From assembly GCF_002381345.1 (NCBI RefSeq), contig NZ_CP020660.1, positions 992,001 to 1,056,000 on the forward strand: a stretch of 64,000 bases of DNA, in the 5' to 3' direction. Source of the DNA: Candidatus Enterovibrio altilux. Lineage in GTDB: Bacteria > Pseudomonadota > Gammaproteobacteria > Enterobacterales > Vibrionaceae. The notes under the pieces were generated by a model. That model made no database searches. It saw nothing but the letters and a program-made list of their open reading frames with translations, and was not told the origin of the DNA. Shown piece by piece: positions 1 to 64,000 of the stretch. The translations under genes were made by a program, and so were the position numbers. Positions within the stretch are counted from its first letter, which is position 1. Every line of letters begins with the position of its first letter.

Positions 1-816
1 ATGGTTACGGCTGGTGAACAATCAGGACATTTAGGACCCGTTCTTACACATTTGGCTGATTTCGTTGAAAACCGTCAGCAGGTCAAAAGTAAATTAATCC
101 AATCGATGGTTTACCCCATTGTACTAACAGTTGCAGCTGTTACAATTGTTGCTTTCTTATTAGCCACTGTGGTGCCAGACATTGTTGGACAGTTTCTCCG
201 CACAGGTTCTGAACTGCCGGTAATTACGCAAGTCCTGCTGAACACGAGTCATTTTATCACCAGTTGGGGTCTGCTTGTTTTAGCGGCTTTTATTGGTCTT
301 ATTGTTCTTACGCAGGCGTTATTGAAAAACGAACAGCATAAGCTAGATTGGGATCATCGGATGTTAAGCATACCCGTTATAGGACGTGTTACTCGAGGCT
401 TAAACATTTCACGGTTTGCACGCACCTTATCAATTTGTACATCTAGTGCAATTCCATTGCTAGATGGCATGAAAGTAGCGACGAATGTCATGACTAATAC
501 CTGGATGCAAATAAAAGTATTAGAAGCATCAGACAGAGTGCGCCAAGGCTCAAGCCTTCGTGTATCTTTAGAAAAGTCCCAACTATTCCCGCCCATGATA
601 CTGCATATGATTGCCAGTGGTGAACGCAGTGGTGAACTTGAACAAATGCTCACACGGGCAGCAGATAATCAAGATCGAGATTTTGAAGCACAGGTTAATA
701 TTGCGCTTGGTATTTTCGGTCCGCTGTTGATTATTGGTATGGCAGGCATAGTTCTTTTTATCGTCGTGGCAACATTGATGCCCATTATCCAGCTTAATAA
801 TATTATTAGCATTTAA
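1..816 (+). CDS. gspF: Type II secretion inner-membrane platform protein GspF (EpsF), 5' end outside window
   Basis: C-terminal 271 residues of the polytopic inner-membrane platform protein of the type II secretion system, which links the cytoplasmic ATPase GspE to the pseudopilus. The family is about 400 residues, so the true start lies upstream of the window; the first ATG here is an internal methionine. Visible are the conserved VTAGEQSGHL stretch at the start and its repeat IASGERSGELEQML near residue 202, which mark the two duplicated GspF/PilC domains, with hydrophobic membrane segments near residues 37-63, 88-107 and 240-265. It is first in a tightly packed gspFGHIJKLMN operon and reads through without damage. 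The assignment is secure; only the missing 5' part is unknown. Confidence 0.95.
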   Translation: MVTAGEQSGHLGPVLTHLADFVENRQQVKSKLIQSMVYPIVLTVAAVTIVAFLLATVVPDIVGQFLRTGSELPVITQVLLNTSHFITSWGLLVLAAFIGLIVLTQALLKNEQHKLDWDHRMLSIPVIGRVTRGLNISRFARTLSICTSSAIPLLDGMKVATNVMTNTWMQIKVLEASDRVRQGSSLRVSLEKSQLFPPMILHMIASGERSGELEQMLTRAADNQDRDFEAQVNIALGIFGPLLIIGMAGIVLFIVVATLMPIIQLNNIISI

Positions 817-860
817 TCATAACATCCGCTGCTTAGCAGCATAGTCAAGAGAGATAGAGC

Positions 861-1301
861 ATGCAACGTCATCGTCAACAAGGTTTTACCTTACTAGAAA
901 TCATGGTTGTTATCGTTATTTTGGGCGTGCTTGCAAGTTTAGTTATACCAAACCTGCTGGGTAACAAAGATAAAGCTGATCAACAAAAAGCGATCACGGA
1001 TATTAGCGTGCTTGAACAAGCCCTCGATATGTATAAATTAGATAACAGTGTTCACCCAACCACAGACCAAGGATTAGAGGCCTTAATAAAAAAACCACAT
1101 AGCTCACCAAAGCCGATCAGCTATCGCGAAGGTGGTTACATCAAACGACTTCCACAAGATCCATGGGGTAATGATTACCAATTCCTGAATCCTGGTGAGC
1201 ATAGCATCATTGATATTTTTACTTTAGGTGCGGATCACCAAGAAGGCGGGGGAGGCATCAATCAAGATATTGGTAACTGGAACATGATGGACATTCGATA
1301 A
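861..1301 (+). CDS. gspG: Major pseudopilin GspG (EpsG)
   Basis: Major pseudopilin of the type II secretion system; it polymerises into the periplasmic pseudopilus that pushes folded exoproteins through the outer-membrane secretin. At 146 residues it has normal length. The prepilin peptidase site is clear: a short basic leader ending in QQG at residue 8, then FTLLEIMVVIVILGVLASLV, with Glu at mature position 5. The C-terminal half has the conserved TTDQGLEAL and DPWGNDYQ segments and the acidic calcium-binding loop region (FTLGADHQEGG). It follows gspF by 44 bases, with AAGAGAGATAGAG upstream as a ribosome binding site. Nothing suggests inactivation. The prepilin peptidase GspO is not in this window. 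Confidence 0.97.
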   Translation: MQRHRQQGFTLLEIMVVIVILGVLASLVIPNLLGNKDKADQQKAITDISVLEQALDMYKLDNSVHPTTDQGLEALIKKPHSSPKPISYREGGYIKRLPQDPWGNDYQFLNPGEHSIIDIFTLGADHQEGGGGINQDIGNWNMMDIR

Positions 1302-1307
1302 CTAATC

Positions 1308-1871
1308 ATGAAAAAATATTCAGCTGGGTTTACTTTACTGGAAATTTTATTAGTACTACTTCTAATAGCAACCAGTACGGTGATTGTAGTGCCTAATCTA
1401 CTTCAAAATCGCAATGATGAGGCAAAAGAAGAAGCATTGCGCTTCTATCAGTTAGTTAAGTTGTGGACCGAGCAAGCATTGTTAACGGGTCAAACTTTTG
1501 GTCTGCATTTTGATAATGATCATTATGCTTTGCATGAATTGACGCTAGATAATTGGGTACTGGTCTCGAATAGACGTTATGCCTATGCAGTAACGATGCC
1601 AAAAGGCGTTGAGCTACATTGGGAAGTCACGGGGTTTGTGACTGAAGGAAATCGCTTATTCAACCGTGAAAACCTGTTTAATTTAAAATTATTTACTAAC
1701 GAAAAAAAAGACAAACTTAAACCTAAGTCACCTCAAGTGATTTTAATGGGTAATGGAGAAATTATTCCTTTTACGCTAACTTTTTTAACTAATAAAAAAC
1801 GTTTATGGCAAGTGACAGGTAATGATATCGCAATCTTTGAGTTAACAGCGCTTAATGAGGATACAATGTGA
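1308..1871 (+). CDS. gspH: Minor pseudopilin GspH (EpsH)
   Basis: Minor pseudopilin of the type II secretion pseudopilus, a tip or shaft component. The 187-residue product starts MKKYSAG with cleavage expected after Gly7, followed by FTLLEILLVLLLIATSTVIV, the typical class III signal and N-terminal helix. The rest is poorly conserved in the family, so identity comes from the leader, the length and its place between gspG and gspI. The stop overlaps the start of gspI (ATGTGA), consistent with translational coupling. Intact. Confidence 0.92.
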   Translation: MKKYSAGFTLLEILLVLLLIATSTVIVVPNLLQNRNDEAKEEALRFYQLVKLWTEQALLTGQTFGLHFDNDHYALHELTLDNWVLVSNRRYAYAVTMPKGVELHWEVTGFVTEGNRLFNRENLFNLKLFTNEKKDKLKPKSPQVILMGNGEIIPFTLTFLTNKKRLWQVTGNDIAIFELTALNEDTM

Positions 1872-2230
1872 AAAAAGCGCATGGCTTTACTCTGATCGAA
1901 GTACTTATTGCCATGGCGGTGTTTGCTGTTGCTGCTATGACTGTGCTTAATTCGACAAGTCAGTACATGAATACACTTAAAGTATTAGAAGAAAAAATTT
2001 TTGCATCCATGGTTGCTAATAACCAACTGGCACTGCTTGTGCTTGAAGAAAAAGTGCCAACATCTGTTACAAATGGTAAGTCCAAATTGGCAGGTCGTAC
2101 ATGGTATTGGACGGTACAACCCACTATTACGACAGATCATACATTAAAAGTAGTAGAGCTTATTGTTTGGCAACATGAAGATAAACGTAACTCTATTGTA
2201 TCAGTTAAAATGTATGTTCCAGCCGATTAA
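1868..2230 (+). CDS. gspI: Minor pseudopilin GspI (EpsI)
   Basis: Minor pseudopilin that forms the GspI-J-K tip complex initiating pseudopilus assembly. The 120-residue product begins MKKAHG and is predicted to be cut after Gly6, before FTLIEVLIAMAVFAVAAMTV. A GTG start at 1868 overlaps the gspH stop. Length and the conserved MVANNQLALL segment after the first helix fit the family. It overlaps the chosen start of gspJ by 17 bases. Confidence 0.93.
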   Translation: MKKAHGFTLIEVLIAMAVFAVAAMTVLNSTSQYMNTLKVLEEKIFASMVANNQLALLVLEEKVPTSVTNGKSKLAGRTWYWTVQPTITTDHTLKVVELIVWQHEDKRNSIVSVKMYVPAD

Positions 2231-2900
2231 TATAGATCGACGAGCTAAAAAATTTAGACTCCCGAAACGGTGGAAAATTCATGGCTTCACGCTGGTAGAA
2301 GTGATGTTGGCATTAATGATTTTTGCCATGTTAAGCATATCAGCTAACCAAATTTTCCATAACGTGAACGCCGCTAATCAACAAACTAAAAAAGTAAGTG
2401 ATGCATTGATCGCTCTGCAACGTAGCATAGTGATTATGGACAGCGATTTTCGCCAGATACTCGCACGCTACTATCGCAACGGTGGTAATGAATCCGACGA
2501 AATTTTACTTGAAATGGGTGATAATTTATTGAATTCGGAAGCTGCCGGCATTCGTTTTGTCAGAGGAGGTTGGGCTAATCCACAGCAATTGCTTCCTCGA
2601 GGAGAAGTGGTAAAAGTCGGTTATCGCTTACAAAACAAGAAACTAGAACGCATCCGTTGGATGTTTGCCGATGATAGTTCTTCAACAGAACCTGCATTTA
2701 TAACATTAATGGAAGACGTGACAAATTTACAATTTGAAGTGTTTGATGATGCAAGGTGGCAAACACATTGGAATACTCCCCATGCCCTGCCGGAAGCTAT
2801 TCGTGTAACGTTAAGAACTGATCATTATGGTGATTTTACTCGGATCTATCTACTGCCAAGTCAGGTGTTATCTAATACACCTGTGGTTAAAAGACAATAA
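2214..2900 (+). CDS. gspJ: Minor pseudopilin GspJ (EpsJ)
   Basis: Minor pseudopilin of the GspI-J-K tip complex. I place the start at the ATG at 2214, inside the end of gspI, because the open frame further upstream begins with TTG in gspI coding sequence. The resulting leader of about 24 residues is long for the family, ending KIHG before FTLVEVMLALMIFAMLSISA. The product is 228 residues, near the usual length. The body matches GspJ (ALIALQRSIVIMDSDFRQIL; LPEAIRVTL near the C terminus). The stop overlaps the gspK start (TAATG). Confidence 0.9.
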   Translation: MFQPINIDRRAKKFRLPKRWKIHGFTLVEVMLALMIFAMLSISANQIFHNVNAANQQTKKVSDALIALQRSIVIMDSDFRQILARYYRNGGNESDEILLEMGDNLLNSEAAGIRFVRGGWANPQQLLPRGEVVKVGYRLQNKKLERIRWMFADDSSSTEPAFITLMEDVTNLQFEVFDDARWQTHWNTPHALPEAIRVTLRTDHYGDFTRIYLLPSQVLSNTPVVKRQ

Positions 2901-3886
2901 TGAGACGTTCTCAACTAGGGGTTGCGTTATTGATAGTTTTGCTCATGATGGCGTTGATGACCACGGTTGCGGTGAGTATGTCTAGTAGGATGTTCATGAA
3001 CTTCCACCGTACTGAGAACTTTCTCCATTATCAACAGGCTTATTGGTATGCCTGGTCAGTCGAGTCCCTTGCCCGTTACAGCATTGCCAAAAACATTAAG
3101 AATAAAGAAACAGTAACGCTCCACCTACCTTGGACAGTACAAAATAAAATTTATCAGTTAGATGACGGACAAGCAACCAGTAGTATATCTGACCGTCAGG
3201 CTTGCTTCAATCTAAATGGGTTACGGGACATTAAACCCCAGAAAAATGATACAAATCCACTGTTAGTCACGGTGCTGCAGCAGTTAATTGAATCGCAAGG
3301 CATTAATAGCTTTGAAGCGGAAACTGCAGCGGCATCAACGTGGGAATACATTGATACCAATACGAATGTACAATCACCTTTAGGTGTTGAAGACAGCGAA
3401 TATGAAACTCGTTCTCTCGCCCACATTACTCCAAATAATTTTATTGCGGATATATCAGAGTGGCGTGCTATTAATGGTGTTTCACAAGAAATATTTGAAA
3501 AGGTCAGTCCATTTTTGTGCGCTATACCAAGCAATGCTCTACTCATAAACGTTAATACTTTGACTGAAATGGATGCACCAATACTAAGCGCTATTTTTTA
3601 TCCAAATTTAAATAATCACAAAGCTAAACGGTTGATTAATGAACGAAATGCTATTCATGGATGGAAAAATATCGTAAGCTTTATGGATGAACCTATCCTT
3701 AGTAACATTAAGAAAGAAGACAGAAAACGTGTTCAAAATTTTTTCGCTGTTCACAGTCGCTTTTTTGAATTAGACACCATGATTACCATTGACAGTGCAA
3801 CGTTGCGAATGCGCGCACTATTGATAAGAGATGATAATGGCACGGTCACAGTTATCCGCCGCCGTTTTGGAGGAATCAATGCATGA
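2900..3886 (+). CDS. gspK: Minor pseudopilin GspK (EpsK), pseudopilus tip
   Basis: The large minor pseudopilin that caps the pseudopilus tip. The 328-residue product has the leader MRRSQLG, cleavage after Gly7, then VALLIVLLMMALMTTVAV; GspK lacks the usual Glu5, and that is seen here. The conserved CFNLNGL segment and the helical SAM-like region around WEYIDTN and EWRAINGVS are present. It overlaps gspJ by one base and gspL by 8 bases. Intact. Confidence 0.94.
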   Translation: MRRSQLGVALLIVLLMMALMTTVAVSMSSRMFMNFHRTENFLHYQQAYWYAWSVESLARYSIAKNIKNKETVTLHLPWTVQNKIYQLDDGQATSSISDRQACFNLNGLRDIKPQKNDTNPLLVTVLQQLIESQGINSFEAETAAASTWEYIDTNTNVQSPLGVEDSEYETRSLAHITPNNFIADISEWRAINGVSQEIFEKVSPFLCAIPSNALLINVNTLTEMDAPILSAIFYPNLNNHKAKRLINERNAIHGWKNIVSFMDEPILSNIKKEDRKRVQNFFAVHSRFFELDTMITIDSATLRMRALLIRDDNGTVTVIRRRFGGINA

Positions 3887-5084
3887 AATACTAACAATAA
3901 GGCTTAACAGTGATCCGCAGGAAACAATACCGTGGTTGGTATGGTCGCCAAATCAAAAAAATATACTTGCATCTGGAGAAGCTGAACGTTTAAAACAATT
4001 AGTAGAGTATGCCAAGGACCGTGAAGTCATGGCATTGGCAGATAGTGCTGCATTAACCCTAGTTTCTGTAGCTATTCCTTCTGGTAGTGAACGGCAATTA
4101 GAAACTGTCCTCCCTTATTTACTTGAGGACGATTTAGCACAGGATATCGATCAAGTACATGTCACTTTGTTAGGCAAAACAGGGACGCAGGCTCACGTTG
4201 CTGTTATCGAGCAACGTATTATCCAACGCTGGCTAACCAATCTGTTTGAGGTCGGTATATCCCTAAAATGTTTGGTGCCGGATTGTCTATGCTTACCGCA
4301 ACATGATGATGCATATAGTGTAGCCTTTTTTAATAATCGCTGGATTGTACGTGTTGGCTTAATGCAGGGCTGTGCGGCTGAAGCAATGTGGTTACCTATT
4401 TGGCTGCAAAGTGCAACAGCGTCAAACAGTAAAACGCAGCAAGTCATGCCTGTGGTTTGCTATTCCGAGTTGCTCAAGGATGCCCCTGAAAATTGGCGCT
4501 TTGTACCGTCAGACTTGATTATTTTAATGCTAGCACAAGGAGCAAGCCAAAGTCATTATTCGTTATTGACTGGCCGCTATAAACCTCAAAATCAATTTTA
4601 TAAACACCTTAAGCTTTGGCGTAATGTGGCATTTACTGCGGGCATATTAATATCCGTGCTTGGTCTAGAAAAAGTTGCTGATATTTACCAAATAGAAGCA
4701 TTGGCAGACCAATACCGCACACAAAGTGAAGCTACATTACGTTCAGTGCTTCCTAATAACCAACGCATTCCAACGGTTAGTTACCTTCGTCATTTAATGA
4801 ACAATGAAACCAGCCGTTTGTCTAGAAGCAGCGAACAGATGGGATTTATTATGTGGCTCTCTGAATTAGGGCTATCATTGAAAAGTATCTCTGGTATTCT
4901 ACTAGACTCGATACGTTACGATCAAAAATTGGGGACATTATACTTCAAGGCACGGGGAAAAAATTTCGGTGATTTGGATAAATTAAGAGAGATGCTTGCC
5001 ACTAAATACGAAACCGAAGTTGGCCAAACAAGCCGAGAGCAGGAAAATGTGACAGGCGAGTTTGTATTGAAGGTGGCACCATGA
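3879..5084 (+). CDS. gspL: Type II secretion protein GspL (EpsL)
   Basis: Bitopic inner-membrane protein whose cytoplasmic actin-like domain docks the GspE ATPase and whose periplasmic part pairs with GspM. The start is ATG at 3879, preceded by GGAGG at 3869-3873; this gives MHEILTIRLNSD, matching the Vibrio EpsL N terminus, and 401 residues. Conserved features are PWLVWSPNQ, RQLETVLPYLLEDDLAQD and one membrane segment near residues 248-266 (VAFTAGILISVLGL). It overlaps gspK and is translationally coupled to gspM (ATGATGA). Confidence 0.94.
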   Translation: MHEILTIRLNSDPQETIPWLVWSPNQKNILASGEAERLKQLVEYAKDREVMALADSAALTLVSVAIPSGSERQLETVLPYLLEDDLAQDIDQVHVTLLGKTGTQAHVAVIEQRIIQRWLTNLFEVGISLKCLVPDCLCLPQHDDAYSVAFFNNRWIVRVGLMQGCAAEAMWLPIWLQSATASNSKTQQVMPVVCYSELLKDAPENWRFVPSDLIILMLAQGASQSHYSLLTGRYKPQNQFYKHLKLWRNVAFTAGILISVLGLEKVADIYQIEALADQYRTQSEATLRSVLPNNQRIPTVSYLRHLMNNETSRLSRSSEQMGFIMWLSELGLSLKSISGILLDSIRYDQKLGTLYFKARGKNFGDLDKLREMLATKYETEVGQTSREQENVTGEFVLKVAP

Positions 5085-5569
5085 TGAAAGCAATATTAGC
5101 CTACTGGCAAAGATTGTCTCGTCGCGAACAGCTATTGCTGAATACAACAAGCGGTGCGCTGCTATTAGGTGCGTTTTATTGGAGCATTATTAGCCCATTA
5201 CAAAACCGTACTGAGCAGGCGCAGCAACGATTATCAAGTGAAAAAATATTGCTTACGTGGGTGACTGCAAAAGCAACTGAAATTACGACGTTACGGGCCG
5301 CAACAGGAAACAATGCTCAAGTGATGGCATTGTCGTTGAACCAAGCAGTGACCGCCAGTGTAAAGCGCTACGACTTGGAAATCATTCGGCTACAATCTCA
5401 ACAAGATGAATTGCAAGTTTGGTTGAAACCTATACCATTTAATACCTTACTTATATGGCTAAATTTCCTCGCAACATCGCACGATATTCAAGTGAAATCT
5501 CTCAATCTTAGCAAAGCAGATATGGATGGAGTGGTAGAAGTGAAAGGGCTCCAATTAGGGCGAAGATAA
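5081..5569 (+). CDS. gspM: Type II secretion protein GspM (EpsM)
   Basis: Small bitopic inner-membrane partner of GspL, stabilising the assembly platform. At 162 residues it has the typical length. It shows the short cytoplasmic stretch YWQRLSRREQLLLN, one membrane segment (about residues 22-40) and a periplasmic ferredoxin-like domain. The ATG at 5081 overlaps the gspL stop. Family sequence identity is usually low, so position in the operon is strong supporting evidence. Confidence 0.92.
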   Translation: MMKAILAYWQRLSRREQLLLNTTSGALLLGAFYWSIISPLQNRTEQAQQRLSSEKILLTWVTAKATEITTLRAATGNNAQVMALSLNQAVTASVKRYDLEIIRLQSQQDELQVWLKPIPFNTLLIWLNFLATSHDIQVKSLNLSKADMDGVVEVKGLQLGRR

Positions 5570-5571
5570 TT

Positions 5572-6318
5572 GTGAAAGACAAGGGTCATATCAGTGTAGT
5601 GTTTGTTCTCGTGTTATTAATTAGCGTCATTGCGCACATTCCTGCCAATTTTGCACTCCGCTACATACCGCAAATACCAGGATTAGAATTTCATAGCATA
5701 TCGGGAACAGTATGGAATGGTACCGTACAAGAATTTCGTTGGCAAAGCCAGTCCTTTGGAAACCTACACTGGACGTTTAATTGGCTGTCTGTGTTAATAG
5801 GAAATGCTGGTGTATCACTGTGTCTATCAGGCTTACCTGGGTTATCTGGCTGCGGTAATGTAGGCTATGAAATCAATGGGCTTTATGTTAGTAATTTATT
5901 TTTATCTGTGCCCGCGACATTTATTCAACCTTATGTACCTTATACACTGCCTGTGAACTTATCTGGCCAATTTGACTTAGCAATACGTAATTACACATTC
6001 AAAAAAGCATTTTGCGATACCTTAGATGGCCGTTTAGTATGGTCACAAAGTAATATTATTACACCTTTGAGCGAGGTAGATTATGGACTTATTGCCGCTA
6101 AACTTTCCTGCAATGAGGGCCATTTAGTCATCGCGAGTGACAATGAATCTGGAGCATTGCGAACAAAGTTCAATGTAGTATTTAATCCGGACCAACATTA
6201 TAGCATTAATGGCTGGTTTATCCCTGGTGAGGAATTACCAGAAGGTATTAAAAGTCAGCTCAGCTGGCTTGGACAACTGGACAATGAAGGTCGTTATAAA
6301 CTGAATACTAGTTATTAA
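5572..6318 (+). CDS. gspN: Type II secretion protein GspN (EpsN)
   Basis: Accessory protein of the type II system found only in some lineages including Vibrio; it has an N-terminal membrane anchor and its exact role is unsettled. The GTG start at 5572 lies 2 bases after gspM. The 248-residue product has an N-terminal hydrophobic segment (VVFVLVLLISVIAHIPANF) and the family-typical GLEFHSISGTVWNG motif near residue 42 and GLPGLSGCG near residue 97. It ends the operon; 11 bases after its stop an IS composite begins, so any native terminator has been lost or displaced. Confidence 0.92.
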   Translation: MKDKGHISVVFVLVLLISVIAHIPANFALRYIPQIPGLEFHSISGTVWNGTVQEFRWQSQSFGNLHWTFNWLSVLIGNAGVSLCLSGLPGLSGCGNVGYEINGLYVSNLFLSVPATFIQPYVPYTLPVNLSGQFDLAIRNYTFKKAFCDTLDGRLVWSQSNIITPLSEVDYGLIAAKLSCNEGHLVIASDNESGALRTKFNVVFNPDQHYSINGWFIPGEELPEGIKSQLSWLGQLDNEGRYKLNTSY

Positions 6319-6329
6319 TGCCTATGTAA

Positions 6330-7532
6330 GGCTTTATTTTCTGATTCAAGTTCAAATAGCAAATCTCAACATTATTCACTATTGAATAATCGATTACATA
6401 TTAGACATACCTAGTCCAGTTAGCTTATTTAACACCTTTATTATTACGTAGATTGCACTAACCTGAGCATGATGATCCCTTAAGCCCAATGTTCCTCCGA
6501 GGAGTTTTGGATTAAAAATATTACCGTCTTTACTATGGAACGTTTATGGTAATTAACCGCTACATTCCGCGGATAATATCGTTCCCTCATAAAACATTCC
6601 TTTAACACGATGGTTTCATAACCTTGTTTGGTGTCATCAGTACCATCGCCTAATATTGCATTAATTCTTCGGCAGGTCTATTGGAGCAGGTTAGGTAGCA
6701 CTTTACCGGCAGTCATATTTGATGTACTTAACACAGCAGGAATGATTTCATGCGTATTTATATCTACCACTAAATGTAACTTGTGCTAGACTCACTGTGT
6801 CCCATCAGTGCTCTGCTATTTTAACTCACGATTTGTCTTCATTCTAGACTGTTAGCCCGTAGAATCAATGAGTAAGTGCTTGATAGTTCCTTTCGTCTTC
6901 ATCTTGAATGTGGCGTTAACTATTTTAGCTGACTTGCTAATGCATGAATAATGAGGGCATGAGAATGGCAATTAAGTAATTTTAACACTAAAATTAATTC
7001 ATCTTTCCAGACATCTCAATGAGCATTAAGAACACATGCTTAACTATGAGAACCGTCACAATAGTTAAGTAGCTAAATAAACTAGGCTTCCCATTATTAC
7101 CTGATTTAACTTAATTCCATATCTGGATGCCTTATTTATTAATCCAAAATGTTAGTAAACCACTATTGATTAAAACGTGATTATACTGCTTCCAGTTAGT
7201 TCTTTTGTAACGAAGCTTATTCATAGACCTGAATGTTTCAGTTAACCTAGCTGTTTCGAGTGTTGATTAAAAATTTAGGTTCCTAACTTAGGAAATAAAG
7301 CTAACTTCCATAACATAAGCGTTCCCTAGCAGAGGCGCAATGGTTAGGGTCAAAGAATTATTCAGATGAATATTGAGCCTCAAGGATTACAATGCCCTGA
7401 TATGCGAAACTTATGCAATGATAAAAATGTTAAATAAGTTGATAGAACTAGGTATGCCTAACACGGAAGCGATTGTCTAATAATTCATAGTGTTGGAATT
7501 TTTATTTAAACTTGCATTATAAAACAAAGTCC
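6330..7532. mobile_element. Degenerate IS5-family composite with two right ends (junction type I)
   Basis: Fills the gap between gspN and nudE. Positions 6330-7303 are a minus-strand copy of an IS903-like element, beginning with the right (3') terminal repeat GGCTTTATTTTCTGATTC and ending with the left repeat near 7281-7302. Positions 7304-7532 are the 3' tail of a second copy on the plus strand, ending AAAACAAAGTCC. The transposase is riddled with stops and frameshifts. At 7303 the left end of the first copy abuts the sequence encoding the YREK region of the second; the same junction recurs near 15143, 21922, 42770 and 44745. No clear target duplication is visible at the outer ends. Confidence 0.85.
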
Positions 7533-7549
7533 TTTTATAGGAGAGAGAA

Positions 7550-8101
7550 ATGACGAAAAAACTCACGCTTCCTGAAATTTTGGATGCGAAAGTTGTTGCC
7601 AAATCGCGTTTATTTCAAATTGAATCACTAGATCTTCGCTTTAGTAACGGCGTTGAATACACCTATGAGCGAATGAAGCCAAGTGGCAGGCATGCTGTGA
7701 TGATCGTACCAGTAGCTGAGAATAATGATCTTATCTTGATTCGTGAATATGCTGCCGGAACGGAGCGCTATGAACTAGGCTTTCCAAAAGGCTTGATCGA
7801 TCTGAGTGAGACCGCCTTAGAAGCAGCAAATCGAGAGTTAAAAGAAGAAATAGGATTTGGTGCTAACCACTTTATTCAGTTAAAGGAAATAGTATTGGCT
7901 CCATCGTATTTTTCGAGCAAAATGACACTCTTTCTCGCGAAGGATTTGTATTCAGATAAACTCAAAGGCGATGAACCCGAGCCACTGGAATTAATACGTT
8001 GGCCAGTTCATAATACTGAAGCATTACTGTCTCACCTTGATTTTAGGGAAGCCCGTAGTATTGCAGCTTTACTTCTGGCATTTAAACAGCTTTCCGGCTA
8101 A
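7550..8101 (+). CDS. nudE: ADP compounds hydrolase NudE (Nudix)
   Basis: Nudix hydrolase that cleaves ADP-ribose, NADH and related ADP compounds. The 183-residue product carries a perfect Nudix box at residues 81-103 (G-x5-E-x7-REL-x-EE-x-GF), which supplies the metal-binding glutamates. Length and the N-terminal MTKKLTLPEILDAKVVAKSR match NudE. A strong ribosome site AGGAGAGAGAA precedes the ATG. It sits just upstream of cysQ, as in Vibrio, where both lie next to the type II secretion operon. The IS composite immediately upstream probably replaced its native promoter region; none is obvious. Confidence 0.95.
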   Translation: MTKKLTLPEILDAKVVAKSRLFQIESLDLRFSNGVEYTYERMKPSGRHAVMIVPVAENNDLILIREYAAGTERYELGFPKGLIDLSETALEAANRELKEEIGFGANHFIQLKEIVLAPSYFSSKMTLFLAKDLYSDKLKGDEPEPLELIRWPVHNTEALLSHLDFREARSIAALLLAFKQLSG

Positions 8102-8178
8102 TCGCACTATTAGTGTTTCTGCAGCAACCTTGTGGTATTAAAAGCAGTACTGGTGTGAAGGCCCTAAAGGAGCATTAC

Positions 8179-8994
8179 GTGAAGCTATCAGAGCTGCTGA
8201 AATCCGTAATTGAAATTGCCCACGAATCGGGTCAAGTTATTTTAAATATTTACCAGCAAGGGCATTTTACAAAAACAGTAAAGAGTGATAATACACCCGT
8301 AACCAGTGCCGATATAGCAGCACATAAGCTGATGATAAAAAGATTATCGATATTAACTCCTAATATTCCAGTACTTTCAGAAGAGGACACAAGCGTACCA
8401 TTTTATTTGCGTAAGCAATGGCAGCGTTATTGGCTGGTTGATCCACTTGATGGTACGCAAGAGTTCATTGCAGGAAGTGGTGATTTTGCAACAATTATTG
8501 CATTAGTGGAAAATAATAGGCCTGTGATGGGCGTTATTTATGGCCCCGTATCTGGTGTATTGTATTATGCAACAAAAGGACATGGAGCTTGGAAGATAAT
8601 AGCCACAAGTGAAAAAATTCGCCTGTCCACCCTTAAACACAGTGATACAATGTTGTCATTTTCCATTGCGATTAGCCGGCGACAGGACATTAGTGCGATT
8701 ACAGAACGTTTAGACCCTAGACGAGAGTACGATTTAGTGCCTCTGGGCTCTGCTGCTCTTAAATCATGCTTGGTTGCTGAAGGCACAGTAGATTGCTACC
8801 TCAGTTTAGGCCCCACAGGTGAGTGGGACACAGCAGCAACGCAATGCATTGTAGAAGAGTCTGGTGGATGCATTCTCGATATGACTTTATCGCCACTATC
8901 ATACAACGAACGTGATTCTCTCAAAAACCCAAATTTTATAGTCTTAGGTGATACTAGTTTGCCGTGGCAAGAGATTGTACGTTTAGAACTCTAA
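8179..8994 (+). CDS. cysQ: 3'(2'),5'-bisphosphate nucleotidase CysQ
   Basis: Hydrolyses PAP to AMP, recycling the by-product of sulfate assimilation and of acyl-carrier-protein phosphopantetheinylation. I choose the GTG at 8179, since AAAGGAG lies 6 bases ahead and the product then begins VKLSELLKSVIEIAHESGQV, matching the family; the longer open frame from 8113 has no support. The protein is 271 residues. Inositol-phosphatase-fold metal ligands are present: EED at 68-70, DPLDGT at 88-93, and GEWDTAA followed by EESGG in the C-terminal half. Intact and likely co-transcribed with nudE. Confidence 0.94.
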   Translation: MKLSELLKSVIEIAHESGQVILNIYQQGHFTKTVKSDNTPVTSADIAAHKLMIKRLSILTPNIPVLSEEDTSVPFYLRKQWQRYWLVDPLDGTQEFIAGSGDFATIIALVENNRPVMGVIYGPVSGVLYYATKGHGAWKIIATSEKIRLSTLKHSDTMLSFSIAISRRQDISAITERLDPRREYDLVPLGSAALKSCLVAEGTVDCYLSLGPTGEWDTAATQCIVEESGGCILDMTLSPLSYNERDSLKNPNFIVLGDTSLPWQEIVRLEL

Positions 8995-8999
8995 ATTGT

Positions 9000-9341
9000 A
9001 CGAATAATCTTATTCTCAATATTGCTCCTTTTCTTGGTGGGATAAGTGGAACCGCTTGTTTAATAAAAATAGCTTCGTAATATTGTCTGATGTCGTAAAC
9101 ATTATCAGCTGATATTTCATTGGTTTGGAGGCGGGTCTGTTTGAGCAAGTTAAGTAACACTCAGCATCAGTCACATTTAATACACTTAACTTAGCAGCAA
9201 TAATTGTATGCGTATTTATATCTACCACTAAAGATAATTTACACCAAACTCATCATTTCCTACCAGTGGCATGCTTTTTTACTTGTAATCTGCCTTCACC
9301 GTAGGTTCTGAGCCCCGTAGAATCAATGGCTAAGTACTGGG
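9000..9341 (-). mobile_element. Internal fragment of the IS5-family transposase
   Basis: Immediately after cysQ, about 340 bases match the middle of the repeated IS903-like transposase in reverse: reading the minus strand gives recognisable pieces of TGLK, HLA.DINTH, the LLKQTR segment and IKRAVPLIPPRKG. Both ends of the element are missing and the frame is broken several times. The remaining 9342-9467, up to the ilvD stop, holds nothing I can identify. Confidence 0.75.
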
Positions 9342-9467
9342 TGATGATCTTATAGCTTCAGTTGAATTGTATTACCCAACCCCTGTAAAATACGCGTAAT
9401 ATTTTGCATAAATACTTAGTATTGCTGAGTGAAATGTGCTCTTGCAGCTTGTGGGTCTGTGTCAAAA

Positions 9468-11309
9468 TTAATCCTTTAACTTGCTTTTATCACGTACAGC
9501 GCCTTTGTCTGCACTGGTGGCCAAGCTAGCATACGCTTTCAGGGCGAGGGATACGACACGCTCACGTGAAACAGGTTTCCAACCTCGTATATCAGCCTGA
9601 ATACGACGCATAGCAAGTTCTTCGTCATCCACTTTTAATACAATCGAACGGTTAGGGATGTCAATGATAATGATGTCTCCTTGTTGAACTAAACCAATAA
9701 TACCACCACTAGCCGCTTCTGGTGAAATATGACCAATAGATAAACCACTGGTTCCACCAGAAAAACGACCATCAGTGATCAATGCACAGGCTTTACCTAA
9801 TCCCATGGATTTGAGGTAAGTGGTAGGGTATAACATTTCCTGCATACCAGGACCTCCTTTAGGGCCTTCAAAGCGAATAACCACTACTTCGCCAGTTCTT
9901 ACTGCACCAGACAAAATTCCATCGACGGCATCTTCTTGAGCCTCAAACACATGTGCTGGACCGTGGAAAACAAGGCTATCTGTGTCAACACCAGCAGTTT
10001 TAACTATACAGCCATTTAGAGCAAGGTTGCCACTTAAAACAGCCAGACCGCCATCTTGGCTAAAGGCATTTTCACGTGTACGGATACAACCATTTTTACG
10101 GTCCTTATCTAGTGTATCCCAGCGACAGTTTTGTGAAAAAGCTTTGGTCGTACGAATACCAGCTGGACCCGCACGAAAAAAAGTTTGTACATCTTCATCT
10201 TCAGTCACCATTATGTCGTATTGTATAATGGTGTCTGCCATGGGTTGACCTAATACAGTAGGAACATTGGTATGCAGAAGGTGTGCTCGCGCTAATTCGC
10301 CCAAGATACCGATAATACCGCCAGCTCGGTGTACATCCTCCATGTGGTATTGCTGAGTCGATGGTGACACTTTACAGAGATAAGGAACGCGACGAGATAT
10401 GCGATCAATATCATGCATATTAAAATTAATTTCACCTTCTTGAGCTGCAGCTATTAAGTGCAAAACCGTATTACTCGACCCTCCCATAGCAATATCTACC
10501 GCTGTGGCATTCTCGAAAGATAATCTACTGGCAATATTACGTGGTAAGGCAGAAACATCATTTTGTTCATAATAACGCTTCGTTAATTCAACAATAAGTT
10601 GGCCTGCTTTAAAAAATAGCTTTTCGCGGTCGACATGAGTGGCCAACATTGAACCATTGCCAGGTAGACTAAGACCAAGTGCTTCGGTCAAACAATTCAT
10701 GGAATTCGCGGTAAACATACCTGAGCATGAACCACAGGTTGGACATGCTGAACGTTCAATTTGCTTGCTTTGCTCATCAGAAACTTTGGCATTCGCGCCT
10801 TGGATAATGGCATCAACCAGATCCAATTTTAAAATTTGATCGGAAAGTTTTATTTTACCTGCTTCCATTGGTCCGCCAGACGCAAAGATTACAGGAATAT
10901 TAATACGCATGGCTGCCATCAGCATGCCAGGGGTTATTTTATCGCAGTTTGAGATGCATACCATGGCATCGACACAGTGTGCATTTATCATATATTCAAC
11001 AGAATCGGCAATGAGTTCACGTGAAGGTAGGCTGTACAGCATGCCTCCATGACCCATAGCAATACCATCATCAACCGCTATGGTATTGAATTCTTTTGCA
11101 ATACCTCCCGTTTTTTCAATCACTCGTGCAACCAATTGGCCTATATCTTTTAAGTGAATATGACCTGGAACGAATTGAGTGAATGAATTAACCACTGCTA
11201 TGATTGGTTTACCAAAATCTTCATCTTTAACACCTGTTGCACGCCAAAGAGCACGCGCTCCAGCCATATTACGGCCATGAGTAGTGGTGGCTGAACGGTA
11301 TTTAGGCAT
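9468..11309 (-). CDS. ilvD: Dihydroxy-acid dehydratase IlvD
   Basis: Iron-sulfur dehydratase converting 2,3-dihydroxy-isovalerate and -methylvalerate to the 2-oxo acids, the third step of valine/isoleucine synthesis. At 613 residues it matches the family length. Cluster cysteines appear in [11 protein letters not shown] and [12 protein letters not shown], and the C-terminal [19 protein letters not shown] signature is intact. AAGGAT precedes the ATG at a good distance. In Vibrio and E. coli it sits inside an ilv operon (ilvG/M/E/D/A); here it stands alone between IS remnants with unrelated neighbours, so the operon was broken up or moved. Whether the other ilv genes survive elsewhere cannot be seen. 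Confidence 0.97.
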
Positions 11310-11337
11310 TTTTTATCCTTCAATACAGTGTATTTGG

Positions 11338-11425
11338 CTTATCCATAGACTGGAATATTTAAGTGAGCCTGGTTATTTAGAACGTAAATCAATAATTTAG
11401 TTTCTTGATTTAGGGAACTACATAA
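11338..11425 (-). repeat. Left-end remnant of the IS5-family element
   Basis: About 85 bases upstream of ilvD match the first part of the repeated element on the minus strand: the left terminal region (GTTCCCTAAATCAAGAAAC), the TTCTAAATAACCAGGCTCAC segment and ATATTCCAGTCTATG. Only this 5' scrap remains. It occupies the ilvD promoter region, which may affect expression. Confidence 0.6.
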
Positions 11426-11458
11426 GATAATTAAGAATATATGTTATTTTTGTGCTAC

Positions 11459-12481
11459 TTATTCTAAATGTAAGTCTAATGGGGTTTTACTGTTTCTGCC
11501 GCCAATTTCACGCATTAATCGAGGGACAACATACCCAGAAACTTCTTGTATCAATCTAGCCATTAAGACTCTAGCTTCTTCATCTTCCACCAAAAAATGT
11601 GCTGCACCTTTTACCTTATCCAAGACATGCAAGTAATAAGGCAGGATGCCCGCATCAAATAAAGTATTACTTAATTTTTTCAACGCATCTACGGAATCAT
11701 TGATGCCACGAAGCAGCACACTTTGGTTTAGTAGCGTGACATCTATTTGTTTGAGTTTTGCCATTGCCCCCCTCAACTCTTCATTAATTTCATTAGCATG
11801 GTTGATATGAGTCACCAGTACGACATTCAATCTCGAAGAACCTAGTATGTGAATAAGTGCTGACGTCACACGTGAAGGTATGACGACAGGTAAGCGGCTA
11901 TGTATACGAAGGCGGGTTACATGTGATACTTCTTCGATAGCATCTATTAGCCATTCAAGCTCATGGTCTTTTGCCATCAACGGGTCACCGCCAGAGAGGA
12001 TAACTTCATCTATCTCGAGATGTTTATGTAAGTAATTGATTGCTTCGCGCCAAATTTTTTTATTCCCTTTATTATATTGATAAGGAAAGTGACGACGAAA
12101 ACAATAACGACAGTTAATAGCGCAACCACCTTTCACTATGATGAGCACCCTATTTTTGTATTTGTGTAGTAGACCCGCAAGTGAATTACTTTGCTCCTCG
12201 AGCGGATCTGTGCTGAAATTCTTCGTGTTTTCAAACTCGTTTACCACGGGTAGTACTTGGCGCAGCAGTGGGTCATTAGGATTTCCTTTTTCCATTCTAT
12301 CGATAAAACTCTGTGGCACACGTTGTGCAAATAAGACTTGAGCAGAAAAACCGGACGTCCATTGCGAAGGTTCTATATCAAGTTGTTGTAGAAGCATTCT
12401 AGGATCTGAGACAGAATTTCCCAACTCTTTAAGCCAGTTTTGCTCAACAGACGAGGTGTCTCGAGTTATTATGTACGACAT
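11459..12481 (-). CDS. epmB: EF-P (R)-beta-lysine-forming lysine 2,3-aminomutase EpmB
   Basis: Radical-SAM, PLP-dependent lysine 2,3-aminomutase that makes (R)-beta-lysine for modification of elongation factor P. The 340-residue product has the CxxxCxxC cluster motif at Cys120, Cys124 and Cys127 ([17 protein letters not shown]) and the conserved [10 protein letters not shown] and [13 protein letters not shown] segments, the latter in the PLP-binding region. It is divergent from efp with only 34 bases between starts, the classical arrangement, so the two promoters must overlap coding sequence. The ligase EpmA is not in the window. Confidence 0.95.
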
Positions 12482-12515
12482 TTATGATAACTTCGCTGAT
12501 GTTAAGAGGATAAAT

Positions 12516-13082
12516 ATGGCATTTTTTAGCACTAATGAGTTCCATGGTGGAATGAAAATTATGCTTGATAATGAGCCTTGTGTCATTATCGAAAACGAAT
12601 TTGTTAAGCCTGGTAAAGGCCAAGCTTTCAATCGCATTAAAATTCGTAAGTTACTTTCAGGCAAAGTTCTGGAGAAGACTTTCAAATCGGGTGAAACAGT
12701 GGAAGCTGCTGACGTTATGGAGTGCGCGTTAGATTACTTGTATTCTGATGGCGCATTCTGGCACTTCATGGACGCAGAATCTTTTGAACAAATTGATGCT
12801 GATGAAAAAGCTGTTGGCGATAATATTAAGTGGTTGAAAGAAAACGATCGTTGCACTTTGACACTATGGAACGGTAATCCAATAGCAGTTACCCCACCAA
12901 ACTTTGTTGAACTGAAAATTATAACAACTGATCCTGGTCTCAGAGGTGATACAGCAGGTACTGGCGGTAAGCCTGCAATTCTGGTCACCGGGGCTGTGGT
13001 TCGTGTTCCTCTATTCATCCAGGTTGGCGAAGTAATCAAAGTAGATACTCGTTCTGGAGAATACGTAAGCCGCGTAAAGTAA
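12516..13082 (+). CDS. efp: Translation elongation factor P
   Basis: Binds between the ribosomal P and E sites and relieves stalling at consecutive prolines. The start is the ATG at 12516, with TAAGAGGA just ahead; this gives 188 residues starting [17 protein letters not shown] as in other EF-Ps, and the longer frame upstream runs back across the epmB start. Lys34, the beta-lysylation site, is present in VKPGKGQAF. All three beta-barrel domains are complete, ending [10 protein letters not shown]. The adjacent epmB shows the modification pathway is probably kept. A terminator follows at 13095. Confidence 0.97.
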
Positions 13083-13094
13083 TTATGCAACAAT

Positions 13095-13122
13095 AAAAAA
13101 GGCCATATTGATGGCCTTTTTT
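13095..13122 (+). terminator. Rho-independent terminator of efp
   Basis: An AAAAAAGGCCAT arm pairs with ATGGCCTTTTTT around a four-base ATTG loop, followed by more T residues, 12 bases after the efp stop. Nearly symmetrical, so it could work in both directions. Confidence 0.85.
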
Positions 13123-13153
13123 ATTCTTAGGGTGGAAAAAGGGGGGATACGTT

Positions 13154-13509
13154 TTATCTATTAGCTACGCAGGAAATCTTCGGCTCACATTCCCCAATCA
13201 TTTCTTCTTTCTCTGTTGTTTGTGTACGCTGTGTAAGCTGAAAATTTTTTACATTAATACCGTGCAATATCATCTCATTTTTGCCGGTGATAACGAGCCT
13301 AAACTCTACCTGTGCACAGGTAAGGTCAACAATAATACTTACCTTACAGTTACGTCTTCATTAAATTAAACGCGAGTATTACCTTCCAATAACAATTAAC
13401 GTACTACATGAACCTAATGTTTGCCACGTCAGCTCACCACCGCGACAACTTTCTTTATTACTACTTGCATTTTTAACGGGCTCATGGACCACTATATCCT
13501 ATTAAACAT
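13154..13509 (-). pseudogene. Relic of an unrecognised small gene
   Basis: On the minus strand an ATG at 13509 opens a frame of about 38 codons (MFNRIVVHEP through ESCRGGELTWQTLGSC), then breaks. After two frame changes the reading resumes as a 60-codon stretch (VDLTCAQVEFRLVITGKNEM through IGECEPKISCVANR) ending in TAA at 13154. Taken together it looks like a protein of about 118 residues, cysteine-containing, broken near 13370. I do not recognise the family. It lies next to the efp terminator and before a block of IS copies. Confidence 0.4.
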
Positions 13510-13513
13510 AGTA

Positions 13514-13853
13514 CTTGGTTTCCTACTTCAAATTCAGATAACAAATTTCAAAATGATTAATTATTAGAGACTCGCTTTAGTTGTAGGGTACATTTAGCTC
13601 TGTTAGCTTATTTAATGCCTTGATCATGGCTTAGGTTTCGTTAATCTGAATTGTGTGTTCCTTTAGGTCCTCTGTCCTTCCCAGTAATTTTTTTGACTCG
13701 AAACATTGACGTCTTTGGTAGGTAATGTTTATGGTAATAATACTTCATTTTCCAATGCTGATTTGAACCATCTAACTACTTGTAACTGACCATTAAATTA
13801 CGCGGATCATCTCATTTAATACGGACGGGTTCGTAGCATTGTCTGATATTGTA
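13514..13853 (-). mobile_element. 3' part of an IS5-family copy (minus strand)
   Basis: Starts with a worn right terminal repeat (CTTGGTTTCCTACTTCAAATTCAG) and runs through the transposase C-terminal region in reverse, stopping near the segment encoding AYDT. It is interrupted at 13853 by the left end of the next, plus-strand copy. Together with that copy it forms another inverted pair with right ends on both sides, but joined at a different point from the five type I loci. Confidence 0.7.
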
Positions 13854-14902
13854 AATTTTGCTTCCTAAATCAGGGAACTAAGTCATTAATCTACGCTCTA
13901 AACAGCTAGGCTGGCTTAAATATTCAAACCTATGAACAAGCTTCTCTACAAAACAACTAATTGGAACCAGCATAATGAAGCTTTAGTTAATCGTAGCTAA
14001 CTAATAGTCTGGATTTATGAAGAAGCCATTCAGCTATTGCATCAAACTAAGCGAGGTAATTAGGGCAGACCTCATTTATTTAGTAACTTAGTCATGACGA
14101 CAGCTTTCATGGTGACATGCATATTTTTAATGTCACTGAGAGGTCAGCAAGCATTCATTAATTTTGTTTGCCAGCTTGCTCAACTGTCGTTGTCATACCC
14201 TCACTATTCATGCATTAGCAAGCAAACCAAAATGGTTAACGTCACGTTCAAAACGAAAATAAAGAAACCATCCAGCACTTAGCCATTAAGTCTGCAGAGC
14301 TCAAAATCTACGGTGAAAGAGAATGGAAAATAAAAAAGCATGGCACTGATGGGAAACGGCTAGTCTGGCGCCAGTTACATTTAGCGATAGATATAAATAC
14401 ACATGCAATTATTGCTGCTGCGTTAAATGCATCAAATGTGACTGACGGTAAAGTACTACTAACTTGCTGAAACAGATCTGTCAAAAAATGAATGAAATAC
14501 CAACCTATAATACTTACGACATCAGACCATGTTACGAAACCATGCGGATTAAGCGAGCGGTTCCACTCACCCCACCAAGAAAAGAAGCACTTTTTAGTAA
14601 CACTGTCATTCACGTAATTTATCGGTCAGCTACCAGAAATTATACGATTCCAATCAACATTGAAAAACTAGGTATAACTACCATAAACGTTGCCCTATCA
14701 GAGGCGGGCAAGGTTTCGAATTAAAAAATTTTTAGATGAACATTGAGCTTAAGAGATCACAATGCCTAAATTAGCGAAACTTACGCTATGATCAAAGCAT
14801 TACATAAGCTGACCAGATTAAGTATACCTAAAATAAAAGCGCTTGTTTAATCGTTAATCATATTAGTATTTGCTCTCTGAACTCGAATTAGCCAATAAAT
14901 CC
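13854..14902 (+). mobile_element. Near full-length dead IS5-family (IS903-like) copy
   Basis: About 1,050 bases from the left end (TTTTGCTTCCTAAATCAGGG) to a worn right end (GAATTAGCCAATAAATCC). The plus strand encodes transposase pieces in order: FSNLVM-like N terminus with the LRGQQAFINFV helix region, YPHYSCISKQ, a first-aspartate region (here IKSAELKIYGE, normally IDSTGLKVYGE), the LHLAIDINTHAIIAA strand, the IRPCYETMRIKRAVPLTPPRK segment and the tail LRDHNA. Several frameshifts and stops make it non-functional. This is one of the best copies for recognising the family. Confidence 0.8.
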
Positions 14903-15375
14903 TGGTTAAGTCGCCACATAAACGAGGTCTTTCATTATTGACCTGCTTAGTTTGATTCCATAGCTGAATAATTTCTGCATCAATCCAGAATGTTAGTGAA
15001 CCACTATTGATTAAAGATTGATTACACTGTTTTTAATTAATTGTTTTGTAGCGAAGTCTCTACATAGACCTGAATATTTCAGTGAATCTAGCTGTTTAGA
15101 GTGTTGCTTAAAAATTTAGCTCCCTAATTTAGAAAATAAAGCTGATTACCATCAATATTTTTTAGCAGAAACAGCACTGTTTTTAGTTAAAGAATTACCG
15201 GTAAAGACATTTAGCCTAAGGGAACATACAGCTCAGATTAGCGAAACTTGCATCATGATAAAAGCATTACATACGTTAATAACGATTAAGTATATCTAAC
15301 ACAAAAGAGAATGCCTAATAGTAAATCATGTTAAGATTTGCTATCTAAACTTGAATTAAAAGGCAAAAGTGGTGT
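14903..15375. mobile_element. IS5-family inverted junction remnant (type I junction)
   Basis: Positions 14903-15143 are the left-end portion of a minus-strand copy, ending in the left repeat (CCCTAATTTAGAAAATAAAGC). From 15144 the 3' tail of a plus-strand copy follows (ATTTTTTAGCAG through LRE.T.QI and MIKAL) to a worn right end near 15370. The join point is the same as at 7303, 21922, 42770 and 44745. The rest of the inverted copy seems to have been removed or replaced by the neighbouring copy at 13854-14902. Confidence 0.75.
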
Positions 15376-15403
15376 CATAAGCGAAAAGCATGATACTTCA
15401 TTA

Positions 15404-15854
15404 ATGTTCAGCCAAGTCTGTTTGAGCAAGGTAAGTAGCACTGCTACCGTCAGTAATAATTTGATGCGTTTCACTCAGCTACAATTATTTCATTTGCATT
15501 TATATCTACCGCTAAATGTAACTTGCGCTAAACTCACCATATACCATTAGTGTCACGCTTTTTTATTTTTTATTCGCCGTCATCGTAGACTGTTGACCCC
15601 ATAAGATCAATGGCTCAACTACGAAATAAACGAATTTTTTATGATTATCCTGCTTAGTTTAATTCCATAGCTTAATAACTTTTTCATCAATTCAGAATGT
15701 TAATTAACCACACTTAATTAGAGTTTGATTATATTACTTTCAGTTAGTTCTTGTGTAGCGAAGCTTGCTTATAAACTTAAATATTTAAGTGAACATAGCT
15801 GTTTAGAGAGTAGATTAATAATTTAATTCTCTCATTTAGGAAACAAAGTCAATA
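15404..15854 (-). mobile_element. Internally deleted IS5-family copy (minus strand)
   Basis: About 450 bases on the minus strand: a middle piece of the transposase (15404-15618, including the reversed IDxTG region GACCCCATAAGATCAATGG) fused to the left-end region (15625-15854) that ends TCATTTAGGAAACAAAGTC. At least 200 bases between are missing. Positions 15855-15974 then lead into engB and contain no recognisable feature apart from an AT-rich stretch. Confidence 0.7.
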
Positions 15855-15974
15855 TCACGATATACACGCATGTCATAATGGTATTATTATCGAGTCAAAA
15901 CTAAGCATGATTATTCTACATTATTTCATATAAAAATAATCAGTTAACTACATACAGTCAAAACGGAGTTAACA

Positions 15975-16610
15975 GTGAATTTTGCACTTAACTATCGTAA
16001 CACCCACTTTATTACCAGTGCACCTGACATACACGCCCTGCCTACTGATACCGGGATCGAAATTGCCTTTGCTGGCAGATCGAACGCTGGCAAATCAAGC
16101 TCTATTAATAGGCTATGCGATCATAAGAGTCTGGTAAAGGTGAGTAAAACACCTGGCCGTACACAATTAATTAACCTTTTTAAAGTGGATGAGGGATTTC
16201 ACATCGTTGACTTACCTGGATATGGTTTCGCTCAAGTACCTTTGAAAGTAAAGTTAAAATGGCAACAATCACTGGGAAAATATTTGCAAAAACGTGATCA
16301 ACTCAAAGGCTTGGTAGTGTTAATGGACATTCGTCACCCACTTAAAGATCTCGATCAGCAATTAATTTTTTGGGCAGTAAATAGCAAGTTACCTGTACTT
16401 GTCTTGCTAACTAAATGCGACAAGTTAAAAAAAGGTGCATATAAGGCGAAGTTGGTTAAAGTACGTGAAGCCTCTAAAGACTTTGGTGGTGATGTTGAAG
16501 TCGAGCTCTATTCATCACTAAAAGGCATTGGGGTAAATAAACTTTTCAAAAAACTTAATGGCTGGTATTCCCCATACCATGAAAACAGTGTTAATACAGA
16601 CGTAAAATAA
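15975..16610 (+). CDS. engB: Ribosome biogenesis GTPase EngB (YihA/YsxC)
   Basis: Essential small GTPase needed for large ribosomal subunit assembly. The 211-residue product starts with GTG at 15975, after CGGAGTTAAC. The P-loop GRSNAGKSS is at residues 34-42, followed by the G3 motif DLPGYGFA and G4 TKCDK (usually TKAD). In many gammaproteobacteria it lies near polA and the Spot 42 RNA gene; neither is visible here and IS remnants fill both flanks. Intact. Confidence 0.95.
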
Positions 16611-16611
16611 G

Positions 16612-16965
16612 AGACTTTGTTTAGTTTGGCTTCCTAAATCAAAGTAATTCATTATAAATTCACGCTCTAAACAGCTAAGTTCACTCAAATATTCAGAGTC
16701 TATGCATAAGTTTCACTACAACACAACTAATAAAATACAGCATAATCAAGCTTTAATCAATCATAGCTCGCTAATTTTTTGAGGTCATGAAAAGGCTATT
16801 TAGCCATAAAATTAAACTAAGCTGGGTAATCATGGGAGACTTCGTTTATTTAAAAACTTAGCCATTACGGCGGTCCTCATGGTTAAATGATTATTTTCAA
16901 TACCATTGAGTGATCTTCAACGATTCATGAATCCTGTTTTTAAACTTGCTCAATAGCAAATGCAG
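16612..16965 (+). mobile_element. 5' third of an IS5-family copy
   Basis: Fills the gap between engB and the end of rpoH. It starts with a degenerate left end (GACTTTGTTTAGTTTGGCTTCCTAAATC), then the leader and the transposase N-terminal region (LSWVIMGDFVYL...LSHYGGPHG; ...IPLSDLQRFMNPVFKLAQ) and stops abruptly about 10 bases before the rpoH stop codon. The break right at the 3' end of rpoH suggests that the rest was lost in a rearrangement, and any rpoH terminator has gone too. Confidence 0.75.
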
Positions 16966-16973
16966 AATTACGC

Positions 16974-17837
16974 TTAAAAAATGTCACCTACTGCTTCTTT
17001 CAACTTACGCATTGCATTTTTTTCCAACTGACGAATACGTTCAGCTGATACGTCATAATATTCCGCAAGCGCTTGTAAAGTCACTTTATTGTCATCTAGC
17101 CAACGAGAACGAATTATATACTGGCTTCGCTCGTCTAACCCTAATATCGCATTCGAAAGTCTATGGTTAGCATGATGTTCCCAGTTTGCAGACTCTAGAT
17201 TCATAGCGACATCTGACGCTTTATCTTCCAGATAGAAGACTGGTGCTACAGATCCTTCACGATCATCGTCATCATTGCCGACATCAAAGCCTGCATCTTG
17301 CGCTGCAAGACGACTTTCCATTTCCCGCACTTCTGCAGTACCTACACCAAGGTGTTCGGCAACCATTTTAACTTCTTCTGCATTAAACCAACCAAGACGC
17401 TTTTTTGCCTTACGCAGGTTGAAAAATAATTTACGCTGCGCCTTAGTGGTAGCAACTTTCACAATACGCCAGTTACGTAGAACATATTCATGAATTTCTG
17501 CTTTGACCCAATGCACGGCAAAAGACACTAAACGAACACCCACTTCTGGATTGAAACGTTTAACCGCCTTCATCAATCCAATATTACCTTCTTGTACTAA
17601 GTCAGCAACAGGTAAACCATAGCCAGCATAACCACGAGCAATATGAACAACAAATCTCAGATGAGAAAGAATGAGACTTTTCGCCGCATTCAGATCTCCA
17701 GCGTAATGAAGTCGTTCTGCAAACACACGTTCTTCATCAGGTGATAACATTGGATAACTATTTACCTGTTGTAGGTAGCTATCTAGGCTATCCTTTGAGA
17801 TCGGGACTATTGCATACGACTCAGTTATCATTCTCAT
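16974..17837 (-). CDS. rpoH: RNA polymerase sigma-32 factor RpoH
   Basis: Heat-shock sigma factor that directs RNA polymerase to chaperone and protease promoters. At 287 residues it matches the family. Region 2 ([20 protein letters not shown] ... [14 protein letters not shown]) is intact, the RpoH box QRKLFFNLR lies at residues 134-142, and the region 4 helix-turn-helix ends [16 protein letters not shown]. It lies downstream of ftsYEX as in E. coli and Vibrio. A clear target lies in this window: the groES promoter at 45699-45735. Confidence 0.97.
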
Positions 17838-17969
17838 TTCTTCCCAAATATATCGAATATATATGAACCAGTTTCAACTTTATCATACTCTACTTAAAAT
17901 CAACAAAATTCCAACTCCAGTAGAATAACGTTACTATTGTAACTACTATTATTTCTAAAATTTCAATTT

Positions 17970-18878
17970 TTATATGGGTTCAATCTCACGTAAATATTTG
18001 CTTACTGCCAATCGCGCGGCAAATAATCCTATAAAACCAGTGACCATCAATAAAATAAGACTTTCATCCATCCGCAAACCGTATAAGCAAAAACTACTAT
18101 TATACAATGTAGCTAATTTTGTCACCACCGTGTTTAAAAGCAGGCCATTGATTAGTGTCACCACCCAAGCAACCAATGCACCTGCAAGTGCCAACCATAC
18201 GCCAGTGTACAAATAAGGTCGAATTATGTAACTATCCGTTGCGCCAACTAGCTTTAAGACTTGAATTACCGCTTTTTGGTTCAACACCTGCAAACGCAGA
18301 GTATTACCAATGATCAAAAATACCCCTATTAACATTAAACTAGCAAATACCAAAGTTAAGGTTAACACCAAGGATTTAATCGCTACCATACGTTGCAACC
18401 AATCGCTATCGAAACGGACTTCCTCCACTAATGATTCAGCAAGAAGCTTAGCGGCAAGCACTCTAGTAAGAACTACATCATCATTAGTTGCAGTTACCAC
18501 AATGACCGAAGGCAACGGATTGCTGTCTAATAAACTGATGGCTTCATCTAACCCTTGAATTTGCTTCAGTTGAGTAAGACCTTCATCAGGAGAAATAAAT
18601 GCCGCACTGTCAATACCTTCCCATTGCGAGAGCTTATTATAGAACGAGTCAATGGCCGAATCAGAAGCATCTTGGTTCATATACACAGTGAGTTGGTTTT
18701 GAACTCGCCATGCTTCAGCCATCATCATGACATTTTTGACCAGCATAAATAATGTCGTTGGTAGCGCGAGTGAAAATGCAAGTGCCAACACCGTAAGCAT
18801 ATTACCCAAAGGCCTGTTGAGTAGATCGCGAAATGCTTGACCACCCTGCTGCTTGTGTAACGCAATGAAGTTAGTCAT
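17970..18878 (-). CDS. ftsX: Cell division protein FtsX
   Basis: Membrane subunit of the FtsEX complex, which couples division to peptidoglycan amidase activation. I place the start at the ATG at 18878, giving MTNFIALHKQQGGQAFRDL and 302 residues; it overlaps the ftsE stop by 8 bases. The product has four membrane segments: one near residue 35, then a periplasmic loop of about 120 residues, then three in the C-terminal half (around 180-205, 230-250, 275-295). It is slightly shorter at the N terminus than the E. coli protein (352), as is usual for Vibrio. Intact. Confidence 0.93.
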   Translation of the reverse strand: MTNFIALHKQQGGQAFRDLLNRPLGNMLTVLALAFSLALPTTLFMLVKNVMMMAEAWRVQNQLTVYMNQDASDSAIDSFYNKLSQWEGIDSAAFISPDEGLTQLKQIQGLDEAISLLDSNPLPSVIVVTATNDDVVLTRVLAAKLLAESLVEEVRFDSDWLQRMVAIKSLVLTLTLVFASLMLIGVFLIIGNTLRLQVLNQKAVIQVLKLVGATDSYIIRPYLYTGVWLALAGALVAWVVTLINGLLLNTVVTKLATLYNSSFCLYGLRMDESLILLMVTGFIGLFAARLAVSKYLREIEPI

Positions 18879-19539
18879 GTAGAGGCACCTCAAATAAATG
18901 TCCGCCATTCAAATCAAAACGACGCATGTCATAGCGATACAGCAAAGATGTATCGTTTGTGGCCATTAATACTGTTACCCCAGCCTGATTAAACTGACAG
19001 AATAACTCCATAATTTGTGCCGACAATGTGATATCACAGTTACCTGATGACTCATCTGAAAGCAGTACTTGTGGCTGGTTCACTACCGCACGAGCAATGC
19101 CAACTCTCTGCTGTTCACCGCCAGATAGTTGAGTCGGAAAGCATGCAATTTTATCGAGTATACCTACTCTATCTAGCGCTACCGATACACGCTTTTTTAC
19201 ATGAAATTCATCGGCTTGCTCTATGCGAAGTGGCAAAGCCACATTGTCAAACACACTGCGATCCGTCAAAAGTTGATAATCTTGAAAAATTATTCCAATG
19301 TGGCGGCGTAAAAAAGGTATTTCTTTACGATTCATTTTGGTGATATCGTGACCATTAAACAAAATTTGCCCATCATTTGGTCGTTCTATTGCACAGAGCA
19401 ACTTCAGCAAAGTACTTTTCCCAGCACCTGAATGACCAGTCAGAAACGCCATATCACCTTTTGGTAGATGAAAGTTTACTTTTTGTAATGCTTGCTGCCC
19501 ACCACTGTAAACTTTGCTTACCTGCTGAAATTGAATCAT
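18871..19539 (-). CDS. ftsE: Cell division ATP-binding protein FtsE, H-loop altered
   Basis: ABC-type ATPase partner of FtsX. The start is set to the ATG at 19539, since AGGAGG lies 10 bases ahead; a TTG three codons earlier is only one base from it. The product is 222 residues. Walker A GHSGAGKST is at 35-43 and the signature LSGGEQQR at 138-145. Two departures from the family stand out: the Walker B/D-loop reads DESSGNCD (162-169) where FtsE usually has DEPTGNLD, and the switch histidine of MATHD is Asn195 (MATND, codon AAC). The Walker B Glu is kept. ATP turnover may be impaired, although the gene is otherwise open. Confidence 0.93.
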   Translation of the reverse strand: MIQFQQVSKVYSGGQQALQKVNFHLPKGDMAFLTGHSGAGKSTLLKLLCAIERPNDGQILFNGHDITKMNRKEIPFLRRHIGIIFQDYQLLTDRSVFDNVALPLRIEQADEFHVKKRVSVALDRVGILDKIACFPTQLSGGEQQRVGIARAVVNQPQVLLSDESSGNCDITLSAQIMELFCQFNQAGVTVLMATNDTSLLYRYDMRRFDLNGGHLFEVPLHD

Positions 19540-19544
19540 GCTGG

Positions 19545-20624
19545 TCAATCCTCCTGACTGAATAGAGCTTCTATAAAGTCTGCAGCTACGAAGGGGCTTA
19601 AATCGTCAATCTCTTCTCCCACCCCAATGTAACGCAGTGGAATATTAAACTGCTTGGCCACCGCAAAAATTATCCCTCCTTTCGCTGTACCATCAAGCTT
19701 AGTTAAGGTAATACCAGACAAAGGTGCTATGTCATTAAACAAACGGGTTTGACTAATGGCATTCTGACCCGTGCCTGCGTCAATAATCAGCATAGTTTCA
19801 TGCGGTGCATTCGGATCGAGCTTCTTCATCACGCGAACAATTTTTCCCAATTCTTCCATTAAATTCACTTTATTTTGCAAACGACCAGCAGTATCTGCAA
19901 TCACGACATTAATCTTTCGTGCTTTTGCTGCCTCAATTGCATCATAGATAACAGAGGCACTGTCTGCTCCAGTATGTTGAGCAATAACAGGAATATTATT
20001 ACGATCGCCCCACACTTGGAGCTGCTCTACTGCAGCTGCACGGAAAGTATCACCTGCAGCCAACATCACGGATTTACCTTGTTGCTGGAATTGTTTTGCC
20101 AACTTACCGATGGTCGTAGTTTTACCTACACCATTAACGCCAACTATCAAAATAACAAATGGGTCATTACTACACTGCGCTTTTAATGGTTTTTCAACTG
20201 TACTTAAGATCTCTTTCATTTCCTGCTTAAGTAAACCGTATAAAATTGCACCATTTTTAAGATCATGATTCTTTGTTTTAACAATTAGGCTTCTGATTAT
20301 TTGAGTGGTGGTATCCATACCAACGTCTGCAATAAGCAGTTGTTCTTCCAGTTCTTGAAACAGAGTATCATCAATTTTTTTGCCACTACATAAACGAAAG
20401 AAACTCGTACCAATATTGAGCTTGGTTTTTTGAAGACCACTCTTCAAACGTACCAAAAAACTTTCTTTTTTTTGTTTTTTTTGTTCTATTTTTACTGCTT
20501 TAGTCGACACATCTTCAGTTTCTAAACGAGCATCTTTCTCTACTTGAAGCTGTTTTTCTTGGTCATTTTTCTTGCCACCGGAACACAGCCAGAACATAAA
20601 TTCACGTTTCTTTTTTTCTACCAT
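19545..20624 (-). CDS. ftsY: Signal recognition particle receptor FtsY
   Basis: GTPase receptor that docks SRP-ribosome complexes to the SecYEG translocon. The start is the ATG at 20624 with AGGA 7 bases upstream (MVEKKKREFMFWL); a TTG two codons earlier also opens the frame. It is 359 residues: a short charged A domain (about 60 residues), then the N and G domains with G1 GVNGVGKTTTIGKLA, DTAGR and TKLDGTAKGG. Its stop touches the ftsE upstream TTG (TTGA), and the operon order ftsY-ftsE-ftsX-rpoH is conserved. Confidence 0.96.
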   Translation of the reverse strand: MVEKKKREFMFWLCSGGKKNDQEKQLQVEKDARLETEDVSTKAVKIEQKKQKKESFLVRLKSGLQKTKLNIGTSFFRLCSGKKIDDTLFQELEEQLLIADVGMDTTTQIIRSLIVKTKNHDLKNGAILYGLLKQEMKEILSTVEKPLKAQCSNDPFVILIVGVNGVGKTTTIGKLAKQFQQQGKSVMLAAGDTFRAAAVEQLQVWGDRNNIPVIAQHTGADSASVIYDAIEAAKARKINVVIADTAGRLQNKVNLMEELGKIVRVMKKLDPNAPHETMLIIDAGTGQNAISQTRLFNDIAPLSGITLTKLDGTAKGGIIFAVAKQFNIPLRYIGVGEEIDDLSPFVAADFIEALFSQED

Positions 20625-20876
20625 TGACAAATCCTATAGTATAGTTGGTACAATCAACACAATCATAGTGAACTAATAAAAGACGATTCATACCACGTAT
20701 ATAAATGCAGGGCGATCATTAAGTATTAATGCATTTTTTAAAGCAGAGTGATATCAACGAAAGTAGCCGGTATCATTAATTATTAACCATTAAGTAGCTA
20801 ACTTATAAATTGCAGAGGAGACACTGATCGTTACCTAATCAACATATACTAACACCTTTTAACGGACCAAAATTTT

Positions 20877-21512
20877 ATGGTCATACGTAATCCTAAAAAT
20901 TTTGCAACACGGAACACGAGAACATGTAAAAATTCATCACTGTCAGTCGGTAATGGCTCCGGTTTTATTCGTATAATTAGTGGTAAATGGCGAGGTCGCA
21001 AACTGCCTGTAAAAAATATTGAAGGCCTACGACCCACAACTAATCGTATAAAGGAAACAGTGTTTAACTGGCTGGCAACCAATCTCTATCAAGCGAAGTG
21101 TTTGGATGTATTTGCCGGTAGTGGTGGCCTAGGTTTGGAAGCTTTGTCTCGCAATGCAGAGCATGTCACCCTCTTAGAACTAAACACAGAGGCTGCTGAA
21201 CAAATAAAATTAAATATCAACACGTTAAAAGCAGATAATGCCATGGTTTTGAATACTGATGCGCTGACTTATTTATCACAGCCAGGCCAAGCTTTTAATG
21301 TGACGTTTATTGATCCGCCATTTAGAAAAAAGCTACTCAACGATGCTATTTCACAATTAGAGCAGAACGGTTGGCTAAGTCAAAATGCATTAATTTATGT
21401 TGAAGCGGAAAAAGAACTTAGTAACATTAATGTACCAATGCATTGGGAGATGCTTCAAGAAAAATACGCCGGACAAGTAAATTTTCGATTATATCAAAGA
21501 AAAGAGAAATGA
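20877..21512 (+). CDS. rsmD: 16S rRNA m2G966 methyltransferase RsmD
   Basis: SAM-dependent methyltransferase for guanine 966 of 16S rRNA. The 211-residue product has a basic N terminus, then SGKWRGRKLPV, the SAM-binding FAGSGGLGLEALSR (about residue 80) and the catalytic DPPF motif, and ends with the typical GQVNFRLYQR. It is divergent from ftsY, as in E. coli and Vibrio; the 250-base spacer must hold both promoters, but I see no convincing boxes. Confidence 0.95.
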   Translation: MVIRNPKNFATRNTRTCKNSSLSVGNGSGFIRIISGKWRGRKLPVKNIEGLRPTTNRIKETVFNWLATNLYQAKCLDVFAGSGGLGLEALSRNAEHVTLLELNTEAAEQIKLNINTLKADNAMVLNTDALTYLSQPGQAFNVTFIDPPFRKKLLNDAISQLEQNGWLSQNALIYVEAEKELSNINVPMHWEMLQEKYAGQVNFRLYQRKEK

Positions 21513-21695
21513 TAGCATTCATATTATGAACACAAGTCTATATTGAATCCATTTGATTAATATTGATCATCAATATATGTAATCCACTTATGGACATTGC
21601 AAATATAGCTCTATCTATATTTGTGTAGCATTGTAGATTCTATATTTTTTAAAATTTATGACCACACTATATACGATGCAAAATTTTTAATCCAT

Positions 21696-22979
21696 AATCA
21701 TATTTTTTAATTCTAGTTCAGAGAGTAAATTCCAATATGATGAGCTATAAGATAATCCCTTTAGTATTAGGCATATTTAGCCTTGTCAGCTTATTTAACG
21801 CTTTTATCATGCTGTAAGTTTCATTAATCTGAGTTGTGTGATCCCTTAGGCTCAATGTCCCTCCCAGTAGTTTTTTTAACTCGAACCATTGCTTTCTCTG
21901 CTAAAAAATATTTGTAGTAACCGGCTTTATTTCCTCAAAAAGAGAACTAAATTTTCACTCAACATTCTAAACAATTAGGCTCACTTAAATATTCAGGTTT
22001 ATAAAAAATCTTTGCTACAAAACAACTAAATAGAAAAAGTATAATCAGCTTTCATCAATCGTGGCTCACTAACACTCTGGATTAATGAAAAAGTCATTCC
22101 GCTATGGAATTAAACTAAGCCAGGTAAACGTGGGAGACCTCGTTTATTTCGCAATTTAGCCATTCCAATGGCCGCATGGTTAAATGCATATTTTAATACC
22201 ATTGAGAGGTCTGCAAGGATTCATTAATCCTATTGTAAAATTTATTTAATTGCCATTGGCATGCCCTCACGATTATTTATTCATTCGCAAGCGAGCCAAA
22301 ACAGCTAACGTCTCGTTCAAGACGAAGAATGAAGAATAAAGAAAGCATCCAGCATTTAGCCATTGATTCTACGGGGTTCAAAGTCTACAGTGAAGAAAAA
22401 TGGAAAGTAAAAAGCATAGTGCTGATGAGGAAACAATGAACCCGGAGCAATGACATGTAGAAGTAGATATAAATGCGCATGAAGTCATTGCTACTGAATT
22501 AAGTGCATCAAATATGACTGACAGTGAAATGCTATCTAAATTATGCAAATAGACTCTTCGCAAAACTAATGAAATATTAGCCGATGGTACTTATGACACC
22601 AGAGCATGCTACGAAACCGTTTATATTAAACGAGCGGTTTCACGCATTCCACCAAGTGAAGGAACAACTTTTTGGGAACGAGGTCATCCGTGTAAATTAG
22701 CGGTCAATAATCAGAAGCTATAAGGTTCAGATCAGCATTGGAAAATAAAGTATGGCTATCATAAAAATTCTTTGTCAAAAACAGCAATATTTTGAGCGAA
22801 ACAACTATTCAGAGGAAAATTTAACCTAAGAGATTATAGCGCACAGATTGACGAAATTTACGCCAAGATAAAAGCATTAAATAAGCTGACAGATCTCAGC
22901 CTATCTACAATAACAGAAAGAATTTAATCGTGAATTGCGTTGAAATTTATTATTTGAACTCAAATGAAGCAATAAAGCC
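21696..22979. mobile_element. IS5-family composite with two right ends (junction type I)
   Basis: Positions 21696-21922 are the 3' tail of a minus-strand copy, from a worn right end (TTTTTTAATTCTAGTTCAG) to the segment just past the ACTCGAACCATTGC block. At 21923 it meets the left end (GGCTTTATTTCC) of a plus-strand near full-length copy running to 22979 (right end AATGAAGCAATAAAGCC). The transposase shows GRPRLF-like text, SIQHLAIDSTGFKVYSEEKW, and ETVYIKRAVSRIPPSEGTTF, with many stops. Total 1.28 kb, the largest example of the unit. 21513-21695 holds nothing I recognise. Confidence 0.85.
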
Positions 22980-23143
22980 GGTGAAATATTATAAAAATAA
23001 ATTTATTTACAGTTAGTCTTGACCATCAACTTAAAATAACCCGTATTATTTTGGTGAATTTTTTATCAAATACTATCACAATAGTATTTTCACAATAATC
23101 TGCAGACTGTTGAGAATCACATCATGAAGATAAGGAGATGCGC

Positions 23144-23404
23144 ATGTTCGATCCAAAGAAGCTAGAACAAGTTGTTAAGCAAATTCAGGAGTGCATGCCG
23201 CAATCAGTAAAAGACCTAGGAAATGATGTGGATCAAAAAGTTCGTGAAGTAATCCAATCTCAATTAACAAAACTGGATGTAGTAAGCCGCGAAGAATTTG
23301 ATATTCATACACAAGTTCTTTTTTGTACTCGTCAAAAACTGAACGAAATGGCACTTAAATTTGCTGAATTGGAAAAAAATATAAATAATAAATCTAATTT
23401 TTAA
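23144..23404 (+). CDS. ubiK: Ubiquinone biosynthesis accessory factor UbiK (YqiC)
   Basis: Small helical protein required for efficient aerobic ubiquinone synthesis, working with UbiJ and the soluble Ubi complex. I choose the ATG at 23144: GGAG lies 6 bases ahead, whereas the ATG at 23138 overlaps that site. The product is 86 residues, MFDPKKLEQVVKQIQECMP..., with the strongly conserved LTKLDVVSREEFDIHTQVL centre and a C-terminal coiled coil. It is placed between an IS composite and glyQ, not its usual neighbourhood. Confidence 0.92.
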   Translation: MFDPKKLEQVVKQIQECMPQSVKDLGNDVDQKVREVIQSQLTKLDVVSREEFDIHTQVLFCTRQKLNEMALKFAELEKNINNKSNF

Positions 23405-23523
23405 TGAATATGGTATTTCAACTACTTAAAATTTAAGAGTCTTACTAAAGCAATACTGTTTATCGTACAGCTAACGCGTTATAATCTATATGTGATTTCC
23501 CATCCATAGATCGCGCGAACCTA

Positions 23524-24444
23524 ATGATGCAGAAATTTAATGTAAAAACTTTTCAGGGCATGATCCTCGCGCTGCAGGATTACTGGGCCAAGCAAGGTTG
23601 TACCATAGTGCAACCTCTCGACATGGAAGTAGGTGCTGGCACCTCTCATCCAATGACTTGTTTACGTGCAATTGGCCCTGAGCCAATTGCTGCAGCTTAT
23701 GTTCAACCTTCACGCCGTCCAACTGATGGTCGATATGGCAAAAATCCGAACCGCCTTCAACATTACTATCAGTTTCAAACCATAATGAAGCCGTCTCCAG
23801 ACAATATTCAGGAACTGTATCTTGATTCATTACGTGTATTGTGCATTGATCTAGAGGTGCATGATGTTCGATTCGTTGAAGATAACTGGGAGAACCCAAC
23901 ATTAGCCGCCTGGGGTCTAGGTTGGGAAATTTGGTTAAACGGAATGGAAATAACACAATTAACATACTTCCAACAGGTTGGTGGTCTTGAGTGTAAGCCA
24001 GTTACCGGAGAGATCACTTACGGTATTGAACGTCTTGCTATGTACATTCAAAGCGTTGATTCTGTATATGACTTAGTGTGGTCAGATGGTCCATTAGGTA
24101 AAATAACCTATGGAGACATTTTCCACCAAAATGAAGCCGACCAATCCACTTATAACTTTGAACATGCTGATATAAATTTTTTATTTATTTATTTTGAGCA
24201 GTGTGAGAAAGAATGTTGGCATCTTCTTGCTCTTGAAAAGCCACTCCCACTACCAGCTTATGAACGTATTTTAAAAGCAAGTCATACATTCAATCTACTA
24301 GACGCACGTAAAGCTATCTCAATGACTGAGCGTCAACGTTACATCCTGCGTATTAGTAATTTAACTAAAGCAGTTGCAAAAGTCTATTATACTTCTCGAG
24401 AAACATTAGGCTTTCCGATGCTAAAAAAGGGTGAAAATAAGTAA
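23524..24444 (+). CDS. glyQ: Glycyl-tRNA synthetase alpha subunit
   Basis: Catalytic alpha subunit of the alpha2-beta2 glycyl-tRNA synthetase. The 306-residue product is highly conserved ([66 protein letters not shown]). ATGATG at 23524 offers two starts one codon apart; the second matches other proteins. The stop lies just before the glyS start. Intact. Confidence 0.97.
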
Positions 24445-24445
24445 A

Positions 24446-26527
24446 ATGGTAAAAAATTTTTTGATTGAATTAGGCACAGAAGAATTGCCACCAATACGAC
24501 TTCGCACTTTTGCTGAAGCATTTTCTGCGAACTTTGAAAAAGAATTAAAAAATGCTAAATTAATGCATAAAGAAATTACTTGGTATGCAACACCTCGACG
24601 TCTTGCATTAAAAGTTGCAGAGCTTGCTGAACAACAAGCCAATAAGCTGATTGATAAATATGGACCAGCTATCGCAGTGGCATTTAATGCTAATGGTAAT
24701 CCAACAAAAGCAGCTCAAAGCTGGGCACATAGTAATGGTATTACTCTTGAACAAGCTAACCGTATAGTAACAAATAAAGGAGAACGGCTTTTTTATAAAC
24801 ATGAAGTTAAAGGTCAAAATGCAAATGATATCATTGTAGCACTGGCTGACAAAGCACTGACTACCCTGCCAATAGCTAAACCTATGCGTTGGGGTGATAA
24901 AGACACCCAATTCATCCGTCCGGTAAAAACACTTACTATTTTGATGGGTGACGAGTTAATTGAAGGCACCATCATGAGTGTATCATCATCACGGATCATT
25001 CGTGGTCACCGCTTTATGGGTGAAGCAGAATTCACCATCGATAATGCAGATCAATATCCAGCCATTTTAGAAGAACGCGGCAAAGTTATAGCAGATTACG
25101 AGGCACGTAAAGCCATCATTCTTACTGGCGCTAAAAAAGCAGCAGAGTTGATTGGCGGCATAGCTGACTTAGACGACGATTTAGTAGAAGAAGTCACTTC
25201 CTTAGTTGAATGGCCAGTAGTGTTAACCGGAACCTTCGAAGAAAAATTTTTAAAAATTCCAACAGAAGCCTTAGTTTATACTATGAAAAGGGACCAAAAA
25301 TACTTTCCTGTTTACAGAGAAAACAAACAACTTCTACCAAATTTTATTTTTGTCTCTAATATCGAATCAAAAGAGCCTAAACATATTATCGAAGGTAACG
25401 AGAAGGTCATTCGTCCTCGTTTAGCAGATGCGGAATTTTTCTTCAATACTGATCGTACGTTCCCTTTAATAAATTTTCTTCCACAACTAGAAACCGCTAT
25501 TTTTCAAAAAGATCTTGGTACCCTCAAAAACAAAACAGACCGTATTACTGAGCTTGCTGGCTACATTGCAGACAAAATCGGCACTGACATAAAAAAAGTA
25601 AAACGTGCAGGTCTATTAGCAAAGTGTGATTTAATGACTTCTATGGTCTTTGAGTTTACTGAAACTCAAGGCAGTATGGGCATGCACTATGCACGCCATG
25701 ATGGCGAAGCAGAAGAAGTAGCAATTGCTCTTAACGAGCAATACATGCCTCGTTTTGCGGGCGATAGTCTACCAAGTCACGGGATCTCTTCAGCTATAGC
25801 ACTGGCGGATAAAATTGATACTATAGTTGGACTTTTTGGCATTGGCGAAGCACCAAAAGGTTCCGATCCATTCGCACTGCGCCGCGCATCACTAGGTGTA
25901 CTACGTATTATCATAGAATACGGTTATGACTTAGATCTAGCAGATTTGATTCCTAAATCTAAATCTTTTTTTACCCTTAAAGATGGCACTAGCCGCTTGA
26001 CTAATAATAACGTAGTAACAGATGTTATTCAATTCATGTTAGGTCGTTTTCGGGCGTGGTACCAAGATAAAGGATACAGTATAGATGTTATTCAGGCGGT
26101 GCTTGCACGTCACTTAACTCAACCAGCTGACTTAGATCAACGTATTAAGGCAGTGACTTATTTTCGTTCACTTGATACAGCAAATTCATTAGCTGCTGCT
26201 AACAAACGTGTAGGAAATATACTTAATAAATTTAAAGGCCAACTACCAGTTACTATTGATACAACCCTTTTGGTTGAAGACGCAGAAAAAGTACTAGCAA
26301 ATAAAGTGATTGCTTTAGTTAATAACTTAGTTCCATTGTTTGCTGTTAGCGATTATAAAACCGCATTGACGCAATTAGCAGATCTTTATGAACCAGTCGA
26401 TATTTTTTTCAAGAACGTTATGGTCATGACGGATGATGAAGCACTTAAAGCTAACCGTTTAGCATTACTCAATATATTACATAGCCAGTTTTTGAACGTT
26501 GCAGATATTTCTCTGCTTCATAAATAA
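24446..26527 (+). CDS. glyS: Glycyl-tRNA synthetase beta subunit
   Basis: Beta subunit of the tetrameric glycyl-tRNA synthetase, needed for tRNA binding and editing-like functions. I choose the ATG at 24446 ([16 protein letters not shown]), one base after the glyQ stop; a GTG at 24431 would overlap glyQ. The product is 693 residues, full length, with [24 protein letters not shown] and the C-terminal anticodon-binding region DALR-like ([16 protein letters not shown]). Intact. No terminator is visible before the parS-like site 47 bases downstream. Confidence 0.97.
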
Positions 26528-26573
26528 TCTTAATTACTCGCATTGATGAAACTTTCTTTATTTTTCATAATTT

Positions 26574-26589
26574 TATTTCACGTGGAACA
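26574..26589. promoter_or_regulatory. parS-like centromere site
   Basis: TATTTCACGTGGAACA matches the widely conserved chromosomal parS sequence (TGTTTCACGTGGAACA) at 15 of 16 positions, the exception being the second base. It lies 47 bases after glyS and about 14 kb from oriC, a normal place for ParB loading sites. Since parB and parA in this window are pseudogenes, it is probably an orphan relic. A chance match is possible but unlikely in such AT-rich noncoding sequence. Confidence 0.6.
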
Positions 26590-26604
26590 TGCACATCATC
26601 CGTC

Positions 26605-27200
26605 GATACTCTATAGAACAGCTAAATTCACTTAAATATTTAGGTTCCTGAGTAAGTTCCACTACAATACAGCGAACCAAAATTTGTATAATCAAGTTTT
26701 AAGTAATCACAGTTAGTTAACACTATGAATCAATTAATAAGTTATTCAGTTATAAAATTAAATGCAGCAGAATAATCGTATAAAATTTTATTTATGTAAT
26801 GAGTTAGCCATTACGATCACTCTCCTGGTCAAACGAGTTTTGGTAATACAGTTGCGCAGCCGGCAAAGATGTATCAATTCTATTTTTACTTTTGATCAAC
26901 TGCTGTTGTTATGAATTTTATTTCCTAATTTGAGTTCAAATAACCAGCGCAAATATATTCATATTCAAACGATCACTCTAATATTTTCAAGTTGATTGCA
27001 CATAAAAGCTATACGCATGAAATATTAGGTTAATTCACCACTTGTAATTTTGACAAGAACCAACCTTATGCACTGATGATACAATACTGACTGCAGAAAT
27101 GCTGGATCACTTACATATATTGCAGTTAAGTGAGAGCAATAGTCATTTATACAATAAAAAAATTTTTTGATTTGAACTTAAATACAGAAATAAATTACTT
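26605..27200. mobile_element. Scrambled IS5-family fragments
   Basis: 26605-26900 is the leader and transposase start of a plus-strand copy (ACAGCTAAATTCACTTAAATATTTAGG; the VMAESV-like N terminus), strongly decayed. At 26915 a minus-strand right end begins (TTTTATTTCCTAATTTGAGTTC) and runs on to about 26990. A plus-strand right-end-like sequence (GAACTTAAATACAGAAATAAA) follows at about 27174-27195. The centre, 26990-27170, is unrecognisable. From 27200 to 27495 I see nothing. Confidence 0.5.
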
Positions 27201-27500
27201 AGCACCCATGAAGAGCCATGCTTATTTACTTCAAAGACTTTTATTGCTTCCTGTACAAAAATCAAGACAACGTTATAGAACGTTGATACATAACACTCGA
27301 AAGAAATCATATACACTCATATTATTAATAAAAAAACTCAATAATTTGCTCCTTTATTCTTGCCTGATATATTATATATGTGTATTCAAGTTTAATAATT
27401 TCAAATTTTCATTACTTTTTAAATGAATAAAAATAATATTTAATGTCCACAGTGATTAAAATAATCACCATAAAACAATAAATATTTTTTACAGTTGCTA

Positions 27501-27665
27501 TTTGCAATGTACAAAAAATTTATATTTTGCATTGTGCAAATTATTTTGCAGTAATAATTAGATATGTCCTCTAGAAAGATCAATACTACGCTATTTTATT
27601 TATATACTTTATTGATTTTACTTCTATTATATCCTGTCGAAGCAATTGGCGTGTATTGTGCACAT
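27501..27665. promoter_or_regulatory. Candidate operator repeats upstream of the XRE regulator
   Basis: Two 15-base near-palindromes, TTTGCAATGTACAAA (27501-27515) and TTTGCATTGTGCAAA (27526-27540), agree at 13 of 15 positions and start 25 bases apart. A weaker third copy sharing ATTGTGCA lies at 27650-27664, about 60 bases before the regulator gene. Spaced symmetric repeats before an XRE gene suggest autoregulation. This is inference from pattern only. Confidence 0.4.
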
Positions 27666-27725
27666 TATAGCTAAATCAGCAAAAACATCACTAAAACTAT
27701 ATATCGTAGGGAGTAAAGGTGAAAT

Positions 27726-28097
27726 ATGATCGATTCAAAATCACAGGTAGCACAACGTATTAAAGAAGCGCGTGAGTGGAAAAGGATTACTCAGGTGAAT
27801 ATGGCGAAATTGCTAGAAGTAGCGCGTCAAACATATTTAGATATCGAAACCGGTAAAACTGAACCACGTATTCGTATTTTATCTGAAATTGCCGAAATAA
27901 CAGAACGCCCATTGGTATGGTTTGTTTATGGCGATAGAGGCGTAACATTACATGATGTACAATATAAGCAGGATGTCAATCGACTACTAGAGTATTTTTC
28001 TAAACTGCCTCATGAAGCACGTATAGCCATCTTAAATCAAAGCGTAAACATGGCTTCTTTTTTAGTTAATTATTCAAAATATGCTCAAAGAAGTTAA
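27726..28097 (+). CDS. XRE-family helix-turn-helix transcriptional regulator
   Basis: A 123-residue DNA-binding protein. Residues 10-65 form a lambda-repressor-like HTH_3 domain: VAQRIKEAREWKRITQVNMAKLLEVARQTYLDIETGKTEPRI carries the turn and recognition helix, and the LVWFVYGD segment that often follows this domain is present. The C-terminal 50 residues look helical and have no domain I know. A good GGGAGTAAAGGTG ribosome site precedes the ATG. It is the only regulator besides RpoH in the window and has survived among IS debris. The target genes are unknown; the repeats upstream are candidate operators. Confidence 0.85.
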   Translation: MIDSKSQVAQRIKEAREWKRITQVNMAKLLEVARQTYLDIETGKTEPRIRILSEIAEITERPLVWFVYGDRGVTLHDVQYKQDVNRLLEYFSKLPHEARIAILNQSVNMASFLVNYSKYAQRS

Positions 28098-28176
28098 GCA
28101 CTTACTTATTCAGTAGGGCTAAAGTTATACTTTATCTTTCAAAACAGTTATTTTATGAATTTTTATGATAAATCTT

Positions 28177-29218
28177 GCCCTTTGTTTCCTAATGCACGTT
28201 CAGAGAGCAAATCCCCACATGATTCACTATTAAACTAGTGCTTCCGTTTTAGGCATACTGAGCCCTGTAAGCTTATTTCATAGTGAAAATTACGTTAATT
28301 TGGGCATTGTAATCCCTCCGATTCACTGTTTTTTCAAGTAGTTTTTTAACTTAAAATATTACCGTTCCTAATAGGGAATCTTTATGGGAACCATACTTCG
28401 TTTTGCAACGATAATTTGAATGATATAATTCTTAGTAATTAATCGCTCAATTACGCAAATAATCTCGCTCCCCAAAAATAAAACCTTTTCTTGGTGGGAT
28501 GAGTGGAACCGTTCGTTTAATACGAATGATTGCGTAACACTGTCTAGCATCGCAAGCACGATCGCATTATATTTCATTACTTTTTTGGTTAGTCTGTTTG
28601 AGCAAGTTAGGTAGCACTGCACCATCAATCACATTTGATAACCCTAGCCCAGCAGCAATGATTGCGTGCATATTTATGTCTATTGCTAAATGTAACTTAT
28701 CCATACTCCCCGCTTCCCATAAATGCCATACTTTTTTACTTGCCATTAACTTTCACCGCGGACTTTTTAGTCTTGTCTAATTAATAGATAAGTGCTGGAT
28801 GGTTCCTCTAGTCTTCGTATTGAATGTGATGTTCATTATTTTAACTCGCTTGCTGACACATGGATAGCGAAAGCATGACAACGGCAGTTAAGCAAGTTTA
28901 AAAAACAGAATTAATACATCCTTGCAGACTTATTAATAATATTGAAAATACACCTTTGACCATAAGAGGCATTATAATAACTAAGTTGTTAAATACACTA
29001 GGTTTCCCATTATTGGCTTACTTAGTTTGGTTCCATAAGTGAATGGCTTCTTCATCAATCCAGAATGTTAGTGAACTACAATTGATTAAAGCTTAATTAT
29101 ACTGTTTTCGGTTAGTTGTTTTGTAGCAAAACTTATTCTTAGACTTAAATATTTAAGTGAACCTAGTTGTTTAAAGCGCAGATTAATCATTTAGTTTCTT
29201 TATTTAGGAAATACAGTC
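28177..29218 (-). mobile_element. Full-length dead IS5-family copy (minus strand)
   Basis: Runs from a well-kept right end (CCCTTTGTTTCCTAATGCACG) to a left end at 29200-29218 (CTTTATTTAGGAAATACAGTC). The reverse strand shows pieces such as SGSMDKLHLAIDINMHAIIAAGL, VQCYLTCSNR and IKRTVPLIPPRKG, with frameshifts. It was inserted into a second copy, whose tail follows from 29219. Confidence 0.8.
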
Positions 29219-29516
29219 AATCATCCGCATAATTTAGCAAGCAGTTATCAGAAGTTACACGACTTAAATTAGCCTTGAAAAATAAAGTACAGTTATCATA
29301 AAAGTGCTCTACCAAATACGACAATGTTTCAAGTTAAAAACTATTGGGAAAAACATTACGCCTAAGAAATTACGATATTCAAATTAACTAAATCTATGCA
29401 ATGAGAAAAGCATTAAATAAGCTTACAAAGCCAAGTATGTCTAAAAAAACAAGCAATAGTGTAACAGCACATCATGTTGCAATTTGCTATCTGAACTCGA
29501 ATTAAGCAACAAAGCC
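29219..29516 (+). mobile_element. 3' tail of the IS copy that was split by the preceding element
   Basis: Plus-strand tail starting at CATCCGCATAATTTAGC, through KLHDLN-type remains, the MFQVKNYWEKH region and MRKALNKLT, to a right end GAATTAAGCAACAAAGCC at 29516. Together with 28177-29218 it makes a double-right-end composite like the type I loci, but joined about 70 bases further upstream in the outer copy, so this is a separate nesting event. Confidence 0.75.
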
Positions 29517-30118
29517 GTTCAAGGACTGTAAATCTTTTCGTAGGATACATACAGCTGAAAAAATTTAATTAATCCATTCAATGAACACTCAGGTATCTAA
29601 TCAGAGGTATGAATTTTAATGACAGATCCGATAATAACTTTTTCTTAAACCTCCACGGTTGTACTGGATCTATGATTAATATTCCTTACCTTTGAGATGT
29701 AGCACACGATAAGCTCAACTATTAGTTTTTTGTCTATTGATGAGGCTACTTATTCTTAAAATAGAGCCTGTTCATCTTTGGCATCAGGCAAAATTAACTC
29801 AAGTTAATTGCCGATACTTGAAGTTGAGCAATTACAAAATAACCCAATTTTTAAAACTAACCAAACAACCTGCTCATGAAGAAACTCACTTTACTTCATA
29901 GTCGCTTCATTCACTTTAAGAATATCTTTCTAAAAATCATTAATATAATAATTTTAGCAACAGTCAGCAGTAATTTTTCATTGTAAAATTTAATATATCA
30001 GCAATCTTCTTCCATAGTGTTGAAACCTATTATAGCGTTTATCTAGAATCGTGCCATCATGTAAAATTAGCAGCATCAATCATTAAATTTTATTCTAAGT
30101 TTACCTATGCAATTTATA
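29517..30118. other. 600 bases without recognisable features
   Basis: Between the IS tail and the atpC stop. In Vibrio and E. coli glmU and glmS follow atpC here. I tested both strands by eye for the GlmU N terminus and P-loop-like LAAGKGTRM signature and found nothing. The region is AT-rich with stops in all frames. No terminator for the atp operon is visible. Confidence 0.5.
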
Positions 30119-30535
30119 TTATTTTTTCATTATCTTAATAATTCGTAGCTGAGCAATTGCTTTTGCCAAATCATTAGATGCCTGAGTAAAGTCTATATCA
30201 TCATGTTTATTGAGGATATGCTCTTCAGCACAGCGCTTAGCTTCTTCTGCTTTCGCTTGATCCAAATCAACACCACGGATTGCAGTATCTGTCAGTACGG
30301 TGACCGTGCTAGGTTGCACTTCTAGCATACCACCAGAAAGATAAATAACCTCTTCATGTCCCTGCTGTTTAGTAATGCGGATCATGCCTGGTGCAATTGC
30401 GGTCAGTAGCGGAGTATGATTAGGAAGTATACCTAGCTCACCTTCACTACCAGTTACCTGAATAGCTTCAGCACGTCCAGAAAACAATTGTTTCTCTGCG
30501 CTTACTACATCCAGATGAAAAGTTATAGCAGCCAT
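30119..30535 (-). CDS. atpC: ATP synthase epsilon subunit
   Basis: Epsilon subunit of F1, part of the central stalk and inhibitor of ATP hydrolysis. The 138-residue product has the conserved N-terminal beta-sandwich ([47 protein letters not shown]) and the C-terminal helical hairpin. It is the last gene of the atp operon, 24 bases after atpD. The final lysine-rich tail (IKIMKK) is slightly shortened compared with relatives. Confidence 0.96.
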
Positions 30536-30559
30536 GTCTCCTCCAACTCCTAATAATCA

Positions 30560-31978
<1,419 letters not shown>

Positions 31979-31997
31979 CTAGTTTGTAAATCTCTAC

Positions 31998-32867
31998 CTA
32001 CACTGCAGCTGCACCGGAAATAATTTCCGAAAGTTCTTGAGTAATTGCCATCTGACGAGCTTTATTATACACCTGTTGTAGATTATCAATAAAATCTCCA
32101 GCATTATCAGTCGCAGACTTCATCGCCACCATCCGTGCAGATTGTTCGCAAGCCAGATTCTCTACCACACCTTGGTATACTTGTGATTCAACATAACGCA
32201 CCAATAAAGTATCCAACAAAGGTTCTGGTTCTGGCTCATAAATATAATCCCAAGAATGGTTGCGCTGCATCTCTTCATCTTTCGATTTAGGTAAAGGTAA
32301 CAGTTGCTCTACTACTGGTTCTTGACTCATGGTGTTTACAAACTGGTTGTATACTAGATATAAGCGATCTAGTTGATCTTTATCGTATTTTTTCAACATA
32401 ATTCCAACCGTTCCGATTATGTCTTCCAAACATGAACGATCCCCAAAACCAGATGTTTGTGCTGAAACTTTACCACCATAGTTATTAAAAAATGCCGCAG
32501 CTTTAGCACCAACCAGTGCCATATCAATTTTAATGCCTTGTTGATTCCAACGTTGCATATCTTGAATAGCCTTTTTGAATATATTAATATTCAAACCTCC
32601 ACACAAACCACGGTCGGATGACACAATAATATAACCGACTCGTTTAGCTTGCCTTTCTGTCAGATATGGATGACGGTACTCAAGTTTACCAAGGGTAATA
32701 TGACCAATCACTTTACGCATTGTAACAGCATATGGACGTGATGCTTCCATGGCATTTTGCGAACGACGCATCTTGGATGCAGCAACCATTTCCATTGCTT
32801 TAGTGATCTTTTGCGTGTTTTTTATACTTCCAATTTTATTACGAATTTCTCTTATTCCGGCCATCAT
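31998..32867 (-). CDS. atpG: ATP synthase gamma subunit
   Basis: Central rotor shaft of F1, 289 residues. The N-terminal helix [31 protein letters not shown] and C-terminal helix [24 protein letters not shown], which form the coiled-coil shaft, are both intact, with [11 protein letters not shown] in between. The start is MMAGIREI; a second methionine codon directly follows the first. Confidence 0.97.
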
Positions 32868-32911
32868 GACTCTCCGTTTTTAAAAGTCCATTACAGCAGT
32901 TTTCTTACGCA

Positions 32912-34453
32912 TTACCAGATTTGGGTTGTTTTAAAATTTTCCATAAGCTTAGTCAGCTTAGCGACGATTTCACTGTTGAAATCACCAGTTTCGTCTATTT
33001 CGGCTACAAGTTCAGCGTGTTGGGACTTAGCGTATGACAACAGAGCAGCTTCAAAAGCGCTAATTTTATCAATTGCAACGTCAATTAAATAACCTTTTTC
33101 TGCGGCAAAAATGACCATCGATTGTTTAAAAACAGACATGGGTGCATATTGTTTTTGCTTCATTAGCTCAGTCACTTTTTGACCATGATTTAGTTGCTTT
33201 TTTGTTGCATCGTCAAGGTCTGATGAAAATTGAGCGAATGCAGCAAGTTCACGGTATTGAGCCAGTGCAGTACGAATACCTCCTGAAAGTTTCTTCATAA
33301 TTTTAGTTTGAGCGGAGCCACCTACGCGTGACACTGAAATCCCTGGATCAACAGCAGGGCGAATACCAGCACTGAACAGTTCAGACTGCAAAAAAATTTG
33401 ACCATCAGTTATTGAAATCACGTTAGTTGGCACAAATGCAGAGACATCACCAGCTTGGGTCTCAATGATTGGTAGCGCAGTTAGAGAACCAGTTTTACCT
33501 TTTACCTCACCATTGGTGAATTTTTCAACGTAATCTATATTCACATGCGCAGCACGTTCAAGCAAACGAGAGTGAAGATAAAAAACATCGCCTGGATATG
33601 CTTCACGGCCTGGTGGACGACGTAGCAACAATGAGATCTGACGATAAGCAACAGCTTGTTTAGAAAGATCATCATAAACAATCAACGCGTCTTCACCACG
33701 ATCACGAAAATACTCACCCATGGAACAGCCAGAGTAAGGCGCCAAATATTGAAGGGCTGCTGCTTCTGAAGCAGATGCAACAACAACAATCGTATTCTTC
33801 AGTGCATCGTGTTCTTTAAGTTTACGAACTACGTTAAAAATAGTCGAAGCTTTTTGCCCTATGGCAACATAAATAGAGTATATACCAGACTTTTTTTGGT
33901 TGATAATAGTATCAATTGCTAATGCAGTTTTACCTGTTTGACGGTCACCAATTATTAATTCACGCTGACCACGGCCAATAGGAATCATCGCATCAACTGA
34001 TTTGTAACCAGTTTGAACGGGTTTATTAACAGATTGACGCGCAATAACACCTGGAGCAATAACTTCAACTGGAGAAAAAAACTCAGTATCAATTGAACCT
34101 TTACCGTCAATGGGTTCACCCAAAGTATTAACCACACGTCCAAGTAAAGCTGGACCGACTGGAACTTTTAAAATGCAACCGGTGCCAGTCACTTTCATGC
34201 CTTCCTGAAGGTCAGCATAAGGTCCCATGACAACGGCACCTATCGAATCACGCTCCAGATTAAGTGCTAACGCATAGCGGTTGTCCGGTAGTTCAATCAT
34301 TTCTCCTTGCATAGCATCGTCAAGGCCATGGATATGAATAATACCGTCACTGACTGACACGATAGTACCTTCGTTACGAGCTTCACTAATAACGTTGAAT
34401 TTTTCAATACGTTCTTTAATTAAATTACTAATTTCCGTGGAATTAAGTTGCAT
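32912..34453 (-). CDS. atpA: ATP synthase alpha subunit
   Basis: Non-catalytic F1 alpha subunit. I set the start at the ATG at 34453 ([19 protein letters not shown]), giving 513 residues as in E. coli; the frame continues 11 codons further into atpH without reason. It shows the P-loop [23 protein letters not shown], and [34 protein letters not shown]. Intact. Confidence 0.97.
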
Positions 34454-34469
34454 ACTAAAATTGCCTACA

Positions 34470-35003
34470 TTAAGACTGCAATGCATTGTTCAATCTGCGG
34501 ATATATCCGCTTACCGAGTTATCAATAACTAGGTTTTCAGCTCGAATAATAACCCCTGCAATCAAGGTTTCATCTATACTACAGTGCAACTGCACTTGTC
34601 GTTCAAGGCGTATTTCTAGCTTGTTTATGATAATATCTAATTGTGTTTGATCTAGCGCAATCGCAGAGAGCACATCAACATCCATTTGATTATCATGTTC
34701 ATAACGTAACGTTTTAAACTGGGTATACACATTTGGCAACGCGTTTAAGCGACCATTGATAGCCATTACTTTTATCAGGTTTTGGCCAGACTCATTGAGC
34801 TGTTCACCGCATACGAAAATAAATATTTCTGCATCCTTTTTCGCTGAATGCATGCTACTGATGTAATGAATGATGGTTTCGTTGCTGGCAACTGCGGCTG
34901 CAAAGGCAAGCATTTCTGACCATTTGTCTAACTCACCTTTGTATACTGCAAGATCGAAGACCGCTTTAGCATAAGGACGAGCAATAGTAGTCAGTTCAGA
35001 CAT
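34470..35003 (-). CDS. atpH: ATP synthase delta subunit
   Basis: Peripheral stalk subunit joining F1 to the b dimer, 177 residues. N-terminal helix bundle ([14 protein letters not shown]) and the C-terminal strand [21 protein letters not shown] are typical. It lies between atpF and atpA with a 16-base gap to atpA. Intact. Confidence 0.95.
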
Positions 35004-35017
35004 ATTTACCCCTTTTT

Positions 35018-35488
35018 TTACAGTTTTGTAGTAATTTTTTCAAAAATATCTCGATGAGCATTTGCATCTATTGAACGCTTCAAAATTTTTTCAGCCGCAA
35101 TAACAGCTAGATATGCAACCTGCTTACGTAAATGATCACGTATATGATTACGTTCAGCTGCCAACTCGGCCTTACCTTGATAAAGGATATTGTCACGTTC
35201 AGCTATAGCTGAAGTATGAGCTTCATTCAAAATTTGAACTTTACGTTTATTAGCCTGCTCAATGATTGCAGCAGCAATATGCTTTGCTTCTTTCAATTGA
35301 TCAGAAGCATTAGCTTTAGCCAAATCTAACTCCTTCACAGCACGTTTAGCGGCCACAAGACCATCAGTTATTAGTTCCTGACGCTTTTCAATTGTTTGCG
35401 TCAATGGTGGCCATATATACTTCATGCAGAACCAAACAAAAATGAAAAATACAATTGCCTGACCAAATAAAGTTGCATTTATATTCAT
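35018..35488 (-). CDS. atpF: ATP synthase b subunit
   Basis: Membrane-anchored peripheral stalk subunit, 156 residues as in E. coli. One N-terminal membrane segment ([20 protein letters not shown]) is followed by a long charged helix of dimerising coiled coil ([20 protein letters not shown]). Intact. Confidence 0.96.
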
Positions 35489-35533
35489 AACCGGAATTCC
35501 TCACGAGTTAACGACAGGATCTATTAAGATAAA

Positions 35534-35827
<294 letters not shown>

Positions 35828-35861
35828 TTAAAGTTTAACATATAAAGTATTTTTAAAATAA

Positions 35862-37042
<1,181 letters not shown>

Positions 37043-37139
37043 GTATTAATTCCTCGAATCCTTTGCGTAAAGTATCTTGGTTATGCCAGGTAAGTTTAAA
37101 AATTTTTATGAATTACTTTTTGAATGTACTTTCATTCAT

Positions 37140-38005
37140 CACTTCAAAAATTTAGGTTAATTTTTACAACATAGTAATCTTATTATAGTAACCCAAAATA
37201 TATTTTTAACATTCAACACATGATCTCATAATTTTTACCAAAGATTATAAAAAATCTACATAGATTGTTACTTTGACTGAAATTACTCACTTATTTTCTA
37301 TTGTCATTTCCATTTTATGAAATAATCTCCGTAGTACCTAGCTTTTCTACGAGTCTATCTTGCACAGTTAAAAACTGTGCAAAACTTAATTGAGATACAC
37401 ATTCTTTATCTAATATTTGCATTTTTTCATAGAGAGCTTTGAGCTGCCTCACGGTTAAATTTTTATTCGTGGCCAATATAGCAACTTCAATTTACGCCTC
37501 ATTTTTTAAAAAAAAGCATAAAATAATCTATTTCCAGCTGGCAACCAAGCAATAAATTTTTAATACTACTTTTTAAACTCTTTAATTTCAATAAATTACT
37601 GATTACGATACGAATTTTTTTAATGTTTTAACCAACAGTTGGTGAGTAAATGTGAAATTATGTACTAATCGGTTGAGAGCTTCTGCCTCTTCCATTGCAT
37701 TGAGAGCTGCACGTTACATATTCTCTAACAAGAGCTGTCACATTAGCTGCTAGGTCATTATATACTCTAATTAAACAAGATACGTAAGATAAATCAGCTA
37801 ATTTGGATACTCTTCAACAACGCTAACCTACTATAATTTCATATTGCTGCGTACAAGTTTGCTGCAAAACTAGTGATTGAATAATGCCTTGTGCATAAAT
37901 TAACTCCGCAAGCTCATTTAATGCATCTGTATTCATATATGATACAAATTGATAACTACTAGGTCTTAAAATCGTAAAAGTAAGGTTGTTGCAGTTCATT
38001 GTCAT
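37140..38005 (-). pseudogene. parB: Chromosome partitioning protein ParB, pseudogene
   Basis: On the minus strand the N-terminal ParB domain is recognisable (MNTDALNELAELIYAQGIIQ ... QQYEIIVG, matching DPEALEELAASIKAQGIIQP ... RKYEIIAGERRW) but hits a stop directly after EIIVG. Further pieces follow in other frames: RVSKLADLSYVSCLIRVYND and AANVTALVRE near 37740, and a C-terminal piece EVAILATNKNLTVRQLKALY ... DRLVEKLGTTEIIS at 37320-37490. The order is correct but there are many stops and deletions. ParB would bind parS and load condensin; this copy is dead. Confidence 0.85.
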
Positions 38006-38139
38006 TAATGGCTTACTGGCGTTTTATATGTATATACTCATACTCTTGTGCTTTTGCGTTTATCACAAGAAAAACATCGAGTACTTTGCCCAATCCATGT
38101 TTTGAAACATTCGGTTTATTCCTTCAGAAGTGTTAGCAG

Positions 38140-38690
38140 TGTTTTAAGTAAGCATCATCTGTTCTTCACGATGAAGAATTTTTTTCACCAATGCCAAATA
38201 TGCTTTAGCGTCACTAGAATACTTATCATAAGACATAGCAATTTTACCATGCCTAAGCACTTTTGCGAAGTGAAGTGAATATTACCTGGGATAAGAGTAC
38301 GATACACTTTATCTCCAAAATATTACTGAATTTGATCAGACACTTCCGTTGCTAATCTATTTCATAGATCATATCTAGTTTTAATAAGCCTTCCACATGG
38401 AAGTGACATTCACTACGCTAATAAACTTACTAATAGTATCCATTAATACTGTGAGACTTTCTAAGACAAAATATTCGCACCACACAGGTAGAAGTATAGA
38501 GTTGGTAGCAATCAATAAAATAAAATCATAGTTTTCACGAACATTTACTACTGCGCTGCATAACTGTATTTTTTTGTAAACTTTTCCATAATGTAATTAT
38601 GCACTGGTGTAACTATTATCAATAGTAAGCTTAAAAATAACCTACTGAATAAAATGAACACGCTTACCTAAGTTTTTCATTAAGATGAAC
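38140..38690 (-). pseudogene. parA: Chromosome partitioning ATPase ParA, pseudogene
   Basis: On the minus strand, fragments of ParA appear in order: YIMEKFTKKY, then NVRENYDFILLIATNSILLP (normally RDNYDFIFIDCPPSL), WCEYFVLESLTVLMDTISKF (normally QCEYFALEGLTALMDTISKL), FGDKVYRTLIPGNIHFTSQK (normally RTVIPRNVRLAEAPS) and SSDAKAYLALVKKILHREE. The Walker A region and several internal segments are missing. Placed directly upstream of parB as expected. Clearly inactive. Confidence 0.85.
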
Positions 38691-38969
38691 CATTTATAAT
38701 AATTAATAATTGCAAGTATAATCTTCGCTAGACTTGAACCTGTCCTTACATCAATGAAAGTTACTCCTTAAATAAGTTAGTTAATTATCATATTATCCAT
38801 TATGTGTTGTATTAATGTTTGTGGACCCTGATGAACATTAAGTTATAAGTTTTTCCCTATTTGTATAGTGTTTCACATTAGTCAATTAATTGGGTTCGCT
38901 TATACATAGAGATATTAATTTCTACTTATTCAATGTGTTGTCAAAACATTGTTGCTGTTGCGCAACCTA
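38691..38969. other. Spacer where rsmG is expected
   Basis: In Vibrio and E. coli rsmG (gidB) lies directly between mnmG and the next gene (parA in Vibrio). Here only about 280 bases separate the parA relic and the mnmG stop. I find no rsmG signature, so the gene has been deleted or reduced beyond recognition. Confidence 0.5.
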
Positions 38970-40859
38970 TTAGGCTTTTTTTGTCAGCATGCCTTGTTTT
39001 TTCAAGTGTACTAAAAGAATCGAGATAGCTGCAGGCGTAACACCTGAAATACGAGAAGCCTTACCAATGGTTTCTGGGCGAACATCTTGCAGTTTAGCCA
39101 CGGATTCATTTGATAAACCCTTGATTTTATGGTATTCTAATTTAAGCGGTAATAAAATATTAGCATGACGAATAGATTTCTCAATTTCACTTTTTTGACG
39201 GTCAATGTAACCCGCATACTTCAGCTTAATTTCTACTTGTTCGCGCGCTTGCTTATCGCTATGAGCAGGTGAAAACGCAGGTTGTGCAACTAATTGATCA
39301 TATGTCACTTCAGGACGACGCAGAAGATCTTCACCGCTTGTTTCTCGCATTAATGGCCTTTTTAAAATTGAATTGATATATTCTACATGCTTGGATGTTG
39401 GACTAATCAAAGTACTACGAAGGCGTTGTGTTTCTTGCTCAATATTTTCGAGCTTTTCGTTAAAACGAGCCCAACGTGTGTCATCAACTAATGCTAGCTC
39501 ACGGCCAATTGCAGTAAGACGAAGATCTGCATTATCTTCACGCAATAACAAACGATATTCAGCACGTGAGGTAAACATACGGTATGGTTCTTTAGTACCC
39601 ATAGTTGATAAATCGTCAATTAATACAGCTATATAAGCTTGATCTCTACGTGGACACCAGCCATCTTTACCTTGTGAGAACAACGCCGCATTAACTCCAG
39701 CTAATAAACCTTGCGCTGCTGCTTCTTCGTATCCGGTAGTACCATTAATTTGGCCAGCAAAAAATAGACCTCTGATGTATTTAGTTTCAAAAGTTTGCTT
39801 GAGATCACGAGGATCGAAGAAATCATACTCAATAGCATAACCAGAGCGAATCACTCGTGCATTTTCAAATCCAGATATTGAATGAATAATTTCCATTTGA
39901 ACATCAAACGGTAAACTCGTTGAGATTCCGTTTGGATAAAGTTCATTTGTTGTCAGACCTTCAGGCTCAACAAAAATTTGATGTTGCTTTTTGTCGGCAA
40001 AGCGCATTACTTTGTCTTCAATAGATGGGCAGTAGCGTGGACCTATACCTGCAATTATACCAGTATACATTGGGCTACGATTGAAATTTTTTCGGATTAT
40101 ATCATGTGTTTTTTCATTAGTGTAGGTAATGTAACAAGGTATTTGGTCCGGATGGTCAGATGTGTTTCCCATGAATGAAAAAACAGGGCATGGATTATCA
40201 CCTTGTTGTATTTGCATAACGCTAAAGTCAACAGTTCGAGCATCAATACGTGGGGGGGTACCTGTTTTTAGGCGATTCACACGAAATGGTAATTCTCGCA
40301 AACGATTAGCTAGCGCTGTTGATGGTGGATCACCTGCGCGACCTCCGGAGTAAGTTTTGAAGCCAATGTGAATTTTTCCATTAAGAAAAGTACCAACTGT
40401 TAATACCAGAGATGTTGTGTGAAATTTTACACCCATTTCCGTAATAACACCTGTCACATTATCTTGTTCAATGATCAAATCAATAACATTTTGTTGAAAT
40501 AAAAAGAGATTTTTTTGATTTTCTAGGGTTTTACGAATTGCGGTTTTATACAGCATTCTGTCAGCTTGTGCGCGAGTAGCTCTTACAGCTGGACCTTTAG
40601 AAGCATTTAGCGTACGAAATTGAATCCCACTTTTATCTATAGCTTGTGCCATTAGGCCACCCAGTGCATCGACTTCTTTCACCAGATGTCCTTTTCCAAT
40701 TCCACCAATGGCAGGATTACATGACATTTGTCCTAATGTATCTATGTTATGTGTTAGCAGAAGGGTTTCTTGTCCCATCCGTGCTGCAGCAAGCGCGGCT
40801 TCCGTACCTGCATGACCACCACCAACAATAATAACATCAAAGTGGTCTGGGTAAAACAT
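38970..40859 (-). CDS. mnmG: tRNA uridine 5-carboxymethylaminomethyl modification enzyme MnmG (GidA)
   Basis: FAD-dependent partner of MnmE that installs the cmnm5 group at U34 of several tRNAs. 629 residues, full length. FAD-binding [17 protein letters not shown] at the N terminus; [22 protein letters not shown]; the C-terminal [20 protein letters not shown] is complete. It reads away from oriC as in E. coli. MnmE is encoded 2.2 kb away across mioC, so the pathway pair is complete. Confidence 0.97.
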
Positions 40860-40919
40860 CGTATGACCTCTAGAAAAAGAATATTGATTAATTAAATTAG
40901 CAAAGAAAATAATCTTATC

Positions 40920-41230
40920 ATTTTTTAAACAGTGAGAGAACTAAAAGTATATTCGGAGATTATAATGTAGTTATTTTTAATATTAATAGATCTTTTATTA
41001 GATCTTTTATTAATCTATATGATCTTTATGTATAACTATTAAATATTCAATATGATCATTTGTTTAGTAATGATCATTTCTTGTGTGTTTGTTTGGATTA
41101 ACGTTGGTAAATCCTGAGATTAAAATAGCTTTTTATACACAAGGAGATATTATAATCAAAGTTATTACCAGAATAACTATAGGTTAATCACTGTTTATAT
41201 CTATAGTTATCCACAATATATAAGTTTTAT
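40920..41230. other. oriC: Chromosomal origin of replication oriC
   Basis: Located between mnmG and mioC, exactly as in E. coli and Vibrio chromosome 1. Three AT-rich 13-mer-like units begin with GATCT at 40989 (GATCTTTTATTAG, 12 of 13 with the E. coli right 13-mer), 41001 and 41021. DnaA boxes: perfect TTATCCACA at 41207-41215 (position of R4), TTATACACA at 41133-41141 (position of R2/R5 type) and weaker ones at 41027-41035 (TATGTATAA, R1 position) and 41092-41100 (TTTGGATTA). Only five GATC sites are seen, against eleven in E. coli. The layout supports a working but slimmed origin. Confidence 0.85.
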
Positions 41231-41274
41231 TTTGAGGCTTTAATTTGAATAAAAAGGAAATAAATTGTGAAAGC

Positions 41275-41721
41275 TTATTTATTAAATGTCTTTTCCCACC
41301 TGGATAACCAGACTTCAGCAAGTTCTTCTGGTAATTCATAAGCAAGAACATCTATTTCTAAATGCTTAATATCACGTTGACCACCTAACTTTTCAAGTAA
41401 TTTATCAGCGCGCTTACCCGCCCCGCAAAAGGTATCGTAGCTTGAATCACCGATAGCAATTACGGCAAAGTGTAGGTGACTTAAGTCTGGAGATTGGTAT
41501 TCTAATTTATCCATTAGCGGCGCAATGCTTTCTGGATAGTCTCCTGCTCCATGGGTTGATGTCACTAGAAGAAGCCTTTTTGCATAAAGGATATCTGACA
41601 GTTCACCCATATTGGTGATATTAACATCATGACCATTACGGGTGAGTAAATTAGCTAAGTAATCACCAATATATTCGGTCCCCCCTGAAGTGCTTCCTGT
41701 TAGTAAGGTAATTAAGTTCAT
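41275..41721 (-). CDS. mioC: FMN-binding flavodoxin-like protein MioC
   Basis: Flavodoxin-type FMN protein encoded beside oriC; its transcription runs toward and through the origin. 148 residues. Phosphate-binding loop GSTSGGTEYIGDYLANLL, STHGAGDYPESIAPL and IAIGDSSYDTFCGAGK fit the FMN site. Function is uncertain even in model organisms (linked to biotin synthase activity in vitro). Intact. Confidence 0.93.
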   Translation of the reverse strand: MNLITLLTGSTSGGTEYIGDYLANLLTRNGHDVNITNMGELSDILYAKRLLLVTSTHGAGDYPESIAPLMDKLEYQSPDLSHLHFAVIAIGDSSYDTFCGAGKRADKLLEKLGGQRDIKHLEIDVLAYELPEELAEVWLSRWEKTFNK

Positions 41722-41775
41722 AGCATTGTTTGCTTATTCTTTCTAGTAATGGAGAATAATATTGGCGGGAGTGCA

Positions 41776-41805
41776 ATGACAAGTCAAGCTCACTTGTCTT
41801 GTCAT
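41776..41805. other. Inverted repeat upstream of mioC
   Basis: ATGACAAG and CTTGTCAT are perfect 8-base arms, extended inward by CAAG/CTTG after one mismatch, 55 bases upstream of the mioC start. No T tract on either side, so not an obvious terminator; it could be a regulator site in the mioC promoter region or a relic. Confidence 0.35.
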
Positions 41806-41810
41806 ATTCA

Positions 41811-42998
41811 TGATTTTGTTGCCTCATTCGAACTCAGATAGTTAACTTCAATATGATCAAGTATTAAACGATCGCTTTCATGTTAGATATATATAGCCCG
41901 GTCAGCTTATCTAATGTTTTTATAATTGGATAGATTTCGTCAATGAAGGTATTGTTATTTCTTAGGCTTAATGTCTCTCTCAGTAGTTTTTTAGCTCGAA
42001 ACATTGTCGTCTATGATAGGGAACATTTATGGTAATCATATCTTGTTTTTCAATGCTGATTGTAACCGTATAATTTCTGATCACTGACAGCTAAATTACG
42101 CAGATGACCTTGTTCCCCAAAAGTGGCTCTTTTCTTGGTGGGATGAGTGGAATCGCTCGTTTAATACGAACGGTTGCGTAGCATTATCTGGTGTTATAAG
42201 CACCATCGGCTGATATTTCATTGATTTTTTGGCGAGTCTATTGAAGTACGTTAGGTAGCACCTTACCATCAGTTCCATTTGATGCACTTAACTCAACAGC
42301 AATGATTTCATACGTATTTATATCTATCTTTAAATGTAACTTGTGTCAGACTCACTGTTTCCCGTCAGTACCATGCTTTGTTACTTTCTATTCCCCTTCA
42401 TCGTAGATTTTGAGCCCCATAGAATCAATGGTTAAGTGCTGGATGCTGCCTTTATTCTTCTTCTTGAACACGATGCTAACTGTTTTTGCTAGCTTGCTAA
42501 TGTATGAATAGTGAGGGTATGATAATGGTAGTTGAACAGGTTTGAACATAGAATTAATGAATCCTTGTAAACTTTTCAATTGCATTGAAAATACGCATTT
42601 AGCCACGAGGGCCGTCGTAATGGCTAAGTCGCTAAATAAACTAGGTCTCCCATGGTTACCCTTCTTAGTTGTTTCATAGCGAAGATTGTTCATAGACCTG
42701 AATATTTCAATGAGCCTAACAGTTTAGAGTGTTGGTAGAAATTTAGTGCCCTGATTTAGGAAACAAAGCCTGTTACCATAAACATTTTTTAGCAGAGAAC
42801 AGCAATGGTTCGAGTTAAAAAATTCCTGGGAAGGACATTGAGTTTAAGGGAGCATGCTACTCAGATTAGTGAAACATACGCCATGATAAAAACGTTAAAT
42901 AAACTGATCAGATTAGGTATGCCTAAAACGAAAGTGATTGTCTAATGGTAAACCATGTGGTGATTTGCTATCTGAACTCAAATTAAAAAAATAAAGCC
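41811..42998. mobile_element. IS5-family composite with two right ends (junction type I)
   Basis: 41811-42770 is a minus-strand copy from a right end (TTTTGTTGCCTCATTCGAACTC) to a left end (GATTTAGGAAACAAAGCC at 42753-42770), with about 90 bases missing from the leader. It keeps the longest open transposase stretch in the window, reading LFSDLAITTALVAKCVFSMQ ... TIDSMGLKIYDEGE (42388-42693). From 42771 the 3' tail of a plus-strand copy follows (TGTTACCATAAAC... MIKTLNKL) and ends AAATAAAGCC at 42998. Same join point as at 7303, 15143, 21922 and 44745. Confidence 0.88.
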
Positions 42999-43077
42999 TA
43001 GTAAAATGAAGTCATTTAATGGCGAAAGTATTATCTTTAAACAATAATCAACTTTTTGAATAAATGGCCCAGTTAAA

Positions 43078-44442
43078 TCATTTGCCTATACAGAAAGAGC
43101 TGAAGATTCTACCGAGAAGATCAGCGGAGCTGAATTCACCTGTTATTTCATTGAGGTGTTGTTGTGCAATTCTAAGTTCTTCCGCCAAAATTTCTCCTGT
43201 CATATACTCTGAGAGTTGGTAGCGACCTATGTCTAGATGCATGAAAGCTGCATCTAATGCTGTTAGGTGACGCCGACGTGCCATAAAGCGCCCTTCAGTT
43301 GCTCCTGAAAAGCCCATGCATGCTTTTAAGTGTTCACGTAGGGCGTCGATTCCAGCTCCTGATTTGGCGCTTAACCGAATGAGTGTAAATTCATTTTCAT
43401 GGCAGATACCAAGCTTTTCGCCTGTTAGATCCGCTTTATTACGAATGACAGTCATGCCTACGTTCGGTGGTAGACGGTCAATAAATTCTGGCCAAATTTT
43501 TTTTGGAGAAGTCGCATCGGTTGTCGTGCCATCAACCATGAAGAGCACACGGTCAGCCTGAGCAATTTCATCCCACGCCCTTTCTATACCAATGCGTTCG
43601 ATTTCATCTAATGCATCACGTAGACCAGCTGTATCTATGATATGTAGCGGCATTCCGTCAATGTGGATATCTTCACTCAATATGTCTCGCGTTGTACCAG
43701 CTATGTTGGTCACAATTGCACTTTCTTTGCCTGATAATGCATTGAGTAAGCTGGATTTTCCTGTATTAGGACGTCCTGCTATGACAACTTTCATGCCTTC
43801 TCGCATTATGGATCCTTGATTTGCCTCTTTACGTACTGAATTAAGTGAAGTAATAATGCAATTTAAATCCGTTGCAATTTTTCCACAAGACAAGAAGTCG
43901 ATTTCTTCATCAGGGAAATCGATCGCAGCTTCGACATAAACTCGCAAGTTAATTAGTGATTCAACCAAATAATTTATTTTTCGAGAGAATGCACCTTGTA
44001 AACTTTGAAGGGCGCTTTTAGCTGCCTGCTCTGAGCTTGCATTAATCAAATCTGCAATGGCTTCAGCTTGCGTTAAATCTAGTTTATCATTAAGGAATGC
44101 GCGTTCTGAAAATTCACCTGGCTTGGCTGTACGAACACCTTCAATACTGACGATACGCTTAATCAGCATGTCCATAATGACGGGGCCACCGTGACCTTGA
44201 AGTTCGAGTACATCTTCACCAGTGAATGAGTTGGGTGCTTGAAAATAAAGAGCAATACCTTGATCGATTGCTTTACCTCGTTCATCGTTAAAGGGAAGAT
44301 ATTCAGCGCGACGAATGGTTAGTTCTCGTCCTGTAACAGCTATAGCGACGTCTTTAGCTTTTTGTCCAGAAACGCGAATAATACTAATACTGCCACGTCC
44401 TGCTGGTGTTGCGTGTGCGGTGATAGTGTCTGTATAACGCAT
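43078..44442 (-). CDS. mnmE: tRNA modification GTPase MnmE (TrmE)
   Basis: GTPase partner of MnmG. 454 residues, with an N-terminal formyl-THF-binding domain ([21 protein letters not shown]), G1 [12 protein letters not shown] (usually GRPNAGKSSLLN), IAGTTRD, DTAGLRD, NKAD, and the essential C-terminal CIGK. It follows mioC after an IS composite; in the normal order yidC would lie just beyond it, but here groES does. Intact. Confidence 0.97.
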
Positions 44443-44518
44443 GGTGCTTAAACCTGCTGATTTAAATTGTTGATAGTGTATACCTAAACTTCACTAAAAT
44501 AGAGGTTTCAATACCATT

Positions 44519-45533
44519 TGACTTGGTTTCCTCATTCTAATTTAGATAGTAAATCCTAATATGATTTACTATTAGACAATCGCTTTCGTGTTAGGCATAC
44601 TCAGTCCTGTCAGTTTATTTAGCGCTTTTATTATGGAGTAGGTTTCGCTAATTTGAGTTGTGTGCTCCCTTAGGCTTAATTCCCTCCCAGGAGTTTTTTT
44701 AACTCGAACCATTGCTGTCTCTGCTAGGGAACGTTTATGGTAACAGGCTTTATTTCCTAAATAAGGGAACTAAATTTTCAATTAATACCCTGAAACAGTT
44801 AGGCTCATTTAAATATTCAGGTCTATGAGCAAACTTAACCACAGAATAATAACTGGAAGCAGTATAATTAAGCTTTTATGAATCGTGGCTTACTAATATT
44901 CTGTATTTTTTAAAAAATCATTCAGTACTTAACCATTGATGTTACAAGGTTTAAAGTCTATGGTGCAAGTGGATGGAAAGTAAAAAAGCATTGTGCTGAT
45001 GGGAAGTGGCGAGTTTGGTGCAAGTTACATTTAGCGATAGGTTTCAATACGCATGCAATCATTATGGTTGAATTTAGCGCATCAAATGTGACTTGTTGGT
45101 GAAACGCTATCTGATTTGTTCAAAGAGACTTGTGGACAGTGAATGAAATATTTAGACGAATTTAAAACTCGTTCGTATTAAATGAGCGGTTCCAACCATA
45201 CTACCAAGAAAAGGAGTAACTGTTTGAAAACGAAGTTATATATGCCATGTAACGGTCGGTTACCAGAAGTTATATGGTTCAAATAAGTATTGAAAAACGA
45301 AGTATGGTTTCCATAAATATTTTCTATTAGAGTAGAGATGGTAATATTCGCGTTGAAAGACTACCTGGAGGAACATTGAGCTTAAGAGATCATAATGCTC
45401 AGATTAGCAAAGCTTATCTCATAATAAAAGAATTAAATAAGCTGACAAAACTAGGAAGGCTGAAAACGAAAGTACTCATTTAATAGTCACCCATATTGGA
45501 TTGGCTATCTGAACTCAATTTAGGAAATAGAAC
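44519..45533. mobile_element. IS5-family composite with two right ends (junction type I), internally deleted
   Basis: 44519-44745 is the reversed 3' tail of one copy starting at a right end (GACTTGGTTTCCTCATTC). At 44746 it meets the left end (GGCTTTATTTCCTAAATAAGG) of a plus-strand copy that ends at 45533 (TTTAGGAAATAGAACTT). The plus copy lacks about 280 bases of the transposase N terminus (jump near 44920) and shows YGASGWKVKKHCADGKWRVW and KLHLAIGFNTHAIIMVE. It stands where the mnmE-yidC link has been broken. Confidence 0.85.
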
Positions 45534-45698
45534 TTCTTTTTTTATCGCATTCTGACAATTTTTCTCTTTCATATAAAGATAAGAAAACGAAACAGAAAAT
45601 TTTATTAAAATATTTTGTTATTACAAAAGCAGAGCTATCCTAATCAACAGAATGTGATGACGTAAAAAAAGTTGTGTAAAAAAAATTTTTTTTGTACT

Positions 45699-45735
45699 CT
45701 CCCCCTTGGGATTGAGATAACCCATCCCCACTTAA
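45699..45735 (+). promoter_or_regulatory. Sigma-32 heat-shock promoter of groES-groEL
   Basis: CCCCCTTGGGA (-35 region, core 45705-45711) and CATCCCCACTT (-10 region, core 45726-45733), 14 bases apart, closely resemble the E. coli groE promoter (CCCCCTTGAAG ... CCATCCCCATTT). It lies about 95 bases before groES. RpoH is encoded at 16974-17837. Confidence 0.85.
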
Positions 45736-45826
45736 GAGGTACTTTGGGAACCACAAAGCCACAAACCTTGTAGTTTCTTTTTTTAATTCCATAAATGGAT
45801 CATTACATTAATTCAGGAGACGACCA

Positions 45827-47801
<1,975 letters not shown>

Positions 47802-47825
47802 AAATTAACTGCCATCATAAAAATA

Positions 47826-47852
47826 GAAAAAGCCCGCATATGCGGGCTTTTT
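47826..47852 (+). terminator. Rho-independent terminator of groES-groEL
   Basis: Perfect hairpin AAAAAGCCCGCA/TGCGGGCTTTTT with a minimal loop and T tract, 25 bases after the groEL stop. Confidence 0.92.
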
Positions 47853-48062
47853 CTACAAAGAAAAGGTTAATAATACATTTTAAATGTATTTATTCAATCG
47901 ACGTGAAGATGCAATTTCAAGCATTTGAAACATATCAATGATTCGGAATATGAAAGAAACTGTAAGTCTTGGCATAGTTAGTTACAGTAAAAAAGTGCTA
48001 AATATTTTCTTTGAAATAACATTTTTTGTAAAAATATTGTTTTTTGGCTGTTTACTCATCAC

Positions 48063-48929
48063 AGATTTGTTTTTTAAATCAGAGGCCTTCATTAGTAATT
48101 TACGCTCTAAACAGCTAGGTTTACTTAAATATTTAAGTTTATGAATAAGCTTCGCTGCAAAACAACTAACTGGCAATAATATAATTAAATTTTAATCAAT
48201 AGTAGCTTACTAATATTTTTGATTGATGCAGAAGCCATTCAGTTCTGGAATCAAACTAAGCCGAGTAATCGTGGGAGACCTCGTTGGTTTAGTGACTCAA
48301 CTATTGTGATGGCTCTCATGGTCAAGCGTGTATTTTCAACGCTATTGAGAGGTATGTAAGGAATTATTAATTCTATGTTTAAACTTGCTCAATGACTGTT
48401 ATCATGTTCTTTTTGTTCATGCATTAGTAAGTGAACTAAAATGGTTAACGCTGCATTTAAAATGAAGGCTAAAGAAACTATTCAGCATTTAGCCTTTAAT
48501 TTCACAGGGCTAAAAGTCTACGCTGAATGCGAATAGAAAGTAAAAAATTATGGCATTCATGGTTAAGGTGCTACCTAACTTACTCAAAGAAACTCGCCGA
48601 AAAATCCATGCAATATCAGGCGATGGAGTTTACAAGGCCAAATAATGTTACGAAATTATTCGTATTAAACGAATAGTTTAAATGAGCATTGGAAAACGTA
48701 GTACAGTTATTCTCAATGTCACCTATTGAAGACGGGAATGTTTCGAGTCAAAAAGCTACCAGGAGGAGCATTGAGCCTAAGGAATCATAATGCTCAGATC
48801 GGTAAAACTTGCGTCATGATAAAAGAATTAAACAGGCTGACAGGATTAGATATATCTAACACGAAAGTAATTATCTAATAGCTCATTATAATAGATTTGT
48901 TATTTTAACTCGAATTAGAAAACAAAGCT
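48063..48929 (+). mobile_element. Internally deleted IS5-family copy (plus strand)
   Basis: Left end near 48063 (GATTTGTTTTTTAAATCAGAGG) to right end AATTAGAAAACAAAGCT at 48929. About 867 bases instead of about 1,050; pieces are missing at 48560 (after KVKNYGIHG) and 48680. Readable parts include NQTKPSNRGRPRWFSDSTIV, AKETIQHLAFNFTGLKVYAE and SLRNHNAQIGKTCVMIKELN. Not functional. 47853-48062 holds nothing recognisable. Confidence 0.8.
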
Positions 48930-49485
48930 GGTTTACATAGGGTAAACTCTTAAGTATGGTAAAAATGTAAATTGATAAAGTCCTGCTCATTAATACGCAG
49001 TGTATTAGTACGCAAGTGCTCGTAATTAGTGCTGAAATAGAAGTTCTCAGTGGTATTTACCAATGCAGAATATTATATGGTATGGATACAGTACTATTGT
49101 TAGGTTATATTTTAAATTAAGATACTTTCTTCGTAGTAACTACGAAACCATAGTGAAATAAGTGCGATAAATCCTTACAATACCTTGTATTACTGTTCAA
49201 TAAATGGTTTGTCTTCACGTAGTGATTGGTGTTGTTTAAATAAAAGACCATAAAGAGCTTTAAACGTAATTAAATGTCTATTTTAGCCAGTTTAACCTCA
49301 AAAATTGGCTTCCATAGAATTTAAACTGAAGGTTGAGTGTATTTTTAGTTGCCAAAGGGCTATGTGACCTGAGATAATTTTAGGTCTGAGCATGAATTAT
49401 TTGTGAGGAAATTGGCACCTCAGGCTTTCGGATAACGAGCCTGCGGGTGGTGTTATTTTCATTAACCGCGCGTAAACTGCTAAAA
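48930..49485. other. Unassigned spacer before aroK
   Basis: Vibrio has pilQ of the type IV pilus operon upstream of aroK; only stops and no convincing PilQ signature remain. Two inverted repeats are visible: TTCGTAGT-A-ACTACGAA at 49130-49146, and a CAGGCT/AGCCTG stem at about 49420-49444 just ahead of aroK, possibly part of its leader. No promoter is convincing. Confidence 0.45.
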
Positions 49486-50004
49486 ATGGCTGAAAAACGA
49501 AATATTTTCCTTATAGGTCCAATGGGAGCTGGTAAAAGCACAATTGGACGTCATCTGGCACAACAATTGCACATGGAGTTTTTTGATTCAGACACTGTAA
49601 TCGAAGATCGTACTGGTGCTGATATAGCATGGGTATTTGATGTTGAAGGTGAAGAAGGCTTTCGCGACCGCGAAGAAAACGTTATTAACGACTTGACTCA
49701 AAAACATGGTATCGTTTTGGCGACTGGTGGTGGTTCAATCAAGAGCAAAGAGAGCAGTAACCGTCTGTCTGCTCGTGGTGTCGTAGTGTATTTAGAGACT
49801 ACTATTGAAAAACAATTGGCACGCACTCAACGTGAAAAGAAACGCCCTTTGCTTCAGACCGAGAAATCTCGTCAGATTCTCGAAGATCTTGCAAGTGAAC
49901 GTAACCCTTTGTATGAAGAAATTGCTGACTATATAGTACGTACCGATGATCAAAGCGCTAAAGTGGTTACAAATAAGATTATTGAGTTGCTTGAAAACCA
50001 CTAA
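49486..50004 (+). CDS. aroK: Shikimate kinase I
   Basis: Phosphorylates shikimate in the chorismate pathway. I choose the ATG at 49486 ([21 protein letters not shown]); the frame continues upstream but matches no AroK. 172 residues. P-loop [20 protein letters not shown] for shikimate binding, the FRDREENVI segment and ATGGGS are all intact, as is the lid R of KKRPLLQ. The ribosome site before it is weak. Followed by aroB as in E. coli and Vibrio. Confidence 0.96.
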
Positions 50005-50038
50005 GTACTTAGTATTAACGCAATAATACAGGTCTTTC

Positions 50039-51115
50039 ATGGAAAGGATTGATGTAAATTTTGGTAATAGAAGTTACCCAATTTTCATTGGAAGCGGATT
50101 GTTATTTGAACACGCCTTTTTTACTGATATCCAGGGCCGTCAGGTAGTGGTGGTGACTAATCAAACTATTGCACCTCTGTATGCTGATCGTCTCATGGAT
50201 ACTTTGAGCAAAGCTGGCGCTATGCCAGCTTTGCTCATCTTACCTGATGGTGAACAATACAAAACGCTTGAAACATTTAATGTCATTCATTCCTTCTTAC
50301 TGCAAAGTAATTATGCTCGTGATGTGTTACTTGTCGCGTTAGGTGGTGGTGTAATAGGGGATATTGTAGGTTTTGCAGCAGCTTGTTATCAACGTGGCGT
50401 GGATTTTATTCAAGTTCCCACTACTCTCTTGTCTCAAGTAGATTCTTCCGTTGGCGGTAAAACAGCTGTGAATCATGTTCTTGGGAAGAATATGATTGGT
50501 GCATTTCACCAACCTAAAGCCGTTGTGAGCGATATTGATGTACTTAATTCGTTATCTAATCGCGAATTTGCGGCTGGAATGGCGGAAGTCATCAAATACA
50601 GCATTATTATGGATAAATTATTTTTTATATGGCTGGAAAATCATCTTGATGAATTGAATCAGCTTGATGAAAGTGCGCTGATTTATGCGATTAAACATTG
50701 TTGTAAAATTAAAGCGGATATTGTTGCGAAAGATGAGAGAGAGTCAGGCGTTCGTGCTTTACTTAACCTTGGGCACACTTTTGGTCATGCTATTGAAGCT
50801 GAGATGGGGTACGGTAATTGGTTGCATGGTGAAGCCGTTGCCGTTGGTACTGTGATGGCTGCACTAACAGCACATCTACAGCAATTATTGTCGCAAGAAG
50901 ATGTTAACCGTATCATTGCCTTACTTGAAAATGCAAAACTCCCAGTGAAAGCACCTGAAAGTATGAATTACGATGTTTTTATAAAGCACATGAAACGTGA
51001 TAAAAAAGTGTTTTCAGGACAATTACGGTTTATCTTACCTACTTCTATTGGTTCGGCTGCATTGGTTGCAAATGTCACTTTTCAGACGCTTACTGAGGTC
51101 CTTACAATACGTTAA
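50039..51115 (+). CDS. aroB: 3-dehydroquinate synthase
   Basis: Second enzyme of the shikimate pathway, NAD and metal dependent. 358 residues. Conserved [48 protein letters not shown], and zinc ligands in [14 protein letters not shown] and [10 protein letters not shown]. Downstream of aroK in a probable aroK-aroB-damX-dam operon. Intact. Confidence 0.97.
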
Positions 51116-51127
51116 TGGAGTTTGTAT

Positions 51128-51904
51128 ATGACAGATTCCAATGATTTGACTGCATTAGATTTGAGCACCCAAATTCAACTTTTGTTGAGAATTCAGTTTA
51201 TTACTCGGTTCAGTTCTCATCTTGTTCAAATCACTGGAGAATCAGGTGCAGGTAAAACATGGCTGAGTGAGCGCTATCTCGAAAAGTGGGCTAATGAGCC
51301 TAAGCAATCTCTTCTAGTTTGTAATCCCATCCAACAAGATGCGCAACACCGAGCGATCATTCTGCGTCAAATCGTGCCTGATGGTGTATTTAACGAAACT
51401 GATGCAATGTTGCAAAGCCTGGAGTGTATGCTTGAGGGGAGTAATGTTCATACTTTGATTGTGATTGATGACGCACATCAACTAAGTGCAGCAATTATTC
51501 TTGAACTTTGGACTTTAGTGACAGAAGCCCAGCAACGTGATAATTGGCAAATTAATGTATTACTATTTAGTTTACGTGGAAAATTAAACAAATTGCTGCA
51601 TAAAATTTCTGAAGGTCAGTGTATAAAGCCATTGGAACTAGAAATGAGCCGGCTATCCGACAGCGATCGGAAAATGTTTATTGAAGTTATAATGGTGAAC
51701 CGTCAGCTTGACACCTCGCAACGGCGCATTTTTAAACGTAAGGTTGCATTGTTGCCTTCATTACCGGGAGCGCTACAAGGTTTAGAACAGCAGAAGCAAT
51801 CTTCGAGGGAAGAGAACAATTGTTGCTCATTACTGCCTTTAATTGTTTTGATTGTGCTACTGTTAATTATTGGGACTGGTAGTGTATGTTGGATGCTTAA
51901 TTAA
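51128..51904 (+). CDS. damX: DamX N-terminal part (ATPase-like domain and membrane segment), truncated
   Basis: Division-associated DamX normally joins a cytoplasmic AAA-like domain, one membrane segment and a periplasmic SPOR domain that binds septal peptidoglycan. The start is the ATG at 51128, 7 bases after GGAG. This 258-residue part keeps the P-loop GESGAGKTWLSERY, LIVIDDAHQLS and the membrane segment LLPLIVLIVLLLIIGTGSV near its end, but a stop follows immediately (WMLN). The SPOR half survives only as relics downstream. The remaining part could still be made as a membrane-anchored ATPase-like protein without septal targeting. Confidence 0.75.
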   Translation: MTDSNDLTALDLSTQIQLLLRIQFITRFSSHLVQITGESGAGKTWLSERYLEKWANEPKQSLLVCNPIQQDAQHRAIILRQIVPDGVFNETDAMLQSLECMLEGSNVHTLIVIDDAHQLSAAIILELWTLVTEAQQRDNWQINVLLFSLRGKLNKLLHKISEGQCIKPLELEMSRLSDSDRKMFIEVIMVNRQLDTSQRRIFKRKVALLPSLPGALQGLEQQKQSSREENNCCSLLPLIVLIVLLLIIGTGSVCWMLN

Positions 51905-52587
51905 CCGTTAAATTCTGTAATAGAAACAGAGATGAAAAAAATATTGTTAGTGAGCAAACGGCAAATACTCATGGCATGAATGGTAATATGACTCTGTCAG
52001 AGAAACCAACATAGGCAGAGATAACAGTGTGGCGTCAAAACCTAAACGCCCGTATTCTTGTACCGTCTCGGGTTGTTGAAGTTATTATCGATGAACAAGT
52101 GATTGGTGGTGATGGCAAAAATGTAGTCGAAGTTTCGTTAATACCTGTACTAAATGCTAATAGCGATGTGCAAGTAAACGTTGAAAATATTGATGTTCAA
52201 CCAGAGATTAATATGGAAACAGTTGAACTGGTAACGCAACACATATGAAGCATAGACATTCAGTTATCAAATGATGAGTTATTGAGTATTAAAAATTCAC
52301 GTTATGCGTTGCAGTTAGCAGCATTACAATCAAAAATCGCAGTGATAGGATTTTTACAGCAATATGCTAACAAACATAAGGTACACATTTATGCGACAGT
52401 ACGTAATGAAAAAACGTGGTTTATGGTGCTCATTGGTAATTATGCTACGGTACATAATGCACGTTTGTGCTGCGCTTGAGTTATCAAAAAATATACGCCA
52501 ATGAACTCCTTGAGTGAAGTTATTCGCTTAAATTCACTGAAAGATTGGTCTGAGCAATTAACCTATTTTACTTTTCTTGATGTATGA
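51905..52587 (+). pseudogene. damX: Detached DamX periplasmic and SPOR-domain relic
   Basis: Continues DamX in other frames: DEKNIVSEQTANTHGMNGN then a stop at about 52010, the linker LNARILVPSRVVEVIIDEQV (52030 onward) ending in a stop at 52246, then the SPOR core SNDELLSIKNSRYALQLAAL ... IGFLQQYANKHKVHIYATVR ... TWFMVLIGNYATVHNAR, which breaks at 52479. Weak traces run on to 52587. Several in-frame stops and at least two frameshifts rule out a functional SPOR domain. 52588-52717 contains nothing recognisable. Confidence 0.8.
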
Positions 52588-52717
52588 ATTTATGCTGACT
52601 AATGTTCAAAAATGAAATATATTCACTTTCCTTCGAATAGCAGTGGTAGTGTACATATAATAACGAATAAGTATAGTGTCTTTCTGCATTTCACGTATAG
52701 TTATTGCGTATTTATAA

Positions 52718-52784
52718 GACTTTGTTCCCTAATTCGAGTTCAGATAGCCAATCTCAAAATGATTAACGATTAAACAACAAAGCC
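52718..52784. repeat. 67-base miniature IS5-family remnant
   Basis: Starts with a clean right end (GACTTTGTTCCCTAATTCGAG, then TTCAGATAGCCAATC and AAACGAT-like text) and after about 55 bases ends ACAAAGCC, which looks like the opposite terminal repeat. Everything between has been deleted. Located 64 bases before dam. Confidence 0.55.
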
Positions 52785-52847
52785 TTTCATATGAAAAGTT
52801 GTACAAACGTGTATATTTTGTGTGTCTTATATAGTTAAAGGTGGATT

Positions 52848-53687
52848 GTGGAAAGCAGTAGACTTTTAACTAGCCGTAAATCACCCCTCAAATGGGCTGG
52901 CGGTAAGAAACGAATTGTTGAAAAAATCAAAGCTAATCTTCCGTCGTCAGGTAAAAAACGTTTAATTGAGCCTTTCGTTGGTGGTGGTTCAGTATTTCTT
53001 AATTTAGATTTTGAAGAATATTTATTGATAGATACTAATAAAGATTTAATTAATTTATTCAATATAATTAAGAACGACTCAGAAAGGTTTATCAAAGAAG
53101 CAGAAGGTTTTTTTATTGGTAACTATAATGAATCATGTCATTATTATGATATAAGATACCAGTTTAATGAATCCAATGATCCTTATGAAAAGTCTTTATT
53201 TTTCGTATACCTTAATCGACACGGGTACAATGGCCTTTGTAGATATAATCAAAAAGGGAGCTTTAATGTTCCGTTTGGTCGCTATAAGCATCCATATTTT
53301 CCGAAAAATGAATTTTTAGAGTTTGCTAAAGTAGCTCAGAAAGCAACATTTTTTTGTGGAGATTTTACTCAAGCTTTTGATAAAGCTAATGAAAATGATG
53401 TGGTATATTGTGACCCTCCATACTCTCCAATTAATTTAACTTCAAATTTTACTGCGTATGCTGGGAAGAGTTTTACTGATGATGATCAACGACGTTTGGT
53501 TGTATGTGCTGAAGCTGTAAAGTGCCAAAGAATTTCAACTTTAATTTCAAATCGTTACACTGATTTCACGAAAGTATTGTATAAAAATGCAGATAAAGTG
53601 AGTTTACTAAGTGTTCAGCGTAATATTAGTTGTAAAGGTAGTGTGAGAGGTAAATCTAAAGAGGTTATGGCACTTTACTCTGGATGA
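52848..53687 (+). CDS. dam: DNA adenine methyltransferase Dam
   Basis: Methylates adenine in GATC, with roles in replication timing and mismatch repair. GTG start at 52848, GGTGG upstream; 279 residues. SAM-binding KWAGGKKRIV near residue 15, FVGGGSVFLN, LNRHGYNGLCRYN for DNA contacts, and the catalytic CDPPY motif are all present. The segment that reads LISNHDT in E. coli is LISNRYT here, and the C terminus is short. Rpe, gph and trpS, which normally follow, are absent. Probably active, though somewhat diverged. Confidence 0.94.
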   Translation: MESSRLLTSRKSPLKWAGGKKRIVEKIKANLPSSGKKRLIEPFVGGGSVFLNLDFEEYLLIDTNKDLINLFNIIKNDSERFIKEAEGFFIGNYNESCHYYDIRYQFNESNDPYEKSLFFVYLNRHGYNGLCRYNQKGSFNVPFGRYKHPYFPKNEFLEFAKVAQKATFFCGDFTQAFDKANENDVVYCDPPYSPINLTSNFTAYAGKSFTDDDQRRLVVCAEAVKCQRISTLISNRYTDFTKVLYKNADKVSLLSVQRNISCKGSVRGKSKEVMALYSG

Positions 53688-53732
53688 TAAGAATATGGGC
53701 ATTAAATTGAATCGATTATTTGTAGGTAAGTA

Positions 53733-53930
53733 ATGGCAATGTTTCGAATTAAAAAATTTTTGGGGGATATTGAGCCTAAAGGATCATAATGCTCAGATTA
53801 GTGAAACCTATGCCATGATAAAAGCGTTAAATCAGCTGACCGGGCTAGGTATACCTAACATTAAAGCAATTGTTGAATAGTGCATTATGTTAGGATTTTC
53901 TATCTGAACTCGCATTAAGAAACAAAAACC
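53733..53930 (+). mobile_element. 3' tail of an IS5-family copy
   Basis: Begins GGCAATGTTTCGAATTAAAAAATTTTTGG and continues through the transposase C terminus (MFRIKKFLGDIEPKGS, AMIKALNQLTGLGIPNIKAIVE) to a right end GCATTAAGAAACAAAAACC. It starts near the type I join point and has no partner copy. It sits at the gyrB side of the inverted yidC-gyrB block. 53931-54055 holds nothing recognisable. Confidence 0.75.
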
Positions 53931-54055
53931 GCTAGAAAGAACATTACTATGTAATAAATACACGTTAAGTTATAATATCATGCAACTTAAGTAACTACTA
54001 TAAATAATCATAGTAATACTATAATTTTAAATAAAATAGAATATTTCGTAGCTTA

Positions 54056-57478
<3,423 letters not shown>

Positions 57479-57479
57479 A

Positions 57480-58580
57480 TTATAAACGAATTGGCATTAT
57501 CACATGCATAACATCATCACGGCCACAATCTTCTACTAATGTACTTGCGGTACTATCCGTCATAGAAAAGCGAACTTGATCGCATTGCAGTGTGTTCAAA
57601 ATATCTATGATATAGTTAACATTAAAACCGATTTCTAAATCGTTGTTTTGGTAGTGAACATTGACAAATTCTTCTGCTTTTTCCTGCTCTAAATTATGCG
57701 TTGAAATACGTAATTGGCCGTTACTTATGTTCAATCGTACACCACGGAATTTTTCATTTGAAAGGATGGCAGCCCGTGAGAATGCTTGGTGCAACTCATC
57801 ACAATTTGCTTCCATTATTTTATCCGAAGACTGTGGCAACACGCGCCGATAATCAGGAAAGCGACCATTAATCAGCTTCGAGGTAAGAACAAATTGATTT
57901 ACTAGCACACGAATATGAGCACGTCCGATTTGAATAGTGACAGAAGCATCCGGTTTATTCAATAAGCGCATTAATTCAATAACGCCCTTTCGTGGAACGA
58001 TAACCTGTTGGTTTGCAATACTCATATCCAAAGTTGTGGTACCTACAGCCATGCGATGACCATCTGTTGTAACAGCGCATAACGTCATACCATAAGTTTC
58101 AAAAAGCATACCATTTAAAAAATAACGAACATCATGGTTCGCCATCGAAAAAGCAGTGCTTTCAATTAATTTACGTAGCTTACCTTGCAACATGCTGAAT
58201 TCGACAGTGCTTTCCCAGTCTTTAATATTAGGAAAATTCAAAGCAGGCAGAGTTGCAAGTGTAAAATGACTGTGACCAGAATGAATTATAGCGTGATCAT
58301 CTGCTGCCATAAAATTGATAGGTATGCTGTTTGATAATCCTCGACAAATATCTAAAAATTTACGTGAGGATACTGTTACTGTGCCATCTTCTGATGGACT
58401 CTCAAGTGATAAAGAAGCAATTAGCTCAATATCAAGGTCAGTACACGCTATAGTTAACTGACCCGCGTCAACCTTAAGAAGGATATTGCTCAAGATCGGC
58501 AACATTGGTCTACCACTCAATGCGCTAGTAATCTGCTGCAAGGATTTTAATAATAAGTTACGAGTAAAAGTAAATTTCAT
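57480..58580 (-). CDS. dnaN: DNA polymerase III beta clamp
   Basis: Sliding clamp that tethers polymerase III. 366 residues with three clamp domains; MKFTFTRNLLLKSLQQITSALSGRPMLPILSNILL at the start and the C-terminal VMPIRL that lines the protein-binding pocket. One base separates it from dnaA. Intact. Confidence 0.98.
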   Translation of the reverse strand: MKFTFTRNLLLKSLQQITSALSGRPMLPILSNILLKVDAGQLTIACTDLDIELIASLSLESPSEDGTVTVSSRKFLDICRGLSNSIPINFMAADDHAIIHSGHSHFTLATLPALNFPNIKDWESTVEFSMLQGKLRKLIESTAFSMANHDVRYFLNGMLFETYGMTLCAVTTDGHRMAVGTTTLDMSIANQQVIVPRKGVIELMRLLNKPDASVTIQIGRAHIRVLVNQFVLTSKLINGRFPDYRRVLPQSSDKIMEANCDELHQAFSRAAILSNEKFRGVRLNISNGQLRISTHNLEQEKAEEFVNVHYQNNDLEIGFNVNYIIDILNTLQCDQVRFSMTDSTASTLVEDCGRDDVMHVIMPIRL

Positions 58581-58581
58581 A

Positions 58582-59982
58582 TTATGATGATAGAGTCCGG
58601 ATCAGATTGGAATAATCTTCTTTGATATCATGGCTCTCTTCACGCAACTGTTCAATTTTTCGGCATGCATGGAGTACCGTAGTATGATCACGTCCCCCAA
58701 ATGCGTCACCAATTTCCGGTAAACTATGGTTGGTGAGTTCTTTTGATAATGCCATAGCTACTTGACGAGGACGTGCAACAGATCGACTACGGCGCTTAGA
58801 CAATAAATCCGACATTTTAATTTTATAGTATGCAGCTACTGTTTTCTGAATGTTGTCTATGGTAACCAGTTTTTCTTGCAATGCCAGTAAGTCACGTAAT
58901 GCTTCACGAACAAAATCTATTGTTATCGCTCGTCCAGTAAAATTTGCATTCGCAATAACACGGTTAAGTGCGCCTTCAAGTTCTCGAACGTTGGAGCGTA
59001 AACGTTTAGCAATAAAGAAAGCTACTTCATCAGGAAGACGAATATTGTGACCTTCAGCTTTCTTCATTAAAATTGCCACACGAGTTTCAAGTTCAGGTGG
59101 TTCTATACATACAGTTAAACCCCAGCCAAAGCGAGATTTTAATCGATCCTCTACTCCATTAATTTCTTTTGGATAGCGATCTGACGTCAAAATAATTTGC
59201 TGGTTACCTTCGAGAAGCGCATTAAAAGTATGGAAAAATTCTTCCTGTGACCGCTCTTTATTCGCAAAAAATTGAATATCATCGATAAGCAATGCGTCAA
59301 CACTGCGGTAATAACGTTTAAATTCTTCTATTTGGTTATTTTGTAGCGCTTTAACCATATCTTGAACAAAACGTTCAGAATGCATGTACACTACTCGAGC
59401 ATCAATTTTACGATTACTAATGGCATTACCTACAGCGTGTAGCAGATGAGTTTTACCTAAACCTGTACCTCCATATAAGAATAAAGGATTATAAGCTGCC
59501 CCTGGGTTATCGGCAACTTGTCGAGCAGCCGCTAACGCCAATTGATTAGATTTGCCCTCAACAAAGTTAGTAAACTGATGCTTGGAGTTAACATTTGATC
59601 TGTGGTTAGCATCGGACTGCACTGGAGAAGGTGCAGGTTCCCAGGTGCGACCCAGACTCGGTCTCACAACAGGGGCTACGAGTATAGGTACAGATGATTC
59701 GCTAGGATGAGTAATAGAAGAGAGTAATCTGCTACCAACTTCAAATCGTAGCACTGGTATATCTGCACCACAAAATTCACTAAGCAACTGATTAATACTA
59801 TTGAGATGCTTTTCTTTTACCCAATCAAGAACAAAACGATTTGGTGCAAATAAAGTCAGAGTATTGTTATTTAACTCTGCCTTAAGCGGTCTAACCCACA
59901 TACTGAAGTCTGTTGCTGGAAGATCCTCTTGAAGGCGTCTAAGGCACTGCAACCAAAGCGAAGATAACACGTCCGATCCCAT
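58582..59982 (-). CDS. dnaA: Chromosomal replication initiator DnaA
   Basis: AAA+ initiator that binds DnaA boxes at oriC. 466 residues. Domain I ([26 protein letters not shown]), Walker [12 protein letters not shown], Walker [10 protein letters not shown], the AAA sensor region and the domain IV signature [22 protein letters not shown] are intact. The start is the ATG at 59982; a GTG three codons in would also fit. Some 19 kb from oriC in this window. Confidence 0.98.
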
Positions 59983-60320
59983 ACTTGATGAACTAAAGGG
60001 TAGTAATTTTATACTTCTACGAGAAGAATCGCTAGCTAGAAGTTCTTTTTTTCAGTGAATAAAATTGAAGTTATGCATATAAATCACACAAATAGCAGTT
60101 CAAACTACATAAATTTAACTAAATTTATCACAGTATATATCCGCTCGAAAAGACAATAAAGATCCATACTAATCTTATTTTTGAGTGAATGATACCATAC
60201 TTACCCATAATAATATGATAGTAGTTACACAACAAATAGCGGATAATAGCAAAAAAAATCTTTTCGCACAAATGATCAATGAGTACAATCCCATGCTTAA
60301 AAGTCTGGCTGGATTTAACA
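59983..60320. other. dnaA-rpmH divergent spacer
   Basis: About 340 AT-rich bases before the rpmH promoter boxes, between the divergent dnaA and rpmH genes. No consensus DnaA box is seen, only weak matches such as TTTATCACAG at 60126-60135. A 70-codon frame at 60185-60397 overlaps the rpmH promoter and resembles nothing known; I treat it as chance. The dnaA promoter must lie here but I cannot place it. Confidence 0.4.
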
Positions 60321-60349
60321 TTGACTATCATGCAATCAATGATTACAAT
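60321..60349 (+). promoter_or_regulatory. Sigma-70 promoter of the rpmH-rnpA-yidD-yidC operon
   Basis: TTGACT (60321-60326) and TACAAT (60344-60349) with the ideal 17-base spacing, about 85 bases before the rpmH start. Near consensus at both boxes. Confidence 0.8.
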
Positions 60350-60433
60350 TCTCTCTCTTCGTTGAGAGGTGGTGAAGATTGTCCCACATCTTGCTAATAA
60401 ACCTCAAACTAAATAAGTAATAAGGTAAAAACC

Positions 60434-60568
60434 ATGAAACGCACTTTTCAGCCCTCTGTTCTAAAGCGAAAGCGCTCACACGGTTTCCGGGTGCGCATGG
60501 CAACTAAGCATGGGCGTAAAATTATTGCTGCTCGCCGTGCGAAAGGCCGTAAACGACTTTCTAAATAA
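60434..60568 (+). CDS. rpmH: Ribosomal protein bL34
   Basis: Small basic protein of the large ribosomal subunit, 44 residues: [20 protein letters not shown] and ending GRKRLSK, nearly identical to the family. First gene after the promoter at 60321. Overlooked by length filters because of its size. Confidence 0.98.
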
Positions 60569-60581
60569 TAATTATTGACTT

Positions 60582-60941
60582 GTGAATAAATTTGCTTTTT
60601 GTCGGGAGTTAAGATTGTTAACTCCTAAACATTTTAATTCTGTCTTTCAGCAATCTCATCGCGTTGGCTCTCCACACTTAACCATCCTTGCTCGCAATAA
60701 TGTTCTGGGCTATCCACGTTTGGGTCAGGCTGTGCCAAAGAAACAAATAAAATTTGCTGTCGATCGAAACCGTTTCAAGCGTCTTATTCGTGAAAGTTTT
60801 CGTTTGCACCAACACTTGTTGCCTGCGAAAGATTTTGTGGTTCTTGCTAAAAAAAGTGCTAATAAGCTTAGTAATGAAGAACTGTATCTGCTGCTAGATA
60901 AGTTATGGTTGCATTTATCTCAATCACCGCGAAAAAAATAG
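60582..60941 (+). CDS. rnpA: Ribonuclease P protein component
   Basis: Protein subunit of RNase P, which trims the 5' ends of tRNA precursors. GTG start at 60582, 119 residues. The RNA-binding [13 protein letters not shown] motif near residue 62 and the N-terminal [12 protein letters not shown] are present. 13 bases after rpmH and overlapping yidD by 37 bases, the conserved arrangement. Confidence 0.96.
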
Positions 60942-61165
60942 TCACCGCTTTGTTTCGCGGTTATCAATTCTTCATAAGCTCTCTGCTTGGGCCCTGTTGT
61001 CGCTATATACCGACATGTTCACAATACGCCATAGAAGCGGTTAACCATCACGGTGTGATAAAAGGGTGTTGGTTCGCGAGCAAGCGTTTATTAAAATGCC
61101 ATCCTTTTAATCATGGTGGGTACGATCCTGTGCCTCTTCGTCACCCTAATAATCGAGACAATTAG
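60905..61165 (+). CDS. yidD: Membrane protein insertion efficiency factor YidD
   Basis: Small membrane-associated protein that assists YidC in inserting inner-membrane proteins. 86 residues with the three conserved cysteines region ([18 protein letters not shown]) and [24 protein letters not shown]. The ATG at 60905 lies inside the 3' end of rnpA. Intact. Confidence 0.95.
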
Positions 61166-61167
61166 CA

Positions 61168-62787
61168 ATGGATTTTCAACGTAATATACTGTTGATTGGA
61201 CTAATGTTTGTTTCTTTCATGTTGTATATCAACTGGAATGAAACAACAAAGCCTCAATCACAGGGTCAGGGAGCAATACAGCAAGTTCAACATGATAGTG
61301 ATGTTCCCATCAGTTTAAATGCTTCTCAACTTCTAATTCAGAACTCAGTTTCTGACAATCTCATTACTATCAATAGCGATGTATTGACGTTAACAATTGA
61401 TACGCGTGGCGGTGACGTTATTCGTGCAGAATTAGAAGAATATAATGCCAAATTCAATTCTAGAGATAAATTTGTTCTTCTAAAACATGACTCTGAACAT
61501 TTCTTTGTAGCTCAAAGTGGATTGATTGGTCTTCAAGGTGTAGATACTTTGAATGGCCGGGCGAAGTTCAACACAACCGCAACCGATTTCAAACTAGCGG
61601 AAGATAAAGATGAACTGCGTGTTCCTCTGACACTGACCAAAAATGGCATTACTTACACTAAAATATTCATCCTGAAACGCGGTAGCTATGCAGTGGATGT
61701 TGATTATACCATCCACAATAAAACTGACAAACCTGCATCTATTCAAATGTATGCTCAACTAAAACAAAATCTATTGGATGACGGTGGTAGCCTAACCATG
61801 CCTACTTATCATGGTGGTGCATATTCAACTGATGACACGAAGTATAAAAAATACAGCTTTGACGATATGCAGGATAAGAATCTTAATTTGACTACCGTCA
61901 AAGACGGCTGGGTAGCAATGATGCAGCATTACTTTGTTGCAGCATGGATCCCGCACTCAGGAGGTGAAACGTATTTATATACCCGTACTAATAATGGTCA
62001 AGGTTTTATTGGGATCCGTTACCCAATAACTATTATTGCCTCTGGTACTGAAATTTCAATACATTCAACCCTATGGGTTGGTCCTAAACTGCAGAATCAG
62101 ATGGAAGAGACTGCACTAAATTTAAACCTAACGGTGGATTACGGTTGGCTATGGTTTATCGCTAGTCCACTGCATTGGCTACTTGCAACAATTCACGGAT
62201 TAGTTAACAACTGGGGTATTGCAATTATCCTATTGACCTTCATTGTTCGTGGTGCTATGTACCCGCTTACAAAAGCGCAGTATACTTCTATGGCAAAAAT
62301 GCGCATGCTGCAACCTAAGCTAACCGAAATGCGTGAGCGTATTGGTGATGATCGCCAGCGCATGAGCCAAGAAATGATGTCACTCTACAAGAAAGAGAAA
62401 GTCAACCCATTGGGTGGTTGTTTTCCTCTTATTTTACAAATGCCTATTTTCATTGCGCTCTATTGGGCTCTTATGGAATCGGTAGAACTGCGGCATACAC
62501 CGTTTATATTGTGGATTCAAGATTTATCGGCGCCGGATCCTTACTACGTGCTACCATTGATGATGGGTATTTCTATGTTTTTTATCCAAAAAATGAGCCC
62601 AAGTACAGTAACAGATCCAATTCAGCAAAAGATTATGACTTTCATGCCAGTACTCTTTACTGTTTTCTTCCTGTGGTTCCCGGCAGGTCTCGTTTTGTAC
62701 TGGTTTGTATCAAATATTGTAACACTTATCCAGCAAACACTTATCTATCGTACGCTGGAAAAAAAAGGCCTTCACAGCCAAAAATAG
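61168..62787 (+). CDS. yidC: Membrane protein insertase YidC
   Basis: Inserts and folds inner-membrane proteins, alone or with SecYEG. 539 residues: N-terminal membrane anchor ([17 protein letters not shown]), a large periplasmic domain, then the conserved core with five membrane segments including [20 protein letters not shown] with the functional arginine, and [20 protein letters not shown]. Ends with a basic tail. Last gene of the operon; in other Vibrionaceae mnmE would follow it directly. Confidence 0.97.
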
Positions 62788-62799
62788 GTGAAATAAATA

Positions 62800-62828
62800 A
62801 TAAGGCGGCCAATAGTCGCCTTTATTCA
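62800..62828 (+). terminator. Terminator after yidC
   Basis: AAGGCG pairs with CGCCTT around a nine-base loop, preceded by A-rich and followed by T-rich sequence (TTTATT), 13 bases after the yidC stop. Confidence 0.7.
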
Positions 62829-62937
62829 ATCACTTTAAAAAAGATATATTACATAGATTTAATTTGATGAATACATAATCAAAAAAATACCTAATTTATT
62901 CCCGTGTCAAACAAAATAAAAGCTTTCTCACTTTTCA

Positions 62938-63998
62938 ATAGTGTTGTTTCTTAAGTTAGGAAACTAAATCATTAATTTAAGCTCTGAATAGCTTAGTAGA
63001 TTGAAATGCTTAAATCTATGAAAAAACTTAAAGACAAAATAACTAACGGGAAGCAGTATCATTAAATTTTAATCAATCAGTGACTCACTGACACTTTGGA
63101 TGGGTGAGCAATCCATACAGTTATATCACCAAACCAAATAGAGTAATTGTGGGAAAGATTATTTAGTTAGTAAATTAACCATTATGGTTATTTTTATGGT
63201 TAAGCTTATATTTTTGATATCATTAAGAGGGATGTAAAAATTCATTAATTCTGTTTTTCAATTTTTAACTGTCATTGTTATGCCCTCATTATTCATGAAT
63301 TAGCAAACGAACCAAAGTGGTTAATGTTACGTTCAAAACTAAGAATACAGAAAGCATCCAGTACTTAGCCATTGATTCTATGGAGACTCAAAGTTTAGGG
63401 TGCAGGAGCATGGAAAGTAAAAAAGCATGGTATTGATGGGAAACAGCGAGTCTGGCATCAGTTACATTTAGAGTAGATATAAATACATATGAAATTTTTG
63501 CTGTTGAATTAAGTGCATCAAATGTGACTAATGGTGGAGTGCTACTTAGCTTACTCAAATAGGCCCGCCGAAAAATCAATGAAACATTAGCCGATAGTGC
63601 TTGCGACACCAGACAATATTATGAAACGGTTAATATTAAACGAGCAGTTTAAATCATCTTGTCAAAAAAGGAACAATTTTTTGGGAACGAGGTCATCAGC
63701 GTAATGTAGCGGTCAATTACCAGAAGCTACACGATTCCAATCAGCATTAAAAAACGAGGTATGGTCACGATAAATGTTTCCTAAATTTTTAGCAAAGATG
63801 ACAATGTTTCGAGTTAAAAAATTTTTGAGAGGAAGATTGTGCTTAAGAGATCACAATGCTCAGATTAACAAAATTTACGCAAGGATAAAAAGCGTTTAAA
63901 TAAGCTGGCAGGATTAGGTACGTCTAGAATCAAAACGAGCGTTTAATAGGAAATCATGCTGGGACGCGTTATCTGAATTTGAATCAGGAAATAATGAT
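62938..63998 (+). mobile_element. Full-length dead IS5-family copy
   Basis: Runs from a left end (TGTTGTTTCTTAAGTTAGGAAAC) to a worn right end (GAATCAGGAAATAATGAT) at the window edge. Transposase pieces in order: YHQTK.SNCGKDYL, MKKHPVLSH-like first-aspartate region IDSMETQ, KVKKHGIDGKQRVW, DINTYEIFAVELSASNVTN, IKRAV and LRDHNAQINKIYARIKS. Many stops. It occupies the position where mnmE should join yidC, so it marks one end of the inverted block. 62829-62937 holds nothing recognisable. Confidence 0.8.
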
Positions 63999-64000
63999 AT

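Follow-up and report, generated by a model that had tools for sequence, protein, structure and literature searches.

The window, a 64,000-nucleotide stretch of the genome of 'Ca. Enterovibrio luxaltus' CC26, the light-organ symbiont of the anglerfish Cryptopsaras couesii (PMC6020299), contains the gene block ftsY-ftsE-ftsX-rpoH (Table 1). The genome comprises 2,143,356 bases, with a largest contig of 1,604,691. FtsE scores 282.5 bits against the NCBIfam equivalog model TIGR02673, above the cut-off of 264.85, and FtsX scores 283.7 bits against TIGR00439, above the cut-off of 255. The ftsE frame is open, with no internal stop and no truncation. It starts 5 nt past the end of the ftsY frame, with AGGAGG upstream of the start, and its end overlaps ftsX, as expected from the initial annotation, which had described a full-length ftsE coupled to both neighbours and had placed it correctly; the strand is minus. 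The order of the four genes is kept in all 17 relatives whose regions were fetched, and the divergent neighbour beyond ftsY, which we take to be rsmD, has the same position in 16 of the 17. Elsewhere in the genome, an ABC ATPase-like stretch (G000:C2:111489-112043) contains four in-frame stops and is an apparent pseudogene, unlike ftsE.

Table 1. Genes and codons at the ftsE locus, in positions of the window.
Feature	Positions	Strand	Remark
ftsE	18871..19539	-	222 aa; open frame, curated model match
ftsX	17970..18878	-	302 aa; 8-nt overlap with ftsE; TIGR00439 match
ftsY	19545..20630	-	upstream member of the conserved block
rpoH	16974..17837	-	downstream member of the conserved block
rsmD (presumed)	20877..21512	+	divergent neighbour beyond ftsY
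ftsE codon 195	18955..18957	-	H-loop; AAC = Asn
ftsE codons 161-169	19033..19059	-	Walker B to D-loop; SDESSGNCD (usual: ADEPTGNLD)

The ATP site of this FtsE differs from the family consensus at five residues, A161S, P164S, T165S, L168C and H195N, which are encoded by TCA, TCA, TCA, TGT and AAC, respectively. In the five relatives displayed by codon, codon 195 is CAT or CAC, that is, His. Both the codons and the alignment of relatives bear out the MATND motif with Asn195 and the DESSGNCD segment that had been noticed at first sight. The accompanying description of an altered D-loop holds for L168C only: by the motif limits of E. coli FtsE (Walker B, V158-E163; D loop, G166-D169; H loop, L191-D197; PMC11491553), A161S belongs to Walker B, while P164S and T165S fall between the two motifs. 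The canonical feature of ABC nucleotide-binding domains that is absent is the switch histidine, and H195 is listed among the ATP-contacting residues of E. coli FtsE (PMC11491553). Walker A, Q86 of the Q-loop, the LSGGEQQ signature, D162, the catalytic glutamate E163 and D169 are unchanged.

The assembly is reported to have a coverage of only 14x (a second assembly, CC32, has 81x; PMC6020299), which raises the question of an assembly or base-calling error. However, the five residue changes require at least six base substitutions by codon count, and a base-calling error is therefore unlikely; the frame is also unbroken and the synonymous differences around the site are ordinary. We regard an error of this kind as extremely improbable. 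Gene conversion from another ABC gene was rejected as well, the DESSGNCD segment being absent from all ABC domains read in this genome. A genome-wide loss of ABC motif conservation was likewise rejected, since the switch histidine is kept in 20 of the 21 other ABC domains read (a 22nd stretch, the stop-ridden L335, is outside this count). The single exception resembles SapF, in which Gln is usual in place of the switch histidine.

We compared the altered positions with 182 other FtsE rows, 177 of them distinct. Every one of the 177 has His195, Ala161, Thr165 and Leu168, and 176 of them also have Pro164, which argues that the substitutions are not a matter of chance. At the 46 columns conserved at ≥97%, luxaltus FtsE differs at six (127, 161, 164, 165, 168 and 195), while the other rows show no departure (134 rows), one (33), two (9) or three (1). 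Outside the Walker B, D-loop and H-loop columns, one near-invariant position of 37 is changed (L127I). The ATP-site change is confirmed and is lineage-specific. For this comparison, 85 of the 132 other genomes matched were read (the 30 best and 55 from the weak end), and G042 was added from the 47 that ranked in between. From a further search, 54 of the 55 other genomes matched were read, G005 being left out with its ftsE in two frames; the loci L083-L117, divergent or not FtsE, are outside the 177-row count.

The initial annotation had proposed a comparison with close relatives and had named an Asn shared by free-living ones as evidence against its reading. This counter-evidence did not turn up: none of the 16 congeners read (of 17; the uncounted one is G005) has the Asn, and all 16 carry DEPTGNLD and ATHD. 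Among these 16 is the reduced sister symbiont (G012, 2.6 Mb), probably 'Ca. E. escacola'; in a tree of six taxa it groups with luxaltus at a support of 100, on branches that are long for both. In G005, ftsE occupies two overlapping frames (G005:C10:1324-1961, in L153) beside an intact ftsX, which in this draft reflects a frameshift or a sequencing error. We also observed an FtsE in the proteobacterial MAG SZAS-72 (L083:3827-4645) whose switch histidine is replaced by Tyr (TAT) and which adjoins an FtsX-like protein; loss of the histidine is therefore rare but not unique. Another genome of the family (G019, 4.4 Mb; L154:5161-5865) encodes an FtsE with Asp162 changed to Asn (AAT), plus Asn at 196. 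Its Walker B change is the same as the laboratory D162N ATPase mutation, with an error being possible in this single draft genome. In the plasmid collection, ordinary ftsE copies were found among the matches listed (n=10).

Five of the six departures fall among the nine near-invariant Walker B/D-loop and H-loop columns, giving a hypergeometric value of 5e-4 for motifs that were named by the finding itself. Scan statistics without a prior choice of motif gave 0.028 (five in any 11 columns) and 0.059 (four in any 7), and by these the clustering at the active site is only marginal.

To describe selection, a codon model with separate omega for the background, the sister branch and the luxaltus branch was applied to six genomes. 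The background omega of ftsE is 0.040, compared with 0.080 for the sister branch and 0.158 for the luxaltus branch; the improvement in fit (2 delta lnL = 14.5) refers to three omegas against one and not to the luxaltus branch by itself. Across 23 genes, the luxaltus omegas range from 0.042 to 0.242, with six of the 23 above ftsE. Of the columns that do not vary among the other five genomes, luxaltus has changed 18 of 160 in FtsE, 16 of 125 in FtsX and 20 of 147 in EnvC. By this measure, EnvC, FtsX and FtsE rank 1, 2 and 6 of 42 genes in luxaltus, with AmiB and NlpD at 13 and 14, whereas in the sister FtsE, FtsX and EnvC rank 28, 24 and 21 of 37 (Mann-Whitney 0.0036 in luxaltus and 0.82 in the sister, post hoc). 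The gene set consisted of genes near ftsE, envC, amiB and nlpD together with the dcw cluster; seven ORFs judged antisense and two G004 ORFs without a partner here were dropped, and the names in the 42-gene ranking are presumed or order-assigned except where tested by NCBIfam. The overall rate of FtsE is not extreme, five of the 42 genes having changed more. Constraint on the entire FtsE-FtsX-EnvC branch thus appears to have loosened in the luxaltus lineage, with purifying selection still acting. The dN/dS comparison that had been recommended at the outset agrees in part with relaxed constraint but does not demonstrate decay, omega being far below 1.

We then considered how FtsEX-EnvC fares elsewhere in the family. 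With luxaltus FtsE as query and a threshold of 1e-60, four of 197 same-family genomes (own included) gave no match: G263, G398, G399 and G018. In the draft G263, ftsE occupies two overlapping frames (G263:C67:9809-10464, in L352) next to an intact ftsX, which is attributable to a frameshift or sequencing error, and G018 has only weak FtsE matches. In G399 (1.0 Mb) and G398 (1.1 Mb), FtsE and FtsX were sought and not found, the best matches being in a cluster that is presumably of the LolCDE type. EnvC was also not found among the five M23 proteins of these two genomes: four have NlpD (two), ShyC and MepM as best NCBIfam matches, and the fifth (L365) has no blastp match to EnvC. G399 and G398 are probably P. 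katoptron and P. blepharus (Ca. Photodesmus), symbionts of flashlight fish, which suggests that the whole FtsEX-EnvC branch was lost in another light-organ symbiont lineage.

The luxaltus ftsE could likewise have become dispensable recently and be heading for the loss apparent in these ~1 Mb genomes. Relaxed selection and many pseudogenes are reported across the luxaltus genome (PMC6020299), and the faster change of FtsE, FtsX and EnvC in luxaltus, not in its sister, is consistent with such an early decay, as is the absence of matches in G398 and G399. On the other hand, the frame is open, the start signal and the partners are intact, and omega lies inside the range of the 23 genes. The single change at 37 near-invariant positions outside the motifs is not the scatter that free decay would produce. 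The transposon-free regions of the genome are moreover reported to include cell-division genes, in a passage that does not name ftsE (PMC6020299). We consider early decay possible, yet on the unlikely side. Given the open frame and the omega of 0.158, neither a pseudogene nor free decay was retained as the main explanation.

The known partners of FtsEX are encoded in the genome. Three M23 proteins and one Amidase_3 protein are present in open frames, and their best NCBIfam names are EnvC for one M23 protein (268.3 bits, below the cut-off of 270), NlpD for another (290.5 bits, below 311) and AmiB for the Amidase_3 protein (331.8 bits, below 532). The loss of a partner gene as the cause was rejected on these grounds. 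FtsA (L324:2057-3334) retains both G366 and R286, the latter being the residue of R286W, which we take to be a known FtsA bypass allele. The presence of a known bypass allele was accordingly rejected. Among the seven FtsA compared, D369N and P284L occur in luxaltus only and lie close to G366 and R286, possibly by chance. D369N, three residues from G366, is one of 15 such luxaltus changes scattered across FtsA, and we therefore treat it as a lead only, suggestive in that G366 changed to Asp has been reported to uncouple FtsEX from FtsA in E. coli (PMC7343993).

These data bear on whether the five changes could have been selected together, slowing or re-timing the FtsEX cycle, possibly alongside corresponding changes in FtsX, EnvC or FtsA. 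The location of the changes in neighbouring active-site motifs, the fast change of FtsX and EnvC and the position of FtsA D369N would all agree with such a retuning. Nevertheless, the scan statistics are marginal and the FtsA change is compatible with chance, and we find an adaptive origin very unlikely.

The distribution of the changes, which affect the Walker B flank, the D-loop and the H-loop and spare the nucleotide-binding motifs, could also mean that hydrolysis is lost and that the ATP-bound complex serves as a static scaffold for recruiting EnvC and supporting AmiB. ATPase-dead FtsEX is reported to support cell separation in E. coli as long as NlpD is available (PMC7343993), and the luxaltus genome encodes an NlpD-like protein. 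For V. cholerae, activation of AmiB is described as independent of nucleotide (PMC11139282). However, ATPase-dead FtsEX is also reported to block septal synthesis in E. coli through FtsA (PMC7343993), so that cells with functional FtsX and FtsA could fare worse with a dead FtsE than without any. In luxaltus, FtsA keeps G366 and R286, and FtsE retains the catalytic E163. A purely binding FtsEX is thus an unlikely explanation. The initial annotation had offered a binding-only mode or the start of decay; with omega far below 1, the other motifs intact and the partners encoded, we regard both as possible but less likely.

The consequences of losing the switch histidine vary among ABC proteins. Histidine mutants of HisP, MalK and HlyB are reported to lose ATPase activity, while Pdr5 H1068A does not (PMC9867378); NsrF H202A loses it (PMC7494861), and ABCC1 with the NBS2 histidine changed to Asn or Gln is described as still wild-type-like in transport (PMC7756269). 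The early statement that such a loss strongly reduces hydrolysis in most ABC ATPases therefore agrees with HisP, MalK, HlyB and NsrF and fails for Pdr5, and with the transport results for ABCC1 the picture is mixed. An FtsE without ATPase activity is inhibitory to E. coli division, and luxaltus ftsE is still under selection; we therefore think that hydrolysis is probably slowed rather than absent. The five changes combined could nonetheless abolish hydrolysis even where Asn alone would not.

E. coli without FtsEX is reported to form colonies at the usual NaCl, but with filamentation and chaining, and to be rescued by osmolytes on salt-free medium (PMC7648144). By extension, reduced FtsEX function may be tolerable in a marine symbiont. 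The large-genome congeners, presumably marine too, nevertheless keep the canonical site, so salt by itself is not enough to release ftsE from constraint.

From these comparisons of sequence, the reading we favour, with moderate confidence, is that the window gene is a genuine FtsE still in use and that its ATP-site change is tolerated drift under weakened selection on FtsEX-EnvC, with binding kept and hydrolysis probably slowed. In this genome-reduced, drift-prone lineage, selection on the FtsE-FtsX-EnvC division branch has probably weakened; the five residues that have changed lie close to the gamma-phosphate and the dimer interface. ATP binding and dimer closure should persist because Walker A, Q86, LSGGEQQ, D162, E163 and D169 are intact. 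Asn195 probably still forms a hydrogen bond to the gamma-phosphate, which would make hydrolysis slower, not absent. On this view, EnvC would continue to be recruited by FtsEX and positioned for AmiB, and the complex would reset more slowly, which may be tolerable for cells in a marine, osmotically supported setting.

A bolder possibility, which we hold as doubtful, is that a natural FtsE with impaired hydrolysis is an ATP-gated scaffold, and that this lineage divides while its FtsEX stays in the ATP state or leaves it slowly. This could be tolerated if the inhibitory FtsX-FtsA link, or its consequences, were softened. If true, such an FtsE would stand midway between canonical FtsEX and the state of the smallest light-organ symbiont genomes, which have apparently lost FtsEX-EnvC completely. 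More generally, the observations suggest that FtsEX-EnvC is a division module that light-organ symbionts loosen and then lose. Reports on P. aeruginosa, M. tuberculosis and V. cholerae differ as to whether FtsEX needs ATP hydrolysis or only binding (PMC11139282), and luxaltus FtsE, altered in its switch histidine and D-loop but otherwise intact, is a natural test case for this question. None of the papers searched in full text joins an anglerfish symbiont and FtsE, and ftsE, ftsX and FtsEX are absent from the main text of two anglerfish-symbiont papers.

The luxaltus protein is not a new kind of system but a known FtsE with an altered site. It is closest to the FtsE of its congeners (G012 included), which have the same gene order where fetched, a similar length and 75-82% identity over full-length matches, and which, unlike luxaltus, keep DEPTGNLD and ATHD in the 16 read. 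Like the E. coli FtsE mutants D162N and E163Q, it is changed in the hydrolysis part and keeps the binding motifs; unlike them, it has D162 and E163 intact and carries natural changes at 161, 164, 165, 168 and 195. The SZAS-72 FtsE also lacks the switch histidine, and its FtsX-like neighbour is 33% identical to luxaltus FtsX, but this FtsE is distant (45-48% identical), with Tyr rather than Asn and DEPTAHLD in the Walker B region. The NBS2 mutants of ABCC1 (MRP1) share the change of the H-loop histidine to Asn and transport much like the wild type; ABCC1, however, is a human exporter with asymmetric sites, and its mutants are described there without the D-loop changes of luxaltus FtsE (PMC7756269).
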